A DNA stretch of 64,000 nt, taken from Flavobacterium sp. IMCC34852. GTDB taxonomy: Bacteria; Bacteroidota; Bacteroidia; Flavobacteriales; Flavobacteriaceae. The first letter of the stretch is position 1; the number at the start of each line of letters is the position of its first letter. Positions 1 to 64,000 of the stretch are shown piece after piece. The stretch is from the NCBI RefSeq assembly GCF_030643905.1, contig NZ_CP121446.1:1426001-1490000 (forward strand), read 5' to 3'. The notes below the pieces were generated by a model. It was not told the DNA's origin. It ran no database searches and was given only the letters and a program-made list of their open reading frames with translations. The position numbers and the translations under genes are program-made.

Positions 1-28
1 AAAGCCCTGAGAAATCAGGGCTTTTTTT
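1..28 (+). terminator. Rho-independent terminator at left edge
   Basis: A 10-bp stem (1-10 with 15-24) closes a GAAA tetraloop and runs into a T tract at 22-28. In + orientation it would end a gene lying left of the window. The stop codon of the minus-strand msr gene (27-29) abuts it, so it may also serve that gene, but the flank that would show a minus-strand T tract is cut off. Confidence 0.75.
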
Positions 29-1124
29 AGTTTTTCTTTTTCAATCTGTCTTTAAAAACCTTTTCAAATTTCTCCAATTTGGGTTGGATTACCATTTGAC
101 AATAAGGTTGGTTTTTGTTGTTTTCATAATAGTTTTGGTGATAGTCTTTGGCTTTGTAAAACGCTTTAAAAGGCTCTAAAGTGGTGACGATTTTATTATT
201 GAAAACTTCTTTGTTTAATTCGGCTATAATGCTTTCGGCTGCTTTCTTCTGTTCTTCGTTTTTATAAAAAATCACCGAGCGGTATTGTGTTCCTACATCA
301 GCGCCTTGGCGGTTTAAAGTCGTTGGGTCATGAACGGTAAAGAATACTTTGAAAATTTCATCCAAATTGGTTTTGGTCTTGTCATAAGTGATTTCTACTA
401 CTTCAGCCGCACCGGTTCTTCCAGTACAAACTTCCTCGTAGCTGGGATTTTCAACGGTGCCGCCAGAGAAACCTGAAACTACTTTTTCTACACCGGTTAA
501 GTTTTCATAAACGGCTTCCACACACCAATAACAGCCGCCGCCGATAGTGATGGTTTCAAGATTTCCCTTGTTTTGATTGGCCACTGCATCGGGAACAAAA
601 TCTAATGAAATGGCATTCATGCAATATCTTTTACCTGTTGGTTCCGGACCATCGTCAAATAAATGGCCTAAGTGACTGTCGCATCTGCCGCACAATGCTT
701 CAATACGGTGCATGCCATAGGAATTATCATCTTTAAAAGTGATGCTGTTTTTGTTGTCCTGTTCAAAAAAGCTCGGCCAACCGCAGCTGCTCACAAATTT
801 TTGATCGGATTTGAATAATTTCAAACCACAAGCCGCGCAATAATAAGTGCCTTTGGTTTCGCTTTTCCACATGGTTCCGGTGAAAGCTCTTTCAGTATCG
901 GCTTGACGCGCTACGGCATACAAATCAGGCGGCAATACCTTTTTCCATTGCTCATCGGTTAAAACCAATTTAGCAGTATCGGTATTTGAATAATAAGGAT
1001 TTTCAGGTTTTGAAATCACATTTTCCATAGCAGTTGTTTTGATTATTGTATTGTTATTTTGACCGCAAGCATTGAATATGAAAAGCGGTAATAAAATGAA
1101 AAAATTAACAACGGATTTTGTCAT
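27..1124 (-). CDS. msrBA: Bifunctional peptide methionine sulfoxide reductase MsrB-MsrA, lipoprotein
   Basis: Repairs oxidised methionines. The MsrB domain (about residues 50-178) reduces the R-sulfoxide and the MsrA domain (about 188-345) the S-sulfoxide. Seen: two zinc CxxC pairs (YCAAC, CGRC), the MsrB catalytic motif RYCMN, the MsrA motif GGGCYWC, and a likely resolving Cys in QPYC near the C-terminus. The N-terminus is hydrophobic and ends in FNACG with Cys20, a plausible lipobox, so it is probably anchored in the envelope. The order MsrB then MsrA is the reverse of the Neisseria fusion. A TAAATTTG -7 box candidate lies at 1154-1147 on the minus strand. It stands alone, not in an obvious operon. 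Confidence 0.95.
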   Translation of the reverse strand: MTKSVVNFFILLPLFIFNACGQNNNTIIKTTAMENVISKPENPYYSNTDTAKLVLTDEQWKKVLPPDLYAVARQADTERAFTGTMWKSETKGTYYCAACGLKLFKSDQKFVSSCGWPSFFEQDNKNSITFKDDNSYGMHRIEALCGRCDSHLGHLFDDGPEPTGKRYCMNAISLDFVPDAVANQNKGNLETITIGGGCYWCVEAVYENLTGVEKVVSGFSGGTVENPSYEEVCTGRTGAAEVVEITYDKTKTNLDEIFKVFFTVHDPTTLNRQGADVGTQYRSVIFYKNEEQKKAAESIIAELNKEVFNNKIVTTLEPFKAFYKAKDYHQNYYENNKNQPYCQMVIQPKLEKFEKVFKDRLKKKN

Positions 1125-1223
1125 AGCAATCGTTTTAAATCAGATACAAATTTACAGCTAAATACGAGTCGAAATGTCCGATAGATTACAAATTACCTTG
1201 ATTTAAGGAAAGTTTAACGGTTG

Positions 1224-2489
1224 TTAATTCACTTCACATTTTAAAGTGTCCAAGTTGATTGATTTGTCCTGATTCAATATCGAATTTGATTTTAGATAAG
1301 CTAAAATTTGTGGACACAAATAACCATTAATTTCTTCTTCGGAATATTTTTGCCAATCGGAATTTTGGTTTATTGGAGCTGTTGTAAAAGGAAGTTCATT
1401 TATAAATCCTTTTACAAGTTCATTGTAATATTTGTCTTTTATCTTTTGGAAAAAGGTAAAACTGATGATTTTATTATTAGTCCAAAGCTTTAATAAAAAT
1501 CCATCATTAAAATGAGAGCTCTTTTTTTCAAGACAATTGTAAAAATGGCCAAATAGTTCGCTATCGCTTATCCAAAATTCCCTTTTCTTATCTCTGATTG
1601 TTTCAAATTTGGCAACAATCATTGACAATAATTCCTCTGAATCTTTATCAGAAAAACTTGCAGCGGCTTCTAGGTATTGATAATCATAAAAACCTTTGTC
1701 AATTTTTGTCTTTAATTCCGGAATAAAGGATTTATCAGGAAACTTTGAAATAGCCAAAAACGAATTGTCAATATTCTTATGAAATAATGGCAAATCTCTT
1801 TTGTTTTGAAATGAAGCTAATGTGGCCAAAATTTCAATTTCCGGATGTTTATTAGCAAAATATTTCACTCGTTCATAATTGTCAAATTTGAATTTATTGA
1901 GCGTAAAAATATGTTTAAGTGTTATTGGTAATACATTATCATTTGAGAGAACTGTTTTGTTCAGAATAACCAGCAAACTGTCAACTTCGGGTTTAGTCCA
2001 ATTGGTTTCAAAAGGTAAATTGCTTTTCTTTATCTCTTCAATCGAAAATTCTTTTTTGTATATTTCAATTTCATCAATTTTATTTTTTTGATAAAATACA
2101 TTTTCATACAATTCACCTGCAAAACTGGTTTGATAACCGGTACAACCCGCCTGAATGTATATTTCTTCGTTGTTGAAAATATATTGTGAAAACAAACTGC
2201 TAATGTATTCAGATTTTCGATTTGTCAGTATTCTACTCATATAGGATTTAATCACTTCATTTCCTTTTTCAGCGATGTAGATTATTTCTTCATCAGTAGC
2301 AATAGAATCAAGTTTGGTGTAAAGATTTTCATAATCTAAATATATTATTGCATCACTGCCTATTCCAATCTTTCCATTTTTGACTTGATCAGTCGCATTG
2401 ATTACAGTAAAAAGCGAATCTACTTTTGCAGACAACTGAGAAAAACAAAATGCAGGTATCAATAATAAAATGATAATTTTTAACTTCAT
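1224..2489 (-). CDS. Secreted protein of unknown function
   Basis: I do not recognise this 421-residue protein. It starts with a clear signal peptide (about 20 residues, ending CFSQ), so it is exported to the periplasm or beyond. The rest is rich in Lys, Glu, Ile and Phe and predicts as mostly helical, with repeated helix-pair texture that could be a HEAT-like solenoid; that is inference only. Few cysteines, no catalytic motif seen. It lies 100 bp upstream of msr in the same direction but with a gap large enough for separate promoters. Confidence 0.75.
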   Translation of the reverse strand: MKLKIIILLLIPAFCFSQLSAKVDSLFTVINATDQVKNGKIGIGSDAIIYLDYENLYTKLDSIATDEEIIYIAEKGNEVIKSYMSRILTNRKSEYISSLFSQYIFNNEEIYIQAGCTGYQTSFAGELYENVFYQKNKIDEIEIYKKEFSIEEIKKSNLPFETNWTKPEVDSLLVILNKTVLSNDNVLPITLKHIFTLNKFKFDNYERVKYFANKHPEIEILATLASFQNKRDLPLFHKNIDNSFLAISKFPDKSFIPELKTKIDKGFYDYQYLEAAASFSDKDSEELLSMIVAKFETIRDKKREFWISDSELFGHFYNCLEKKSSHFNDGFLLKLWTNNKIISFTFFQKIKDKYYNELVKGFINELPFTTAPINQNSDWQKYSEEEINGYLCPQILAYLKSNSILNQDKSINLDTLKCEVN

Positions 2490-2610
2490 ACAATTAAAAC
2501 GACAATGAGTAAAATTTATTGTTCCAAATTAATGAAAATTCTTTCTCTCTTCAACACACGTTAAACTTTTGCTAATTCTTAATTCGTCCCAAAAGGCAAA
2601 TCTTTTTTCG

Positions 2611-2618
2611 TATTTTTG
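2611..2618 (+). promoter_or_regulatory. Candidate -7 box for the idi operon
   Basis: TATTTTTG matches the Bacteroidota -7 consensus TAnnTTTG and lies 17 bp before the idi ATG. I find no clear TTG -33 element at the expected spacing, so this rests on the -7 box alone. Confidence 0.4.
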
Positions 2619-2635
2619 AACGATTAATAAAAGCT

Positions 2636-3163
2636 ATGGTCGAAGAAAAAGTAATCTTGGTTAACGAACAGGATGAACCCATTGGGTTGATGAACAAATT
2701 GGAAGCGCATGAAAAGGCAGTGCTACACCGTGCTTTTTCGGTTTTTGTGTTGAACAGCAATAACGAAATCATGTTGCAACAACGCGCGCACCACAAATAC
2801 CATTCGCCTTTGTTATGGACCAATACTTGTTGCAGTCACCAACGAGATGGCGAAACCAATATCCAAGCCGGAAGCCGACGTTTGTATGAGGAAATGGGTT
2901 TTAAAACCGAGTTGAAAGAACTGTTTCATTTTATTTACAAAGCGCCATTCGACAATGGTTTGACAGAGCATGAACTCGACCATGTAATGATTGGATATTA
3001 CAATGACGAACCTCAGATTAATCCCGAAGAAGTGGAAAGTTGGAAATGGATGTGCATCGAAGAAGTACGCCAAGATATGATTCAAAACCCCGACATTTAC
3101 ACGGTTTGGTTTAAAATCATCTTTGATGAGTTTTATCACTATCTAGAAGACCACAAACTTTAA
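2636..3163 (+). CDS. idi: Isopentenyl-diphosphate delta-isomerase, type 1
   Basis: Interconverts isopentenyl and dimethylallyl diphosphate for isoprenoid (menaquinone, carotenoid, undecaprenyl) synthesis in the cytosol. At 175 residues it has the normal length for the Nudix-fold type 1 enzyme. The active-site motif TNTCCSH (Cys65/66) and the metal-binding TEHELDH (about 110-116) are present, as is the degenerate Nudix helix RRLYEEMGF. It heads a co-directional run with queD, bcp and manA; the functions are unrelated, so shared transcription would be housekeeping. Confidence 0.97.
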   Translation: MVEEKVILVNEQDEPIGLMNKLEAHEKAVLHRAFSVFVLNSNNEIMLQQRAHHKYHSPLLWTNTCCSHQRDGETNIQAGSRRLYEEMGFKTELKELFHFIYKAPFDNGLTEHELDHVMIGYYNDEPQINPEEVESWKWMCIEEVRQDMIQNPDIYTVWFKIIFDEFYHYLEDHKL

Positions 3164-3169
3164 TTTTAA

Positions 3170-3195
3170 ACCTATAACTTACAACTCACAACCCA
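3170..3195 (+). repeat. 7-nt-period array abutting the queD start codon
   Basis: Three heptads ACCTATA, ACTTACA, ACTCACA (3170-3190) and a partial ACCCA run directly into the ATG at 3196. It is one of several short period-7 or period-8 arrays in this window. Confidence 0.6.
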
Positions 3196-3606
3196 ATGAA
3201 AGTCACCGTTTCCAGAAAAGCCCATTTTAATGCCGCACACCGATTGTATCGCAAGGATTGGTCGATGGAAAAAAACGATGCGGTCTTTGGGAAGTGCAAC
3301 AATCCTAATTTTCATGGTCATAATTATGAGTTAATCGTTTCGGTTACGGGTGAAATTGACCAAGAAACCGGTTATGTAATTGATGTGAAGATTTTATCAG
3401 ATTTAATCAAAGCACATATCGAAAATGCTTTCGACCATAAAAACCTAAATTTGGATGTGCCTGAGTTTGCGGATTTAAATCCAACTGCCGAAAATATAGC
3501 GGTAGTCATTTGGAACAAACTCCGTAAATATATTGATTCTGATAAAGATTTGGAAGTTGTTTTATACGAAACACCGCGAAACTTTGTAACTTATAAAGGC
3601 GAATAA
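3196..3606 (+). CDS. queD: 6-carboxytetrahydropterin synthase / 6-pyruvoyl-tetrahydropterin synthase family
   Basis: Acts on 7,8-dihydroneopterin triphosphate; in bacteria usually QueD, the second step of queuosine/7-deazaguanine synthesis. The 136-residue protein has the zinc ligands His15 (NAAHRL), His40 and His42 (HGHNY), a catalytic Cys34 just before them and the ETPRN motif near the C-terminus. A pterin-forming PTPS role cannot be excluded from sequence. No other que genes are visible here. Its TAA overlaps the bcp ATG by one base, so translational coupling is likely. Confidence 0.88.
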   Translation: MKVTVSRKAHFNAAHRLYRKDWSMEKNDAVFGKCNNPNFHGHNYELIVSVTGEIDQETGYVIDVKILSDLIKAHIENAFDHKNLNLDVPEFADLNPTAENIAVVIWNKLRKYIDSDKDLEVVLYETPRNFVTYKGE

Positions 3607-4058
3607 TGGCATTGCAAGTCGGAGACAAAATCCCTAATTTTTCAGCCATTGATACCAATGCGAATGTGTTTGAAAGCGACACTGTTGTTGGCAAAAAAGC
3701 CTTTGTCATTTATTTTTATCCCAAAGACGATACCCGAGTTTGCACAGAGCAAGCCTGTTCTTTCCGCGATCAATACGAAGATTTTAAAGCGTTAGATACC
3801 GAAGTTATTGGCGTTAGTAGCGATTCGGTGAAATCACATCAAAAATTCACTAATCAGTATAAATTACCTTTTATTCTGCTTTCAGATGTAGATAAAAAAC
3901 TGCGAAAATTATTTGGTGTTCCTAATGATTTATTCGGATTGATACCGGGTAGAGTGACTTATGTTGTCGATAAAAACGGTGTAATTCAGTTGGTATTTAA
4001 TAGTATGTCGGGCAAAATTCATATCAAAAAAGCACTTGAAATTCTCAAAAGAACGTAA
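3606..4058 (+). CDS. bcp: Thiol peroxidase, PrxQ/Bcp-type peroxiredoxin
   Basis: Reduces hydrogen peroxide and organic peroxides using thioredoxin. 150 residues, AhpC/TSA fold. The peroxidatic motif PKDDTRVC places Cys46, and Cys51 five residues on is the resolving cysteine typical of alpha-type PrxQ. The usual PGC is replaced by RVC, which keeps the P..T..C core. The start codon shares one base with the queD stop. Confidence 0.93.
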   Translation: MALQVGDKIPNFSAIDTNANVFESDTVVGKKAFVIYFYPKDDTRVCTEQACSFRDQYEDFKALDTEVIGVSSDSVKSHQKFTNQYKLPFILLSDVDKKLRKLFGVPNDLFGLIPGRVTYVVDKNGVIQLVFNSMSGKIHIKKALEILKRT

Positions 4059-4078
4059 GTTTGCCAAAAATTAGCGTG

Positions 4079-5041
4079 ATGCCATTTTATCCATTACAGT
4101 TTGAGCCGATTTTAAAAGAGAGAATTTGGGGCGGAACCAAATTGAAAACCATCTTAAATAAACCCATTACCTCAGAGATAACTGGAGAAAGCTGGGAAAT
4201 TTCAACGGTGGCTAATGATGTTAGTATTGTGGCTAACGGAGATTTCAAGGGCAAATCGTTAAATGATTTAATCGAAGCCTATCCAAACGAAATTTTAGGG
4301 ACCAAAGTTCATGCAAAATTCGGAAAGCAATTTCCTTTGTTGTTCAAATATTTGGATGCCCGTCAAGATTTATCCATTCAATTGCATCCTAATGACGAAT
4401 TGGCCCAAAAACGCCACAACTCTTTTGGTAAAACCGAAATGTGGTATGTGTTGCAAGCCGATGAGAATGCTCGATTAATTGTAGGTTTTAAAGAAAAGTC
4501 TTCACCGGAAGCTTATTTAGCCCATCTTGAGAACAAGACATTGCTTGATATTTTGGATACTAAAGCGGTCAAGACGGGCGATGTTTTTATGCTCAATACC
4601 GGAACCATACATGCTTTGGGTGCGGGAATTTTAATCGCTGAAATCCAACAAACTTCTGATATTACTTATCGCGTTTACGATTTTGATAGGGTAGATGCTC
4701 AGGGAAACAAGCGTGAATTGCATTTAGATTTGGCCATGGAAGCTTTGAATTACAACACAGTGGAAGCCCAATGTTTTTATGATAGAACAGAAAATGTTTC
4801 CAACGAAGTGATTAACTGTCAGTACTTCACCACCGATTTTATTCCGCTAAACGGAAATTTAAAAGTGAATAAAAACAATGATTCTTTCACGGTTTACATG
4901 TGCGTTGAAGGTCATTTTGAATTGGTTTATAACGGAAAAACTTACTCTTATCAAAAAGGAGATACTGTTTTAATTCCGGCTTCAATGACTGATTTTCAAC
5001 TGAATGGACAAGCCTCGGTTTTAGAAATTTATATTTCGTAG
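4079..5041 (+). CDS. manA: Mannose-6-phosphate isomerase, class I
   Basis: Converts fructose 6-phosphate and mannose 6-phosphate, feeding GDP-mannose and GDP-fucose glycans. 320 residues from the ATG at 4079. The frame can be read from a TTG at 4061, but the family normally begins with a YPLxFxPILKxxIWGG segment, which follows the ATG directly. Zinc ligands occur in the IQLHPND motif, with later family motifs around LNTGTIHALGAG. Same direction and 20 bp after bcp, probably cotranscribed. Confidence 0.93.
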   Translation: MPFYPLQFEPILKERIWGGTKLKTILNKPITSEITGESWEISTVANDVSIVANGDFKGKSLNDLIEAYPNEILGTKVHAKFGKQFPLLFKYLDARQDLSIQLHPNDELAQKRHNSFGKTEMWYVLQADENARLIVGFKEKSSPEAYLAHLENKTLLDILDTKAVKTGDVFMLNTGTIHALGAGILIAEIQQTSDITYRVYDFDRVDAQGNKRELHLDLAMEALNYNTVEAQCFYDRTENVSNEVINCQYFTTDFIPLNGNLKVNKNNDSFTVYMCVEGHFELVYNGKTYSYQKGDTVLIPASMTDFQLNGQASVLEIYIS

Positions 5042-5063
5042 TTTATATTCTAAAGATTTAATG

Positions 5064-5071
5064 TAATTTTG
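5064..5071 (+). promoter_or_regulatory. Candidate -7 box for the 89-residue protein gene
   Basis: TAATTTTG fits TAnnTTTG and lies 25 bp before the ATG at 5097. The -33 element is not clear. Confidence 0.4.
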
Positions 5072-5096
5072 CCGAAATTTAAAATTTACAAGAAAA

Positions 5097-5366
5097 ATGG
5101 GAAGTGTTAAGAATTTAAAAAAAGACATCAATTTTGTTTTAGGAGATATTATTGAAGCAGTTTACATCTACGAGATGACAACTTCAGGAAAACCTTCTGA
5201 TAAAACCAATGCTATTATTGATGAAGCAATTTCGTCTTTTGATGCTTTGATTACAAAAGTGAACGCTAAGAAAGTGGAAAATAAAAAAGCACATTTCAAA
5301 CAAATCAACGCTGAATTAGAACAAACTGCTAATCAGTTGGTTGAAAAAATCAATGCTTTGCAATAA
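5097..5366 (+). CDS. Small conserved helical protein, function unknown
   Basis: 89 residues with no signal peptide, so cytosolic. It is almost entirely predicted helix, with a Lys-rich middle and a C-terminal segment (about 55-88) of heptad-like spacing that could form a coiled coil. It looks like a small conserved flavobacterial protein, but I cannot give it a function. It has its own -7 box and is followed by tRNA-Thr. Confidence 0.75.
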   Translation: MGSVKNLKKDINFVLGDIIEAVYIYEMTTSGKPSDKTNAIIDEAISSFDALITKVNAKKVENKKAHFKQINAELEQTANQLVEKINALQ

Positions 5367-5396
5367 GAAAAAACAATAAAAAAGTGCTTAAATATT

Positions 5397-5426
5397 TTGG
5401 AGAATTAAATTTCACTTTTATATTTG
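5397..5426 (+). promoter_or_regulatory. Promoter of tRNA-Thr
   Basis: A TTG at 5397-5399 and TATATTTG at 5419-5426 are separated by 19 bp, matching the Bacteroidota -33/-7 promoter. Transcription would begin about 7 bases later, close to the tRNA 5' end at 5442. Confidence 0.7.
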
Positions 5427-5441
5427 CATTCACATTGAGAC

Positions 5442-5515
5442 GCCAGCATAGCTCAGTTGGCTAGAGCAGCTGATTTGTAATCAGCAGGTCGTGGGTTCGA
5501 GTCCCTCTGCCGGCT
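5442..5515 (+). tRNA. tRNA-Thr (anticodon TGT)
   Basis: 74 nt including the discriminator; CCA is not encoded. The anticodon stem GCTGA/TCAGC closes the loop TTTGTAA with anticodon TGT. D and T arms are present, with TTCGAGT in the T loop. Two non-canonical pairs are seen: A4-C69 in the acceptor stem and T50-T64 in the T stem. Confidence 0.95.
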
Positions 5516-5524
5516 CAATAAAGA

Positions 5525-5557
5525 AACCATCACTGAAAAGTGGTGGTTTTTTGTTTT
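5525..5557 (+). terminator. Terminator after tRNA-Thr
   Basis: 10-bp stem (5525-5534 with 5539-5548, one G-U pair), GAAA loop, then a T-rich run. Confidence 0.85.
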
Positions 5558-5569
5558 TGGAATATCTCC

Positions 5570-5599
5570 TTTGAAAACAATTCCAATTCTGTATCTTTG
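5570..5599 (+). promoter_or_regulatory. Promoter of the DMT-family permease
   Basis: TTTG at 5570-5573 and TATCTTTG at 5592-5599, 18 bp apart, form a full Bacteroidota promoter. The TTG at 5571 that opens the long reading frame is the -33 element, not a start codon. The ATG at 5622 lies about 16 bases after the expected start of transcription. Confidence 0.7.
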
Positions 5600-5621
5600 T
5601 CGGCTTTTTAAAAATGAAATT

Positions 5622-6524
5622 ATGTTTGGAAACAAAGTCCTTAAAGGGGTTTTTTTAGTGGGATTAGGCGCTACAAGTTACGGGATGTTGGCCACTTTCG
5701 TCAAATTGGCTTATGATGAAAATTATACTACCGCAGAAGTGACAACTTCTCAGTTTGTATTAGGCATCTTTGGTTTGCTGCTGATCAATCTTTTCCAAAA
5801 AAACAGAAAAAAAGGAGCGGTTGTAAAAGCTTCCCCAAAAAATATCTTCCATTTGATGTTGGCCGGAACTTCTTTAGGAATGACTAGTGTTTTCTACTAT
5901 TTGGCCGTAAAATACATTCCGGTTTCTATCGGAATAGTATTGTTGATGCAAACGGTTTGGATGGGTGTTTTACTCGAATGGTTTCTTGACAAAAAATCTC
6001 CTTCCTTACAAAAAATACTTTCTGTAGTGATAGTGTTGTTCGGTACGGCTTTGGCCACTAATTTAGTAAATGCCGAAATTATATTAGATTGGCGAGGTAT
6101 CTTGTGGGGATTATTAGCCGCAGCCTCTTTTACTACTACTATGTTTACAGCCAATCGAATTGCCGTGGGAATTTCAACCTCTCAAAGGAGTTTGTACATG
6201 TTGTTGGGTGGCGCTGTGATTGTTTTTGGTTTTGCACTATTTACACAAAACACACCTTTTGATTTCGGTATTTTTGCCAAATGGGGTATCATCTTAGCCT
6301 TATTCGGAACCATCATCCCTCCAATGCTTATGAACTCCGGTTTTCCACATACCGGTATTGGTTTGGGAAGCATCGTATCTTCTTTGGAATTACCGGTTTC
6401 AGTTTTAATGGCTTATGTTATTCTGAATGAAAGTGTAGTTTTTTTACAATGGATAGGCATATTGTTGATAATTTTAGCCATTGTTATTATGAATATTAGC
6501 TTCAAGAAAATTAAAGTTAATTGA
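5622..6524 (+). CDS. EamA/DMT-family membrane transporter
   Basis: 300 residues from the ATG at 5622, with about ten hydrophobic segments arranged as two EamA repeats, the layout of RhaT/YdcZ-like metabolite or amino-acid exporters in the inner membrane. Polar breaks contain Lys-rich loops (KNRKKG near residue 65). Substrate cannot be told from sequence. A longer start at TTG 5571 is rejected because that codon is the promoter -33 box. Confidence 0.87.
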   Translation: MFGNKVLKGVFLVGLGATSYGMLATFVKLAYDENYTTAEVTTSQFVLGIFGLLLINLFQKNRKKGAVVKASPKNIFHLMLAGTSLGMTSVFYYLAVKYIPVSIGIVLLMQTVWMGVLLEWFLDKKSPSLQKILSVVIVLFGTALATNLVNAEIILDWRGILWGLLAAASFTTTMFTANRIAVGISTSQRSLYMLLGGAVIVFGFALFTQNTPFDFGIFAKWGIILALFGTIIPPMLMNSGFPHTGIGLGSIVSSLELPVSVLMAYVILNESVVFLQWIGILLIILAIVIMNISFKKIKVN

Positions 6525-6629
6525 TTGACTGTTAATAATTTTGTTTCTTTTAAATAAAGCGCTTCCTTATTTTTTATAATTTTAGTAGACTAACCAATCA
6601 CGCCCTTGTGTGATGTAAATATTAAACTT

Positions 6630-7337
6630 ATGAGAAAATTATTCGCAGAATTTTTCGGAACCTTTTGGCTTGTTTTCGGCGGTTGTGGTAGCGCCGTTTT
6701 TGCAGCCGGAATACCTGACTTAGGCATCGGTTTTGCCGGTGTTTCCTTGGCATTTGGATTGACGGTTTTGACTATGGCTTATGCCGTAGGACATATTTCA
6801 GGCGGTCATTTTAATCCGGCGGTTTCTTTCGGGCTTTGGGCCGGTGGAAGGTTTTCGGGGAAAGATTTGTTACCTTATATAGTTTCACAATGTTTGGGTG
6901 CTATTGTCGCTGCGGGAACGTTACTTTTTATACTCTCCGGAAAAGCAGGATTTACCATTGACAACACCAAGCCGGGAGCTTTTGCTACTAATGGTTATGG
7001 TGCATTTTCTCCTGATGGTTATTCAATGGGTTCTGCATTTGTTGCAGAATTTGTTTTAACCATGTTCTTCTTAATCGTAATTATTGGAGCGACTGACAAG
7101 TTAGCTAATGGTAAATTTGCCGGTGTGGCCATTGGTTTGGCACTAACACTAATCCATTTAATCAGTATTCCCATTACCAATACTTCGGTTAACCCGGCGC
7201 GTTCTACTTCTCAAGCTTTGTTTGCGCAAGGCGAATCATTATCTCAATTGTGGTTGTTTTGGGCAGCTCCCATTGCCGGTGCTTTGGTAGGTGGATTTAT
7301 TTATAAAATTCTATTGGACAAAAAAGAAACTTTATAA
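6630..7337 (+). CDS. aqpZ: Aquaporin Z
   Basis: Inner-membrane water channel of the MIP family, 235 residues from the ATG at 6630 (an in-frame TTG at 6606 is not used by the family). Six membrane spans, two NPA boxes (HFNPAVS and VNPARST), and the selectivity-filter His and Arg in the [18 protein letters not shown] stretch, which is very close to E. coli AqpZ. The narrow-pore residues favour water over glycerol. Confidence 0.95.
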
Positions 7338-7413
7338 TATTGGGCGAAAGCCTGAAAAAAAGACTAAGAGAAAAGGATGAGATTATTTGTTCTTTTCTCT
7401 TTATTTTTGTGGA

Positions 7414-8016
7414 ATGAACTCACTTTTTCCAAAAGAAAAAATCATTTTTGATTTACCCGATGCCGAAATCGAATATTATTCGAGTTTCTTTGATTTGGCT
7501 CGTGCTAATGAACTTTTCGAGAAGTTAAAGGCAGAGATTCCTTGGCAACAAGACAATATTACCGTTTTTGGAAAAACCCATCCGCAACCCAGACTAACCG
7601 CGCTTTTCGGTAATGAAGGAAAATCTTATGGCTATTCCAACATAGTCATGCAACCGCATCATTGGAATCCGTTATTAATGTTTATTAAGGATGAAATTGA
7701 AACCATTGCTCAAGAAAATTTTACCACGGTTTTGCTTAATTATTACAGAGACGGTAAAGACAGTAACGGTTGGCATGCCGATAACGAAAGAGAATTGGGT
7801 AGAAATCCGGTAATTGCCTCAGTAAGTTTCGGTGCGGAAAGAAGTTTTCATTTGCAACACAACACGCTCAAAGATCAAAAACTAAAAATCAATTTGGAGC
7901 ATGGAAGTTTGTTAATCATGAGAGGAACAACCCAGCATTTTTGGAAACACCAAATCCCGAAAACGGCAAAAGATATCGGACCGAGAATCAATCTTACTTT
8001 TCGCATTATCAAATAA
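7414..8016 (+). CDS. AlkB-like 2-oxoglutarate/Fe(II) dioxygenase
   Basis: Likely repairs alkylated bases (1-methyladenine, 3-methylcytosine) by oxidative demethylation. 200 residues from the ATG at 7414. Seen: iron ligands in WHADNE (HxD) and the distal His in FWKHQIPK, and the 2-oxoglutarate-binding RINLTFR at the C-terminus. The arrangement resembles the ALKBH2/ALKBH3-like branch common in bacteria. A TATTTTTG box ends only 4 bp before the ATG, so the true promoter may lie further upstream. Confidence 0.9.
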   Translation: MNSLFPKEKIIFDLPDAEIEYYSSFFDLARANELFEKLKAEIPWQQDNITVFGKTHPQPRLTALFGNEGKSYGYSNIVMQPHHWNPLLMFIKDEIETIAQENFTTVLLNYYRDGKDSNGWHADNERELGRNPVIASVSFGAERSFHLQHNTLKDQKLKINLEHGSLLIMRGTTQHFWKHQIPKTAKDIGPRINLTFRIIK

Positions 8017-8029
8017 TTCTTGTTTTTGT

Positions 8030-8037
8030 TATATTTG
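8030..8037 (+). promoter_or_regulatory. Candidate -7 box for the fatty acid hydroxylase gene
   Basis: TATATTTG 14 bp before the ATG at 8052; no clear -33 TTG. It supports starting the protein at 8052, not at an upstream in-frame codon inside the alkB gene. Confidence 0.4.
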
Positions 8038-8051
8038 ATAAAACTATTACC

Positions 8052-8882
8052 ATGAATGAAATTATAGAATATTTCTCCACAATTCCATCTGCACACAGGG
8101 CTATGATTTTGGCCGGAGGGATTGCTTTTTTCTGGCTGATTGAAAGTGCAGTTCCGTTTTTTAAATTTGGTTATAACAAATGGCAGCATGCCGGAATCAA
8201 TCTCTTTTTTACGATAACCACCATCATTGTTAATTTTTGTTTGGCTTTGGTTTTGGTCAATACTGCGCAATGGACAGTGGATAATCATTTTGGTTTGCTG
8301 AATTGGTTACCGGAAATGAATGGTTGGATTTTTGCCCTAGTTGGTTTATTGCTTTTGGATTTTATCGGAGCTTATTTAGCCCATTGGGTTGAGCATAAAG
8401 TGAAGTTTTTATGGCGATTTCACTTGATACACCACACCGATACCTGGATAGACACCACTTCGGGTAACAGACATCATCCCGGGGAAAGTGTAATTCGTTT
8501 TGCGTTCACCACTTTGGGCGTTTTAATTGTTGGCAGTCCAATGTGGATGGTTTTTTTGTACCAAACCTTATCGGTTGTGGCCACTCAGTTTACCCATGCC
8601 AATATCGCTTTACCGAAATCATTGGATAGAATAATGAGTTATGTACTGGTTTCTCCCGACATGCACAAAGTACACCATCATTACGTTTTACCTTATACCG
8701 ATAGCAATTACGGAAATATTTTTTCGGTTTGGGACCGACTTTTCGGCACTTTTAAAGTATTAGATAGGGAAAATGTTGTTTATGGTGTTGATACTCATAT
8801 GAAGCCTGAAGAGCACAACAATCTGAAGAATTTGCTTTTAATTCCGTTTCAGAAAAAGCGTTCGCCAAAAACTGATGTTTAA
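8052..8882 (+). CDS. Sterol desaturase / fatty acid hydroxylase superfamily membrane protein
   Basis: 276-residue integral membrane di-iron oxygenase. The histidine boxes of the family are visible: HWVEHK, HLIHHTD, GNRHHPGE and MHKVHHHY, followed by the typical NYGN...WDRLFGTF ending. Four or more hydrophobic spans. Likely hydroxylates or desaturates a lipid or carotenoid; the exact substrate is not evident and no carotenoid genes are nearby. Start chosen at 8052 because the upstream extension overlaps the previous gene and lacks conservation. Confidence 0.87.
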   Translation: MNEIIEYFSTIPSAHRAMILAGGIAFFWLIESAVPFFKFGYNKWQHAGINLFFTITTIIVNFCLALVLVNTAQWTVDNHFGLLNWLPEMNGWIFALVGLLLLDFIGAYLAHWVEHKVKFLWRFHLIHHTDTWIDTTSGNRHHPGESVIRFAFTTLGVLIVGSPMWMVFLYQTLSVVATQFTHANIALPKSLDRIMSYVLVSPDMHKVHHHYVLPYTDSNYGNIFSVWDRLFGTFKVLDRENVVYGVDTHMKPEEHNNLKNLLLIPFQKKRSPKTDV

Positions 8883-8980
8883 AAAAAACAATGCCACTTA
8901 AAAACTAATTATTTTTTTTATTAATATTGGAATACCAATTAATCAGTTGAAATCTATTTTTAAATAATGCTTTTACAGAA

Positions 8981-9256
8981 ATGAAAAAAAGTAAGCTTGC
9001 AGACTTTGACAACGAACAAATTGAGAGAGTTGTCAGCATGGCTCAAGAGGAAAGAAAGCCTTTTGAAGTAATAAAAGAAGAATTTGGCCTCACCGAAAAT
9101 GAAGTAACCGAATTGATGCGCAAACGATTATCGAAAGATAATTTTGAACTTTGGAAAAAGAAAGCCACCGGTAGTAAGCCAAAACCAAAGCCAATTATAG
9201 ACGATTTCGACGATGATTTAGACAGCAAATACTATATAAAAAATAAATTTGATTAA
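8981..9256 (+). CDS. DUF2805 / TIGR03643 family protein
   Basis: 91 residues. The N-terminal half has the family texture FDNEQIERVVSMAQEERKPFEVI...FGLTENEV, which resembles a helix-turn-helix-like fold, followed by FELWKKK. The C-terminal tail is a Lys-Pro linker and an acidic DDFDDD stretch not shared with its neighbour at 9311. Function unknown; DNA binding is inference. A terminator follows, so it is transcribed apart from the paralogue. Confidence 0.8.
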   Translation: MKKSKLADFDNEQIERVVSMAQEERKPFEVIKEEFGLTENEVTELMRKRLSKDNFELWKKKATGSKPKPKPIIDDFDDDLDSKYYIKNKFD

Positions 9257-9261
9257 ACTTT

Positions 9262-9287
9262 AACTCTTGTTCAACAAGAGTTTTTTT
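9262..9287 (+). terminator. Terminator between the DUF2805 paralogues
   Basis: 8-bp stem (AACTCTTG with CAAGAGTT), five-base loop, then a run of T. Confidence 0.85.
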
Positions 9288-9310
9288 ATTTAATACCGAT
9301 TTTTGTTTTT

Positions 9311-9592
9311 ATGAAATACCATTCATTTACCGAACAACAAATCGACCGAATCATTGAAATGGCCTGGGAAGACAGAACGCCGTTTGAAGCGATTACTTTT
9401 CAGTTCGGAATTTCTGAACAAGAAACCATTGCCATGATGCGCCGTGAGATGAAACCGTCAAGTTTCAAAATGTGGCGAGAAAGAGTACAAGGCAGAACCA
9501 CCAAACACGCCAAGCTTCGGGTAAATGGTATAGACCGTTTCAAATGTTCCCTACAAAAACAAATTACCCACAACAAAATCTCAAAGCGTTAA
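9311..9592 (+). CDS. DUF2805 / TIGR03643 family protein, second copy
   Basis: 93 residues, paralogous to the gene at 8981 (shared pattern QIxRIIEMAWEDRTPFEAI, FGISEQE, MxRxxxKPSSFKMWRER). It has a basic C-terminal tail in place of the acidic tail of its neighbour. This copy is closer to the typical family sequence. Function unknown; a nucleic-acid-binding role is only suggested by the basic tail and the helical fold. Confidence 0.82.
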   Translation: MKYHSFTEQQIDRIIEMAWEDRTPFEAITFQFGISEQETIAMMRREMKPSSFKMWRERVQGRTTKHAKLRVNGIDRFKCSLQKQITHNKISKR

Positions 9593-9645
9593 TCGGCACG
9601 ATTTTAGTTAATCAATGCTAAAAATGTTAAAATCAATTGTAACTA

Positions 9646-9665
9646 TTGGTTACATTTGGTGACAT
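9646..9665 (+). repeat. 10-bp tandem repeat upstream of the M61 peptidase
   Basis: TTGGTTACAT followed at once by TTGGTGACAT, one mismatch, one helical turn apart. It overlaps a TACATTTG -7-like box at 9651-9658, 25 bp before the ATG at 9690. It may be an operator or part of the promoter. Confidence 0.45.
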
Positions 9666-9689
9666 ATTCCAAAAATATAAATTTCTACA

Positions 9690-11552
9690 ATGAAAAAAAT
9701 AATTTTAAGTGCCTTTGTAGCACTGACTATTTTCAGTTTTAATGCTACAGCCCAAAAAAAATCAGTAACCCAAGAGGTTAAAGTAGCGATAGATTTGAAT
9801 CAAGTAAAAGAGGATAAAGTGATGGTAACTGTCACACCACCAAGTTTTAAATCTGAGGAAATTGTTTTTCACATTCCTAAAACAGTTCCCGGGACTTATT
9901 CTTCAGACAATTACGGAAAGTTGATAGAAGATTTAAAAGCTTTGGATAAATCAGGAAAAGAGTTAGTAGTAACCAAAACCGATGACAATTCTTGGAAAAT
10001 CAGCAATGCTAAAGCCTTATCAAAAGTAACGTATTGGGTGAATGATACTTATGACACTGAAACCGGAAGAGGTTTTGGGAAAGATGAAATTTTTTCACCG
10101 GCCGGAACTAATATTGATGAAGGCAAAAATTTTATGCTCAACAATCATGGTTTTGTCGGTTATTTTGATGACAAACTCGAGATTCCTTACACCGTTACGA
10201 TTACCCATCCGGCGACACTTTTTGGTTCTACTTCTTTGGTAGACACCAACAAAAGTGATACGGTAGATACTTTTAAAACCGAAAGATATTTTGAGTTGGT
10301 GGACAATCCAATTATGTATTGTAAACCTGATTTTGTTACCTTCAATGTTGATGGTATGGAAATTTTGTTCAGTGTTTATTCGGCCAACGGAATGCATACG
10401 GCTAAATCGCTTTCGACTTATTTAGAAACCACTATGCGTGCTCAAAAAGCCTTTTTAGGACCTGTTAATAACAATAAAAAATATACTGTTTTGTTGTATT
10501 TGTCTGATGTTAAAAAGAAAGATGCCAAAGGTTTTGGAGCCTTAGAACACCATACTTCAACAACCGTTGTTTTCCCTGACATGATGCCGGCCGCTGCTTT
10601 AGGTGAGCAAATTAAGGATGTGGTTTCTCATGAGTTTTTCCATATAGTAACACCATTGAGCATCCACTCTAAAGAGATTCAATATTTTGATTACAACAAT
10701 CCCAAAATGTCAAAACACTTGTGGATGTATGAAGGAGTAACCGAGTATTTCGCCAATTTGTTCCAAGTCAATCAAGGTCTTATCGATTCCGATGAGTTTT
10801 ACCAAAGAATGTTGGGTAAAATAGATAATGCCGCTACTTTGAATGACACTATGCCATTTACTGAAATGAGTGCGAACGTATTAGTGCCACCGTATAAAGA
10901 CCAATATTTAAATGTATACGAAAAAGGCGCGCTAATCGGAATGTGTATCGATATTATTATCCGTGAAAAAAGTAACGGAGAAAGAGGGATTTTAGACTTA
11001 ATGCAAAAATTATCAAACGAGTATGGTCCGAATAAACCCTTTAATGATGAAGAACTTTTTGCCAAAATAACCTCGTTGACCTATCCTGAAGTAGGTGCGT
11101 TTTTGGATACTTATGTTGCCGGTCCGACACCGATAAAATATGATGAGTTTTTTGCCAAAATGGGTGTAGGAAAAACCAAAATCAGTGTTCCTGTTAATCC
11201 GTTTTTAAAAGATCAATCAACGCCATACATCACCGTAGACGGAAAAACCAAAGAAATTATGGTAATCCAAAGTCCGGAATTGAATTCGTTTATGACCAAC
11301 TTAGGCATCAAAGGCGGCGATATTATTTTGGCTATCAACAATAAAGAGTACAATTTAGACACTATTTATGATATGATTATGGAAAGTCAAAATTGGAAAG
11401 CAGATGATGCCATTAGCATAAAAATCAGAAGAGACGGAAAAGAGCAAGTAATCAATGGGAAAGTAAAATTGGCTTCTGAAGAAGTAGAAGGTTACGGACT
11501 AATCGATGCTTCCAAAGAGAAGCTGAACAAAGCTTGGTTGACCGGAAAATAA
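9690..11552 (+). CDS. M61-family glycyl aminopeptidase with PDZ domain
   Basis: Exported metallopeptidase, 620 residues. A signal peptide (about 22 residues, ending ATAQ) is followed by the M61 N-terminal beta domain, the zinc motif HEFFH with the third ligand in MYEGVTEYFAN, and a C-terminal PDZ domain (about 505-600). Family members release N-terminal Gly or Ala in the periplasm or cell surface. Length is normal. Monocistronic, with its own terminator. Confidence 0.93.
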   Translation: MKKIILSAFVALTIFSFNATAQKKSVTQEVKVAIDLNQVKEDKVMVTVTPPSFKSEEIVFHIPKTVPGTYSSDNYGKLIEDLKALDKSGKELVVTKTDDNSWKISNAKALSKVTYWVNDTYDTETGRGFGKDEIFSPAGTNIDEGKNFMLNNHGFVGYFDDKLEIPYTVTITHPATLFGSTSLVDTNKSDTVDTFKTERYFELVDNPIMYCKPDFVTFNVDGMEILFSVYSANGMHTAKSLSTYLETTMRAQKAFLGPVNNNKKYTVLLYLSDVKKKDAKGFGALEHHTSTTVVFPDMMPAAALGEQIKDVVSHEFFHIVTPLSIHSKEIQYFDYNNPKMSKHLWMYEGVTEYFANLFQVNQGLIDSDEFYQRMLGKIDNAATLNDTMPFTEMSANVLVPPYKDQYLNVYEKGALIGMCIDIIIREKSNGERGILDLMQKLSNEYGPNKPFNDEELFAKITSLTYPEVGAFLDTYVAGPTPIKYDEFFAKMGVGKTKISVPVNPFLKDQSTPYITVDGKTKEIMVIQSPELNSFMTNLGIKGGDIILAINNKEYNLDTIYDMIMESQNWKADDAISIKIRRDGKEQVINGKVKLASEEVEGYGLIDASKEKLNKAWLTGK

Positions 11553-11574
11553 AATAATTTTGTAAGCAGTATAA

Positions 11575-11608
11575 AACCTCAATTTGGTCAACAGATTGAG
11601 GTTTTTTT
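11575..11608 (+). terminator. Terminator of the M61 peptidase gene
   Basis: 9-bp stem AACCTCAAT (11575-11583) with ATTGAGGTT (11595-11603), 11-base loop, then a T tract. Confidence 0.85.
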
Positions 11609-11630
11609 AGTATTATTGCCAAAATTTATA

Positions 11631-11650
11631 ACAGATATGAAATATCTGTG
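11631..11650. promoter_or_regulatory. Inverted repeat 1 upstream of the DUF4369 lipoprotein
   Basis: Perfect 8-bp arms ACAGATAT and ATATCTGT around a GAAA tetraloop. No T tract follows, so it is not a simple terminator. Candidate operator or leader hairpin. Confidence 0.5.
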
Positions 11651-11669
11651 TATCACTAAGTATAAACCG

Positions 11670-11688
11670 AATGTCCACCGGACATTCT
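11670..11688. promoter_or_regulatory. Inverted repeat 2 upstream of the DUF4369 lipoprotein
   Basis: Perfect 8-bp arms GAATGTCC and GGACATTC separated by ACC, ending 16 bp before the ATG at 11705. No T tract. If transcribed, it would fold just ahead of the start codon. Confidence 0.5.
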
Positions 11689-11704
11689 CCTCTTAATATT
11701 AAAC

Positions 11705-12418
11705 ATGCAAAAAACATTTTTAGCCATAGTATCCCTATTTGTTTTGGTTTCCTGTTCGGAACAAAAATCCACTAAAAACTTTGTGCTTAACGGGAATATC
11801 AAAGGATTAAAAAAAGGAACAATTTATATACAAAGGATAAAAGACACGCTTTTAGTCCCGATTGATACCATTAAAATAGACGGAGATTCTCATTTTGTCA
11901 GTGAATTTGATTTGCAATCGTCTGAAATGTTATACTTGTTCTTAGATCGGGGTGTGACCAATTCAGTCGACAATAATATTATGTTTTTTGCCGAAAAAGG
12001 CACCATGAATTTAGAAACCAGTTTAGACTTTTTTACCGCAGATGCCAAGATTACCGGTTCTAAAAATCAGGAATTGTATGATGACTACAAAAAAGTAATG
12101 TCAAGATATATAAACCAAGATTTGGATTTGGTAGAGAAGAAATTCAAAGCCTTTAAAGCCGGAAAAATGGACGAAGTCAGTAAGATGGAAGAAGAGCAAA
12201 AAGGGATTTTAAAAAGAAAATACTTGTACACTACTAATTTTGCCGTAAACAACTCTAAATACGAAGTAGCACCTTATGTAGCCTTAGCAGAGATTTACGA
12301 CATCAATTTGAAATATTTGGACACCATTCAAAAATCATTGTCACCACAAGTGGCTAAATCACTTTACGGTAAAAAGCTTAACCAATTTATAGCGGAAAGA
12401 AAAAAGATTGAAAAATAA
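11705..12418 (+). CDS. DUF4369-type lipoprotein
   Basis: 237 residues. The signal ends in the lipobox LVSCSEQ (Cys17), so it is lipid-anchored. The beta-rich N-terminal region (about 25-110: FVLNGNIKGLKKGTIYIQR, DTLLVPIDTIKIDG) matches DUF4369, a domain often found in front of thioredoxin domains in Bacteroidota. Here the C-terminal half is a helical, Lys/Glu-rich region with no CxxC, so no redox activity is apparent. Two inverted repeats precede it. Confidence 0.8.
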   Translation: MQKTFLAIVSLFVLVSCSEQKSTKNFVLNGNIKGLKKGTIYIQRIKDTLLVPIDTIKIDGDSHFVSEFDLQSSEMLYLFLDRGVTNSVDNNIMFFAEKGTMNLETSLDFFTADAKITGSKNQELYDDYKKVMSRYINQDLDLVEKKFKAFKAGKMDEVSKMEEEQKGILKRKYLYTTNFAVNNSKYEVAPYVALAEIYDINLKYLDTIQKSLSPQVAKSLYGKKLNQFIAERKKIEK

Positions 12419-12445
12419 AGTACTTTTGTTTGTCACCAAAAACAA

Positions 12446-14641
12446 ATGAAAGACATTCTGCTCATAACGCCACCGTTTACCCAACTCAACACACCTTATC
12501 CGGCAACGGCTTATTTGAAAGGTTTTTTGAATACTAAAAACATTTCAGCCTTTCAAATGGATTTGGGGATAGAAGTGATTTTGGCCATGTTTTCCAAGCC
12601 CGGATTGACGGCTATTTTTGAGTCATCCAATATTGAGCATTCGGGATCCAACAGTCATCGAGTTTTCAATTTAAGAGAAAATTATATCCAAACTATCGAT
12701 GCTGTAATCGCTTTTCTCCAAGGGAAAAACCATACTTTGGCTCGCCAAATTTGCAGCGGTAACTTTTTGCCCGAAGCTTCAAGATTTGAGCAATTGGATG
12801 ATATGGAGTGGGCATTCGGTTCGATGGGAATGCAAGACAAAGCCAAACATTTGGCAACATTATACCTAGAAGATTTATCCGATTTTATCGTCGAATGTGT
12901 GGATGAAAATTTTGGTTTTAGTCGTTATGCCGAAAGATTGGGTAGAAGTGCCAATTCGTTTGACGAACTATATGCACATCTGCAAAAGGAACCAACTTAC
13001 ATCGACAAAATCACACTCAAAATTCTGTCCGAAAGATTGAACAGTGTTCAGCCTAAATTAGTTTGTATTTCAGTTCCGTTTCCTGGGAATTTGTATAGTG
13101 CTTTTCGCTGTGCACAGTTTGTCAAAAAGCACTTTCCAAACATAAAAGTATCAATGGGTGGCGGTTTCCCCAATACCGAACTTAGGGATTTAAAAGATAA
13201 AAGGGTTTTTGAGTTCTTTGATTTTATTACGTTAGATGACGGAGAATTGCCGGTGGAACTTTTAAATTCCAATATTAATTCCGAAACTTCGGAACCAAAC
13301 TTCAAAGAGTTTAAAAGAACATTCCTTCTTGAAAACAACCAAGTCGTGTATAAAAACAATACCACAAAATCGGATTATAAACAAAGTGAGATTGGCACAC
13401 CTGACTATTCCGATTTGTTTTTAAACCAATATATTTCGGTTATAGAAATTGCTAATCCGATGCACAGTTTGTGGAGCGATGGTCGATGGAACAAGCTTAC
13501 AATGGCGCATGGTTGTTATTGGGGCAAATGTACTTTCTGCGATATTTCTCTGGATTATATCAAATTATACGAACCGATTGCGGCCCAAATATTGGTCGAC
13601 CGAATGGAACAAATGGTTGCCCAAACCGGAGAAAACGGATTTCATTTTGTAGATGAAGCTGCTCCACCGGCATTGATGCGGGAAGTGGCTTTGGAGATTT
13701 TGCGCCGAAAGCTAACGGTTACTTGGTGGACGAACATTCGCTTTGAAAAAAGTTTTACTCGCGACCTCTGTTTGCTGCTTAAAGCTTCTGGTTGTATTGC
13801 GGTTTCGGGTGGATTAGAAGTCGCTTCCGACCGATTATTGGTATTGATTAAAAAAGGCGTTACCGTAGAACAAGTAGCCCAAGTTACCCGTAATTTCACC
13901 GAAAGCGGCATCATGGTTCACGCTTATTTGATGTATGGTTATCCTACTCAAACAGTTCAGGAAACGGTTGATAGTTTGGAAATGGTTCGCCAACTTTTTG
14001 AAGTAGGTGTCTTGCAGTCGGGTTTTTGGCATCAATTTGCCATGACGGCGCATAGTCCGGTAGGGTTGTTTCCTGAAGAATTTGGAGTCATACCGGAACA
14101 AAATGAGATTACTTTTGCCAACAATGACATTCAATTTAAAGACCAAACCGGGATTAACCATGACCAATTTAGTTTTGGATTAAAAAAATCATTGTTCAAT
14201 TATATGCACGGTATTGGGTTTGACTACGATCTACAAGAATGGTTCGATTTTAAAATTCCGAGAACAACCGTGATTTCCGACTTTATTATCTCCTGTTTGG
14301 AAAAAGAACCGGATTTAGTGGTAAAACCTTCTGCGAAAATAGTTTGGTTAGGCGGAAAGCCTTTGCCGGAAATTTTTACTAAATCTAAAAAAGGCAAACG
14401 TTGGGAAATGATGAGACTCGTATTATTTGATAAAAAGGACACCGTTGAAATTAATTTAGACAAAGAAAAGGCGGATTGGGTATTGAAGATTATAAACGAT
14501 TTGACGCTTCCCCAACAAAAACCAATTACTTTTTTACAACTCAAAACCGATTTCGAAATACAATTTGAAGATTTTGAATTGTTTTGGCACTCAAAACCAT
14601 TAAAAACATTGAGGGATTTTGGGTTTTTATTGGTGTTGTAG
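12446..14641 (+). CDS. B12-binding domain radical SAM protein
   Basis: 731 residues. An N-terminal cobalamin-binding-like region (about 1-280; ILLITPPFTQLNTPYP, SMGGGFPNTELRD, ITLDDGELPVELL) precedes a radical SAM core. The cluster motif is HGCYWGKCTFC, i.e. CX4CX2C, not the usual CX3CX2C. Later core motifs include FVDEAAPP, SGGLEVASDRLL and HAYLMYGYPTQT. Methylation or rearrangement of an unknown substrate is expected from the family. A TACTTTTG -7-like box at 12421 lies 17 bp before the ATG. No RiPP precursor or partner gene is visible. Confidence 0.85.
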   Translation: MKDILLITPPFTQLNTPYPATAYLKGFLNTKNISAFQMDLGIEVILAMFSKPGLTAIFESSNIEHSGSNSHRVFNLRENYIQTIDAVIAFLQGKNHTLARQICSGNFLPEASRFEQLDDMEWAFGSMGMQDKAKHLATLYLEDLSDFIVECVDENFGFSRYAERLGRSANSFDELYAHLQKEPTYIDKITLKILSERLNSVQPKLVCISVPFPGNLYSAFRCAQFVKKHFPNIKVSMGGGFPNTELRDLKDKRVFEFFDFITLDDGELPVELLNSNINSETSEPNFKEFKRTFLLENNQVVYKNNTTKSDYKQSEIGTPDYSDLFLNQYISVIEIANPMHSLWSDGRWNKLTMAHGCYWGKCTFCDISLDYIKLYEPIAAQILVDRMEQMVAQTGENGFHFVDEAAPPALMREVALEILRRKLTVTWWTNIRFEKSFTRDLCLLLKASGCIAVSGGLEVASDRLLVLIKKGVTVEQVAQVTRNFTESGIMVHAYLMYGYPTQTVQETVDSLEMVRQLFEVGVLQSGFWHQFAMTAHSPVGLFPEEFGVIPEQNEITFANNDIQFKDQTGINHDQFSFGLKKSLFNYMHGIGFDYDLQEWFDFKIPRTTVISDFIISCLEKEPDLVVKPSAKIVWLGGKPLPEIFTKSKKGKRWEMMRLVLFDKKDTVEINLDKEKADWVLKIINDLTLPQQKPITFLQLKTDFEIQFEDFELFWHSKPLKTLRDFGFLLVL

Positions 14642-14748
14642 TGAATATAAAACTCTTGATAACTTGTTCATTAGTTTTATTTTTGGGTGGCTTACAGGCT
14701 GTTTTTTAGCCTAAATTTATTTTCCTAATAATTATTTAGTCGTATTGA

Positions 14749-16857
14749 ATGAAAGTTAAAAAGACCTTCCCTAAAATTCTTTGGTTAATAATTTCCTCAA
14801 GTATCTTTTTTATTATTCTTTATTTTGCTCTTTTTTATTATACCAAGAAAGCGGAAAAGCAAGTTTATAGCGATTCTGTTGAGCAGTTTGAAAACGAAAT
14901 TCATAAACTCTTAGATTTGGAATCCAAGCCTGTTTTGGTAGCCATTAATAATGACACCAATTGGGATGAATTTGTTGATTTTATAGCTTCAAAAGATAGG
15001 GAGTGGTTTGATGAAACCATCGGAAACGAATTAGAAATATATGACGCAGATTATTTGGGCGCTTATGACGTTGATAAGCGTTTTATCATCAGGACACCTA
15101 CGCCAAGCATTAAAACCTTAGATTTTATTCCGAAGCAAGCCATGGATTTGCTTAATAAAGAAGGCATAAAAAAGTTTTATTTAAGAATTCCCGAAGGGTT
15201 GGTTGAAATTACAGGAGCCGCTATCCATCCTTCTGACGATCCGCTAAAAAATAAAACCAAAACCTCGGGCTATTTTTTTGTGGTTCGGTTAATTGATCAG
15301 GAGTTTATTGATAATTTAGAACGCATCACCAATTCGGAAATGCAATTGGTTGCTGCTGATTATAAAGCTTCGGATAAAAAAAATAAAATTTCTTCTATCT
15401 ATCAACTTAAAGATTCTGAGGATAAAGTTATTGGAGAGTTGTTGTTCCAAAGAGACTTTGAAGTTTATTTTGAGAATACTATCAACATGCTCTATGTAAT
15501 CATTATAGCCTTTTTTGTAAGTCTATTGGTAAATTTAATTTACACCAGAACCTTGGTGTATCATCCGTTAGATTTGGTGAGAAGGGTTTTGGAAACCGGC
15601 AATAAAAAAGCCATAAAATTATTAAAGGAATCCAATGGTGAGTTTAGTTATATAGGTAATTTATTTGAAGAAAATAACAATCAGAAACTCGAATTGATTA
15701 CCGCTAAAATCAAAGCAGAAGAGAGCGACCGATTGAAATCTTCCTTTTTGGCTAATTTATCACACGAAATCAGAACCCCAATGAATGCCATCAATGGTTT
15801 TACGGATTTGATTCTCAATACGGATATCAATGAAACGGAGAAGTTAGAATACCTTAATGTTATTGAAAAAAGCGGAAAAAATTTAGTTTCTATTATTGAT
15901 GATTTGATAGAAATGTCTAAAATTGATTCCAATCAAATTACCCCTAATTTTACTTTGGTCAATTTAGAATCATGTGTCAACGAGCTCTACGAAACCATCA
16001 AGGTTACCATTCAAAATAAAGACATCGAATTCATTTTAATCAAAAGTTCCCTCCCGGCCGAGTTTAATATAGTTACCGATGATATCAAGCTAAAGCAAGT
16101 CATCATCAACTTGTTGACCAATGCCATTAAATTTACCGATAAAGGTATGGTGACTTTTGGATACGAAATTGATGAAAAAAACAAACAGATTCATTTTACA
16201 GTCAGAGATACCGGACTAGGAATAGACGCGGAAGAGCACCAAAACATATTTGACCGTTTTAAGCGTGTGGATAGCGATGTTTCTATTAAAGTAGGTGGTT
16301 TGGGCTTAGGTTTGGCCATCTCCAAGGCTTATGTTGAGTTGCTCGGTGGAAGCATTACTTTGGAGTCTAAAGTAGGCGAAGGGTCAACTTTTTATTTCTC
16401 TATTCCGCTTAAATATGCCAAAATGGAGCATATTACCGTTAGATCGATCAATAATCTTGAAGTCACTAAATCCGATGATAAGTTGATTTTGATAGCTGAA
16501 GATGACAATATCAATTTCTTGTTGTTCCAAAAAATGATGCAAAATAAAAATTACCAAATCATCAGAGCGGTCAATGGTCAGGAAGCAGTTGAAGTTTGCT
16601 TAAACAATCCTAATATTGATTTGGTTTTGATGGATATTAAGATGCCGATTATGAATGGTTTTGAGGCAATTGAAAGGATTCAACCCATACGGCCAACATT
16701 GCCAATTATTGCACAAACAGCTTATTCATCCTCTGATGACAAGGCAAAAATTGAAGCGGCAGGTTTTACAGATTATATCACAAAGCCATTAAACAGAGAA
16801 AGACTGTTTGAATTATTAACAACCTATTTAGAAGAAAAAGGGAAGAATGAAGTATAG
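14749..16857 (+). CDS. Hybrid sensor histidine kinase/response regulator with CHASE4-like sensor
   Basis: 702 residues. TM1 (about 10-30), a periplasmic CHASE4-like sensor (about 45-210; NWDEFVDFI), TM2 (about 245-265), HisKA with phospho-acceptor His339 in LSHEIRTPMN, HATPase (NLLTNAIKFT, RDTGLGI, GLGLGLAISK) and a C-terminal receiver with Asp629 in LMDIKMP and the KP switch lysine. No DNA-binding output domain is attached. The last 11 bases overlap the next gene, an outer-membrane protein, so the two are translated as a unit. Confidence 0.93.
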   Translation: MKVKKTFPKILWLIISSSIFFIILYFALFYYTKKAEKQVYSDSVEQFENEIHKLLDLESKPVLVAINNDTNWDEFVDFIASKDREWFDETIGNELEIYDADYLGAYDVDKRFIIRTPTPSIKTLDFIPKQAMDLLNKEGIKKFYLRIPEGLVEITGAAIHPSDDPLKNKTKTSGYFFVVRLIDQEFIDNLERITNSEMQLVAADYKASDKKNKISSIYQLKDSEDKVIGELLFQRDFEVYFENTINMLYVIIIAFFVSLLVNLIYTRTLVYHPLDLVRRVLETGNKKAIKLLKESNGEFSYIGNLFEENNNQKLELITAKIKAEESDRLKSSFLANLSHEIRTPMNAINGFTDLILNTDINETEKLEYLNVIEKSGKNLVSIIDDLIEMSKIDSNQITPNFTLVNLESCVNELYETIKVTIQNKDIEFILIKSSLPAEFNIVTDDIKLKQVIINLLTNAIKFTDKGMVTFGYEIDEKNKQIHFTVRDTGLGIDAEEHQNIFDRFKRVDSDVSIKVGGLGLGLAISKAYVELLGGSITLESKVGEGSTFYFSIPLKYAKMEHITVRSINNLEVTKSDDKLILIAEDDNINFLLFQKMMQNKNYQIIRAVNGQEAVEVCLNNPNIDLVLMDIKMPIMNGFEAIERIQPIRPTLPIIAQTAYSSSDDKAKIEAAGFTDYITKPLNRERLFELLTTYLEEKGKNEV

Positions 16858-17725
16858 TAAAATAGCTTTTGTCTTGTTGTTTGGACTACTTTCAATGCCT
16901 GCAATCGCACAAGAAAATATAAAAGTCAACGATAGCGTCAATCCGGAAATAGAAAAAAGATTGTCTTTAAATTTAGATGTTGTAAACCGCTATCTCTGGC
17001 GTGGTCAATGTTGGGGTGGAGATTACGGGGCAATTCAACCGACTATTGAATACCGGCTTACGCCAAAATTTACTTTGGGTTTTTGGGCTACTACCAATTT
17101 CCAAAACGACTATTTTTACCCTGATGGCGTGACTTATTATAAAGGTTATCAGGAAATAGATTTTTATTTGAGTTATCAAATTAGTGATTTTTTGCAGTTC
17201 CAACTTTGGGATTACTATTGGCCTTCTGTTGAAAGTATAGAAGGTATTGATAATAGTTTTTTAAATTATGGAAGAGATGGTTCTAAAACTGTTGATGCTA
17301 TTTGGTATTTTGATTTTTCTGAAGGGTATCGATATCCTTTTAATGCAACTATTAGCACCTTGGTGGCCGGAAATGATTTTTATTATGACAGAAACGGAGA
17401 GAATCCTAAACAAAATTTCACGACTTATTTGGAATTAGGGTATACATTTTCATTTTTTGAAAATACTAAATATGCTGCGTTTCAAAATATTGAGATTGCA
17501 CCGGTTATAGGCGCTGTGATTAACAATAAGGCTGCATATTATACTTATGCCGATTATGACAAGCCTTCTTTCGTAAATTTGGGGTTAACTGCCTCCAAAG
17601 AAATTGATTTGGGCAAAGGAATTACCATGCCTATTTCTTTCAATTATACTCACAATGGCGCTTCCAAAAACACAGAAGCATTTGGAAAAAACTTTTGGAT
17701 AACAACGATAAGTTTCAGCTATTAA
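16847..17725 (+). CDS. Outer-membrane beta-barrel protein, function unknown
   Basis: 292 residues with a signal peptide (ends AIAQ). The rest alternates aromatic and polar residues in strands and ends in ITTISFSY, a typical outer-membrane barrel C-terminus with terminal aromatic. The segment NRYLWRGQ near the N-terminus is a recurring feature of bacterial barrels of the gcw_chp-like type. It overlaps the hybrid kinase by 11 bases and its stop overlaps the convergent rimO stop. Function unknown. Confidence 0.8.
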   Translation: MKYSKIAFVLLFGLLSMPAIAQENIKVNDSVNPEIEKRLSLNLDVVNRYLWRGQCWGGDYGAIQPTIEYRLTPKFTLGFWATTNFQNDYFYPDGVTYYKGYQEIDFYLSYQISDFLQFQLWDYYWPSVESIEGIDNSFLNYGRDGSKTVDAIWYFDFSEGYRYPFNATISTLVAGNDFYYDRNGENPKQNFTTYLELGYTFSFFENTKYAAFQNIEIAPVIGAVINNKAAYYTYADYDKPSFVNLGLTASKEIDLGKGITMPISFNYTHNGASKNTEAFGKNFWITTISFSY

Positions 17726-19023
17726 ACCGGTTCGCCGTAAAGGTCGAATTCAGTGGCGTCAATAATTTTCACATTGACGAATTCTCCGGTTTTCACATAG
17801 AATTTAGCGGCGTCAATCAAGACTTCATTATCAACATCCGGGCTGTCAAATTCAGTTCTACCGATAAAGTGTTGGCCTTCTTTTCTGTCGATAATGCACT
17901 TGAAAGTTTGTCCGATTTTTTCTTGGTTTAAGTCCCATGAAATTTGCGATTGTAAGTCCATTATTTCGGCAGCGCGTGCTTGTTTTACTTCTTCCGGAAC
18001 ATCATCTTCCAATTGGTAAGCATGGGTGTTTTCTTCGTGAGAATAGGTAAAGCAACCTAAACGCTCAAATTTCATTTCCTGAACCCAGTCTCTCATAATT
18101 TCAAAATCTTCCTGGGTTTCGCCCGGATAACCCACAATCAAAGTGGTTCTGATGGTCATGCCCGGAACAGCTTCGCGGAATTCTTTCAATAATTTGGTCG
18201 TTTTTTCTTTGGTCGTACCACGTCGCATCGATTTCAAAATATTATCTGAAATGTGTTGCAAAGGAATATCGATGTAATTACAGATTTTCGGTTCGCGTTT
18301 CATTAAATCCAATACATCCATCGGGAAACCTGTAGGAAACGCATAATGCAAACGAATCCATTCGATACCTTCAACTTTTACTAAGTTCTCTAATAACTCA
18401 GCTAAGTTTCTTTTTTTGTATAAATCTAAGCCGTAATATGTCAAATCCTGAGCGATAAGGATCAATTCTTTAACACCGTTTTTGGCTAAACCTTCTGCTT
18501 CTTTAACCAATTTTTCAATAGATTGCGAAACGTGTTTGCCACGCATAATCGGAATTGCACAAAAACTACACGGTCGGTCACAACCTTCGGCGATTTTTAA
18601 ATAAGCATAGTTTTTCGGTGTTGTGGTTAAACGTTCACCTAACAGTTCGTGTTTATAATCGGCACCGAGTGCTTTGAGTAGTAACGGTAATTCAGTGGTT
18701 CCAAAATATTGGTCTACATTCGGAATTTCTTTCTCTAAATCGGGGCGGTATCTTTCTGAAAGACAACCCGTAACAAATACTTTATCTACTAAACCCTTGT
18801 CTTTTTTATCGGCATATTCCAAGATGGTATTTACAGATTCTGCTTTGGCATTGTCAATAAATCCGCAGGTATTAATTACTACAATATTTCCTTCTTGCTC
18901 ATGCACTACCTCTTTACCATTGGCTTTTAATTGTCCCATTAAAACCTCACTGTCGTAAGTGTTTTTGGAGCAACCTAAGGTAATAACATTGATTTTATTT
19001 TTCTTTAAAGACTTAGTTCTCAT
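17722..19023 (-). CDS. rimO: Ribosomal protein uS12 methylthiotransferase RimO
   Basis: Adds a methylthio group to the conserved aspartate of ribosomal protein S12. 433 residues with the UPF0004 domain (cluster cysteines in TLGCSKN, NTCGF and TGCLSE), a radical SAM core (CDRPCSFC, CX3CX2C) and a C-terminal TRAM domain (about 365-430). The order and length match RimO, not MiaB; the TLGCSKN motif is typical of RimO. Candidate TAATTTTG -7 box at 19062-19055 on the minus strand. Confidence 0.96.
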   Translation of the reverse strand: MRTKSLKKNKINVITLGCSKNTYDSEVLMGQLKANGKEVVHEQEGNIVVINTCGFIDNAKAESVNTILEYADKKDKGLVDKVFVTGCLSERYRPDLEKEIPNVDQYFGTTELPLLLKALGADYKHELLGERLTTTPKNYAYLKIAEGCDRPCSFCAIPIMRGKHVSQSIEKLVKEAEGLAKNGVKELILIAQDLTYYGLDLYKKRNLAELLENLVKVEGIEWIRLHYAFPTGFPMDVLDLMKREPKICNYIDIPLQHISDNILKSMRRGTTKEKTTKLLKEFREAVPGMTIRTTLIVGYPGETQEDFEIMRDWVQEMKFERLGCFTYSHEENTHAYQLEDDVPEEVKQARAAEIMDLQSQISWDLNQEKIGQTFKCIIDRKEGQHFIGRTEFDSPDVDNEVLIDAAKFYVKTGEFVNVKIIDATEFDLYGEPV

Positions 19024-19096
19024 AGATTTAATTCCGATTTATTGGGAAAGCGTGCAAAATTACGCTTTATTTCTAATTAATTTGTTGCCTTTTGGA

Positions 19097-19127
19097 AATA
19101 AAAAACCATCTCGTTTTGAGATGGTTT
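19097..19127 (-). terminator. Terminator of the FadL-like gene
   Basis: 10-bp stem (19103-19112 with 19118-19127), loop GTTTT; on the minus strand it runs into a T tract. Confidence 0.85.
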
Positions 19128-19146
19128 AAATGGTGTATGGGAAAAA

Positions 19147-20652
19147 TTAGAAATTGATAGAATAACTAAGAGTTACATTATTATTGTATCTGCTGATTCT
19201 CGCAGGATCAGTCATGCCGGAGGAAAGAAAAGCTTGATTGCTGTTTCTATGGTCATAAGAATAAGCCAAATCCAAACGGCTTTCACCAAAATTATACCCA
19301 ATACCGCCGGTATATCCGGTTAAGTCTCCAAAGGCTTGGTCAATTTTATACGGACTTTCCTCAAAACGATAGCCGGCTCTTAGGCTTACTTGCTTGATTT
19401 TGAATTCACCACCAACGCGAATTTCCATAGCATTATCTAAAGCGTTGCTCATAAATTGATTTATGCCCGCGTAATCATTTTTGGGTTTTATTCTTGTATT
19501 ACTGTAATCTTTGGTAGAGACATCAACGCTCAATAAACCTCTTTTTCCAAAAATGTAAGCCATACTTCCGGTCCATTTTCCGGGTGTTTGAATAGTATAA
19601 GGTAAATAGGTAATTGGGTCGTGGTAAGAGAAAGGGAATTCATTTCCATCCTGATTGTTGAGACTTTGAGTGCTAACGCCTTGTTGTAATTCATCGGTTA
19701 GTCTGAGCCACGTTGGAGATTCGTAAGCCAATCCGATACGAAGACTTTCAATTGGTTTAACAATAGCTCCTAAGTTGAATGAAAATCCGGAACCGGTTGT
19801 CCAAAGTCTGTTTTCAAAAAGAATTTCTGAAATAGTTGAGCCGGTGTCATAAACCGGGTTTTCATTACTTTCATATACAGATGACAATCTTTCGATGTTA
19901 ACAAAGTGAAAATTTAAGTTGGCACCTAAGAATAGGATATCTTTATAAGCCGCAGAGAAGTTTCCGGTTAGTTTTCCGTTATAACCCGTAGTTAATATTT
20001 GATTTTCTTGGTAAAAATTTCCTCCGTTTGGAATATTGGTATAATAAGAAGTATTGTTTGGGTCACTATTATTTGGTTCAAAAATGTAAGTATCATAACC
20101 CAAATAAGCCTGTTGCTCATAAAAATTCAGGTCGTAATAACTGTAGTTTGTCAGAACGTTGGTTGGGATTCCTTGAGCAATATTTAAAAAATAATTGCCG
20201 ATAGAATTAAACGGATTGACTCCGGCAGAAAAAACACTATTGTTGAAGTTGTTAGCGTTTTCGTAATTTAAGCCTATTGCTAATTTCTTCCAATCGTTTT
20301 TGCTGTCTGCACCTTCTTTAAAAATGAATACAGCACCAATTTGATTAATGTCTAGTGTACTGTCTGTGTCATTTGTTGATGTGCCGAAATAACGAGATTT
20401 GTTTTTGGCATTGTAAACAGAGCCTGTTATGGTAGCGTAATTGTTATTAAAAAAAACAGAACCTGCCGGATTAACGCTTATGGCAGATAAATCACCACCA
20501 ACAGCGCCAAAGGCACCGCTCATTGATCTGAATCTGGCAGTTCCGGTAAGGTTGTCTGTGGCCAACCTGATAACATCTTCCGGGGTTGTTTCTTGAGCAT
20601 AAATATTGGAAAAGAACATTCCAAAGAATAATAATAGTAGATACTTTTTCAT
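19147..20652 (-). CDS. OmpP1/FadL-family outer-membrane transporter
   Basis: 501 residues. After the signal peptide (ends NIYAQ) the N-terminal plug region ARFRSMSGAFGAVGGDLSAISVNPAGS is diagnostic for the FadL/OmpP1/TodX family. The remainder is a 14-strand-type barrel ending in LSYSINF. Family members take up long-chain fatty acids or other hydrophobic compounds; flavobacterial homologues are often labelled hemin receptor without proof. It follows the low-complexity lipoprotein gene on the same strand, with a terminator between them. Confidence 0.9.
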   Translation of the reverse strand: MKKYLLLLFFGMFFSNIYAQETTPEDVIRLATDNLTGTARFRSMSGAFGAVGGDLSAISVNPAGSVFFNNNYATITGSVYNAKNKSRYFGTSTNDTDSTLDINQIGAVFIFKEGADSKNDWKKLAIGLNYENANNFNNSVFSAGVNPFNSIGNYFLNIAQGIPTNVLTNYSYYDLNFYEQQAYLGYDTYIFEPNNSDPNNTSYYTNIPNGGNFYQENQILTTGYNGKLTGNFSAAYKDILFLGANLNFHFVNIERLSSVYESNENPVYDTGSTISEILFENRLWTTGSGFSFNLGAIVKPIESLRIGLAYESPTWLRLTDELQQGVSTQSLNNQDGNEFPFSYHDPITYLPYTIQTPGKWTGSMAYIFGKRGLLSVDVSTKDYSNTRIKPKNDYAGINQFMSNALDNAMEIRVGGEFKIKQVSLRAGYRFEESPYKIDQAFGDLTGYTGGIGYNFGESRLDLAYSYDHRNSNQAFLSSGMTDPARISRYNNNVTLSYSINF

Positions 20653-20673
20653 AGTAGTTTTAATTTTTTATTC

Positions 20674-20710
20674 AAAAAAAACCTATGCTGTAGATTAACA
20701 AAGCATAGGT
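20674..20710 (-). terminator. Terminator after the Trp/Gly/Tyr-rich lipoprotein gene
   Basis: 9-bp stem ACCTATGCT (20681-20689) with AGCATAGGT (20702-20710), T tract on the minus strand at 20680-20674. Confidence 0.85.
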
Positions 20711-20728
20711 ATAAGATAGGCGGGAGGA

Positions 20729-21661
20729 TTATCGTCTTCCTCCGCCTGATGATCTTCCTCCACCGCCACCAGACGAAGAACGTCCGCCGCCATAGTTAGA
20801 ACTTGGACTGTAGGAACGGGTAGGAACTGATTCTGTTCTAACGTTATTTCTAGGTTGTGAAGTATTGGTGTTTTGTCTCGGAGAACTATTATTATTGTAA
20901 TTTCTCGGACTAGAAGAATTATTTCTCGGAGTGCTGTAGTTATTTCTCGTTGGATTAAAGTTTGAACTTCTTGGTCTTATTACATTGTTATTTCTTCCGC
21001 CGTAAGATGAATTTCTGATCCCGTTTCTGGAACTATATGATCTGTTTCCGGCATAGTAACCGTAATTAGAACCTCTTCTTCCGCCATTGTAGTGGTAATA
21101 ATTGTTGTAATAACCACCATACCAATTGTTGTAACCAAAATATCCACCATGCCATGGGCTATACCAAGGGCTGTACCAACCGCCCCAACCGATATTCCAA
21201 CCTGGTCCGTACCAACTATTCCAACCCCAACCCCATGAAGGTCCCCAACTGCTCCAACCCCAATAATTTCCGTACCAATAGTTGTTCCAATAACCCCAAC
21301 CCCAGTTGTTGTCATAAACATTGATAGTTACGGATTGAGCGTTGCTACCCCAGCCGGCATTATTTTCGTTGTAGTTTTTGCTGTTAGTAGCGGTAGTGTC
21401 TTCAATGGTGCTATAGGTTTCAACGTTGGTAAATGCCTCGGCATCTTTGTTTAGCTCGCTAAAATATTCTTGGTATTTATTGCTTTGAGAATTGTCGTTG
21501 GAGGCAACCTCTTTTTTCTTGTTTTCAGAACTTCCGTATACTCCGTCAGAGTCGTAGTAAGAACTATTTTGATAAGAACCGCATGAGGTGAATGTGATAG
21601 CCAAAATTCCGAAGACGGAAAATAAGGACAATCTTCTACTGAATAAATAATAAGTTTTCAT
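20729..21661 (-). CDS. Low-complexity Trp/Gly/Tyr/Asn-rich lipoprotein
   Basis: 310 residues. Signal with a lipobox ending in FTSCGS (Cys27), then a Ser/Asn/Glu-rich stretch to about 115. Residues 120-195 are dominated by Trp, Gly and Tyr (NNWGWGYWNNYW-like), followed by an Arg/Asn/Ser-rich region and a terminal glycine-serine run with GGGRR. No catalytic domain. Similar flavobacterial proteins have been misnamed vitellogenin-like. An adhesive or envelope-structural role is inference. Its promoter region overlaps that of divergent proS; a TATTTTTG box lies at 21698-21691 on the minus strand. Confidence 0.8.
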   Translation of the reverse strand: MKTYYLFSRRLSLFSVFGILAITFTSCGSYQNSSYYDSDGVYGSSENKKKEVASNDNSQSNKYQEYFSELNKDAEAFTNVETYSTIEDTTATNSKNYNENNAGWGSNAQSVTINVYDNNWGWGYWNNYWYGNYWGWSSWGPSWGWGWNSWYGPGWNIGWGGWYSPWYSPWHGGYFGYNNWYGGYYNNYYHYNGGRRGSNYGYYAGNRSYSSRNGIRNSSYGGRNNNVIRPRSSNFNPTRNNYSTPRNNSSSPRNYNNNSSPRQNTNTSQPRNNVRTESVPTRSYSPSSNYGGGRSSSGGGGGRSSGGGRR

Positions 21662-21680
21662 ATCTATAGCATTTTTATTG

Positions 21681-21708
21681 TTGGACTATACAAAAATAGT
21701 TAGTTTTG
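21681..21708 (+). promoter_or_regulatory. Promoter of proS
   Basis: TTG at 21681-21683 and TAGTTTTG at 21701-21708 with 17 bp between (or 20 bp from the TTG at 21678). It overlaps the candidate minus-strand -7 box of the divergent lipoprotein gene. Confidence 0.6.
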
Positions 21709-21761
21709 CCGAACTATTTAGTTAAAAAAAGTTAAACAATTTTTATGCCAAACTATTCAAT

Positions 21762-23240
21762 ATGAGTAAGAACTTAACAAAGAGAGAAGAGGACTATTCC
21801 AAATGGTATAACGAGCTTGTAGTCAAGGCTGATTTAGCTGAGAATTCAGGGGTTAGAGGTTGTATGGTAATCAAGCCTTACGGCTATGCAATTTGGGAAA
21901 AAATGCAAGCGGAATTAGACCGTATGTTTAAAGAAACCGGTCACAGTAATGCTTATTTTCCTCTTTTTGTGCCCAAAAGCATGTTTGAAGCCGAAGAGAA
22001 AAATGCAGAAGGTTTTGCTAAAGAGTGTGCCATTGTTACTCATTATCGATTAAAGAACGATGAAACCCGTCCCGGAAAATTAATGGTTGATCCTAATGCT
22101 AAATTGGAGGAGGAATTAATTGTTCGCCCTACCAGTGAAGCGATTATTTGGTCAACTTATAAAAATTGGGTGCAATCCTACAGAGATTTACCGTTGCTAA
22201 TAAATCAATGGGCTAATGTGGTTCGCTGGGAAATGAGAACTCGACTGTTCTTAAGAACAGCAGAGTTTTTATGGCAGGAAGGGCATACCGCACACGCAAC
22301 TAAAGTTGAAGCTATTGAAGAGTCTGAAAAAATGATGAACGTGTATGCTGATTTTGTAGAAAATTTTATGGCTATACCGGTAATCAAAGGACTAAAAACC
22401 GAATCAGAACGTTTCGCCGGTGCTGAAGAGACTTATTGTATTGAAGCTTTAATGCAAGACGGAAAAGCATTGCAGGCCGGAACATCCCATTTTTTAGGAC
22501 AAAATTTCGCCAAGGCATTTGATGTTAAATTTGCCAACCAAGAAGGGAAGCAGGAGCATGTTTGGGGAACTTCTTGGGGTGTTTCTACCCGTTTGATGGG
22601 AGCGTTGGTAATGACGCATTCGGATGATAACGGATTAGTTTTGCCTCCTAACTTGGCGCCAATTCAGGTTGTAATCGTGCCTATTTTCAGAACAGATGAA
22701 GAATTCGAAGCGATTACCCAAGCGGCAAATGAATTGGTTGCGCAATTCAATAAATTGAGGGTTTCGGTTAAATTTGATAACAGAACTACTCAAAAACCGG
22801 GCTTTAAGTTTGCTGAATGGGAATTGAAAGGAGTGCCTGTCAGAATAGCTATTGGACCAAAAGATTTAGAAAACGGCACCTTTGAGGTAGCCCGACGTGA
22901 TACTTTGTCTAAAGAAGTTATTGCTAAAGAAGGAGCTGTAGACTATGTTAATGATTTATTAGAGCAAATTCAAAAAGATTTATTCAATCGCGCACTTGAA
23001 TTCAGAAATACTCACATAACCGAAGTCAACTCGTTTGAAGATTTTAAGGATGTCTTGGAAAACAAGACCGGGTTTGTTGCTGCCCATTGGGATGGTACTT
23101 CGGCAACCGAAGAAAAAATCAAAGAATTGACCAAGGCAACCATTCGTTGTATTCCGTTAGACCGAAAAGAAGAAGAAGGAATTTGTGTTTTTTCGGGAAG
23201 CAAATCTGTTGGTAGAGTGTTATTTGCAAAAGCGTACTAA
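21762..23240 (+). CDS. proS: Prolyl-tRNA synthetase, short (archaeal/eukaryote-like) form
   Basis: Charges tRNA-Pro. 492 residues, class II synthetase. Seen: motif 2 region ([26 protein letters not shown]), motif 3 with the active-site loop, an anticodon-binding domain (about 285-390) and the C-terminal extension ending in a Tyr (VLFAKAY). There is no inserted editing domain, as in the type 3 ProRS found in Bacteroidota, archaea and eukaryotes. This form fits a Bacteroidota host. Confidence 0.96.
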
Positions 23241-23269
23241 TAAAAAAAAGAAAAAAAATAGTTGCAGCC

Positions 23270-23299
23270 TTGCGGGATTAAAAAATAGTTGTATTTTTG
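23270..23299 (+). promoter_or_regulatory. Promoter of the tRNA-Glu pair
   Basis: TTG at 23270-23272 and TATTTTTG at 23292-23299, 19 bp apart. Expected transcription start about 23306, 17 bases before the first tRNA. Confidence 0.7.
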
Positions 23300-23322
23300 C
23301 CACCGCAATTTTAAGCAAAGAT

Positions 23323-23394
23323 GGCCCGTTCGTCTATCGGTTAGGACGCCAGGTTTTCATCCTGGTAAGAGGGGTTCGATTCCCCTACGGGCTA
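23323..23394 (+). tRNA. tRNA-Glu (anticodon TTC), copy 1
   Basis: 72 nt. Anticodon stem CCAGG/CCTGG closes TTTTCAT with anticodon TTC. Acceptor stem GGCCCGT/ACGGGCT with a G1-T72 wobble; CCA is not encoded. Identical to copy 2. Confidence 0.96.
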
Positions 23395-23417
23395 CTAAAA
23401 CATTAAGGCTTAAAATT

Positions 23418-23489
23418 GGCCCGTTCGTCTATCGGTTAGGACGCCAGGTTTTCATCCTGGTAAGAGGGGTTCGATTCCCCTACGGGCTA
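23418..23489 (+). tRNA. tRNA-Glu (anticodon TTC), copy 2
   Basis: Base-for-base identical to the copy 23 bp upstream, sharing its promoter. A recent tandem duplication or gene conversion keeps the two the same. Confidence 0.96.
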
Positions 23490-23639
23490 CAAATTAGTTG
23501 TAAATTAGTTTTATAAAGCAAAACTTCAGTGTCTCGAATTTTGTTTTATTAGTTAAAACCAAAGTGATTTTTTAATTGTGGGAGGTTTTTCTTTTTTAAC
23601 TAAATATTTTATTATTAATTACAATTAAATTTCAAGAAA

Positions 23640-23891
23640 ATGGCAAATCATAAGTCAGCTTTAAAAAGAATCAGAAGCAACGAAAAGAAAAGAGTGTTGA
23701 ACAGATATCAACACAAAACCACTCGTAATGCTATCAAAGCATTAAGATTGTCTACTGATAAATCAGATGCTTCTGCAAAATTATCTGTTGTTATTTCTAT
23801 GATTGACAAATTGGCTAAGAAAAATATCATTCATGATAACAAAGCAGCTAATTTGAAATCTAAATTAACTAAGCACGTTACTAAGTTATAA
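23640..23891 (+). CDS. rpsT: 30S ribosomal protein bS20
   Basis: 83 residues, basic, helical: MANHKSALKRIRSNEKKR is the family N-terminus, binding 16S rRNA. The 150-bp leader between the tRNAs and rpsT is AT-rich; I see no certain promoter or S20 autoregulatory structure. A strong bidirectional terminator follows. Confidence 0.98.
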   Translation: MANHKSALKRIRSNEKKRVLNRYQHKTTRNAIKALRLSTDKSDASAKLSVVISMIDKLAKKNIIHDNKAANLKSKLTKHVTKL

Positions 23892-23908
23892 TCTAACTTC
23901 TGCAGTAT

Positions 23909-23943
23909 AAAAAAAAAGCACTCAATTTGAGTGCTTTTTTTTT
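23909..23943. terminator. Bidirectional terminator between rpsT and the response regulator
   Basis: AGCACTCA (23917-23924) and TGAGTGCT (23928-23935) flanked by A and T tracts, so it can stop transcription from both convergent genes. Confidence 0.9.
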
Positions 23944-23961
23944 GTCTTTCATTTATTGTTC

Positions 23962-24372
23962 TTATAAGTTTTGCTTTAAATTTTCAAGCATCTCTTTGGT
24001 AATTGGTTTAGAGAGAAAATCTATAACCATGGGATAGCTCTTTGTTTTCTCAACATCTTGAGGATCTATAGTAGAGGAGAGCACAATAAATTTGGCTTCG
24101 GAAAAGAGCTCGTGATAGCCGTTTTGTAAGTAATTGTCTAGAAACTCCCAGCCGTTCATTATAGGCATATTTAAATCTAAAAAAGTCAGTGTTGGATAAG
24201 TCAATGTTGGATTCTTTTGAAACTGTGGCGCTAATTCATTAAAATATAGAATTGCTTCTTCTCCGTTTTTAGCCGTCAATACTTCTTGGGCAAAAGACAC
24301 TCGTTCAATTACTTTTTTACAAAGCATTAATGTTATGGCATCGTCGTCTACACAGAGTATTTTATCCAGCAT
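23962..24372 (-). CDS. Single-domain response regulator
   Basis: 136 residues, receiver domain only: the acidic CVDDD, phospho-acceptor Asp in FLDLNMP, the Ser/Thr switch in VLSST and the Lys in LSKP. It has the insertion before the phospho-site typical of Rcp1-like regulators. It lies 16 bp after the PAS kinase gene and is surely its partner. With no output domain, it must act by protein contact or in a phosphorelay. Confidence 0.93.
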   Translation of the reverse strand: MLDKILCVDDDAITLMLCKKVIERVSFAQEVLTAKNGEEAILYFNELAPQFQKNPTLTYPTLTFLDLNMPIMNGWEFLDNYLQNGYHELFSEAKFIVLSSTIDPQDVEKTKSYPMVIDFLSKPITKEMLENLKQNL

Positions 24373-24388
24373 ATAATTAAAAAAGTGT

Positions 24389-26107
24389 TTAGTTGTTTTT
24401 AAATGTTATGGTAAATGTTGTTCCTTTACCCACAGTACTCGCTACGTTTATAGTTCCGCCCATGGCTTCTACTTGCGATTTTACCAAATACAATCCCAAT
24501 CCTTTACTGTCGGGATGGTTGTGGAATCTTTGGTACAAACCGAAAATTTTATCTTTGTTTCTAACCAAATCTATTCCAATACCATTGTCTTTGAAAGTGA
24601 GCACCAAATGGTCATCTACTATTTTAGATGAAATGGACACTCGCAGTTGTTTGTTCTCGGATCTGTATTTGATGGCGTTTGTGAGTAAATTTAAAAAAAT
24701 ACTTTCTAAATAGGACTTATTGATGTTTAAAATTGTGACTTCTTCCAAATCTATTTTTAAAATAGGTTTGTGTAGTCCGATTAAGAAACTCAATTGATTA
24801 AAAACATTTTCAAAAATTTCTTTAATCAATACTTTTTCTTTTTGTATGGAAGGATTGTCTTTTATGATTACCACCTTAACCAAATCGTTGATGGTTTCAT
24901 TTAAAAGGTGAGTCGACTTGGTAAATCCGGCAATAATTTCTTTCAGTTCAGGATCTTCAATCGGCATGTCTTCCACCAAGTTTAATAAACCGGTTAGGTT
25001 GGACAATGGCGCTCTTAAGTTGTGCGACGTGATATAAGAAAACTGTTTTAAATCTTTATTGTTTTGGGTCAGTTCTCTAATGAGTTGTTCTCTTTCTTTT
25101 TCTTTGTTCTTTTCCTCAGTAACATCTCTTTGAATTGATATCCAGTGAGAATGTTCTCCGTCTTTATTGGTCACGGGTATCATAGAAAAATTAACCCAAA
25201 ACTCTTCTCCGCTTTTTTTGTAACTAATGGTTTCTACATAACATTCTTTGTATTCTTGAATAGCGGTTTTGAGTTTGTCAAATTCCAAAATATCAGATTT
25301 CGGTCCAAAGAACATCACCGGAGATTTGCCTATCACTTCCTCCGAATTATAACCGGTCATATCCGTAAAAGCCGAGTTGACAAATATGATATTCGGAATG
25401 ACTTCAGTCGAAGTGTCAATATTGGTAATCATCACAGCGTCCTTAGTTTGTGTAATTACCGTTTCCAAAAGTCTGAGTCGTTGCTCTTCCTCTTTTTGTT
25501 TGGTAACATCCTGTATGGCTCCAATCATTCTGATGGGCTTTCCGTCTTTGTCTTTAACTAAAAATCCCCTGTCAAATACATATTTGTAACTGCCGTCAGC
25601 ACATTGAAAACGGTATTCGTCCTGCCACTTCTCGGTTTTTTGTTCCAAAAAGGAATAAAGCTTCACCGACATTTTCAAACTGTCTTCCGGATGAATGCGC
25701 TCAAACCACCATTTAGAGGTCATTCCAACATCTTCTTTTTTGTAGCCGAAAACACCCTGAATTCCTTTGTTCCAAATAAAGCTATCGTCTTCAATTTTCC
25801 AATCCCAAATAGTATCACTTGTCGCCTTAGCTACAATATCATAACGCTCATTGGATTCTAAAATTTCATTATTGGTAACCTGTAACTTTTCAAAAACCGA
25901 TTTGTTTTTCTCGTCGTTGCGGTAAAGGATAAACTTTAAAATAAAACCCGAAATAAGAATGAAAATAAAATCTCTTACATAAAAAAAGATTGAAGATTTT
26001 TCAGGTGAAGTTTTGAGGTAATCTAAAAAAAATTGGTGACCAAGTACGGCCACAAACATTAAGATGAGGACGTATGTTAGGGTGATTTTATTAGAATTAT
26101 TTTTCAT
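24389..26107 (-). CDS. PAS-domain sensor histidine kinase
   Basis: 572 residues from the ATG at 26107; an in-frame TTG at 26131 opens the frame earlier but is unlikely. Two N-terminal membrane spans (about 8-30, 38-57) with almost no periplasmic loop, two PAS/PAC modules (about 85-210 and 215-335), HisKA with His in TSHNLRAPLSN, and HATPase (FLNLLTNAIKYR, DNGIGIDL, GLGLYLVKSQVEAMGG). Sensing is probably through the cytoplasmic PAS domains. Forms a two-gene operon with the response regulator. Confidence 0.92.
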   Translation of the reverse strand: MKNNSNKITLTYVLILMFVAVLGHQFFLDYLKTSPEKSSIFFYVRDFIFILISGFILKFILYRNDEKNKSVFEKLQVTNNEILESNERYDIVAKATSDTIWDWKIEDDSFIWNKGIQGVFGYKKEDVGMTSKWWFERIHPEDSLKMSVKLYSFLEQKTEKWQDEYRFQCADGSYKYVFDRGFLVKDKDGKPIRMIGAIQDVTKQKEEEQRLRLLETVITQTKDAVMITNIDTSTEVIPNIIFVNSAFTDMTGYNSEEVIGKSPVMFFGPKSDILEFDKLKTAIQEYKECYVETISYKKSGEEFWVNFSMIPVTNKDGEHSHWISIQRDVTEEKNKEKEREQLIRELTQNNKDLKQFSYITSHNLRAPLSNLTGLLNLVEDMPIEDPELKEIIAGFTKSTHLLNETINDLVKVVIIKDNPSIQKEKVLIKEIFENVFNQLSFLIGLHKPILKIDLEEVTILNINKSYLESIFLNLLTNAIKYRSENKQLRVSISSKIVDDHLVLTFKDNGIGIDLVRNKDKIFGLYQRFHNHPDSKGLGLYLVKSQVEAMGGTINVASTVGKGTTFTITFKNN

Positions 26108-26242
26108 TACTCCAAATATATAGATTTTCAAATAAGTTTTAAAATTTAGCCAAAAACTTATTAAGGATTTTATAAACTTTTGTCTCTATTTTAATAAAGT
26201 GTAAACTAATTTGTTAATGGTTTTTTATCCGAAAATAAAGTG

Positions 26243-26250
26243 TACCTTTG
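26243..26250 (+). promoter_or_regulatory. Candidate -7 box of typA
   Basis: TACCTTTG 19 bp before the ATG at 26270. The apparent GTG start at 26240 lies just upstream of this box and is not a start codon. Confidence 0.45.
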
Positions 26251-26269
26251 CACCCACAAAAAAGCACAC

Positions 26270-28066
26270 ATGGAATCTATCAGAAACATTGCAATTATTG
26301 CCCACGTTGACCACGGAAAAACAACATTGGTTGACAAAATTATGTACCACTGCCAATTATTTCGTGAAAACGAAAACACCGGAGACTTAATTCTTGACAA
26401 CAACGACTTAGAGCGTGAAAGAGGAATTACTATTACTTCTAAAAACGTTTCAGTGGTTTACAAAGGAACCAAAATTAACATTATCGATACTCCCGGACAC
26501 GCCGATTTTGGTGGAGAAGTTGAAAGAGTATTAAATATGGCTGACGGGGTTTGTTTGTTGGTAGATGCTTTCGAAGGACCAATGCCGCAAACACGTTTTG
26601 TATTGCAAAAAGCCATCGATTTAGGATTAAAACCTTGTGTGGTAATCAATAAAGTTGACAAAGAAAACTGTACTCCGGAAGAAGTACACGAAAAAGTATT
26701 CGACTTAATGTTCGAATTAGGGGCCGAAGAATGGCAATTGGATTTCCCAACCGTGTACGGTTCAGCCAAAAACAATTGGATGTCCGACCACTGGGAAAAT
26801 GTAACCTCTAATATTGAACCGCTTTTAGATATGGTGGTTGAACACGTGCCGGCACCAAAAGTATCTGAAGGAACACCGCAAATGTTAATCACCTCATTAG
26901 ACTTCTCTTCTTTTACCGGTCGTATTGCTATCGGTCGTTTGGAAAGAGGTATTTTAAAAGAAAATATGCCTATCTCATTGGTAAAAAGAGACGGTAAAGT
27001 ATTCAAATCAAGAATCAAAGAATTACACACTTTTGAAGGTTTAGGCCGTAAAAAAGTACAAGAAGTAATCGCCGGTGATATTTGTGCAATTGTTGGAGTA
27101 GAAGGTTTTGAAATTGGAGATACTATCGCCGACTTCGAAAACCCGGAAGCTTTGCAAACCATCGCCATCGATGAACCAACCATGAGTATGTTGTTTACCA
27201 TTAACGATTCGCCTTTCTTTGGTAAAGAAGGTAAGTTTGTAACTTCTCGTCACATCAAAGATCGTTTGGCCAAAGAATTAGAAAAAAACCTAGCCCTTCG
27301 CGTAGCGGATACTGATTCTGCCGATAAATTTATGGTGTTCGGTCGTGGTGTACTTCACTTATCGGTTTTAATCGAAACCATGAGAAGAGAAGGTTACGAA
27401 TTGCAAATCGGACAACCACAGGTTATCATCAAAGAAATTGATGGCGTTAAATGTGAACCAATCGAAGAATTAACTATCGACTTACCGGAACACGTTTCAG
27501 GAAGAGCTGTAGAGTTTGTGTCGGTTCGCAAAGGGGAAATGTTGTCAATGGAAGGAAAAGGCGAGCGCATGATCATCAAATTCAACATTCCGTCACGTGG
27601 AATTATCGGTTTGAGAAATCAATTGTTGACCGCTACTGCCGGAGAAGCTATCATGGCACACCGTTTCATTGGTTACGAACCATTCAAAGGTGAAATCGCA
27701 GGTCGTATCAACGGTTCGTTAATCTCTATGGAAAACGGAAAAGCAATTCCTTACTCCATTAATAAATTACAAGATCGCGGTAAATTCTTTGTAGATCCAA
27801 ACGAAGACATCTATGAAGGTCAGGTTGTTGGAGAAAACTCTCGTGGCGATGATATGACGATTAATATCACCAAAACCAAACAGTTAACCAACTTCCGTTC
27901 TGCCGGTGCCGACGATAAAAACAAAATCGTTCCGGCCATCAAGTTCTCTCTAGAAGAAGCTTTGGAATACATTCAAAAAGATGAGTATGTAGAAGTAACG
28001 CCTAAATCGTTGCGTTTGCGTAAAATCTATTTGAACGAAAACGACAGAAAACGTTTCAAAATGTAA
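26270..28066 (+). CDS. typA: Ribosome-associated translational GTPase TypA/BipA
   Basis: 598 residues, EF-G-like GTPase that binds the 70S ribosome and helps 50S assembly and stress growth. P-loop AHVDHGKTTL, switch RERGITI, DTPGHADFGGEV, NKVD; then domains II, III, V and the BipA-specific C-terminal domain. Start taken at 26270 because the family begins MExIRNIAIIAHVDHG. Full length. Confidence 0.97.
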   Translation: MESIRNIAIIAHVDHGKTTLVDKIMYHCQLFRENENTGDLILDNNDLERERGITITSKNVSVVYKGTKINIIDTPGHADFGGEVERVLNMADGVCLLVDAFEGPMPQTRFVLQKAIDLGLKPCVVINKVDKENCTPEEVHEKVFDLMFELGAEEWQLDFPTVYGSAKNNWMSDHWENVTSNIEPLLDMVVEHVPAPKVSEGTPQMLITSLDFSSFTGRIAIGRLERGILKENMPISLVKRDGKVFKSRIKELHTFEGLGRKKVQEVIAGDICAIVGVEGFEIGDTIADFENPEALQTIAIDEPTMSMLFTINDSPFFGKEGKFVTSRHIKDRLAKELEKNLALRVADTDSADKFMVFGRGVLHLSVLIETMRREGYELQIGQPQVIIKEIDGVKCEPIEELTIDLPEHVSGRAVEFVSVRKGEMLSMEGKGERMIIKFNIPSRGIIGLRNQLLTATAGEAIMAHRFIGYEPFKGEIAGRINGSLISMENGKAIPYSINKLQDRGKFFVDPNEDIYEGQVVGENSRGDDMTINITKTKQLTNFRSAGADDKNKIVPAIKFSLEEALEYIQKDEYVEVTPKSLRLRKIYLNENDRKRFKM

Positions 28067-28078
28067 TTTCATTCCTGT

Positions 28079-28102
28079 AGAGACGCGATGCATCGCATCT
28101 CT
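28079..28102. repeat. 24-bp near-perfect palindrome after typA
   Basis: Centred on GATGCATC (28087-28094), 11 of 12 arm positions pair; the only mismatch is C28084 with A28097. It contains GCGATGCATCGC and sits 13 bp after the typA stop. It resembles short dispersed palindromes (GTAGAGACGCGATGC-type) seen in several bacteria, including Bacteroidota. Confidence 0.6.
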
Positions 28103-28123
28103 GGGTAAAATAATATAAAAATG

Positions 28124-28151
28124 AACCCATTCAGTTACGAATGGGTTTTTT
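28124..28151 (+). terminator. Terminator of typA
   Basis: 9-bp stem AACCCATTC (28124-28132) with GAATGGGTT (28139-28147), six-base loop, T tract. Confidence 0.88.
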
Positions 28152-28169
28152 ATTTACTTTTTGTCTCTT

Positions 28170-28235
28170 GTGAAGCTATTTCCGGCTATCCGTTGCAATC
28201 TCTTCGAGGATTTCCACTACTATCCGGGCTAGGGT
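28170..28235. repeat. Candidate dispersed flavobacterial intergenic repeat
   Basis: The stretch beginning GAAGCTATTTCCGGCTATCC and ending TATCCGGGCTAGGG has the layout I recall of a repeat found between genes in Flavobacterium genomes: a TTTCCxGCTATCCG half, a short central hairpin, and an AGGATTTCCAC...ATCCGGGCTA half. Only one copy is in this window. It ends exactly at the esterase stop codon. Confidence 0.45.
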
Positions 28236-29153
28236 TTACTTTTTCAGTAGGAATTCCATCGGAACAGACAATCTTTCCGCCCAAGCTTCTTCAGAATGAT
28301 TTTTACCTGGGAAGAATTTAGTAATCCAATTAGTAGTCGCAAATCCTTTCTCAACCATAACAGCATCCGCATTTTTTTGCAATGGCGGATACAATGCGTC
28401 CAAAGTTTGGTCACCGTAATCAAAGTAAATTCGGTTGGTCTTAGGATTAGGTAATTTCTTTCTCATATAGGCGTAAAATACCTCAGGAATCGGATTGTTT
28501 TCCACCGCAAATATCCCTGGCCAATGTGTAGAAATACAAGCCGCAGCACCAAAAACCTCAGGATATTCACAAATCGCATACAACGAAATCAAACCGCCCA
28601 TACTCGAACCGGCCATAAAGGTATTGTCTTTGTCCTTGTATGTCGAAAAAGTCTTGTCGATGAAAGGTTTCAATTCGGTGACCAAAAATTTCAAATACAA
28701 ATCAGAATAAGGTTTGAAAACTTCTTTGGTTCGACCTGCTTTCTGCAATTGCGCAGTGATGGTGTCTTTTTGAACTGCAGTCAAACTTTCATAAGGTTTT
28801 TGCGGAAAATATTCAGGATGCCGTTTAGAAGGAATATTCCAAATGCCAACCACAATAAATTTTTTGACTTTGCCCTCGGCATTTAATTTTCCGGCTACTT
28901 CATCTACTTCCCAAGCTTGCTTGTTCCAAGTGGTTTCTGCATCAAAAAGCATTTGACCGTCGTGCATGTACAAAACGGCATATTTTTCATCGACATTATA
29001 TCCATCAGGCAACCAAACATCCACATTTCGGGCATCCACATAAACCGATTTGAAATTGTCAAAGCGTTGTACTTTTCCGGAGGAAACTTTAATGTTTTGT
29101 CCGTTTAATAGCAAACTCAACATAAATAAAGCGGTTGTGAATAGGTTTTTCAT
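28236..29153 (-). CDS. Secreted alpha/beta-hydrolase of the Fes/esterase D family
   Basis: 305 residues with a signal peptide (ends LLLNGQN). Putative esterase family: DARNVDVWLPDGY, YMHDGQMLFD, nucleophile motif GSSMGG (serine near 170) and catalytic His in GKNHSE near 285. Relatives include enterochelin and feruloyl esterases; substrate not evident. Its ATG lies one base after the stop of the giant T9SS gene, so the two are translationally coupled. Confidence 0.87.
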   Translation of the reverse strand: MKNLFTTALFMLSLLLNGQNIKVSSGKVQRFDNFKSVYVDARNVDVWLPDGYNVDEKYAVLYMHDGQMLFDAETTWNKQAWEVDEVAGKLNAEGKVKKFIVVGIWNIPSKRHPEYFPQKPYESLTAVQKDTITAQLQKAGRTKEVFKPYSDLYLKFLVTELKPFIDKTFSTYKDKDNTFMAGSSMGGLISLYAICEYPEVFGAAACISTHWPGIFAVENNPIPEVFYAYMRKKLPNPKTNRIYFDYGDQTLDALYPPLQKNADAVMVEKGFATTNWITKFFPGKNHSEEAWAERLSVPMEFLLKK

Positions 29154-29154
29154 A

Positions 29155-32100
29155 TTATCGTTTTAAGGTAAAATGCCCTTTTGCACTTCGACCGTCTTCA
29201 AATTCAATAGAATACCAATAATCATCTGCCGGCATTGGTCTTCCGTTATAGGTGCCATCCCAACCCGTACCGGTGGTACCGATTTGTTTCAACAATTTTC
29301 CGTAACGGTCAAAAATATAAATCGTTGAACGGTAATTGTGAAGTGCACTTACGCCTTTTACATTCCAATAATCATGAAATCCATCACCATTTGGAGTAAA
29401 ATATTTCGGGATACCTAATACCGGAATCAAAATTGGACCAAGCGTACCACAACCGTTCTCGTCTCTGACATACAGTTCGTGAAAACCTATAGGCACATTG
29501 TTAAAGAAATTGCTTTCTTGGTAAGGTCCGCTAATGTCATCTAAGGCAAACACATAATCACCTGAGCCGGTTACATTGACTAGAATCGAATTGACATCGC
29601 TCAAATCAACCACGTCAATGGCTTGAATGGAAGCAATTTCTGAACCTACAATGGTGATATTTCTGGTTTTAGTACAGTTGAAGGCGTTGGTTACTTCAAC
29701 ACTGTAAAGTCCGGGTGTGCTGACTGTTATAGTAGGATTGGTTTGTCCCGGCATAATGACATTGTTTTCATACCATTGGAACGTATAATTGCCCGTTGGC
29801 GAGCCATCAAGAATTCCGGCATCAATCAACGCTTGGGTATCAGGAAGACAAATAATGATGGTTTCTTCTTGATCAATTTTAGGCGTTGGATTAACTATAA
29901 ACGGAATGGTAATTTCGGCATAACAATCGGTGTTGGTAGGGTTTTCAACCACAACTCTTATATTTTGGGTACGGGTTCTGAACGGATTCGGTAATTGATT
30001 CGGAACAGCATTAGGAATCAAAACATTATTTTCATCGTAATAATAAACATTCATACCGGTTTGCGTTCCCAAAATAGTATTCAAAAATGAAGAAGTGTCA
30101 AAGTCAAAATAGCCATCTTGTGCAATAGCCAAAACTTCATCGTCACAAGTAGTCGTCAAACTACTCGGAATAGCAAAGGCTTCCGGCAAATCATCTACGA
30201 TGAATTGAAGCGTTACTTCATCATAACAAGGTTGACCGCCGGTTTGTGTGGTATTATTACTGACTCTGATGGTAATGGTTTCGCTTCCCGTTACATTGTA
30301 CGGATTTGTAAAGGGTAAAATCTGTGTTCCGTTAGCTCTAAAATATTTAACATTAACGCCGGTTTGACCATTGACAACTGCGGCTGCAATTCCGGAAGTG
30401 TCAAACCCATAAATTCCGTCATGATTGTCATCGCAATGGCGGATTAAATTAGCCGAATTCACAGGATATGCTATTGGCAAAGCTTCTACTACTATGTCAA
30501 AAGTTTTATATCCAAAACAAGAATTGTCTATCGTACTGTCTACGCGAACCCAAATGGTTTGCGTATTCGGAAAACCAATATTTCTGTAATTGCTAATGTT
30601 TGCTATGGCTAAAGAATTTCCGGAAGCATCAGTTTCAGCTAAGAAATCGGCTTGGGTTTTATAGAATTTGATGGTAACATTGGCCGGTAGTATAGCCGCT
30701 AAACTGTTCTGTATGGACGTGAAATTAAATGGTCCCGAAATACCGTCATAATCGTCATTTACGGCATCCAAATAATCATCACACAAATACTGATTCGGAA
30801 TCACAAAGCCGGCCGGAATTTGGGTCACTGAAACAACCAAATTTATTTGAGCCACTCTGAAACAGCCGTTACTGTTTTCCACACGAGCATAAACCACAGT
30901 ATTACCTGAGGTGTAAGCTAACGGGTTTGTGATTTCAAAAGCAGTATCTTCAGTATTCGCAGCAGTATTGTTGGTGAAATAGGTAAAAGTTTCATTCAAA
31001 TAATTAGCCGAAATCACATTGTTTTTCTGAGTCAGATTGAAAACCGAAATCGCATCGGTATCATCATCACATTGGATTAGCGAAATAGGAGTAGTGATTA
31101 CAGGCAAAGCATATGTTGTCAAAATAGCCGCCTCGGAATACAAACCGCAACTGTTGCCGTTTTTATTCAAAAACACTCGGTATTGGTAACCAGCCATCGT
31201 TGGAGAAACATTAGAAACCGTGAGCAAAACAGTAGTCACACCCGAATAGGTTGCATCATTAGTCAAATTGACCCAATTGGTTCCGCCATCTGTAGACAAT
31301 TGCCATTGGTAACTATTCACGGCAACCGAGGTAATGGTAAAAGAAGCCGATTGTAATTCGCATATAGTTACATCAACCGGCTGAACAGTAATTGAAATCG
31401 GAGCGCCAATGGTATAATTTCCATTGGGCACACCATAACCGCTGCTGCTCGAAACAAGACCGTTGGCTAAAATAACTGTTGGTGAGTCATTTCCGAGAAT
31501 GCCATCATTATTCAAATCTGAAAATCCGGCTTCTATGGTATCTAAACAGCCGTCATCATCGCTGTCTGCTTCAATATAGTTCAGAATGCCGTCTGCATCG
31601 GTATCGGCAACCGTATAGTTGATGACGCCGCTGCCTGTTGTGATTTCCAAACTATTGTCAATGCCATTACTTCCTACAGGATTTACTGTAATACCGTTTG
31701 TATTAGAACCATTCCCGGGACTGCCCGATTCAATAATATCAAAAATACCGTCATTATCACTGTCTAAATCTAGGTAATTGGGAAAACCATCACCATCGGA
31801 GTCAGCTGGTGTGATTCCGTTTCCGAACAGATCATCAATCCCGTCATTATTGGCGTCAACATTGGACAATGCTGTTGCGTTTTGTCCTTGACTTTCAACT
31901 ACATCCGGAATAGAGTCATTATCGCTGTCATAGTCAATTTGGTCTGCAACACCATCACTGTCGGAATCTAAAGGAACACAAGTAGCTATTAGTCGCATGG
32001 CAACCCTGCTGGAATTAGTGTCTACTAAGTTGATATTACTCACAGTGATAGCATCGATTAAATTACCTCTAACCGAAAAAGTACCCGTTCCTGACGCCAA

Positions 32101-34254
32101 AGGTATACTGCTATTCAAGCGGAAGCGTATTTCAAAGGAAGAATATTGGGTTACGCCACTTTCAAAAATCCCGTCGTAATTGGTATCTATCAGTATTTGG
32201 TTGTCCGGATTTAAAATCGTTAGGGTTTTATTAATCGGACAGGTAACTCTTATTTCTGTTGATGAGGTAAATAAATCATTGACTATAGCGGTTGAGGCAT
32301 ACTCTATTGCCAAACTAATTGGGTTATTCCAAGTGGTGGTATAGCTTACTTTGTCTTGTTTCCCATCGGCGGTTTCAGTTACAAAATTACCATTAGCATC
32401 GCCTACAATGAGTGTAGTCGGTGGCGTTCCTGTTCCGGTCGAAGAGACAGCACCTGTAAACGTATTGGTGTAATTGCCAACGGTAACTGATCCGGCACTG
32501 GTATTGGTTAAATTAACATCTTGATTTCCGTAAGATTCGATGCAGTTAGTTATTCCGTCGTTGTCATTGTCTAAATCAATATTATTGTTAATACCGTCGC
32601 CATCAGTGTCAACAGGACAAGAACTAACCGGAATCTCATTAGAATTTATAGGCAGTGTACAACTAGAAATGGTAGCAGAAACATAATAGTAACCCGGTCC
32701 TAGTGCTGAAGGTGTATAACTGCTGTTGGTGGCGCCGGGAATTACATTTCCGTTAAAGTACCACTGAAAAGTGTCAAACGGACTCAAAGTGTTTACGGAT
32801 AAACTGGTATTGGGAATGCAACTGGCCTGAATTGGGTCCAATTGATTAAATGAAATCTCAGGTTCAAATGTAAAACCGGAATAAAAACCTCCAAATGTTG
32901 CCGCACCACTAGTTCCATAAGCGGCTAAATACAACTCTTCGGTTGAAAAAACAGAAACATCACCCGTTAAACCCGTGATAACATAAGTTTCATAATCAGC
33001 ATTGCCAAGCACGGGAGTTGGACCAACGACATTAGTTGTCATCGACAAATCTGCTAAAGTATAGTTTACACCGTCAATGATAAAGTTTAAGGCCGCACCT
33101 GTTTTAGTTACTATGGTAACTCGACCAGTAAATTGTCTGTTGCCTATAAAGTTGATGGAAGGAATATTGTCAATAATTCTAGGTGTTTGACAACTCAAGG
33201 GTGGGACAAAAAACATTTCTTGATTTCGTTGATCAACAGCACTGTTATCGCCAATGGTTTGATAAGCAAAAACTTTTTGGTTGGTACTGATATACAGATT
33301 GCCATTACCGTCAAAAAAAGAGCCGTCGAAAACGACATAATCTCCGGCATTTATGGTAGTTGTTGGTGTTGTTGCACCGCCTAAATAGATTTCGGTATTG
33401 TCTAGGTCAGCTACCAATAAAACGGTTTCAACCATATCAATACCGGTACTTTTTATAAAAATATATTCGTTATTGTTAATGCGTTCTGCCGGAACTATTT
33501 GGTCAAATCCCAAATCCAAATTACCCGGGGCATTGCTTCCGCCAAATGAACCACAATTTAAGGCAATGGGTTTGTCGGAAGTAACCAATGAACCTATTAG
33601 TCCGTCGCGATTTGGGTTATGCGGTCCTTGAACGGCCATTACATAACTTTCGCCACTGTTTAATACAATGCTAAACGGATTGTTGCCATTGGAACTGTTG
33701 ATGGGTTGAACACCGGCTCTGATATCACTGAAATTGACCGTGGTGTTATTTTCAGAAGCCAAAACCGATATGAATGTGGTGTGAATATCAATGTAATTGG
33801 TAACGGCAAGATTGGTAATGGCGCCAATTCTGAATCGGTTTCCCAAAGAAGCTTTTCCTTTTGAGACTAACTCACCGGCTTGATTTCCTGAACCTGCGGT
33901 TACTCTGGCAGAAACATAAATCAAGTCATCGGCTTCAACAATATAGCCTTTATTGTTAAAGACATTATTAACCATGCTGGCGTCGACATGTAATTGGGTA
34001 TCATTACCAAAACCAACATTGTGAATATAGGGTGTACTTCTTGAAACGGTACCGGTGATTACGCCTCCGCCTAATTCTATTATTCTAAAGTTAATCGGAT
34101 TAATATTGGGGGTGGAAATGTATAGGAATTGATCTTCTGATGTAACATTACTTGCACCGGAAAGCGGTGGAATGTAATGCGTTTTGCTAAATTGTGAGAA
34201 ACAATTTATAGAGGAGAATACAATAAATAATACAAAAAATAACTTCTTTTTCAT
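29155..34254 (-). CDS. Giant cell-surface protein with T9SS type B sorting domain
   Basis: 1,699 residues. Signal peptide, then an IgGFc-binding-like region (about 25-450; THYIPPLSGASN, NEYIFIKSTG), an Ig-like segment (FQWYFNGNVIPG), four blocks of calcium-binding thrombospondin type 3-like repeats (DTDGDGINNNIDLDNDNDG and similar, about 550-900), several beta-sandwich repeats (about 960-1600) and the C-terminal gliding-motility-associated domain (PKYFTPNGDGFHDYW to GHFTLKR). That last domain directs export by the type IX system and anchoring at the cell surface. Role as an adhesin is inference. No internal stop or frameshift. Confidence 0.93.
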   Translation of the reverse strand: MKKKLFFVLFIVFSSINCFSQFSKTHYIPPLSGASNVTSEDQFLYISTPNINPINFRIIELGGGVITGTVSRSTPYIHNVGFGNDTQLHVDASMVNNVFNNKGYIVEADDLIYVSARVTAGSGNQAGELVSKGKASLGNRFRIGAITNLAVTNYIDIHTTFISVLASENNTTVNFSDIRAGVQPINSSNGNNPFSIVLNSGESYVMAVQGPHNPNRDGLIGSLVTSDKPIALNCGSFGGSNAPGNLDLGFDQIVPAERINNNEYIFIKSTGIDMVETVLLVADLDNTEIYLGGATTPTTTINAGDYVVFDGSFFDGNGNLYISTNQKVFAYQTIGDNSAVDQRNQEMFFVPPLSCQTPRIIDNIPSINFIGNRQFTGRVTIVTKTGAALNFIIDGVNYTLADLSMTTNVVGPTPVLGNADYETYVITGLTGDVSVFSTEELYLAAYGTSGAATFGGFYSGFTFEPEISFNQLDPIQASCIPNTSLSVNTLSPFDTFQWYFNGNVIPGATNSSYTPSALGPGYYYVSATISSCTLPINSNEIPVSSCPVDTDGDGINNNIDLDNDNDGITNCIESYGNQDVNLTNTSAGSVTVGNYTNTFTGAVSSTGTGTPPTTLIVGDANGNFVTETADGKQDKVSYTTTWNNPISLAIEYASTAIVNDLFTSSTEIRVTCPINKTLTILNPDNQILIDTNYDGIFESGVTQYSSFEIRFRLNSSIPLASGTGTFSVRGNLIDAITVSNINLVDTNSSRVAMRLIATCVPLDSDSDGVADQIDYDSDNDSIPDVVESQGQNATALSNVDANNDGIDDLFGNGITPADSDGDGFPNYLDLDSDNDGIFDIIESGSPGNGSNTNGITVNPVGSNGIDNSLEITTGSGVINYTVADTDADGILNYIEADSDDDGCLDTIEAGFSDLNNDGILGNDSPTVILANGLVSSSSGYGVPNGNYTIGAPISITVQPVDVTICELQSASFTITSVAVNSYQWQLSTDGGTNWVNLTNDATYSGVTTVLLTVSNVSPTMAGYQYRVFLNKNGNSCGLYSEAAILTTYALPVITTPISLIQCDDDTDAISVFNLTQKNNVISANYLNETFTYFTNNTAANTEDTAFEITNPLAYTSGNTVVYARVENSNGCFRVAQINLVVSVTQIPAGFVIPNQYLCDDYLDAVNDDYDGISGPFNFTSIQNSLAAILPANVTIKFYKTQADFLAETDASGNSLAIANISNYRNIGFPNTQTIWVRVDSTIDNSCFGYKTFDIVVEALPIAYPVNSANLIRHCDDNHDGIYGFDTSGIAAAVVNGQTGVNVKYFRANGTQILPFTNPYNVTGSETITIRVSNNTTQTGGQPCYDEVTLQFIVDDLPEAFAIPSSLTTTCDDEVLAIAQDGYFDFDTSSFLNTILGTQTGMNVYYYDENNVLIPNAVPNQLPNPFRTRTQNIRVVVENPTNTDCYAEITIPFIVNPTPKIDQEETIIICLPDTQALIDAGILDGSPTGNYTFQWYENNVIMPGQTNPTITVSTPGLYSVEVTNAFNCTKTRNITIVGSEIASIQAIDVVDLSDVNSILVNVTGSGDYVFALDDISGPYQESNFFNNVPIGFHELYVRDENGCGTLGPILIPVLGIPKYFTPNGDGFHDYWNVKGVSALHNYRSTIYIFDRYGKLLKQIGTTGTGWDGTYNGRPMPADDYWYSIEFEDGRSAKGHFTLKR

Positions 34255-34269
34255 TTGCTAAAATTAACA

Positions 34270-34316
34270 AATAAAAAAGAAAACATAAAAAGAAGTTTTC
34301 TATTTATGTTTTCTTT
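34270..34316 (-). terminator. AT-rich hairpin between the ABC permease and the T9SS gene
   Basis: Perfect 14-bp inverted repeat (34276-34289 with 34303-34316), 13-base loop, T tract on the minus strand. It probably terminates the ABC transporter operon, but it stands only 22 bp before the T9SS gene ATG, so that gene's promoter must overlap it or read through it. Confidence 0.6.
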
Positions 34317-34406
34317 AAGAATTGATTATTTCCGCTGTAATCTAAACAGTTACTAAGCGGTTTCGGTTAAAGCTTTAAAGCAATTTTGCTTTGACCGGTG
34401 ATTGAA

Positions 34407-35240
34407 TTATAAATCTCGTTTTTTGATTATCTGATAGGAAGAAAAAATGAAAATTACTGTCCAACCCAAAACAATGGCTATTGAGGAAAAATGGACATCA
34501 TAGTTTCTTAAATCTTCAACACCCAATTGGCTACCGATAGTTCTGATAGCATTTAGTTTAGTAAAAGGTTGTGGGATTAGACTCCACATTGACATCAGTG
34601 GAAAATAATCGTATACTTTGTCAACCAACTCTTTGTTTTGCAAGTTGTTGTAGGCTATGGCAAAAGTAATCATCTCAAACATAAACCACAGGAACAGAAA
34701 GCCCAAAGCAAAAGCGGAACGTTTTATCAATACTCCGATAAAAAGACAAAAAGAGAAGAAACCCAGTAATTTGATGAAATAGGCAAATAAATATTCCATG
34801 CTGGAAAAAATAATCCCAACTTCATTAAACGATGAAAATATTAATCCGAGAATTAAAGAAACTATAAACACAAACAAAGTTGAAATGGCAGAAAACACCA
34901 ATATCGTTAAAACTTTTGAAGTGATAAATTCCTTTTTACTCATTCCGTCAATCAAGTTTTGTTTCAATGTACCGTAACTGTATTCGTTTGCCATCATTGA
35001 AACTATAATAACGGCGAGGAATATTTTCAGAAAGGCGGCAATAAATGAATTAAAATGCCAAATAAAAGGAAAATCAAAAATGCCTTGGTCAGCAAGTCTA
35101 ATGTGAATCGGTCCGACATCAAACTTGATGGAAGCAATAAACGATAAAAAAGTCAGTAATAAAAAATAGGTTATGGTCAGTATTTTACTGGCGCGATTTT
35201 TCCAGATTTTTTGTAATTCTATGGCGAGTAATCTTTTCAT
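34407..35240 (-). CDS. ABC-2 type transporter permease
   Basis: 277 residues with six hydrophobic segments. The N-terminal LLAIELQKIWKNRASKILT and the segment MANEYSYGTLKQNLIDGMSKKEFITSKV are typical of ABC-2/NatB-like permeases (coupling helix region). It lies 12 bp after the ATPase gene and forms its membrane partner. Substrate unknown; bacitracin, lantibiotic or sodium export is typical of this architecture. Confidence 0.9.
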   Translation of the reverse strand: MKRLLAIELQKIWKNRASKILTITYFLLLTFLSFIASIKFDVGPIHIRLADQGIFDFPFIWHFNSFIAAFLKIFLAVIIVSMMANEYSYGTLKQNLIDGMSKKEFITSKVLTILVFSAISTLFVFIVSLILGLIFSSFNEVGIIFSSMEYLFAYFIKLLGFFSFCLFIGVLIKRSAFALGFLFLWFMFEMITFAIAYNNLQNKELVDKVYDYFPLMSMWSLIPQPFTKLNAIRTIGSQLGVEDLRNYDVHFSSIAIVLGWTVIFIFSSYQIIKKRDL

Positions 35241-35252
35241 AATCGTTTCGGG

Positions 35253-36146
35253 TTATTGTGTTAAGGCTAAAAATTGTTCTTCTAAACTCAGTTTTTTCAA
35301 GACCAAATGGTTCAAGCAAATGTCATGGTCAAAAAAGTACTTGTTTAGGGCTGCCGGATCAACAATGGTTTTGAAATGAGCCACTATTTTTCCTTCAACT
35401 TCCGATGCTTTTTCAATTTCAGGATGTTGATTTAAGACTTGTAAAAGTTTTTGATTGTTATTGGCTTGAAGTTCAAAATAGCCTTCATGTGCAATCATTC
35501 CGTCTACGGTTCCGTTGTATAAGATTTCACCATAGCGCAATACCAAAACATGACTACATACTTTTTCTACTTCATCTAAAAGGTGCGAAGCCAAAAGAAT
35601 TGTGGTGCCTTGTGAAGCAATTAACCTAATGATATCTCTAATTTGGTGAATTCCCTGTGGATCTAAACCGTTGGTTGGTTCGTCTAAAATTAAAATTTCA
35701 GGGTCGTTCAAAAGCGCTGAAGCAATAGCCAAACGCTGTTTCATTCCTAAGGAAAAGGTTTTGAATTTGCTGTCTTTTCGATCGGTTAGTCCAACAACTT
35801 CTAATTTTTCATCTACTTTTGAGTAATTGATGCCTTTGATTTTACAAACCAATTCCAAATTTTCTTTGGCCGACATATAGGGGTAAAAATTAGGTCGCTC
35901 AATGATTGCCCCAACTTTTTTTAATGCCTCATGAGTTTGCATGGCACCGTCAAACCAACTATAGTCACCCGAGGTTTTGTTAACTACATTCAGAACAATG
36001 CCCAAAGTGGTTGATTTTCCGCTTCCGTTTGGACCGAGAATACCGTAAACATTGCCTTTTTGTATTTCGAGTGAAAGATCTTTTACCGCATGAATTTTGC
36101 CGTAACGTTTGTTAAGCTTGTTGATTTTAAGAATAGTTGATTCCAA
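35253..36146 (-). CDS. ABC transporter ATP-binding protein
   Basis: 297 residues. Walker A GPNGSGKST, signature FSLGMKQRLAIA, Walker B ILILDEPTNGLDP, H-loop LLASHLLDEVE; residues 215-297 form a C-terminal domain seen in BcrA/NatA-like ATPases. The only start fitting the family N-terminus (ESTILKINKLNKRYG) is a TTG at 36146; no ATG lies nearby. It pairs with the permease downstream. Confidence 0.93.
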   Translation of the reverse strand: MESTILKINKLNKRYGKIHAVKDLSLEIQKGNVYGILGPNGSGKSTTLGIVLNVVNKTSGDYSWFDGAMQTHEALKKVGAIIERPNFYPYMSAKENLELVCKIKGINYSKVDEKLEVVGLTDRKDSKFKTFSLGMKQRLAIASALLNDPEILILDEPTNGLDPQGIHQIRDIIRLIASQGTTILLASHLLDEVEKVCSHVLVLRYGEILYNGTVDGMIAHEGYFELQANNNQKLLQVLNQHPEIEKASEVEGKIVAHFKTIVDPAALNKYFFDHDICLNHLVLKKLSLEEQFLALTQ

Positions 36147-36195
36147 GGGTCGTTTTTTTTTTGATTTAGGGTATGACGATTGAAATCAGGTTTTG

Positions 36196-36489
36196 TTACT
36201 GCTCTTTTTTGGGAAAGTAAAATTTAGAAATAAACTGTTTTTTCAAATTCAAATAGAAGAGTGTTTCATTAATGTCTTTGAGTTTGGAAGTCAGTGTAAT
36301 TTTTTGACCTCTGCTGTCATTGGTGGCTTGTAACTTACAAACATCACATTGGTATTCGCTAAAATGAATATTGATTTTTTTGGTTTCCACAAATCGGTGT
36401 CCGAGTAGGGAACAGCGATAATTTTTATTGACCAGTCCCTGAGTTAAGTAGTTTAGTTTCATAGGATAAGGTTTTATGCCACAATGCAT
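36196..36489 (-). CDS. Small protein with possible zinc-ribbon, function unknown
   Basis: 97 residues from 36489, or 88 from an in-frame ATG at 36462. A Cys in YRCSLLGH is followed by YQCDVC, a spacing that could bind zinc with the neighbouring His; the rest is basic and ends KFYFPKKEQ. Weak likeness to small phage-type DUF1660 proteins. It sits 49 bp upstream of the ABC ATPase on the same strand, so it may be cotranscribed. Confidence 0.6.
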   Translation of the reverse strand: MHCGIKPYPMKLNYLTQGLVNKNYRCSLLGHRFVETKKINIHFSEYQCDVCKLQATNDSRGQKITLTSKLKDINETLFYLNLKKQFISKFYFPKKEQ

Positions 36490-36625
36490 CAGGCAAATAG
36501 ACGCATTTAGGTTTTATTAGGTGTAGTAAACTTATTGTTTTAACGTTAAAGTGCAAAAAATAGTCGTTAAAATACAGTAAAATAGAATTTTATTAAGATA
36601 TAAACTTACAAATTTAAGCAAATAA

Positions 36626-38470
36626 TTATTTGTAAGGAACGATAATAGGCTGTCCGATTTGGTAGTCCGGCAACGCTAAATCGTTGTTTTTGAAGGAGTT
36701 CGTTTTGTAAACATCATCGCCTTCAAAGGGAATAGAAGGATAGTAAGAAAAGGAAATTTGAAAACTATTGAAAACCAAATAATCATTGTTAATCAAAACA
36801 CCCAAACTGAATTTGGAATACAATCGACCGTTGAGGTATTTATCGGTTTCATTGCCCAAAAACCCGAAAGTCATGTTGTAAAACGGACTAAAGTGAAATC
36901 CGTGCCAATTGCCCGGCGCATAAGTTTGGGTTTGAAGCGCCACCGAAAGTTTTCTTGTTCCGTTGATTAAAGGGTTGTTGAATCCCCTGATACCGTTATC
37001 ATCCGAAAGCAATACACGGTCTTTAATAATGGGAGCTCTATGGTTGCCTATAACTAATGTTGGTTTTATAAATTGTCTTATTTTCCAATCACCTAAATAT
37101 TGTAGGTTGGTGAAATAATTGGCTTCAATTCTAAAAGTAGTTTCCTCGGTACAACCGTTGTTAAAAAAACTTCCCCATTCAATATTGGTGCCCAAATAGC
37201 CAAATGAGAAATAATCGCCATAGGCAAATCGACCGCCAAAGTAACTTCGCCTTAAATCATTTTTATCTTGAAAACCTCCGGTAATTGCATAAACTTGACC
37301 ATACGGAATGTCTTCAATAATCCCAAAATTGAACAAATACTTGTCTTCGGCAAACTTTCGGGTGTTTATACCAATGGAAGCCAAGTATAGTTTTTCTGAA
37401 GCAAAAAACCGAGTTGGATCGTAGGTTAAAGTAGGAATTTCAAGGTAGTTTGTGTTTTTGTATCCCAAGGTGGTCACCAAGTTGGTCGTCCTGTAATCTT
37501 CGTCTTTTCCCCTAAAAATTTTAAACGAATGTCCAAGCCAATATTCTTGGGTTTCCAATTTAAATCGATGGTCTGCAAAAGTACCACTGTTATTGGGTAA
37601 CGAATCGATATAAAATTTATTCTCTAAATATAAACCACCTGCCAAACGGGTTAATGGGGAAAAGAATTGTCTTTCAATTCGAGCGCTTTTGGTCGTATAA
37701 TTGTCGATTGAATTTTCATAAGAAAGCGAAGCATTAATAAAAGTATTTTTAATATTATTGATGGAATATTTGCCCAAATAAGCATATTGTCCGCCATCAA
37801 AACGTTTGGTGTATTCGTTTTTGAATTCATGACCTAAGCCAAAAAAATTTCTTTCCGTCAGTTCAAAGTTGCCTTGGCTGCTTGATAAAGTTCCGTTGGG
37901 AATCAAACTCCAAGTGTCTAAAACGCGGATCGAAATATCAACAGAATCTTTGCTCCCCGGAATTTCAACCGGTTTGATGATTACACTTCTGATATAACGT
38001 TGCCGACGAATTAAACGTTCTGATTCTTTGGCGGTAATTGAATCCAAAGGCTCATTTTTTTTGATAAGCAATAAGTTGCGAATCGTCCAAACTTTCGACT
38101 TGATGTGAAGATTGTTCCCAAACTTTTCAAATCCTTTTTCGGGTACATCTTTGTAATTATCCACTGAATATCCAAATGGATCTAAAGTTTCAATATTGAT
38201 ATTTCGGATGATTTTACCTTCGTTGCGGTCAAAAGATTTTTTGATTAAAAAACGCCTTCTTTTGGCACCGGCGGTTGATTTTGGCTTCCGGCTTGATTTG
38301 AATAACAGCTTGTAAATAAACTGATTGAATTTACTTTTTTTAGATAGTTTTTCGATGTTATTGTACACCTTGACTGAGTCATTACCGCTATGAACTTCCT
38401 TTTGCTGCGCCAGTAAGTTTTGGCAACAAAAAAGGAGTAGTAGAAAGTAGATGTAATGCTTTGAGGACAT
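36626..38470 (-). CDS. Outer-membrane protein with POTRA-like domain and barrel
   Basis: 614 residues. Signal peptide (ends LLAQQ), a basic linker, a POTRA-like segment (about 85-190; EGKIIRNINIETLDPFGYS, RLIRRQRYIRSVIIKPVE, VDISIRVLDTWSL), then a barrel to the C-terminus. The layout resembles Omp85/ShlB-type proteins with one or two POTRA domains, but it is shorter than BamA and is not the essential BamA. It may insert or export a partner; none is recognisable nearby. Confidence 0.82.
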   Translation of the reverse strand: MSSKHYIYFLLLLFCCQNLLAQQKEVHSGNDSVKVYNNIEKLSKKSKFNQFIYKLLFKSSRKPKSTAGAKRRRFLIKKSFDRNEGKIIRNINIETLDPFGYSVDNYKDVPEKGFEKFGNNLHIKSKVWTIRNLLLIKKNEPLDSITAKESERLIRRQRYIRSVIIKPVEIPGSKDSVDISIRVLDTWSLIPNGTLSSSQGNFELTERNFFGLGHEFKNEYTKRFDGGQYAYLGKYSINNIKNTFINASLSYENSIDNYTTKSARIERQFFSPLTRLAGGLYLENKFYIDSLPNNSGTFADHRFKLETQEYWLGHSFKIFRGKDEDYRTTNLVTTLGYKNTNYLEIPTLTYDPTRFFASEKLYLASIGINTRKFAEDKYLFNFGIIEDIPYGQVYAITGGFQDKNDLRRSYFGGRFAYGDYFSFGYLGTNIEWGSFFNNGCTEETTFRIEANYFTNLQYLGDWKIRQFIKPTLVIGNHRAPIIKDRVLLSDDNGIRGFNNPLINGTRKLSVALQTQTYAPGNWHGFHFSPFYNMTFGFLGNETDKYLNGRLYSKFSLGVLINNDYLVFNSFQISFSYYPSIPFEGDDVYKTNSFKNNDLALPDYQIGQPIIVPYK

Positions 38471-38517
38471 GCTTGTTTAATAACTAATTCTGAAAGGTAT
38501 GAAATTAATTACCAGAT

Positions 38518-38551
38518 AAAAAAAATCCCCAATTGTTTTAACAATTGAGGA
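38518..38551 (-). terminator. Terminator of the nucleoid-associated protein gene
   Basis: 11-bp stem with one mismatch (38527-38537 with 38540-38550), T tract on the minus strand. It is shared territory with the upstream end of the next gene. Confidence 0.75.
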
Positions 38552-38573
38552 ATGTTTTTGTTTTTATAAAAGA

Positions 38574-39632
38574 TTATGATTTTTGTTCTTTATTGAAATA
38601 CACTAGGTAATAATACATCTGTTTTTCTTCGTCCCAACCTTTTTCTACAAACTTTTCAGCACTTTCGGGGTTGATGAAATCAAGTTTGATTTGAATATTG
38701 GTATCCAAATTAATCACGTTTTTTATAGATTTTCTAGCGTCAGTAACCGCGGCATTGGCAATAGGGAAGTTGGTAATGTCTTCGATGCTGTATTTTTCAC
38801 CTTTGTCTACTTTGTAGTTTTTGAATTCCGGAATCAAATCGGGATTGTCTAAGACTTCGTTTAAGAATTTACTTTCTTCGAATTCGTCATTTTTGGCAAA
38901 GAAATTCACCGAACGGTTCATAAACATGACTTCTTCTTTCTTGTCTTCTGCCGGAAGAACCACGTCTTTGGCAAAGCCTTGACAGAATTTCAAATACTTT
39001 TTGGTATAAAAATTTTCATCTTGAAAAGCATCTACCGAAAGAAAATGCTCCAACCAATATCGCGCATCATAACGGTTGCTGTCCACGGTTAGTATCTTGT
39101 AACCTTCTTCTTTTTTGTAATTGAAAATCAAACAACCTTTATCTAGTTTGTTCAAGTTAATTCCTTGTTGCAAAATCATTTCTAACGTGCTGCCTTTTTC
39201 TTCAAATTGCATAAAATCAGATTTGATTTCGCTTTTGAAAACACCAATTGCATCTACGGTGTTATTATCAATAGAAACATTAGTTAAATGCGCAACATAA
39301 ACCTCTCCGTTTTTGATATGCGGATGATTAGACTGTTCAAACAAATGCTTGGTAATTTTTTTAGACACTTCATGGATGTCACTCGGATTGGTGAAAATCT
39401 CTGTCGCTAGGTTGAACATGTCGTTGTATTCCAAATCGACATCATGGGCAAACTGAAAATAATTTTCCTCTTTTTCACGAAAGGATTTAAAGAAATATTC
39501 TTTTAAAAGCGGTACAATTTCATCATTCAAACCATAAGGTTGGTCTGAAAGAAAAATGGCTTCGTTACGGCTTTTGTTTCCAACTCGGTGGATGGATAAG
39601 GACTCGATGTGGGCGTTGAATAGGTTGATCAT
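38574..39632 (-). CDS. Nucleoid-associated protein, NdpA/YejK-like family
   Basis: 352 residues, cytosolic, in the 37-kDa nucleoid-associated family (PF04245). The N-terminal INLFNAHIESLSIHRVGNKSRNE and the central KGCLIFNYKKEEGYKILTV are typical. The family is found on the nucleoid, but its precise role is not established. A heptad array (39637-39682) stands directly before its start codon. Confidence 0.88.
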   Translation of the reverse strand: MINLFNAHIESLSIHRVGNKSRNEAIFLSDQPYGLNDEIVPLLKEYFFKSFREKEENYFQFAHDVDLEYNDMFNLATEIFTNPSDIHEVSKKITKHLFEQSNHPHIKNGEVYVAHLTNVSIDNNTVDAIGVFKSEIKSDFMQFEEKGSTLEMILQQGINLNKLDKGCLIFNYKKEEGYKILTVDSNRYDARYWLEHFLSVDAFQDENFYTKKYLKFCQGFAKDVVLPAEDKKEEVMFMNRSVNFFAKNDEFEESKFLNEVLDNPDLIPEFKNYKVDKGEKYSIEDITNFPIANAAVTDARKSIKNVINLDTNIQIKLDFINPESAEKFVEKGWDEEKQMYYYLVYFNKEQKS

Positions 39633-39636
39633 TTGT

Positions 39637-39685
39637 AGCGGTTGGCTAGCTATCAGCGGTTAGCTTTTAGCAGTTAGCTTTTAAT
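39637..39685 (-). repeat. 7-nt-period array before the nucleoid-associated protein
   Basis: On the + strand the units are TATCAGC, GGTTAGC, TTTTAGC, AGTTAGC (39651-39678) with degenerate units either side. It starts 4 bp upstream of the minus-strand ATG at 39632. Confidence 0.6.
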
Positions 39686-39735
39686 ATAATTAATTTAATA
39701 GTATAAGTTATCAAAACCGAAAGCTGAGCGCTTTA

Positions 39736-40272
39736 TTAATTCCAATTCTCCTCAAATCCAAAATCCTCAAAGCTGTCATCACCGCCAAACATGTCTAAAT
39801 CATCTTCGTCTAAATCGTCTTCAAATTCGGAGTAAAAGTCTTCATTTTCGGCTTCAAATTCTTTTTCCGGAGCTACGTTTGGCAATTCACCGTGAGAGAA
39901 TAATAAACTGGGATAAATAACTCCGGTTTCGGCTTCTTCAATCGCAGCCAGTTCTACCAGGAATGTCCACATGTTGATAAAATCGTACACGTAAATGATT
40001 TTGGTTTGGTCTTCGCCCAATAATTGGTTCAAAGAATAATCACTCATGATTTTCATTTCACCCGGAACATCACCCGAATCAAACATCGGAATTTCATCTT
40101 CTTGGTTCCATTGGTCATCACAAGTGTAAAAAGAAGCCACTTCTAATCCGTCAAATCCGAAGGCATTGACAATGGCGTTATGCAAATCTTCTAAAGTGTC
40201 CTCTTCCTGAATGGCAATGTCTCTGAAAACATCTTCTTCGGCATCAAGTATAGCTCTGAATTTATAAATCAT
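39736..40272 (-). CDS. pRiA4b ORF-3-like protein with acidic tail
   Basis: 178 residues. The N-terminal part (MIYKFRAILD...FRDIAIQEEDTLEDLHNAI) matches the plasmid pRiA4b ORF-3-like family (PF07929), a beta-grasp-like domain. Databases often call it an IS1096 passenger TnpR protein, but there is no transposase, terminal repeat or other mobile feature here. The last 45 residues are strongly acidic (FEDDLDEDDLDMFGGDD). Function unknown. Candidate TACCTTTG -7 box at 40302-40295 on the minus strand. Confidence 0.83.
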   Translation of the reverse strand: MIYKFRAILDAEEDVFRDIAIQEEDTLEDLHNAIVNAFGFDGLEVASFYTCDDQWNQEDEIPMFDSGDVPGEMKIMSDYSLNQLLGEDQTKIIYVYDFINMWTFLVELAAIEEAETGVIYPSLLFSHGELPNVAPEKEFEAENEDFYSEFEDDLDEDDLDMFGGDDSFEDFGFEENWN

Positions 40273-40360
40273 AATGGTAATTTTTATAAGCGCACAAAGG
40301 TAAATTTAATTTGCAATATTTGATTTCTCAGAGGCGATTTGTTGAAAACTATTTGCATAA

Positions 40361-40383
40361 AAAAAACCCGACTTACGGTCGGG
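40361..40383 (-). terminator. Terminator of the 131-residue secreted protein gene
   Basis: CCCGAC/GTCGGG stem (40367-40372 with 40378-40383) with five-base loop and minus-strand T tract. Confidence 0.85.
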
Positions 40384-40390
40384 CTTTTGA

Positions 40391-40786
40391 TTACTTATTT
40401 TCCGTTTGACACAAACCGACAATCTTGTGGAAGGTATCGTGAAGTGCCGCTAAAGCTTTTTTTATTTCTTCATCTCCGGCGTTTCTTTGCACTAAATCAT
40501 TGACTTTTTTAGTTTCTTTTTTCAAAACTACTATCGACTCTATGAGCTTGGGAGTGCGGTATTCTTCCGGCATATTTTCTACGGCTAAGGCTTCCGCTCG
40601 TTCAACTAGTAGTTCCGAATTTAATTTGATGGGATTCAAGTTTCCATCTTCTGAAGAATGAAATGATTTTGACATTACTTCATGGTACGCTTTAATTTCA
40701 GGCCATCTTTCAGTAATGGTTTGGGCTGATGCGCTGTTTAGGGCAAAGAAAGCCGCAATGGCCAATAGTGATTTGATAATTTTCAT
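40391..40786 (-). CDS. Secreted helical protein, function unknown
   Basis: 131 residues with a signal peptide (ends ASAQ). The mature part is helical and charged, with one Cys near the C-terminus and His residues in HDTFHKIVG. The size and helical pattern recall periplasmic four-helix proteins, but no heme CxxCH motif is present. Divergent from the TonB receptor gene; the 174-bp space between holds the first LytTR-like site. Confidence 0.72.
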   Translation of the reverse strand: MKIIKSLLAIAAFFALNSASAQTITERWPEIKAYHEVMSKSFHSSEDGNLNPIKLNSELLVERAEALAVENMPEEYRTPKLIESIVVLKKETKKVNDLVQRNAGDEEIKKALAALHDTFHKIVGLCQTENK

Positions 40787-40870
40787 TGTCTAAGTGGTTT
40801 TTGGTAATGCAATGCTACTGATTTTTATTCGTATTTTTTGTTAAAGATATTTTTTTTTTGAAAACGAATT

Positions 40871-40900
40871 ACAATTCATCTGCATAAAACTACAATTCGG
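40871..40900 (+). promoter_or_regulatory. Candidate LytTR-regulator site 1 (TonB receptor promoter)
   Basis: Two 9-bp direct repeats, ACAATTCAT (40871-40879) and ACAATTCGG (40892-40900), separated by exactly 12 bp. AgrA and other LytTR proteins bind pairs of 9-bp repeats with 12-bp spacing. A -7-like CAAGTTTG (40934-40941) lies 33 bp downstream with no TTG -33 box, as expected for an activator-dependent promoter. Confidence 0.65.
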
Positions 40901-40960
40901 TAAACTTAAATTCTCTAGTTTTATGTTTTGTTGCAAGTTTGCTTCATCAAAACAAAACCA

Positions 40961-43114
40961 ATGAAGAAGATTTACACCTTAATCCTTTTTTTAGTTGCTT
41001 GTCTAAGCAATGCCCAACAAATAGTTTCCGGAACTGTATTAGATGAAAAAAATAAACCCATAGTCGGAGCCAATATTTTTATCGATGGCACTTACGATGG
41101 CGGTTCTTCAGATGAAAACGGGAATTTTAAATTCACCACAACCGCCATTGGCAATCAGATTTTAGTGATTAGTTTCTTGACTTATGAAACTTTAAAAACG
41201 CCAATTGACGTGGCTACTTGCCAAAATAAATCCTTCAAACTTAAAGAAAGTGTCAATTCACTCGATGCGGTTATAGTAACTGCCGGAACTTTTGATGCCG
41301 GTGAGAAAGCAAGAGTTTCGGTTTTGAAACCCTTAGACATTGTTACAACAGCAGGCGCAATGGGAGATATCGTCTCAGCATTACAAACTTTACCCGGAAC
41401 ACAAACTGTAGGCGAAGACGGAAGATTGTTCGTTCGCGGTGGTGAAGCCGATGAAACCCAAACTTTTGTAGACGGTATTCGCGTAGCACAACCTTATGGC
41501 GCCACGACTGCCAATGTGCCAACGCGTGGTAGATTTTCACCTTTTTTGTTCAGCGGAATGTCGTTTTCTACCGGTGGTTATTCTGCCGAATATGGCGAAG
41601 CGTTGTCGAGTGTTTTATTGCTAAATACCCAAGACGAAGCTGTTGAAGAGAAAACTGATATTTCTTTGATGAGCGTTGGTTTAGGTTTGGCCAATACCCA
41701 AAAATGGAAAAAAAATTCCTTGAGTTTTAATACGGCTTATATCAATTTGGCGCCGTACCAAAAAGTATTTCCGCAACGCGCCGATTGGAACAAACCTTTC
41801 CAATCACTTTCGGGTGAAGCAGTTTACCGATACAGTTTTACGAGTGGTATTTTTAAATTATACGCCGCTTTTGAAGCTTCCCAATTCGACATCAACAGTG
41901 AGTCGATTAACAATCCCGATAAAATCAGAGTGGATTTGGATAATAATAATTTTTACTTGAATTCCTCTTACAAAGGCAATTTTGGTTCGCAATGGCAATT
42001 GTTTACCGGTTTGAGTTATGGTTATAGCCAAAATAAAATTGGTTTAGATTTAGACAATGTAGCCAACTCAGAACATGCGTCTCATTTGAAACTAAAATTA
42101 AAAAAATCATTTTCAGATAGGGTAAAGCTTTCTTTTGGCGGCGATTATTTTATCACAAAATTTGACGAAGATTTCAAACCATACGAAAGAGATATTTTTA
42201 ACAGTGGCTACAACGCTAACATTGCAGCTTTCTTCACCGAAGCGGATATTTTCTTCTCTAAAAAGTTTGCTGTAAAATTAGGAGCAAGGTTATCTAACAA
42301 TGATTTACTTGACGAAACAGTCGTTGCTCCGAGAGCATCCTTGGCTTATAAAATTTCCAAAAACGGTCAGTTTTCTTTTGCTTACGGCAGTTTTACCCAA
42401 GCGCCAAGACAAGATTATTTAAAATATGCCGATTATTTGGAAAGCGAAAAGGCACAGCATTATATTTTGAATTACCAATACAGCAAAGACCGCAGAACAT
42501 TCCGCGCTGAAGCTTACTTTAAAGACTATTCCGATTTGGTGAAGTACGACACAGATACGGCTCAATTTGATACCGATTTCAGCAATACCGGTTCCGGTTA
42601 TGCCAAAGGTTTAGACATTTTTTGGAGAGACAATAAGACCGTTAAAAATGTAGAATACTGGGTTTCTTATTCGTTTATCGATACCCAAAGAAACTATAAA
42701 AATTATACAGCAGAAGTAACGCCAAGTTTTGTTGCCAATCATAGTTTAAGCGTCGTAAGCAAATGGTGGATTAACAAACTGAAATCACAATTGAGTATCA
42801 CCAATTCCTTCACGACCGGAAGACCTTACAACAATCCGAATGAGTCGGAGTTTATGAACGGCAGAACCAAAGGCTACAATAATTTGAGTTTGGGCTGGGC
42901 TTATTTAATGTCGCAACAAAAGATTTTGTACTTTTCAGTATCGAATGTATTGGGAACTCAAAATGTTTTTGGTTACGAATATGCCAACTCGCCCAACACA
43001 GAAGGCGTTTATAACCGAAGAACCATCAGACCAACCGCGGATCAGTTTTTCTTTGTTGGTTTCTTTTGGACGATTAGTGAGAATAAGAAGGATAATCAGT
43101 TGAATAATCTATAA
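40961..43114 (+). CDS. TonB-dependent receptor with carboxypeptidase-regulatory-like domain
   Basis: 717 residues from the ATG at 40961; an in-frame TTG at 40928 lies inside the promoter region. Signal peptide (ends LSNAQ), a CarboxypepD_reg-like domain (about 20-95; VSGTVLDEKNKPIVGANIF), plug (about 115-225; RLFVRGGEADETQTFVDGIR) and a barrel to the C-terminus. Active uptake of an unknown ligand across the outer membrane. No SusD partner follows, so it is probably not a glycan-utilisation SusC. A LytTR-like site precedes it and the kinase/regulator genes follow in the same direction. Confidence 0.93.
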   Translation: MKKIYTLILFLVACLSNAQQIVSGTVLDEKNKPIVGANIFIDGTYDGGSSDENGNFKFTTTAIGNQILVISFLTYETLKTPIDVATCQNKSFKLKESVNSLDAVIVTAGTFDAGEKARVSVLKPLDIVTTAGAMGDIVSALQTLPGTQTVGEDGRLFVRGGEADETQTFVDGIRVAQPYGATTANVPTRGRFSPFLFSGMSFSTGGYSAEYGEALSSVLLLNTQDEAVEEKTDISLMSVGLGLANTQKWKKNSLSFNTAYINLAPYQKVFPQRADWNKPFQSLSGEAVYRYSFTSGIFKLYAAFEASQFDINSESINNPDKIRVDLDNNNFYLNSSYKGNFGSQWQLFTGLSYGYSQNKIGLDLDNVANSEHASHLKLKLKKSFSDRVKLSFGGDYFITKFDEDFKPYERDIFNSGYNANIAAFFTEADIFFSKKFAVKLGARLSNNDLLDETVVAPRASLAYKISKNGQFSFAYGSFTQAPRQDYLKYADYLESEKAQHYILNYQYSKDRRTFRAEAYFKDYSDLVKYDTDTAQFDTDFSNTGSGYAKGLDIFWRDNKTVKNVEYWVSYSFIDTQRNYKNYTAEVTPSFVANHSLSVVSKWWINKLKSQLSITNSFTTGRPYNNPNESEFMNGRTKGYNNLSLGWAYLMSQQKILYFSVSNVLGTQNVFGYEYANSPNTEGVYNRRTIRPTADQFFFVGFFWTISENKKDNQLNNL

Positions 43115-43193
43115 GTTTCTGAGTAACTGAGTCGCTGAGTAACTGAGAAAAGGCTCAGGAACTTATATACTCAGAAACTAAGCCACTCAAAAA
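43111..43193 (+). repeat. 8-nt-period CTNAG array A
   Basis: ATAAGTTT, CTGAGTAA, CTGAGTCG, CTGAGTAA, CTGAGAAA (43111-43150), then AGG, then CTCAGGAA, CTTATATA, CTCAGAAA, CTAAGCCA, CTCAAAAA (43154-43193). It begins at the receptor stop codon and ends 3 bp before LytTR site 2. Confidence 0.75.
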
Positions 43194-43195
43194 AA

Positions 43196-43225
43196 ACAAT
43201 TCATCCCCAAAAATCAACAGTTCGG
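43196..43225 (+). promoter_or_regulatory. Candidate LytTR-regulator site 2
   Basis: ACAATTCAT (43196-43204) and ACAGTTCGG (43217-43225), again 12 bp apart; the second repeat matches the AgrA half-site ACAGTTAAG at 7 of 9 positions. TACTTTTG, a perfect TAnnTTTG box, lies at 43259-43266, the same 33 bp downstream as at site 1. No -33 TTG. Confidence 0.7.
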
Positions 43226-43311
43226 TAAGTATAAGTTTTACAGCAATCAAAACCGAGATACTTTTGGACTATAAAATAACAAGAGTTTTAATCATCAATA
43301 CATTAAAAGAC

Positions 43312-43932
43312 ATGACAAAAATTATCACTACAATCGCTTTTTTCGTTTGCTCTTTATTATCGGCGCAAACACAATATGAACAAGGTATGGCCAAATCACT
43401 CGGACTTTGGGGTGAAGGAAAAGCACAGGAAGCTTCGGATTTGATGGAACGCATTGCCGCTGCAGAAAAAAACAATTGGTTGCCCAATTATTATGTAGCT
43501 TTGATTAATACAACAGAAGCTTTCAATCCGGCAAATAAAGCCAAAGTAGCTGCCTTGTTGGAAAAAGCACAAAATGCCCAAGATGCAGCTTCTATGATTA
43601 GCTTAAATAATCCGGAACTGATGGTCATGCAAGCGATGATTTATACCGCTTTGATTGTTCAGGATCCGATGGTCAACGGGATGAAGTATTCTCCAAAAGT
43701 GACAGAATTGTATACCAAAGCCAAAATCATTGCTCCGGAAAATCCAAGAGTAGTATATTGCAAAGCCGAATTTGAAATCAACAGCGCACCATGGACCGGA
43801 GCCGATGTGAAAAAATTGTGTCAAGACTTGCAAAGTGCCATTCCGTTGTTTGAAAAATTTCAACCCGAATCACCTTTTCATCCCAAATGGGGATCAGACA
43901 GAGCCAAAGAAGCTTTGAAAAATTGTAAATAA
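43312..43932 (+). CDS. Secreted helical-repeat protein, function unknown
   Basis: 206 residues from the ATG at 43312; an earlier TTG at 43264 overlaps the -7 box. Signal peptide (ends LLSAQ). The mature protein is built of helix pairs (GKAQEASDLMERIAAAE, NNWLPNYYVALINT, NPELMVMQAMIYTA), resembling TPR-like repeats. Family members occur in Bacteroidota but I know no function. Directly controlled by LytTR site 2 by inference, and first gene of the small-membrane-protein/kinase/2TM/LytTR run. Confidence 0.82.
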   Translation: MTKIITTIAFFVCSLLSAQTQYEQGMAKSLGLWGEGKAQEASDLMERIAAAEKNNWLPNYYVALINTTEAFNPANKAKVAALLEKAQNAQDAASMISLNNPELMVMQAMIYTALIVQDPMVNGMKYSPKVTELYTKAKIIAPENPRVVYCKAEFEINSAPWTGADVKKLCQDLQSAIPLFEKFQPESPFHPKWGSDRAKEALKNCK

Positions 43933-43933
43933 G

Positions 43934-44000
43934 AAGGTGATAAGGTGCTAAGGTTCTAAGTAAAAAAACCTCAGTACCTTAGAACCTCAGAACCTAAAAA
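43934..44000 (+). repeat. 8-nt-period array B with inverted arms
   Basis: AAGGTGAT, AAGGTGCT, AAGGTTCT (43934-43957) and, after a run of A, CCTCAGTA, CCTTAGAA, CCTCAGAA, CCTAAAAA (43969-44000). AGGTTCTAAG (43951-43960) and CTTAGAACCT (43978-43987) form a perfect 10-bp inverted repeat. It ends 12 bp before the 59-residue gene. Confidence 0.75.
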
Positions 44001-44012
44001 AAAATAGAAATC

Positions 44013-44192
44013 ATGGAAAACCAAAACCAAAACAAAGAAGTAAACAAATTAGGCGGAATGATATTCGTCGGATTCATGTTTGTGGGCATCGCATCCGGAA
44101 TGTATTTTGGTCACGTTGCTGTCGGCACTTTAGCCGGAATGGGTGTAGGATTCATTGCTTCGGCTATGTATCGCTCAGAAAAAAATAAATAA
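44013..44192 (+). CDS. Small membrane protein, 59 residues
   Basis: A short frame from ATG 44013 to TAA 44190-44192. The N-terminus is Asn/Gln/Lys-rich (MENQNQNKEVNK), followed by two hydrophobic Gly-rich segments (about 13-31 and 34-51) with a short turn, and a basic tail YRSEKNK. It lies between arrays B and C inside the receptor/kinase run and fills the gap that would otherwise be empty. Probably an inner-membrane accessory of the kinase system; that role is inference. Confidence 0.7.
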   Translation: MENQNQNKEVNKLGGMIFVGFMFVGIASGMYFGHVAVGTLAGMGVGFIASAMYRSEKNK

Positions 44193-44203
44193 GAAAAAAA
44201 ACA

Positions 44204-44254
44204 CTAAGGCGCTGAGGTTCTAAGTAAAGACCTCAGTACCTTAGAACCTAAAAG
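44204..44254 (+). repeat. 8-nt-period array C with inverted arms
   Basis: CTAAGGCG, CTGAGGTT, CTAAGTAA (44204-44227), AGA, then CCTCAGTA, CCTTAGAA, CCTAAAAG (44231-44254). AGGTTCTAAG (44215-44224) pairs with CTTAGAACCT (44240-44249), the same 10-mer pair as array B. It ends 7 bp before the kinase ATG. Confidence 0.75.
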
Positions 44255-44261
44255 AAAAGTA

Positions 44262-45599
44262 ATGAAACAATTGATAAAAGAAATCCCAAGAGCTATCATC
44301 ATCTCCATCAGCATCTTTTTCGTGTTGTTGTTAATCAGACTGATTACCGGAAACCAAGTAGCTTTTGATTATGCTTTGTTGGTTAACTTTGGGTACAACA
44401 TGCTTTACGGATTCTCGTTGTACTTTGCCAATGCAGCTATTTTTATTTATTTGGATCAAGTATTTAAAGCGGAAAGATTTACACCCAAACGCATATTAAT
44501 AGGCTTTGTTTCTTCGTTTCTGATTTCTATTGTTGTTATTTTTTTACTGCGAATTTTTGAAGATGTGGTCGTCGAAGGTGTTTCGTTTAGGGACTTTTTA
44601 AGCCAAGAACAATTGTCCAATTATTTAGTAGCGGTGATTATCACTTTCATAGTTACTTTAGCTTTTCACGCGTTTTATTTTTACAAAGCCTACGCCGAAA
44701 ACAAAGTCAAAGAGCAAAAGGTAATCGCCGGAACCGCTTCGGCACAGTTTGAAAGTTTGAAGAACCAAATTGATCCGCATTTTTTGTTCAATAGCTTGAA
44801 TGTGTTGAGTTCACTGATAGAAGAAAACCCCGATAATGCTCAACGATTTACGACTTCTTTGTCCAAAATTTACCGCTATGTTTTGGAACAAAAAGACAAA
44901 GAATTGGTTTCGGTTGAGGAAGAGTTGGCTTTCGCCAAAACTTATATGAACTTACTCAAAATGCGTTTTGAAAACAGCATCAGTTATGAACTACCAACTC
45001 ATTTCGATAATCCGGAAGCTAAAGTGGTGCCGTTATCCTTGCAACTTTTACTGGAAAACACCATCAAGCACAATGTGGCAAGCGAGCAAAAGCCGTTGCA
45101 CATCAAAATTTATATTGAAAATAATTATTTAATCGTTGAGAATAATTTACAGAAGAAAGAAGTCTTGCAAGACCGAAAAGGTGTTGGCTTACAAAACATA
45201 GTCAACCGTTATGGATTAATTTCAGAGCGCAAAGTCTTGGTCGATCAAACGGAAACAGCCTTCAAAGTAAAAATTCCCATTTTAACCAAACAAATAGTCC
45301 TCATGGAAACACAAAATATTTACAACGAGAATATGGCTTACATGAAAGCCAAAGAACGAGTAGAAAAACTAAAAGGATTTTACGGCAATTTAATTTCCTA
45401 CTGCTGTGTGATTCCGTTTTTAATCTTTATTAATTTAAAAACCGGCGGTTTTCAATGGTTTTGGTTTCCCATGTTGGGTTGGGGAATGGGATTGACCTTT
45501 CATGCCTTAGAAACTTTTGGCTACGGAAAAAGTTGGGAAGAACGTAAAATCAGAGAAATTTTAAATAAAGAAAATAGTCAGCATAACAAATGGAGTTAA
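44262..45599 (+). CDS. LytS-type histidine kinase fused to a C-terminal 2TM domain
   Basis: 445 residues. Four N-terminal membrane spans (about 12-135), a coiled linker, the His_kinase domain with His173 in NQIDPHFLFNSLN, an HATPase with LQLLLENTIKHN and GVGLQNIVNRY, and then (about 348-440) a 2TM domain (KAKERVEKLKGFYGNLISY ... FPMLGWGMGLTFHALETFG) normally found as a separate protein. It is the sensor partner of the LytTR regulator at 46300. Followed by two free 2TM proteins, the first overlapping or abutting its stop. Confidence 0.92.
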   Translation: MKQLIKEIPRAIIISISIFFVLLLIRLITGNQVAFDYALLVNFGYNMLYGFSLYFANAAIFIYLDQVFKAERFTPKRILIGFVSSFLISIVVIFLLRIFEDVVVEGVSFRDFLSQEQLSNYLVAVIITFIVTLAFHAFYFYKAYAENKVKEQKVIAGTASAQFESLKNQIDPHFLFNSLNVLSSLIEENPDNAQRFTTSLSKIYRYVLEQKDKELVSVEEELAFAKTYMNLLKMRFENSISYELPTHFDNPEAKVVPLSLQLLLENTIKHNVASEQKPLHIKIYIENNYLIVENNLQKKEVLQDRKGVGLQNIVNRYGLISERKVLVDQTETAFKVKIPILTKQIVLMETQNIYNENMAYMKAKERVEKLKGFYGNLISYCCVIPFLIFINLKTGGFQWFWFPMLGWGMGLTFHALETFGYGKSWEERKIREILNKENSQHNKWS

Positions 45600-45601
45600 T
45601 C

Positions 45602-45904
45602 ATGGAAACAAATAATAACGACTTCGAAAGATACCAACGCGCCAAAAAACAAGTGGAGCAAATCAAAGGTTTTTACAGTCACTTGGCTTCTTATATCTTG
45701 GTCATGGCGATTTTAATTTTTATCAATTTAAAATACACCCCACAATACCTTTGGTTTCTTTGGTCTATGATGGGTTGGGGAATTGGTTTGTTTTTTCATG
45801 CAATGAAAGTCTTCAATTGGTTCCCGTTCTTCAACCAAGAATGGGAAGAAAAAAAGATCAAAGAATACATGGAGGAAGAAAATAAAAGAAATAAATTTGA
45901 ATAA
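45602..45904 (+). CDS. 2TM domain-containing protein 1
   Basis: 100 residues from ATG 45602 (an in-frame ATG at 45590 would overlap the kinase end by 10 bases). 2TM domain (PF13239): amphipathic RYQRAKKQVEQIKGFYSHL, two spans with the WSMMGWGIGLFFHAM motif, then EWEEKKIKEYMEEE. Close paralogue of the kinase C-terminus and of the next gene. Its stop shares one base with the next ATG. Confidence 0.88.
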   Translation: METNNNDFERYQRAKKQVEQIKGFYSHLASYILVMAILIFINLKYTPQYLWFLWSMMGWGIGLFFHAMKVFNWFPFFNQEWEEKKIKEYMEEENKRNKFE

Positions 45905-46209
45905 TGATGGGAAATCTAGACGAAATCAAATACCAAGAAGCGGTAAAAAGGGTCAAGCGAATCAAAGGATTCTACAGTCACGCTGCGGTTTATGTGGTGA
46001 TTAACATCATACTGTTGATTGTAAACACTCAAAACTCTACCGAAGGCTTTTTTCATTGGAAAAATTTTGTCACAGCTATGTTTTGGGGCATCGGTTTAGT
46101 CGCTCACGGTTTTTCTGTTTTTGTACCCACCATGATTTTGGGCAAAAATTGGGAAGACAAAAAGATTAAAGAGTTGATGGAGAAGGAGAAAAATAATAAA
46201 TGGGAATAA
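45904..46209 (+). CDS. 2TM domain-containing protein 2
   Basis: 101 residues; same 2TM layout (YQEAVKRVKRIKGFYSHAAVY, MFWGIGLVAHGFSVF, NWEDKKIKELMEKE). Start at 45904 overlaps the previous stop by one base; a second ATG follows at 45907. The three 2TM copies here arose by duplication and could form hetero-oligomers in the inner membrane. Confidence 0.88.
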   Translation: MMGNLDEIKYQEAVKRVKRIKGFYSHAAVYVVINIILLIVNTQNSTEGFFHWKNFVTAMFWGIGLVAHGFSVFVPTMILGKNWEDKKIKELMEKEKNNKWE

Positions 46210-46210
46210 A

Positions 46211-46299
46211 ATAGGCGCTAATGCGCTGAGGTACTGAGGTTAAAGAAAAAAAAGGCCTCAGAACCTTAGAGCCTCAGAACCTTAAGAACCTTAAGAAAA
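46211..46299 (+). repeat. 8-nt-period array D before the LytTR regulator
   Basis: CTAATGCG, CTGAGGTA, CTGAGGTT (46218-46241), a purine-rich spacer, then CCTCAGAA, CCTTAGAG, CCTCAGAA (46256-46279) and CCTTAAGAA twice (46280-46297). It ends 2 bp before the ATG at 46300. Confidence 0.75.
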
Positions 46300-47055
46300 A
46301 TGAATATCATCATCATCGAAGACGAAAAGCCCGCAGCCAGATTACTCCAACGCAAAGTGGAAAAACTGGGCTTGCCAATCAATACACTTTTACATTCTGT
46401 AGAAGAATCTATCCAATGGTTTAACACCAATCCGCATCCTGATTTGATTTTTTTGGATATCCAATTGTCCGACGGTTTGTCGTTTGAAATCTTTGAGCAT
46501 ACAGACATTAAAAGTGCCGTTATTTTTACCACAGCTTATGACGAATATGCATTGCGTGCGTTTAAACTGAACAGTATCGATTACTTATTGAAACCAATAG
46601 ATGAAGACGATTTGGAAAAGGCGGTCAACAAATTCAAAGCGAGAAACATAGCAGCGCCGAATCTTTCTTTGGATTTTGAAATGATTAAAAAAATGTTGGT
46701 CAACCCCATTGACCGAACTTATAAAAAACGTTTCACTATCAAAATGGGACAACAATTGAAGATGATTAACATTGAGGAAGTCGAATGTTTTTACAGCGAA
46801 AACAAAGGCACTTATTTACACACTTCAGACAACCGAGATTACTTGCTCGACAACACTTTAGAACAACTCGAAACCGAACTTGACCCAAAGGACTTCTACC
46901 GCGTTTCGCGCAAATTCATCATCCCGATGAAAGCAATAAAAGAGATTCAACTCCATAGCAATTCCAGACTCAAAGTGATTTTACCAACTTACAAAGACGA
47001 CGAGATAATTGTGGCACGAGAGAGGGTGAGTGAGTTTAAGGAGTGGTTGGGGTAA
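46300..47055 (+). CDS. LytTR-family DNA-binding response regulator
   Basis: 251 residues. Receiver (about 1-120) with the acidic pair in IIEDEKPAA, phospho-acceptor Asp53 in IFLDIQLSDG, Thr in FTTAYDEYA and Lys in LLKPI; LytTR DNA-binding domain (about 145-250; KKRFTIKMGQQLKMI, DFYRVSRKFIIPM). It pairs with the LytS-type kinase and by inference binds the 9-bp repeat pairs at 40871 and 43196. Confidence 0.95.
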   Translation: MNIIIIEDEKPAARLLQRKVEKLGLPINTLLHSVEESIQWFNTNPHPDLIFLDIQLSDGLSFEIFEHTDIKSAVIFTTAYDEYALRAFKLNSIDYLLKPIDEDDLEKAVNKFKARNIAAPNLSLDFEMIKKMLVNPIDRTYKKRFTIKMGQQLKMINIEEVECFYSENKGTYLHTSDNRDYLLDNTLEQLETELDPKDFYRVSRKFIIPMKAIKEIQLHSNSRLKVILPTYKDDEIIVARERVSEFKEWLG

Positions 47056-47139
47056 GCTATGTTAAAGTTGGTAAAATTTTGTTAAGTAAATTCCAATCTA
47101 AACCCTAACTCATTAACTTCGTTACACTTAATTTTTCTG

Positions 47140-47625
47140 ATGAAGTTACTTTACTCAATATCAATCTTTTTCATCCTGACCTTTGCCAGTAATGCTTTGG
47201 CACAAATAACCGTTTATGAAAAATTTGACGATTTTGAAAAAGCGGTAATCAAAGAAGATGAGAACGTTTATGTGATTAACTTTTGGGCGACTTGGTGTGC
47301 TCCGTGTATCAAAGAGTTACCTTATTTTGAGCAACTTCACAAGGAAAATAAAAAGGTAAAAGTAATATTGGTCAGCCTCGACAGCCGAAAAGACCTGGAG
47401 AAAAAGCTTATCCCTTTTGTAGAAAGAAAAAAAATCACCGCTGAGGTTTTGCTCCTAAGCGACAAAGATTACAATTCGTGGTTGTCTAAAATCGACAAAG
47501 ACTGGTCGGGTGCCATTCCGGCCACCTTACTCATACAAGGTAAAAAGCACTTATTTGCCGAACGCGAATTTGAAAACTTTACCGAACTCAACGATTACGT
47601 AAACTCATTTATCAATCTTAATTAA
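47140..47625 (+). CDS. TlpA-like periplasmic thioredoxin
   Basis: 161 residues with a signal peptide (ends NALAQ). Thioredoxin fold with the active-site motif WATWCAPC, then KELPYFEQLH and a cis-Pro region (GAIPATLLIQ). Probably a periplasmic thiol reductase, e.g. for cytochrome or stress repair. 84 bp after the LytTR gene in the same direction and followed closely by another thioredoxin-fold gene. Confidence 0.9.
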   Translation: MKLLYSISIFFILTFASNALAQITVYEKFDDFEKAVIKEDENVYVINFWATWCAPCIKELPYFEQLHKENKKVKVILVSLDSRKDLEKKLIPFVERKKITAEVLLLSDKDYNSWLSKIDKDWSGAIPATLLIQGKKHLFAEREFENFTELNDYVNSFINLN

Positions 47626-47631
47626 TTCAAC

Positions 47632-48237
47632 ATGAAAGTCTTATCCTTATTAGTCCTATTCTTCAGCAGTTTATTTCTGGGAGAAACTGTGGTAAATAAC
47701 GGCTACCAACCCGGAGACAAAGCCGCCGATTTCAAACTAAAATCCGTTGACGGCAAAATGTACAGCATGGCTGATTACAAAGACGCCAAAGGTTTTATTG
47801 TGGTTTTTACTTGTAACACCTGTCCGTTTGCGGTGAAATATGAAGACCGAATCAATGATTTGGCCAAAAAATACAAAAAGCAAGGTTATGTTCTTTTGGC
47901 CATCAATCCTAATGATCCTGCAGTACAACCGGCCGATACTTACGAGTTAATGCAAGAAAAGGCTAAAGACAAAAAGTTTGCTTTTCCTTATTTAGTAGAT
48001 GAAGGACAACAGGTTTATCCGCAATATGGTGCCACTAAAACACCGCATGTATTTTTATTAGACAAAAACTTAGTGGTAAAATACATCGGCGCTATTGATG
48101 ACAATTCAGATGATGCTTCTGCTGTAAAAGAAAAATATTTAGAAAACGCCATCGCCGCATTGGAAAAAGGAAGTGAACCTTCACCTTCTCTCACCAAAGC
48201 CATTGGTTGTTCGATAAAAGCCAAGAAAAAAGTATAA
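47632..48237 (+). CDS. Secreted peroxiredoxin-like/redoxin protein
   Basis: 201 residues with a short signal peptide. AhpC/TSA-like fold: GYQPGDKAADFKLKSVDGK, then VVFTCNTCPFAVKYEDR with a CxxC (CNTC) where the peroxidatic site lies, and KTPHVFLLD (cis-Pro region). Members of this family occur widely as thioredoxin family proteins without a defined substrate. 6 bp after the TlpA-like gene, so an operon; ends in a strong terminator. Confidence 0.88.
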   Translation: MKVLSLLVLFFSSLFLGETVVNNGYQPGDKAADFKLKSVDGKMYSMADYKDAKGFIVVFTCNTCPFAVKYEDRINDLAKKYKKQGYVLLAINPNDPAVQPADTYELMQEKAKDKKFAFPYLVDEGQQVYPQYGATKTPHVFLLDKNLVVKYIGAIDDNSDDASAVKEKYLENAIAALEKGSEPSPSLTKAIGCSIKAKKKV

Positions 48238-48242
48238 ACAAG

Positions 48243-48268
48243 AAGTCCCGATTCAGTCGGGACTTTTT
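48243..48268 (+). terminator. Terminator after the redoxin gene
   Basis: 9-bp stem AAGTCCCGA (48243-48251) with TCGGGACTT (48257-48265) and a T tract. It overlaps the stop of the convergent gene. Confidence 0.9.
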
Positions 48269-49037
48269 ATTTAATATAAACCTTTCGAATCCCAATCAAG
48301 GCGAAGATTAATAGGGTATAAACTATGAAAAACGGTACTATCAATTCAATCCAACCCATGGGTAACATTACCGCGATAATCAACAATTGAAAGCCTAATC
48401 CGTATAACGAAAGCAAGGTCATAAACCAGTTGGGAAAGGTTTTGACTTTGTAAGCCTCTGAATCCAAAGCGTGGATGATTTTGTCAAAAGTGCCGTAAAC
48501 AATTTGGTAAATGCCAAATAGAATATTGACTGATTTTTGGGTTTCTCCCGGCAAAGCTTTAGGCGTTTTGTATTCAAAAATCTTGCTCGTGCTATCACCG
48601 CCAACCGATTTGTTTCTCAAAATCACATAGTAGTAATTATACAAAGTGCCTTGCAATTGTAGCCCGATAAAAGCCAAAAGGGTAAACCAAATCGAGGTTT
48701 CAGAAACATAACAAATCGCCATCAGAAACATAAAATTCAAAACGATATCAAACACACTGTCTAAATACCTGCCGGAATAGGAAGGCGTATTTTTCAATCG
48801 GGCCAATTCACCATCCGCGGCATCGATTCCTGATTTTAGTAAAATGAAAAATCCGGACAATAAATATTGATGTACCAAAATGCAATACATCGCAATCAGT
48901 CCGGAAAGCCCGAAAAGTAAGGTAACATGAATTGGCGTAAAGCGGGAATCTTTTAATTGAAGAGCGAAAAATCTCCCGAAAGATCTTCCGTAATCTGATA
49001 AATCTAAAAATTTATCTTGAGCGGCAAGTTTAGACAT
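48267..49037 (-). CDS. CDP-alcohol phosphatidyltransferase family protein
   Basis: 256 residues, integral membrane. The catalytic signature D..DG..AR..(x)..G...D...D is present (DAADGELARLK ... GRYLDSVFD). It transfers a phosphoalcohol or diglyceride phosphate from a CDP-linked donor, e.g. in phospholipid or phosphoinositide synthesis; the acceptor is not clear. 49 bp after ctaA, probably in one run with tsaC, the CCA-adding enzyme gene and ctaA. Confidence 0.88.
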   Translation of the reverse strand: MSKLAAQDKFLDLSDYGRSFGRFFALQLKDSRFTPIHVTLLFGLSGLIAMYCILVHQYLLSGFFILLKSGIDAADGELARLKNTPSYSGRYLDSVFDIVLNFMFLMAICYVSETSIWFTLLAFIGLQLQGTLYNYYYVILRNKSVGGDSTSKIFEYKTPKALPGETQKSVNILFGIYQIVYGTFDKIIHALDSEAYKVKTFPNWFMTLLSLYGLGFQLLIIAVMLPMGWIELIVPFFIVYTLLIFALIGIRKVYIK

Positions 49038-49086
49038 TTAAGTTAGTAAACAAGGTAACTGCGACAATATAGTCAGGGCAAGCGTA

Positions 49087-50136
49087 TTATTTTGACAAGC
49101 GGTGCAAAGTATAAGTCATCGCTGTCAATAAGAAGAACGCTACCACTTGGTGTGTCAATCCCAACCAAAGAGGAACTGCATACAACAAAGTGAGAACGCC
49201 TAAAGCAAATTGTACAAACACCAATACAACCAAGGCATTCAAACCCTTTTGTTGTTGGGCTGAAAGCGCATATTTTTTACTTTTGAAATACAAATACAAA
49301 ATCAAACCAACGACTAGATAAGCCATCGTTCGGTGTACAAATTGAACGCCGCTTTTGCCTTCGGTTAATCGGAGTAACCAACTGTCTTTTTCCAAAGCAA
49401 TACTCTCGTGAAAAAACTGTCCGTCACTCATGAGCGGCCAATGGTTGTGTATTAATCCTGCGTTTAATCCGGCTACAAAACCACCGTAAATGATTTGGGC
49501 AATTAAGAAAAACATCGTAATGCGCGCTAATTTCTTCAAAGGAACAATCACTTCTTTTCTTTCGGGATAAATCAAATCCAAAGCGACCCAAAGCGTGTAA
49601 GCAAAAGTGATAAACGCAAAAGTCAAGTGCAATGCCAATCTGAAATGACTCACATCCGGATTGTCAACCAAACCGCTTTTCACCATAAACCAACCAAAGA
49701 AACCTTGCAAAGCGCCCATTCCCAGTAGGATAAAGCATTTGTTTAAAGTGGCTTTATCGATTCGTTTTTTGATTAAGAAATAGACAAACGGAATGATGAA
49801 TACCAAACCGATAATTCTGCCGATAAAACGGTGGAACCATTCCCAGAAATAAATGAACTTGTAATCATCCAACTGAAAATCGTTGTGAACATTAATTTTT
49901 TGATACTCCGGAAATTTCTTGTATTCTTCAAAAGCATGAACCCATTTTTCCTCACTCATGGGTGGAAAAGTGTCGGTTACCAAATGCCAATCGGTCATCG
50001 ATAAACCCGAATTGGTTAAGCGAGTGATACCGCCAACTACGACCATTATAAACACTAAAACACAACCGGAAAGTAGCCAATAAATGACTGATTTGTCTTT
50101 TTTCACTGTTTTAAAATATTTTACAAAATTAACCAT
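49087..50136 (-). CDS. ctaA: Heme A synthase (COX15/CtaA)
   Basis: 349 residues, eight membrane spans. Converts heme O to heme A for cytochrome oxidase. Heme-ligand histidines lie in WEWFHRFIGR, FRLALHLTF, NHWPLMSDG, VQFVHRTMAYL and LGLTHQV. The longer form fits the type found in mitochondria, alphaproteobacteria and Bacteroidota. A heptad-like array precedes its ATG on the minus strand. Confidence 0.94.
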   Translation of the reverse strand: MVNFVKYFKTVKKDKSVIYWLLSGCVLVFIMVVVGGITRLTNSGLSMTDWHLVTDTFPPMSEEKWVHAFEEYKKFPEYQKINVHNDFQLDDYKFIYFWEWFHRFIGRIIGLVFIIPFVYFLIKKRIDKATLNKCFILLGMGALQGFFGWFMVKSGLVDNPDVSHFRLALHLTFAFITFAYTLWVALDLIYPERKEVIVPLKKLARITMFFLIAQIIYGGFVAGLNAGLIHNHWPLMSDGQFFHESIALEKDSWLLRLTEGKSGVQFVHRTMAYLVVGLILYLYFKSKKYALSAQQQKGLNALVVLVFVQFALGVLTLLYAVPLWLGLTHQVVAFFLLTAMTYTLHRLSK

Positions 50137-50160
50137 TGAAAGCTGAATTCAGTATTCAAC
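50137..50160 (-). repeat. Possible heptad array before ctaA
   Basis: On the minus strand TTGAATA, CTGAATT, CAGCTTT and CA run directly into the ATG. Short and degenerate. Confidence 0.35.
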
Positions 50161-50181
50161 AAAAGTTAATCTAATACCAAT

Positions 50182-51600
50182 TTATTTTACTTTTTTCAAA
50201 CCTAATTTCTCGGCTTTCGCCAAAACAAAATCATATGCGGCTTGGTACTCATTTGGGATTTCTCCTTCCAGAATTGCTTCTTTTACCGCTTCTTTCAGCA
50301 CGCCGATTTCTTTTGAAGGTTGCAAATTGAAGAGTTCCATAATTTCTTCACCACTAATAGGCGGTTGGAAATTGCGTACATGATCGCGTTCTTCCACCTC
50401 AATAATTTTTCGTCGAACAATGTCGAAATTGTTGTGGTATTTTTTGAATTTGGCCGGATTCTTAGTCGTAATATCGGCTTCGCACAATGTCATTAAATTA
50501 TCGACATCTTCTCCGGCATCAAACACCAATCTTCGCACGGCCGAATCGGTTACGATATCTTCTGACAAGACAATTGGGCGTGAACTCAACATCACCATTT
50601 TTTGCACAAATTTCATCTTTTGGTTCAATGGCATGTGCAATCTTTCAAAAATTTTCTTGACCATTTTGCCTCCCAAAAATTCGTGTCCGTGGAAGGTCCA
50701 GCCTTGTTTTTTATTGAAACGTTTTGTAGGTGCTTTGCCAATATCGTGCAACAAGGCAGCCCAGCGCAACCAAACATCGTCGGTATTCGGGCAAATATTA
50801 TCTACTACTTCCAACGTGTGATAGAAGTTGTTTTTATGCGTATGGCCTTCGATTTCTTCTACGTTATTGAGCGCGGTCAATTCGGGTAAAATAATCTCGA
50901 GTAAGCCGGTTTTGTATAAATGTAAAAAACCAATAGATGGTTTCGGTGTTTCCAAAATCTTGTTTAATTCGTCTACAATTCTTTCTCCTGAAATGATTTT
51001 GATACGGTCTTTGTTATCGGTAATGGCTTGCAAAGATTTTTCTTCAATGGTAAAATTCAATTGCGTCGCAAAACGAATCGCTCTCATCATTCGCAACGGA
51101 TCATCAGAATAAGTAATATCCGGATTCAAAGGCGTTTTAATGAGTTTGTTTTTCAAATCGGTTAAGCCATCGAATGGGTCAACCAAATCACCGTAATTAT
51201 TCGGATTCAAAGAAAATGCTAAGGCGTTAATGGTAAAATCACGCCGATTTTGGTCGTCTTTGAGTGTCCCGATTTCTACGATAGGATTCCGACTGTCTTG
51301 GGTGTAACTTTCTTTTCGTGCGCCCACGAATTCAATATCGATTTCTTTGTAACGCAACATGGCCGTACCATAGTTTTTAAAAACTTGTACTTTGGGTTTG
51401 TTAGGTAATAATTGGGAAACTTTCAGCGCCAAATCAATACCGGAACCCACAGCCACGATATCAATATCTTTTTTGAAATCGCGTTGCAAAAGAAAATCAC
51501 GAACAAAGCCACCGATTACGTAGCTTTCCAGCTTAAGTTCCTGACTGGCCTGCGTTATAATTTTAAATATTGGGTTGTCTAATGCTTTGGTATAATTCAT
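50182..51600 (-). CDS. cca: CCA tRNA nucleotidyltransferase with HD domain
   Basis: Adds or repairs the 3' CCA of tRNA; the tRNA genes in this window lack encoded CCA, so the enzyme is needed. 472 residues: class II nucleotidyltransferase head ([31 protein letters not shown]), neck and body, and an HD domain ([14 protein letters not shown]) for phosphatase/phosphodiesterase activity. It could instead be annotated as a poly(A) polymerase family member. Confidence 0.93.
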
Positions 51601-51626
51601 TCTTTTGGGCTCTGAGAACTGCGACT

Positions 51627-52193
51627 TTATTTTCTGATGATTTTCACCTGACTATCACTTGTAAGTTTGATAATCGTTGATGGTTTGTCACAAATTTTTT
51701 CGTGGTGCAAATTTACTACATAGTCTACACCCTTTATAATTTCGGAACTGATTTCTTTAAAAGATTTTGGGGTAAACATGCCCGAGATATTAGCCGAGGT
51801 CGAAACCAAAGGTTTTTTCATGCGTTCCATCAGTTTGAAACAAAACGGTTCTTTAACGATTCGCACGCCAAGGGTTTTGTCTTCTGCAATAACATTAGCC
51901 GCTACATTTCTAGGATTGTCGAGGATTAAGGTCGTTGGTTTTTCAGATAAATCCAAAATTTGCCAAGCCACTTCAGGAATGTCTTTGAAAACATTGTATA
52001 TCATTTTTTCGCCATTCATCAAAACAATCATGCTTTTGGTTTCTTCACGTTGTTTTAAGGCGTAGATTTTTTTTACGGCTTCGGCATTGGTAGCATCGCA
52101 TCCGATTCCCCAAACTGTATCAGTAGGATAGAGGATGATGCCACCGTTTTGGATGACTTCAAAAGCTTTGTGTACTTCTTCGTTGAGATTCAT
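51627..52193 (-). CDS. tsaC: L-threonylcarbamoyladenylate synthase
   Basis: Makes threonylcarbamoyl-AMP for t6A37 in ANN-decoding tRNAs. 188 residues, YrdC/Sua5 domain only ([20 protein letters not shown], KRxSxP-type pocket at [22 protein letters not shown]). Without the Sua5 extension this is the short TsaC form. First gene of the minus-strand run tsaC-cca-ctaA-CDP-alcohol transferase. Confidence 0.93.
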
Positions 52194-52245
52194 TTTTGCA
52201 AAATTTTTGTAAAGATAATGTAAATCACAAGAATTCTGTTTTGGT

Positions 52246-52253
52246 TATCTTTG
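52246..52253 (+). promoter_or_regulatory. Candidate -7 box of the LpxL-like gene
   Basis: TATCTTTG 15 bp before the ATG at 52269; no clear -33 TTG. An apparent TTG start at 52251 lies within this box. Confidence 0.4.
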
Positions 52254-52268
52254 CCGAAAAATAGAAAA

Positions 52269-53156
52269 ATGCAACTGTTACTGTTTTTAATTCTATATCC
52301 GATTTTGTATTTAATTTCGATATTGCCTTTTAGACTGCTGTATCTTTTTTCAGATTTTGTGTTTGTTTTGGTTTACCACGTTTTCGGTTACAGAAAAAAA
52401 GTGGTTAGAGCCAACATCGCTTTGGCATTGCCTCATTTGGCGGAAAAAGAAAGAAGGCGAATTGAAAAAGATTCCTATCGTCATTTGTGCGATATGTTTT
52501 TAGAGATGATTAAAACGATGACTATTTCGGTTAAAGATATTGAGCGACGCTTTGTCTTTAAGAATTTAGAGGTTTATCAGGATTTGGAAAAAAAAGGCAA
52601 AAGTGTGGCTTTGATGTGTGCACATTACGCCAGTTACGAATGGGTGATTTCCATCAATTCAAGATCTAATTTTATAGGTTATGCCATTTATAAAAGAATC
52701 AACAATAAGTATTTTGACGACTTGGTCAAAAAGATTCGCTCTCGTTTTAAAGCTGAATTGATTACGACTAAGCAGGCTGTTATTACTATTGAAAGTAATG
52801 AAGCTAAAGGAATAAAAGGACTTTACGGATTCGCCAGCGACCAATCGCCGCAAGTTAAACGAAAAACGTATTGGAGTTCGTTTATGGGAATAGAAGTTCC
52901 CGTTCATACCGGTGCCGAAATGTTGGCCAAACGTTTTGACATGACGGTTGTTTTTTTGAAAGTGAAAAAAGTTAAAAGAGGTTTTTATGAAGCCGAATTA
53001 GAACTCTTATCCGATAATGCCGTTGTTGTTCCCGATTATCAAATCACAGAAACATTTTTGAGAAAAGTTGAAGATCAAATCAGGGAAGCACCCGAGTTTT
53101 ATCTTTGGACGCACAAAAGGTGGAAGCACAAAGGCAAAAACAAATTGGTCAACTAA
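52269..53156 (+). CDS. LpxL/HtrB-like lysophospholipid acyltransferase
   Basis: 295 residues from the ATG at 52269. Lipid A acyltransferase family: N-terminal membrane anchor, the HxxxxE catalytic motif (CAHYASYEW) and the conserved FASDQSPQVKRK and FMGIEVPVHTGAEMLAKR. Probably acylates lipid A late in synthesis on the inner membrane. 37 bp upstream of a GT2 gene on the same strand. Confidence 0.9.
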   Translation: MQLLLFLILYPILYLISILPFRLLYLFSDFVFVLVYHVFGYRKKVVRANIALALPHLAEKERRRIEKDSYRHLCDMFLEMIKTMTISVKDIERRFVFKNLEVYQDLEKKGKSVALMCAHYASYEWVISINSRSNFIGYAIYKRINNKYFDDLVKKIRSRFKAELITTKQAVITIESNEAKGIKGLYGFASDQSPQVKRKTYWSSFMGIEVPVHTGAEMLAKRFDMTVVFLKVKKVKRGFYEAELELLSDNAVVVPDYQITETFLRKVEDQIREAPEFYLWTHKRWKHKGKNKLVN

Positions 53157-53193
53157 TGACTACTTACAATTTTATTTTAGTATTATTGTAATA

Positions 53194-54009
53194 ATGAAAT
53201 TATCAGTAATCATCACCACTTACAATGCAGAAGAATGGCTTCATAAAGTTCTTGTAGGGTATAGTGTTCAAACCACAACTGATTTCGAGATTGTGATTGC
53301 CGATGATGGTTCTACGCCCAAAGTCAAAGAAGTTTTGGCTTTGTTTTCAGCTAAGTTTAAATACCCGATTATACATGTTTGGCAAGAAGATTTAGGCTTT
53401 CGAAAGTCTGAAATTCTCAATAAAGCCATCCTCAAAACCAATGCCGATTATTTATTGTTTACCGATGGTGATTGCATTCCGCGGAAAGATTTTGTTGCGG
53501 TTCATTTAAAACACAAGGAAGAAGGATCATTTCTTTCGGGAGGTTACTTCAAATTACCCATGAACCTATCCAAAGCCATTACGGATGATGATATTATTAA
53601 GCAAAATTGTTTTGATGTTTTATGGTTAAAAAAGCAAGGGTTGTCACTGAGTTTCAAGGCTTCAAAACTAACGCACAATAAGTACTTTGCGGCTTTTATG
53701 AACTGGTTAACGCCAACCAAACGAACCTTTAACGGACACAATACTTCGTGTTTTAAAAGCGATATCATAGCCGTAAACGGATTTAATGAAGACATGCAAT
53801 ATGGTGGTTTAGACCGCGAAGTAGGGGAACGTTTGTTCAACAATGGCTTGATTTCAAAACAAATCAGGTATGCCGCGGTCTGTGTACACTTAGATCACGC
53901 TCGTGGCTATTTCAGCCAAGAAGGTTGGGATAAAAATTTAGCAATTAGAGCTTACAATAAAAAGCACCACATCATTAAAATTAAAAACGGAATTGAAAAG
54001 TTGGCTTAA
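53194..54009 (+). CDS. Family 2 glycosyltransferase
   Basis: 271 residues from the ATG at 53194. GT-A fold: SVIITTYNAEEWL, DFEIVIADDGS, DxD motif TDGDC, and a C-terminal galactosyltransferase-like part (FNGHNTSCFKSDII, GLDREVGERL). Cytosolic or membrane-peripheral sugar transfer onto a lipid-linked or surface glycan. Its stop overlaps the stop of the convergent TagB/F-like gene by 4 bases. Confidence 0.9.
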   Translation: MKLSVIITTYNAEEWLHKVLVGYSVQTTTDFEIVIADDGSTPKVKEVLALFSAKFKYPIIHVWQEDLGFRKSEILNKAILKTNADYLLFTDGDCIPRKDFVAVHLKHKEEGSFLSGGYFKLPMNLSKAITDDDIIKQNCFDVLWLKKQGLSLSFKASKLTHNKYFAAFMNWLTPTKRTFNGHNTSCFKSDIIAVNGFNEDMQYGGLDREVGERLFNNGLISKQIRYAAVCVHLDHARGYFSQEGWDKNLAIRAYNKKHHIIKIKNGIEKLA

Positions 54010-55052
54010 CTTTTAGCAGGTTTTCCAAAAAGCGAATACATTTTCATTTTTCTGAACAGCGATATCTTTCTCTTTTCGGGTACGCCGAAATCTGCACAAT
54101 ATTTTTTTACCGCTTCTACCATTCTTTCTGCCGATTTTCCGTCGATGTACGGATGGTATTGGTTGAAAATTTCCTTTCTGTTTTGGGCAAAAGGATCTTT
54201 CGAAAGGTTGTTTTCAACCAAAGGAATTAGCTGATTATAGTCGGAACTGTTTTCCCAAAGAATATTTTCCGAAATGTTTTTGAAGGTTACTACGGGTTTA
54301 TCCAATAGCAAGAATTCATAAATTACTGAGGAAGTATCGCTGATTAACAAATCGGCCATCAATAAAAACTTGATGATGTTTTTTTCAGTTTCAAATATAA
54401 TGTTTGGCGTTTCTTCGGCTATTTTTTTATACACTTCCAGCCAGTTGACATCCATTAAAGGATGAAACTTTAGCAACACCAAATAATCCGGATTTTTAAC
54501 CAAAGTTTTTAATTCTTCTGTTACAAAAGGCGCAGAAGTCAGTTTCGGAGAAAATGTTGGCGCATACAAGAGTATTTTTTTCGCCCCGTGTTTTTGCAAA
54601 AGATTTTGCTTTTCAGTATCGTATTTGTGAAAATCGGTACCGTAAACATCGAGCTTAGGCCAACCGGTTTCCATGACTTCGAAGTCGCGGTATTTGTTTT
54701 TAAACTCGAGGAATTTTCGGGTGAAATACGGACCTTGAGTTAAGTACAAATCAAAATAATGGCGTATTCTGAAATGGCCTTTCTTTTCTCCGGCCAGTCC
54801 GTGAAAAACCTGAACTTTTACACCTCTTAAGTAATGAGGAACTTCATTGCCGGGCACAAAAATGGCATCGCTTTGGTACGCTTCTAAATCGGATATCTCA
54901 GTAGTGTGGTTTTCGTTGGTAAACGGAAAATCTGCCAATATTTTTTTATTGACATACCAAATGTATTCGTCTCCATTAAGTGCCAAATGGTTTTTAATGG
55001 GTTCAAGAATTCCGAACGAATAATTGTTTTGGCAAAAAAGAATGCATTTCAT
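54006..55052 (-). CDS. CDP-glycerol glycerophosphotransferase-like (TagB/TagF family) protein
   Basis: 348 residues. Family pattern: QVFHGLAGEKKGHF, TGWPKLD, LLYAPTFSPK, LKFHPLMD and ADLLISDTSSVIYEF. In Gram-positives these enzymes add glycerol phosphate in teichoic acid synthesis; in Gram-negatives they add glycerol-phosphate-type groups to capsule or LPS. Last gene of the minus-strand run and one base after the NTP-transferase. Confidence 0.85.
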   Translation of the reverse strand: MKCILFCQNNYSFGILEPIKNHLALNGDEYIWYVNKKILADFPFTNENHTTEISDLEAYQSDAIFVPGNEVPHYLRGVKVQVFHGLAGEKKGHFRIRHYFDLYLTQGPYFTRKFLEFKNKYRDFEVMETGWPKLDVYGTDFHKYDTEKQNLLQKHGAKKILLYAPTFSPKLTSAPFVTEELKTLVKNPDYLVLLKFHPLMDVNWLEVYKKIAEETPNIIFETEKNIIKFLLMADLLISDTSSVIYEFLLLDKPVVTFKNISENILWENSSDYNQLIPLVENNLSKDPFAQNRKEIFNQYHPYIDGKSAERMVEAVKKYCADFGVPEKRKISLFRKMKMYSLFGKPAKS

Positions 55053-55053
55053 T

Positions 55054-55734
55054 TTAGAGCATTTTGTTCACATTCTCTAAGTCTTCCACAAAGTCAATTT
55101 CCATACAATTGTATGCAGAAATATCAACAGCGGTAATCTTGATACCATCTTTTTCGATAGCCAATTCTAAACCTCTTTCAAAGTAATCATTGTCTTCACA
55201 TTCTTCCAATCGGTTGATAAAATGCTGGATGTCTTTAGAAGCAATGAAGTTGATGCCAACTGCTTCTCCGAGACCGTTTTTAACGGTTTTAGACAGTTCG
55301 TGAATGTAACCGTCTTTTAAAGTGTATTTCACTTCTTCGTCGGCTACTTTGCTGGTATTTACGGCTACAAAAGAAGTTTTTGATTTGATATAAGGATGAA
55401 GAATGTCAAGAATTTGTCGGTCGAAAACCACATCGCCGTTAAACCACATCACCGATTTGTCTCGGTTTTTGCGCAAGGCTTGCAACAGGCTTTTTGAAGT
55501 GTTGGTTCGGTCAAAAAACGGATTGTAAATGTAAGTCAGTTCCGGAAAACGTTCCATAATTAAATCCTTTTTAAAGCCGACTACCACATTGATATCATCG
55601 ATATTAAATTTTGAAGCGATGTTTTCGGTTTGGTATTCCATGATACTTTTACCATTTTTTAGTGGTGTTAACGGTTTCGGAAACGGATTACCAAGTCTTG
55701 AACCGATACCGGCGGCTAGAATTACTATTTTCAT
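55054..55734 (-). CDS. Sugar/choline-phosphate nucleotidyltransferase (NTP-transferase) family
   Basis: 226 residues, MobA/GlmU-like NTP-transferase domain: ILAAGIGSRLGNPFPKPLTPL with the signature G(x)GxR...KP, and MWFNGDVVFD metal site. Size and context suit a LicC-like CTP:phosphocholine or CTP:phosphate cytidylyltransferase supplying LicD and the TagB/F-like protein. The nucleotide and phosphoester used cannot be read from sequence. Confidence 0.82.
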   Translation of the reverse strand: MKIVILAAGIGSRLGNPFPKPLTPLKNGKSIMEYQTENIASKFNIDDINVVVGFKKDLIMERFPELTYIYNPFFDRTNTSKSLLQALRKNRDKSVMWFNGDVVFDRQILDILHPYIKSKTSFVAVNTSKVADEEVKYTLKDGYIHELSKTVKNGLGEAVGINFIASKDIQHFINRLEECEDNDYFERGLELAIEKDGIKITAVDISAYNCMEIDFVEDLENVNKML

Positions 55735-55750
55735 ATTTTTTAATGTAAAA

Positions 55751-56341
55751 TTAATTTTTTAGGATTGAAAGTTCGTCTGTTGAGGCATTCCAATTTTTGT
55801 TCGGTTTTTTCCAATCGCCATATTTATGTGTCAGATATTCTTCGGTTAATAATGGAATGGTATAATGTTTATTTAAGAATTCAATTTGGGTGTAATTTTC
55901 ATAAAACTTTTTCGGAGCCATCATAGTTTTGTCCGCTACTTTCCAATAAACATGTTCTTTATCGGTAAATTTTATAAAAATTTCCAAACAAACATTCCCT
56001 TTTAAAAGCCCGAAAAAATACTTCTTTCTGATTTTAATCAGTCGTGTCATTCCTTTTTGGAATGGACTGTCATTTGCCTCAAAGGTTCTGATTCTGATGC
56101 GATAATTACTTTTATGAAGTTCTTTGTAAACTTCATCCATTTTCAAAAGTTCTTCACTCAAGATTGAAATATCAACATCACTATCCCAAGGAAGCAATCT
56201 GTTTTCTCTGTAAATGCCTAATAATGTTCCGCCTTCTAAGGCATAATTTACTTTAAATTTTTCTAAAAGTAAAGTCACCTCATGCAACAGTGACTCTGCA
56301 TTTTTTTTATTTCTACCGGTTAATTTTATTGCGTATCCCAT
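55751..56341 (-). CDS. LicD-family phosphotransferase
   Basis: 196 residues with the LicD signature (ALEGGTLLGIYRENRLLPWDSDVDISIL: GTLLG...PWD.D.D), a nucleotidyltransferase-fold enzyme that attaches phosphocholine or similar phosphoesters to cell-surface glycans. The C-terminal part ends KYGDWKKP. 14 bp from the Stealth gene and 16 bp from the NTP-transferase. Confidence 0.85.
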   Translation of the reverse strand: MGYAIKLTGRNKKNAESLLHEVTLLLEKFKVNYALEGGTLLGIYRENRLLPWDSDVDISILSEELLKMDEVYKELHKSNYRIRIRTFEANDSPFQKGMTRLIKIRKKYFFGLLKGNVCLEIFIKFTDKEHVYWKVADKTMMAPKKFYENYTQIEFLNKHYTIPLLTEEYLTHKYGDWKKPNKNWNASTDELSILKN

Positions 56342-56355
56342 TTATTTAAGGAAAG

Positions 56356-57327
56356 TTAGGAAACATTTTTATCAATCCAATTCAAGATGTATGCTATTTT
56401 GGTTTTAGTGTACAAATCGAGACTTTGAATATTTAAAAATAATTTATTTTTATTCATTTTGTGAATAATAAACCGAAATTTTATCCAAGACAATGGTTTC
56501 TTAGCGGAATCAAAACGAACCAATTGGTAATCGTTTTTGAGCACATTTTTATTGTTTTCAACCTCAAGATGTGCCACGACAGATTGCACCATTACCAAAT
56601 TTTCGTGTCTGAATTTGTTCTTGATGTTATTGATAAATATCGTTTGGTTGTCTTGGTAGAACTTCTCGAGAACCGACTTTCTCATTGCAAAAGGCGTATG
56701 GTTAAGGCAAATCTTTCGGGTATAACCCAAAGCTTTTGCAGTGTAATCTTGAGTTCTTTTGTAGCCTAGGTAACCTTTGGTTTTGGGTTTTTTAAGTCCG
56801 AGAAGAATCGGTAATTTTTTGGTTATTTTTTCCGCCTCAAAACGCATCCATTGACCTCTTATGATGGGTAAACCTTCTTTGGTAAAAAAATCTTCGGGTT
56901 TGGTTTCTCGGAATAAAAGCATGTCATCATTGAAATAAACAAAATGCTCCGCCAATCCGGGTATTCTATGCATCATTGTTTCAATGGTGTAAGAATTAAA
57001 TACCGGTAAATATTGTTCGTAACCGGCAAAAATTACTTTATGATCAATGATGCTAACCTTTTGGTATTGACTTTCGGTCTCCGCTTTTTTTAAGAAATCG
57101 GGTTGCTGCTCGTCGGTAATGATGTAAATGTTTCTTATGTAAGGAGCAAATTTGATAATTGATTTAACCGTATACTCAATCTCATTAACCTGATTGATTC
57201 GGTTAGTAACGACCTTTTTGTTAATCAATGTCTGGTCATCAAGATGTTGAATTAGTTTGTTTTTGTGGTTAATGTCGTTTCCGTCAACCCACAAAATAAC
57301 CGCATCTATATCAAATTTGTTTTCCAT
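56356..57327 (-). CDS. Stealth-family sugar phosphotransferase
   Basis: 323 residues. Stealth CR1 (FDIDAVILWVDGND), CR2 (YLPVFNSYTIETMMHRIPGL ... YFNDDMLLFRE) and CR3 motifs are visible. Stealth proteins are hexose-1-phosphoryltransferases that build phosphodiester-linked capsule or surface polysaccharide, related to GlcNAc-1-phosphotransferase. It starts 12 bp after dapD on the same strand. Confidence 0.88.
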   Translation of the reverse strand: MENKFDIDAVILWVDGNDINHKNKLIQHLDDQTLINKKVVTNRINQVNEIEYTVKSIIKFAPYIRNIYIITDEQQPDFLKKAETESQYQKVSIIDHKVIFAGYEQYLPVFNSYTIETMMHRIPGLAEHFVYFNDDMLLFRETKPEDFFTKEGLPIIRGQWMRFEAEKITKKLPILLGLKKPKTKGYLGYKRTQDYTAKALGYTRKICLNHTPFAMRKSVLEKFYQDNQTIFINNIKNKFRHENLVMVQSVVAHLEVENNKNVLKNDYQLVRFDSAKKPLSWIKFRFIIHKMNKNKLFLNIQSLDLYTKTKIAYILNWIDKNVS

Positions 57328-57339
57328 AAAAAATAAGTA

Positions 57340-58155
57340 TTAAACCGCTACATCATATTCTCTCAACGCATTGTTGAGTGATGTTTTTAAGTCGGTTGAA
57401 GGCTTGCGGGTTCCAATAATCAATGCACAAGGAACTTGATAATCTCCTGCGGCAAAAGACTTTGTATAACTCCCCGGAATTACTACTGAACGCGCCGGAA
57501 CAAATCCTTTGTATTCAACCGGCTCGCTTCCGGTTACGTCGATTATTTTGGTCGATGCAGTCAAACAAACATTGGCACCAAGTACGGCTTCTTTACCCAC
57601 GTGAACACCTTCGACAACGATGCATCTTGAACCAATAAAAGCACCGTCTTCAATAATTACCGGAGCGGCTTGTAAAGGTTCTAAAACACCACCAATTCCA
57701 ACACCACCCGAAAGGTGAACATCTTTCCCGATTTGGGCACAACTACCAACGGTTGCCCAAGTATCTACCATGGTTCCTTCATCAACATAAGCACCGATAT
57801 TGACATAACTTGGCATCAAAATTACACCTTTAGAAATATAGGCGCCATAACGAGCAGTGGCCGGTGGGACTACTCGAATTCCTTTTTCGGAATAACCGGT
57901 TTTTAGCAACATTTTGTCGTGGTATTCAAAAATTCCGGCTTCCCAGGTTTCCATTTTTTGGATAGGGAAATACATCACTACGGCTTTCTTGACCCATTCG
58001 TTAACTTGCCAACCATCGTCTGTTGGTTCGGCAACACGCAAAGTTCCGGCGTCTAACAAAGCAATTACTTCTCTGATGGCTGTTGTTGTAGTTTCTTCTT
58101 GTAATAAAGCTCGGTTGTCCCAAGCTTTTTCAATAGTATTTTGTAGTGTTGTCAT
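57340..58155 (-). CDS. dapD: 2,3,4,5-tetrahydropyridine-2,6-dicarboxylate N-succinyltransferase
   Basis: Step of lysine/diaminopimelate synthesis: succinylates tetrahydrodipicolinate. 271 residues from the ATG at 58155 (an in-frame codon 16 residues earlier lies in the promoter). Left-handed beta-helix of hexapeptide repeats (VNIGAYVDEGTMVDTW, GGVGIGGVLEPL, VGKEAVLGANVCLTAS) follows an N-terminal helical region. First gene of a run with the glycan-decoration genes. Confidence 0.96.
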   Translation of the reverse strand: MTTLQNTIEKAWDNRALLQEETTTTAIREVIALLDAGTLRVAEPTDDGWQVNEWVKKAVVMYFPIQKMETWEAGIFEYHDKMLLKTGYSEKGIRVVPPATARYGAYISKGVILMPSYVNIGAYVDEGTMVDTWATVGSCAQIGKDVHLSGGVGIGGVLEPLQAAPVIIEDGAFIGSRCIVVEGVHVGKEAVLGANVCLTASTKIIDVTGSEPVEYKGFVPARSVVIPGSYTKSFAAGDYQVPCALIIGTRKPSTDLKTSLNNALREYDVAV

Positions 58156-58172
58156 GTTTCTTGAATTTGGAA

Positions 58173-58204
58173 CAAAGATAGTTTCATTTTTAGAAAGTAA
58201 CAAA
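58173..58204 (-). promoter_or_regulatory. Promoter of the dapD operon
   Basis: On the minus strand TTTG (58204-58201) and TATCTTTG (58180-58173) are 20 bp apart; the ATG follows at 58155, about 18 bases later. Confidence 0.55.
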
Positions 58205-58312
58205 GCATTTATTGCTAAGGATTGAGTATCAAAAAAATGTTAAATTCCAACCATTAGTTGTTAGAATAAGTAAGTTTGTGATGACCAATTTAACTTTCTG
58301 AATCTCTAACTT

Positions 58313-59221
58313 ATGAAAGCAAAACTTTTACTTTTTAGTTTGTCAACTTGTTTTTTTATGAGTTGTCAAAAGCAAGCGGAAAACAAACCATCAACTCAAG
58401 ATTCTATTGCTAAAGTTGACTCCGTAAACAATGTAGCGGCACATCATGCCAAAAATTCATTGGATTATATCGGAACCTATAAAGGTATTTTGCCTTGTGC
58501 CGATTGTGAAGGTTTGGAAACGATTGTTTGTATTAATGAAAATAACACTTACAACATCAAAACGAAGTACCAAGGTAAAGGCGATAAAGTATTTGAACAA
58601 AAGGGTACTTTTTCATGGAATAAAGAAGGCAATACCATTATCTTAGACGATGTAAAGAATGGTCCCAATCAATATTTCGTAGGCGAAAATACGCTGACAC
58701 AATTAGATTTGTCGGGCAAAAGAATCACCGGGGATTTAGCAGCAGCGCATATTTTGGCCAAACAACCATCTGAGAATTCCGAACTTGAAACCACAACTGA
58801 ACCCAAGAAGACAGTCGATTTGAATAGCAGAATGGAAGCTCAAACCGTAGTTAAAAAAGTTAATCCTGCTATTGGTAAAGCTACCTTGGCGGAAACCAAA
58901 TGGAGACTGATTACTCTAAACGGAAAAGTAGTAATTCAAAATGGAAAAAAAGACTTCTTTTTAAAATTAAATTCTAAAGACGGCAGATTTAGCGCCTATG
59001 CCGGATGTAATAATCTGACGGGAAGTTATGTGATGCCTTCTGCTTTTGGTTTGACATTTTCCAATGTAGCAATGACCCGTATGGCTTGTCCTAACATGTT
59101 GTTAGAAACGCTTTTTTCTAAGGCATTGGCAGAAACCGAGCATTATTCTATTAAAGATAATATTCTAAAGTTGCACAAAGGAAAAGTAGCAATTTTGGCT
59201 ACCTTTGAGCCTGCAAAATAA
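58313..59221 (+). CDS. NlpE-META (HslJ-like) lipoprotein
   Basis: 302 residues. Lipobox FFMSCQK (Cys18). An NlpE N-terminal domain (about 45-130; GTYKGILPCADCEGLETIV with the family CxxC) is joined through a linker to a META/HslJ domain (about 190-300; AETKWRLITLNGK, FSAYAGCNNLTGSY, TRMACPN). NlpE-like proteins sense envelope stress or copper; the fusion suggests envelope stress sensing, by inference. TAAGTTTG box at 58271. Confidence 0.88.
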   Translation: MKAKLLLFSLSTCFFMSCQKQAENKPSTQDSIAKVDSVNNVAAHHAKNSLDYIGTYKGILPCADCEGLETIVCINENNTYNIKTKYQGKGDKVFEQKGTFSWNKEGNTIILDDVKNGPNQYFVGENTLTQLDLSGKRITGDLAAAHILAKQPSENSELETTTEPKKTVDLNSRMEAQTVVKKVNPAIGKATLAETKWRLITLNGKVVIQNGKKDFFLKLNSKDGRFSAYAGCNNLTGSYVMPSAFGLTFSNVAMTRMACPNMLLETLFSKALAETEHYSIKDNILKLHKGKVAILATFEPAK

Positions 59222-59227
59222 TAAGAA

Positions 59228-59644
59228 ATGTCCAGAATTTTAGCCATTGATTACGGAATAAAACGTACCGGAATTGCCGTTACCGACGAATTGCAAATCA
59301 TTGCTTCGGGTTTGACAACCATTGCTTCTGACACTGCGATTGCCTTTTTAAAAAACTATTTTTCTAAAGAAAATGTGGCTAAAGTATTGATTGGCGAACC
59401 CAAACAAATGAACGGTCAACCATCGGAAAGTACGCCTGTTATTGAAAAGTTTGTAGCTGATTTTACTAAGGCTTTTCCTGAAATGAAAATGGAAAGAGTA
59501 GACGAACGATTTACCTCAAAGATGGCTTTTCAAACCATGATAGACAGTGGTTTATCAAAGAAACAAAGACAAAACAAAGCTTTGGTTGATGAAATTGCCG
59601 CTACGATTTTACTCCAAGATTATCTCACCCGAAAAATGATTTAA
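59228..59644 (+). CDS. ruvX: Putative pre-16S rRNA nuclease / Holliday junction resolvase RuvX (YqgF)
   Basis: 138 residues, RNase H-like fold: ILAIDYGIKRTGIAV, LIGEPK and the acidic DERFTSKMA and ALVDEIAATILL. Processes 16S rRNA 5' end and has been linked to recombination. 6 bp after the NlpE-META gene. Confidence 0.93.
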   Translation: MSRILAIDYGIKRTGIAVTDELQIIASGLTTIASDTAIAFLKNYFSKENVAKVLIGEPKQMNGQPSESTPVIEKFVADFTKAFPEMKMERVDERFTSKMAFQTMIDSGLSKKQRQNKALVDEIAATILLQDYLTRKMI

Positions 59645-59692
59645 TTTTGTTACTTTTGCTCCGTTAAAATTAGAAATAGGAATTCGGGCTTA

Positions 59693-59728
59693 AAATCTAA
59701 ATTCTTATTCAAAAAATCTAAAATCAAA
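59693..59728 (+). repeat. 7-nt-period array before def
   Basis: AAATCTA, AATTCTT, ATTCAAA, AAATCTA, AAATCAA (59693-59727) plus one A, then the def ATG at 59729. Confidence 0.55.
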
Positions 59729-60319
59729 ATGATTATCCCAATTTACGGATACGGTGAACCGGTTTTAAGAAAAGTCGGAGAAGAAATCACACCGGATTAT
59801 CCTAATTTAAAAGAAATTATCGCCAATATGTATGACACCATGTACAACGCTTATGGTGTGGGTTTGGCTGCACCACAAGTTGGTATGGCTATTCGATTAT
59901 TCGTAATTGATACAGAGCCTTTTAGCGACAGCGATGATTTATCCAAAGAAGAACAAGCCCAACTCAAAAACTTCAAAAGAACCTTTATCAATGCCAAAAT
60001 GCTGAAAGAAGAAGGTGAAGAATGGGGTTTTAATGAAGGTTGTTTGAGTATTCCCGATGTTCGTGAGGATGTTTACCGTCACGAAAGAATCACGATTGAA
60101 TATTGTGATGAAGATTTCATTAAAAAAACAGAAGTGTTTGACGGTTTGATCGCCCGTGTCATCCAGCATGAATACGATCACATCGAAGGTATTTTGTTTA
60201 CGGATAAAATATCGACCTTGAAAAAAACACTAATCAAGAAGAAGTTACAAAATATCATGGACGGCAAAGCTTTCCCTGATTACCGCATGAAATTTGCCAA
60301 TAAAAAAGGAAGAAACTAG
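59729..60319 (+). CDS. def: Peptide deformylase
   Basis: Removes the N-formyl group from new proteins. 196 residues. Three motifs: GVGLAAPQVG, EGCLSIP and QHEYDHIEG with the two zinc His and the Glu. The insertion around residues 65-85 (DSDDLSKEEQAQLK) is typical of Bacteroidota PDF. TACTTTTG -7 box at 59651. Confidence 0.97.
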   Translation: MIIPIYGYGEPVLRKVGEEITPDYPNLKEIIANMYDTMYNAYGVGLAAPQVGMAIRLFVIDTEPFSDSDDLSKEEQAQLKNFKRTFINAKMLKEEGEEWGFNEGCLSIPDVREDVYRHERITIEYCDEDFIKKTEVFDGLIARVIQHEYDHIEGILFTDKISTLKKTLIKKKLQNIMDGKAFPDYRMKFANKKGRN

Positions 60320-60335
60320 AAAAATTTCATCTTTT

Positions 60336-60419
60336 AAATTCCAAATCCCAATTTTGAAAAAACTTTAACAATTTTATCACCTCTTTTGGACTTTGGTTTT
60401 TGATATTTGGAATTTGAAT
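60336..60419 (+). repeat. 7-nt-period array pair with inverted arms before the DUF5606 gene
   Basis: AAATTCC, AAATCCC, AATTTTG (60336-60356) face TTTGGAC, TTTGGTT, TTTGATA, TTTGGAA, TTTGAAT (60385-60419). AAATTCCAAAT (60336-60346) and ATTTGGAATTT (60405-60415) form a perfect 11-bp inverted repeat. Confidence 0.7.
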
Positions 60420-60431
60420 TATTTATATTTG
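60400..60431 (+). promoter_or_regulatory. Candidate promoter of the DUF5606 gene
   Basis: TTG at 60400-60402 and TATATTTG at 60424-60431 with 21 bp between, overlapping the heptad array. Confidence 0.45.
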
Positions 60432-60454
60432 TGCCCTAAAATTAAATTAATACA

Positions 60455-60940
60455 ATGAACGTAGAGAAAATATTAGCTATAGCCGGAAAACCGGGATTAT
60501 TCGAATTGAAATTACAAACTCGCTCAGGGTTTTTAGCCGAGTCATTATTAGACGGAAAAAAAATTACGGTTGGAATGAGAAGTAACGTAAGTTTACTTTC
60601 TGAGATTTCAATGTACACTTATAGTGAAGAAAAACCGTTAGCCGACATTATTAGAGCGATTGCCATTAAAGAAAATGAAGGTCCTGCCATTTCTCACAAA
60701 GAAGATAACGGAAAGCTAATAGCCTACTTCAAAGAAATTTTACCTGATTATGATGAAGAAAGAGTGTACGCTTCAGATATTAAAAAAGTTTTGAATTGGT
60801 ACAATATCCTTCAAGCTAAAGGCTTGGTGTCTAAAGAAGAACCAAAAGTAGAAAACGCAGAAGCCATCAAAGAAGAAGTAGTGGAAGAAGTGAAGGCCAA
60901 AAAATCACCTGCTAAAAAAGCTGCAAAAAAAGAAGAATAG
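60455..60940 (+). CDS. DUF5606 family protein with Lys/Ala tail
   Basis: 161 residues, cytosolic. The N-terminal 125 residues (VEKILAIAGKPGLFELKLQTRSGFLAESLLDGKKI, SDIKKVLNWYNILQAKG) match the Bacteroidota DUF5606 domain, function unknown. The tail after about 135 is Glu- and then Lys/Ala/Pro-rich (EEVVEEVKAKKSPAKKAAKKEE), like a histone H1-type tail, which may contact nucleic acid. Confidence 0.83.
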   Translation: MNVEKILAIAGKPGLFELKLQTRSGFLAESLLDGKKITVGMRSNVSLLSEISMYTYSEEKPLADIIRAIAIKENEGPAISHKEDNGKLIAYFKEILPDYDEERVYASDIKKVLNWYNILQAKGLVSKEEPKVENAEAIKEEVVEEVKAKKSPAKKAAKKEE

Positions 60941-60963
60941 TTAATTACTTCTTTATAAATACA

Positions 60964-61003
60964 AATCCTATTGTTGCAATGCAATGATAGGATTTTCTAT
61001 TTT
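60964..61003 (+). terminator. Terminator of the DUF5606 gene
   Basis: AATCCTAT and ATAGGATT arms extended by wobble pairs to about 13 bp around CAATG, then TTTTCTATTTTT. Confidence 0.7.
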
Positions 61004-61020
61004 TATGCAAATTCTAAACG

Positions 61021-61794
61021 ATGAACAATAGACAACAACAACTTGAAGCTTTCGGTCGATTACTCGATATCATGGATGATTTGCGCGAAAAATGTCCTTG
61101 GGACAAAAAGCAAACCCTTGAAAGTTTACGTCATTTAACCATTGAAGAAACCTATGAATTGGGCGATGCCATTTTGGATAATGATTTGGCTGAAATCAAA
61201 AAAGAGTTAGGTGATTTGTTATTGCATATAGTTTTTTACGCCAAAATAGGAAGCGAAACCAATGCTTTTGACATAGCCGATGTTGCCAATAGTATTTGCG
61301 ACAAATTAATCGACCGGCATCCGCATATTTATGGTGATGTGGTGGTGGCCGATGAAGAAGAAGTAAAACAAAACTGGGAAAAACTCAAACTTAAAGAAGG
61401 CAAAAAGTCAGTGTTGGAAGGTGTCCCGAAAAGCTTGCCTGCTTTAGTAAAAGCCAGCCGAATTCAGGACAAAGTCAAAGGAGTAGGCTTTGATTGGGAA
61501 GAACCACACCAAGTTTGGGATAAAGTTCAGGAAGAACTTCAGGAATTACAAGTTGAAGTCAAAGCCGGCAATCAAGATAAAATCGAAGCCGAGTTTGGTG
61601 ATGTTTTGTTCTCCATGATCAATTACGCCCGATTCCTCAAAATCAATCCCGAAGATGCTTTGGAACGCACCAATAAAAAATTTATGAAGCGATTTATGTA
61701 TCTCGAAAGTAAAGCATCAGAACTAGGCAAGCCTCTAGCCGATATGACTTTAGCGGAAATGGATGTTTTTTGGGAAGAAGCGAAAAAACTCTAG
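61021..61794 (+). CDS. mazG: Nucleoside triphosphate pyrophosphohydrolase MazG
   Basis: Hydrolyses (d)NTPs to NMP and PPi, cleaning abnormal nucleotides or lowering ppGpp. 257 residues with two MazG domains: EETYELGDAI ... LGDLLLHIVFYAKI and EELQELQVEV ... EFGDVLFSMINYAR. The leader sequence CPWDKKQT is the family signature. Full length. Confidence 0.96.
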   Translation: MNNRQQQLEAFGRLLDIMDDLREKCPWDKKQTLESLRHLTIEETYELGDAILDNDLAEIKKELGDLLLHIVFYAKIGSETNAFDIADVANSICDKLIDRHPHIYGDVVVADEEEVKQNWEKLKLKEGKKSVLEGVPKSLPALVKASRIQDKVKGVGFDWEEPHQVWDKVQEELQELQVEVKAGNQDKIEAEFGDVLFSMINYARFLKINPEDALERTNKKFMKRFMYLESKASELGKPLADMTLAEMDVFWEEAKKL

Positions 61795-61796
61795 TA

Positions 61797-61831
61797 TTCA
61801 GTTTCCAGTAGCAGTAAGCAGCAGTTAATAG
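61797..61831 (+). repeat. Degenerate 7-nt-period array after mazG
   Basis: TTCAGTT, TCCAGTA, GCAGTAA, GCAGCAG, TTAATAG. It lies between the mazG stop and the permease promoter region. Confidence 0.5.
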
Positions 61832-61918
61832 TCTTTTTTCTTTGTTCAATTTTTTCTTTTCTCTATTTGACTATATTTGATAAACTAAACCAACAACCAT
61901 AAACTATAATCCACCAAC

Positions 61919-63364
61919 ATGACAGAAAAACACGAATTAAAACGTTCCCTTGGGCTAATTGACGCCACCAGTATAGTTGCCGGTTCCATGATAGGTTCCG
62001 GTATTTTTGTAGTTACCGTTTTCATGGCGCGCGATTTAGGCTCCGCCGCTTGGATATTAATTACTTGGTTGATTACCGGCTTGTTGACCATGTCGGCAGC
62101 ATTAAGCTATGGCGAATTGGCCGGAATGATGCCTACCGCCGGAGGACAATTTGTTTACATCCAAAGAGCTTATGGAAAATTGGCTTCTTTTCTTTACGGT
62201 TGGACGGTCTTTACTGTAATTCAAACCGGAGTAATAGCCGCAGTAGCGGTGACTTTTGCCAATTATACCGCGGTATTTTTTCCAATTTTACAAGAAGAAA
62301 TTTTTCGAATAGGCGATAGTTTTGTGTTTAAAAATAGTCAGGTTTTGGCCATGCTGAGTGTCGTTTTGCTCACCTATATTAATACCAAAGGGGTAAAGAA
62401 CGGTAAAGTCATTCAATTGGTTTTTACGTCTGCCAAATTAATTGCGCTCTTTGCTCTAATTGGTTTCGGCTTGTATATTGGTTTCAGTACCGATACTTTC
62501 TCTAACAATTTCAACAATACTTGGGAAGCCAGTAAAACGGTTTTTGATGAAACTACTAAAACGGTAACGGTGACTAAATTAACCGGAATTGCTTTAGTTG
62601 GTGCAATAGGAGCAACCATCATTAACTCTTTGTTTTCGAGTGATGCTTGGAACAATGTGACTTTTATAGCGGGAGAAATCAAAGACCCTAAGAAAAATAT
62701 TCCCAGAAGTTTGTTTTTAGGAACCTTGATTGTAACAGTGATTTATATTTTAGCCAATATAGCTTACTTAGCGTTATTACCTTTAAACGGTTCTCCTGAG
62801 GGTTCGGTAGTGGAAAACGGAATTATGTTTGCCGCTCAAGACAGAGTTGGCGCTGCTGCAGCGAATATGATTATGGGTAATATTGGAGTTTTTGTGATGG
62901 CCGCTTTGATTATGGTTTCGACCTTTGGTTGTAACAGTGGTTTGGTTTTATCGGGAGGAAGACTTTTTTATGCGATGGCTAAAGACAATCTTTTCTTCAA
63001 GAAAGCAGGCGAGTTAAATAAGCATGATGTGCCGGAAAAAGCGCTTTGGTTTCAATGCGTTTGGGCTTGTATATTGTGCATTTCCGGAAAATACGGTGAC
63101 TTACTGACTTATGCAACTTTTGCTTCGCTGTTGTTTTACATACTGACTATTTACGGTATATTTATTTTAAGAAAGAAAGAACCTGATGCCGAAAGACCTT
63201 ACAAAGCTTTTGGTTATCCAGTTATCCCGGCTTTATACATAATTCTGACCGCTGCGATTTGTGTGGCACTATTAATTTACGATACCGTCAACACCGGATT
63301 AGGATTGGTGATTGTGGCATTAGGAATACCGGTTTATTATTTGTTTATGAATAAAAGAGAATAA
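61919..63364 (+). CDS. APC-superfamily amino acid permease
   Basis: 481 residues, twelve membrane spans. The N-terminal LGLIDATSIVAGSMIGSGIFVV is the substrate-binding GSGIF motif of APC permeases (LAT-like). Inner-membrane uptake or exchange of an amino acid; substrate unclear. TATATTTG -7 box at 61872-61879 stands 39 bp before the ATG. Confidence 0.92.
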   Translation: MTEKHELKRSLGLIDATSIVAGSMIGSGIFVVTVFMARDLGSAAWILITWLITGLLTMSAALSYGELAGMMPTAGGQFVYIQRAYGKLASFLYGWTVFTVIQTGVIAAVAVTFANYTAVFFPILQEEIFRIGDSFVFKNSQVLAMLSVVLLTYINTKGVKNGKVIQLVFTSAKLIALFALIGFGLYIGFSTDTFSNNFNNTWEASKTVFDETTKTVTVTKLTGIALVGAIGATIINSLFSSDAWNNVTFIAGEIKDPKKNIPRSLFLGTLIVTVIYILANIAYLALLPLNGSPEGSVVENGIMFAAQDRVGAAAANMIMGNIGVFVMAALIMVSTFGCNSGLVLSGGRLFYAMAKDNLFFKKAGELNKHDVPEKALWFQCVWACILCISGKYGDLLTYATFASLLFYILTIYGIFILRKKEPDAERPYKAFGYPVIPALYIILTAAICVALLIYDTVNTGLGLVIVALGIPVYYLFMNKRE

Positions 63365-63397
63365 AAAAAGAGTCCCAATTTTGGGACTCTTTTTTTA
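63363..63397. terminator. Bidirectional terminator between permease and prolyl isomerase
   Basis: AGAGTCCCAA (63369-63378) and TTGGGACTCT (63381-63390) flanked by A and T tracts, serving the two convergent genes. Confidence 0.9.
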
Positions 63398-63412
63398 TTT
63401 AGCAATAATTCT

Positions 63413-64000
63413 TTATTGTTTGACCGGTGCGGTTTCTAACATTTCAACTTCAAAAATAATGTTTGAGTTAGGCGGAATTACATTTCCGGCACCTCTTTCT
63501 CCATAACCTAATTTTGATGGGATAAATAAGATGGCTTTGTCACCAAAGTTCATAAAGCTCAATCCTTCAAGGAATCCGGGGATTAAACCACTTTTGTTTC
63601 CGTATTGGAAAGGAAAAGGTTGGTAGCCATTTTGTTTGGCTCTGTTTTCGTCAAATTTACCGAACTCTTTATTAACGGCTTCATAGCTGCTGTCAAAGAG
63701 TGTTCCGTCTTCTAAATAACCGGCATAGTGAATATAAACTGTGGTACCATCAGTTGGTTTTTTATCAGTTCCTTTTTGGGCAATAGTATATTTTAAACCC
63801 GAAGCGGTTTCGGTAGCCGTACCTTTAACGTCGCTTAAATATTTTGCTTTGGCAGCAAAAACCGGTCCGTATTTGGCCTTGTGTTCGGCTTGTCTTTGGG
63901 CTTCAGCCTCCGCTTGTTTTCTTTTGTTTTCAGCGGCAATGGCGGCTTCTTTGGCATCATCATTGGCTTTGTTAGCCATATAATCGGCGAATACTTTTGG
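63413..64000 (-). CDS. FKBP-type peptidyl-prolyl cis-trans isomerase, 5' part cut off by window
   Basis: The visible part holds a charged Ala/Lys/Glu-rich helical linker and an FKBP domain (GTTVYIHYAGYLEDGTLFDSS, GLIPGFLEGL, FIPSKLGYGERG, NIIFEVEMLE). A Met codon at 63977-63979 could start a 188-residue protein, but the frame stays open to the window edge (reading PKVFADY before that Met). Flavobacterial homologues carry a cyclophilin domain in front of such a linker, so I take this as the 3' part of a two-domain isomerase. Confidence 0.85.
   Translation of the reverse strand, partial: PKVFADYMANKANDDAKEAAIAAENKRKQAEAEAQRQAEHKAKYGPVFAAKAKYLSDVKGTATETASGLKYTIAQKGTDKKPTDGTTVYIHYAGYLEDGTLFDSSYEAVNKEFGKFDENRAKQNGYQPFPFQYGNKSGLIPGFLEGLSFMNFGDKAILFIPSKLGYGERGAGNVIPPNSNIIFEVEMLETAPVKQ

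Follow-up and report, generated by a model that had tools for sequence, protein, structure and literature searches.

A predicted LytTR two-component system with a fixed operator-promoter geometry at a TonB-dependent receptor and HusA-family gene pair of Flavobacterium

Introduction

A LytTR operator is described as a pair of direct repeats of about 9 bp, 11-13 bp apart, located 5' of a promoter. The repeats recognised by AgrA are centred near -60 (PMC4227749). In LRS operons a 12-bp gap between the repeats prevails, and the repeats tend to end 10 bp ahead of the -35 element (PMC6193735). Zou et al. (2018; PMC6193735) have also predicted LytTR-type direct repeats in Bacteroidota, ahead of LRS-like operons in Bacteroides thetaiotaomicron and B. 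ovatus, therefore LytTR operators in this phylum are not a new idea. These Bacteroides repeats are 11 bp long and spaced by 11 bp, and a further 11 bp separate them from the promoter, which has a 19-bp spacer and a TATCTTTG box; the corresponding regulators have transmembrane segments and a membrane-protein partner, and the authors presumed autoregulation. LytTR response regulators are abundant in flavobacteria, with 20 of them tabulated for F. johnsoniae (PMC5395568).

The closest described counterpart of the target genes is the Hus system of Porphyromonas gingivalis. The porphyrin-groove residues L123, V124, W130, Y164 and F80 of HusA are reported to matter for haem; single mutants still bound haemin and a combined mutant showed minimal binding only (PMC6173696). 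Two P. gingivalis haem papers name PgFur and HaeSR as regulators of haem uptake, and the term LytTR does not occur in them.

Here we analyse a locus of Flavobacterium sp. IMCC34852 located within a 64,000-nucleotide stretch of DNA (the window). Its initial annotation described two LytTR-type operators, one in front of a TonB receptor gene and another in front of a gene for a secreted protein.

Results and Discussion

Genes of the locus

40961-43114, plus strand: TonB-dependent receptor, 717 aa, with CarbopepD_reg_2, Plug and barrel domains (Pfam)
43312-43932, plus strand: secreted HusA-family protein, 206 aa, all-helical and TPR-like (phmmer, AlphaFold, Foldseek)
44262-45599, plus strand: sensor histidine kinase (PF06580) with a C-terminal 2TM domain and H173 in the motif DPHFLFN (Pfam)
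45590-45904, plus strand: 2TM-domain protein (Pfam)
45904-46209, plus strand: 2TM-domain protein (Pfam)
46300-47055, plus strand: response regulator with receiver (D53) and LytTR domains, the proposed binder of both operators

The 46300 product is a LytTR response regulator: its LytTR domain scores 80.9 bits (cut-off 22.6), its receiver domain 50.2 bits (cut-off 30.2), and the phosphoacceptor D53 is present. The sequence FYRVSRK starts at residue 199. The partner kinase has an intact histidine, H173 (His_kinase PF06580, 90.3 bits). The combination of receiver and LytTR domains with a His_kinase-type partner is shared with AgrA and the LytTR response regulators YpdB, ComE and BtsR. The protein scores below the NCBIfam equivalog cut-offs for both BtsR (108.6 of 246 bits) and LytR (96.5 of 375 bits), and when the LytTR domain by itself was searched against PDB sequences, the sole match was 3d6w, with an E-value of 0.9. 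In LRS systems a membrane inhibitor takes the place of the two-component pair; since a receiver and a histidine kinase are present here, the system is not of the LRS kind.

Several smaller features surround these genes. The stretch separating the secreted-protein gene from the kinase gene contains a hydrophobic-rich ORF of 59 codons (44013-44192, plus strand), as well as repeats of the CTTAGAACC type that look similar to the hairpin at 43110-43195 described below. The divergent 131-aa protein encoded at 40391-40786 (minus strand), which belongs to no Pfam or NCBIfam family, has tblastn matches in about one third of the 44 named loci described below. Two thioredoxin-like genes (47140-48237, plus strand) are located 3' of the regulator and are linked in about one third of the same loci. 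An Rfam scan of 40000-48300 gave no match at the gathering score.

Neither Pfam nor NCBIfam assigns the secreted protein to a family, but its residues 42-206 match HusA (PG_2227; 6bqs, 6crl) with a phmmer E-value of 5.7e-9. In a Foldseek search with its AlphaFold model (mean pLDDT 90), HusA was the best and only match at E <=0.001 (E 3.9e-7, TM 0.79/0.81), the next one having an E-value of 1.6e-3. By sequence and predicted fold, its homology to HusA, the P. gingivalis haemophore, is firm, and a HusA-homologous protein beside a TonB receptor is what the locus shares with the Hus system. The initial annotation's secreted protein can be refined to a HusA-family protein.

The porphyrin groove differs. 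In a single pairwise alignment, HusA L123, V124, W130 and Y164 correspond to V, Q, G and N, and F80 is retained as F71. Among 37 aligned relatives, 36 have glycine in the place of W130 and 31 in the place of Y164, and F80 is kept in 35. Because the groove residues are mostly replaced, calling the protein a haemophore outright was rejected. A tetrapyrrole would be the first ligand candidate by homology, though the binding groove differs.

The receptor can be called HusB-like by neighbourhood only. Matches to it with at least 54% identity over at least 98% of its length were found in 19 of 60 genomes (its own included). A HusA-family profile matched 75 of 296 Bacteroidota genomes; in the 40 loci fetched from these (about 19 kb each), 36 contain a receptor profile match of >200 bits. 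The names HusA and HusB were absent among the matches listed by two protein searches (120 each of thousands), which, apart from a handful of unrelated labels, bore only names such as 'hypothetical protein', 'tetratricopeptide repeat' or 'TonB-dependent receptor'.

Operators and promoter elements

The following elements were located in the window.

40871-40879 and 40892-40900, plus strand: operator 1, ACAATTCAT + N12 + ACAATTCGG, 5' of the TonB receptor gene
40911-40914, plus strand: degenerate -33-like element TTCT, 10 bp past operator 1 and 19 bp ahead of the -7 box
40934-40941, plus strand: -7 box of the receptor promoter, CAAGTTTG
43110-43195, plus strand: strong terminator-like hairpin between the receptor gene and operator 2 (-31.3 kcal/mol, z -7.1 vs 200 shuffles)
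43196-43204 and 43217-43225, plus strand: operator 2, ACAATTCAT + N12 + ACAGTTCGG, 5' of the secreted-protein gene
43236-43239, plus strand: degenerate -33-like element TTTT, 19 bp ahead of the second -7 box
43259-43266, plus strand: -7 box of the secreted-protein promoter, TACTTTTG

The initial annotation reported two pairs of 9-bp direct repeats with a 12-bp gap and an identical distance to the -7 box. Re-reading of the coordinates bears out both points: 12 bases separate the half-sites and 33 bases separate the operator from the box in both promoters. The repeats have the layout of a LytTR operator (direct repeats of about 9 bp, 11-13 bp apart, upstream of a promoter). In total, 47 of 82 aligned bases are identical between the two promoters, and 30 of 64 outside the half-sites. 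A further remark, that no TTG -33 element is found, holds in part: TTG is indeed absent, but 19 bp ahead of the box there is a conserved T-rich element that resembles a weak -33. In an alignment of 81 promoters the T at column 40 of this element (columns 40-43) is invariant, and TTTT is its most frequent form (15 of 38 receptor and 29 of 43 secreted-protein promoters, window included), which rules out promoters devoid of any -33 element. With this weak conserved element the layout becomes the canonical LytTR one.

A -7 box occupies positions -12 to -5 relative to the transcription start (PMC9723704). By this rule, transcription is predicted to start at about 40946 for the receptor and at about 43271 for the secreted protein, which would put the operator centre at about -60. 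The AgrA operator of Staphylococcus aureus likewise comprises 9-bp direct repeats 12 bp apart and centred at about -60. Compared with AgrA and other LytTR regulators, the window system has a Bacteroidota -7 box with a T-rich -33, an asymmetric CATCC extension past the first half-site together with an A-rich spacer, more pronounced in the secreted-protein promoters, and a TonB receptor/HusA-family pair as the target. In letters, the pneumococcal ComE box is presumably closer to the window site than the AgrA site is.

The operator is rare. The repeat pattern of the initial annotation has two matches in the window and none in 100 dinucleotide shuffles, and the looser ACARTTC-N14-ACARTTCGG retrieves the same two sites only from the whole 3.17-Mb genome, with none for the reversed control. 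A pattern of operator plus box with up to two mismatches gives four genome matches: besides both operators, there are two weaker sites (with one and two mismatches). As the reversed pattern matches 11 of 60 genomes (12 matches), the weaker pair is taken as chance. A wider regulon in this genome was rejected on the same grounds, these two being the only matches beyond the operators. Autoregulation of the window's kinase operon was considered as well and rejected: at a promoter matrix score above -25 the two operators are the only hits across 64 kb.

The position of the operators bears on the sign of control. We consider it quite likely, judging from sequence, that the dedicated LytTR two-component system activates the TonB receptor/HusA-family pair. 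Alternatively, the same regulator might repress these promoters, or bind them unphosphorylated, with the signal relieving repression. Operator position alone cannot prove the sign of control, and LytTR repressors such as CoxC exist (PMC11347149). However, the CoxC operator overlaps the -35 element (PMC11347149), while the window operators end 10 bp ahead of the -33-like element with no overlap, which is the described layout of activators; the window promoter elements are also weak. Repression is therefore unlikely, and activation is the reading followed below.

Conservation at orthologous loci

A single scan with the secreted protein yielded 44 named loci, fetched with flanks of up to 10 kb. 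Most are labelled Flavobacterium; the set also takes in Lacinutrix, Altibacter and unclassified assemblies. The nearest one belongs to Flavobacterium sp. J49, with 98% across the secreted protein (the scan may omit the window's own records). The criterion for an operator was a match at 16 or more of the 18 specified bases, taking the nearest candidate where several were found within 800 bp upstream of the gene, so that the half-site columns are partly selected by the search pattern. Receptor promoters were left out for L077, L079, L103 and L106 (receptor absent or cut) and for L085 and L100 (contig ends), and the secreted-protein promoter for L079 (contig edge).

Of the promoters that could be assessed, 37 of 38 for the receptor and 42 of 43 for the secreted protein have the operator, 79 of 81 altogether, with the reservation that several loci are close relatives and do not represent independent events. 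The scan of related loci proposed in the initial annotation was thus passed: a lack of conservation of the repeats or their spacing, which would have refuted the proposal, was not observed. The sole miss is L108, where degenerate pairs can be seen by eye at the expected places. The distance from the operator to the secreted-protein start exceeds 300 nt in 6 of the 42 loci.

The motif xAxxTTT lies at offset +33 in all 81 operators (38/38 receptor and 43/43 secreted-protein promoters, window included), and the -7 box played no part in choosing them. Further conserved features of the promoter alignment are CATCC after the first half-site, A-rich columns 14-16 (58-76% in receptor and 88-95% in secreted-protein promoters), T30 past the second half-site (95% and 98%, respectively) and ATCAAA 3' of the receptor box. 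Receptor boxes mostly begin with C or G, not T, which would fit an activator-dependent promoter.

In ten named loci the unit under operator control also includes a DUF2141-like protein, which begins like a signal peptide. Its gene lies between the operator and the secreted-protein gene in L094, L101, L103, L107 and L115, ahead of the operator in L082, and has an additional operator of its own in L087, L089, L091 and L111. The DUF2141 name was confirmed by Pfam in L087 and L115 only.

The operator and the regulator clade across genomes

A degenerate operator pattern gave 32 matches in 20 of 60 genomes and none when reversed; 29 of the 32 have a receptor or regulator orthologue no more than about 5 kb away. 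Of 22 genomes whose regulator is at least 63% identical, 18 have the operator, versus 2 of the 38 others, G020 and G044 (Fisher p 1.2e-9, a value which treats genomes as independent and is confounded by relatedness). In G020 it adjoins a regulator of 57% identity. With the box added and two mismatches allowed, 39 of 60 genomes match, including all 22 regulator-bearing ones, as do 11 with the reversed pattern. G016 has both the receptor and a 63%-identical regulator, yet no operator-plus-box at the receptor; its match lies elsewhere. Matches with a single mismatch away from the receptor locus (G004:C8:38648, G008:C1:1019253 and G016:C10:140566) are possible further regulon members in other species.

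Dissociation of the operator from its targets is stronger evidence on the identity of the binder than the Fisher association. In four loci with regulators of 55-60% identity, the operator is located ahead of the kinase gene with no receptor/HusA pair within the 16 kb fetched. Where the regulator is 61-70% identical and there is no HusA-family match, the operator lies 0.8-1.1 kb upstream of the regulator in G187, G239 and G290; no operator was found in 3.7 kb of G211. Such loci suggest autoregulated sister systems. The operator tracks the clade of the 46300 regulator more than the target genes.

Sites of this operator and box type ahead of kinase-regulator genes of the same clade, with no HusA-family pair found nearby, lie in L118 (8538), L120 (10327), L121 (7476), L122 (7631), L201 (393), L202 (695) and L203 (402). 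Extra operator-like pairs ahead of an additional 2TM-type gene were seen at L123 13861 and L124 4745 (minus strand), with the box apparently one base farther than usual.

Of 20 loci chosen from the receptor and operator/regulator surveys, 14 have a matrix match above 12; the other six (L119, L127, L128, L129, L132 and L133) have none, and five of them hold a related regulator. Among the 40 phylum-wide loci, 16 have both the operator and a linked regulator (at least 200 bits), three the operator only, three the regulator only and 18 neither, a class which distance alone can produce, as both the matrix and the regulator measure were trained on flavobacterial sequences. All three operator-only genomes carry an unlinked regulator orthologue. 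In L161, L163 and L176, the three with the regulator only, a scripted search for repeats turned up no convincing pair either; in L165, which lacks a linked regulator, the same search found one repeat pair at +33. Counted matches score 13-75 and training promoters 19-88 (the latter by construction), against at most -15.8 for 20 shuffled loci (one strand) and at most 5.1 for 45 reversed sequences. In distant families the spacings are kept and the letters changed, e.g., ACCGTTCAG, ACACTTCAG and ACGCTTCAT. No claim is drawn from covariation of LytTR residues with half-site letters, which phylogeny confounds.

Five LytTR domains are encoded in the genome, so one of the remaining four LytTR proteins, or some unrelated factor, might bind the operators while the adjacent system acts elsewhere. 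Three genomes, G087, G146 and G175, do keep operators without a linked regulator. They nevertheless encode its orthologue elsewhere in the genome (66, 62 and 60% identity, respectively), the operator is found as well in front of those kinase genes of this clade near which no receptor pair was found, and about 3.3 kb around each of the four other LytTR genes contains no matrix match above -5, all of which makes a different binder quite improbable. Both operators very probably bind the neighbouring LytTR regulator, as far as comparative sequence evidence goes.

That the repeats are a regulator-free by-product of the shared ancestry of a duplicated upstream region, as the 47 of 82 common bases might suggest, is barely credible, because most columns in the 20 bases upstream of the operator are 30-60% conserved, compared with mostly 88-100% in the half-site cores (partly selected) and 100% in the unselected box core, and because the geometry is kept in other families despite changed letters.

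Proposed mechanism

From the observed association, fixed geometry, conservation and homology we infer the following scheme of signalling, binding and activation. The system would consist of the predicted membrane histidine kinase (44262), the two 2TM proteins and the LytTR regulator (46300). The phosphorylated regulator is expected to bind the direct repeats as a pair, one subunit per 9-bp half-site, with the bound subunits on the same face of DNA, two turns apart and centred about 60 bp ahead of the start. In this position it could help RNA polymerase at promoters with a weak -33; the receptor promoter additionally has a weak -7 (CA instead of TA). The receptor and the secreted HusA-family protein would be raised together, presumably from separate promoters since the hairpin divides their genes. 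Between them, the two proteins probably serve to capture an extracellular nutrient and bring it into the cell. As far as the sequence pattern shows, the regulon would comprise these two promoters and no others in the genome. The suggestion of the initial annotation that the 46300 protein activates both genes gains support from conservation and from the tracking of the regulator clade.

Significance

We found no defined operator for a flavobacterial LytTR two-component system, and no description of LytTR control over a HusA-family/TonB pair, in the open-licence literature. The initial annotation was likewise not aware of such a site described in flavobacteria; for Bacteroides, LytTR-type repeats had already been predicted (PMC6193735). 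Thus the operator adds to a known LytTR type, and it is for its regulon that no description was found in the open-licence literature.

On balance we favour the view that Bacteroidota possess a LytTR module with 2TM kinases, in which operator and promoter spacing is fixed across several families and whose main flavobacterial task is to switch on a TonB receptor and a HusA-family capture protein with a remodelled groove. If true, the phylum would gain a first two-component regulon of such a type for which the operator is defined. An operator found only twice in the genome and in fixed geometry would mean a small regulon with a testable start site, and could serve as a readout for finding the signal of the 2TM kinases. 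A secreted protein which databases call hypothetical or TPR would become tied to HusA and a TonB receptor, making the question of its ligand answerable and opening a route to the nutrient captured by the HusA-family protein.
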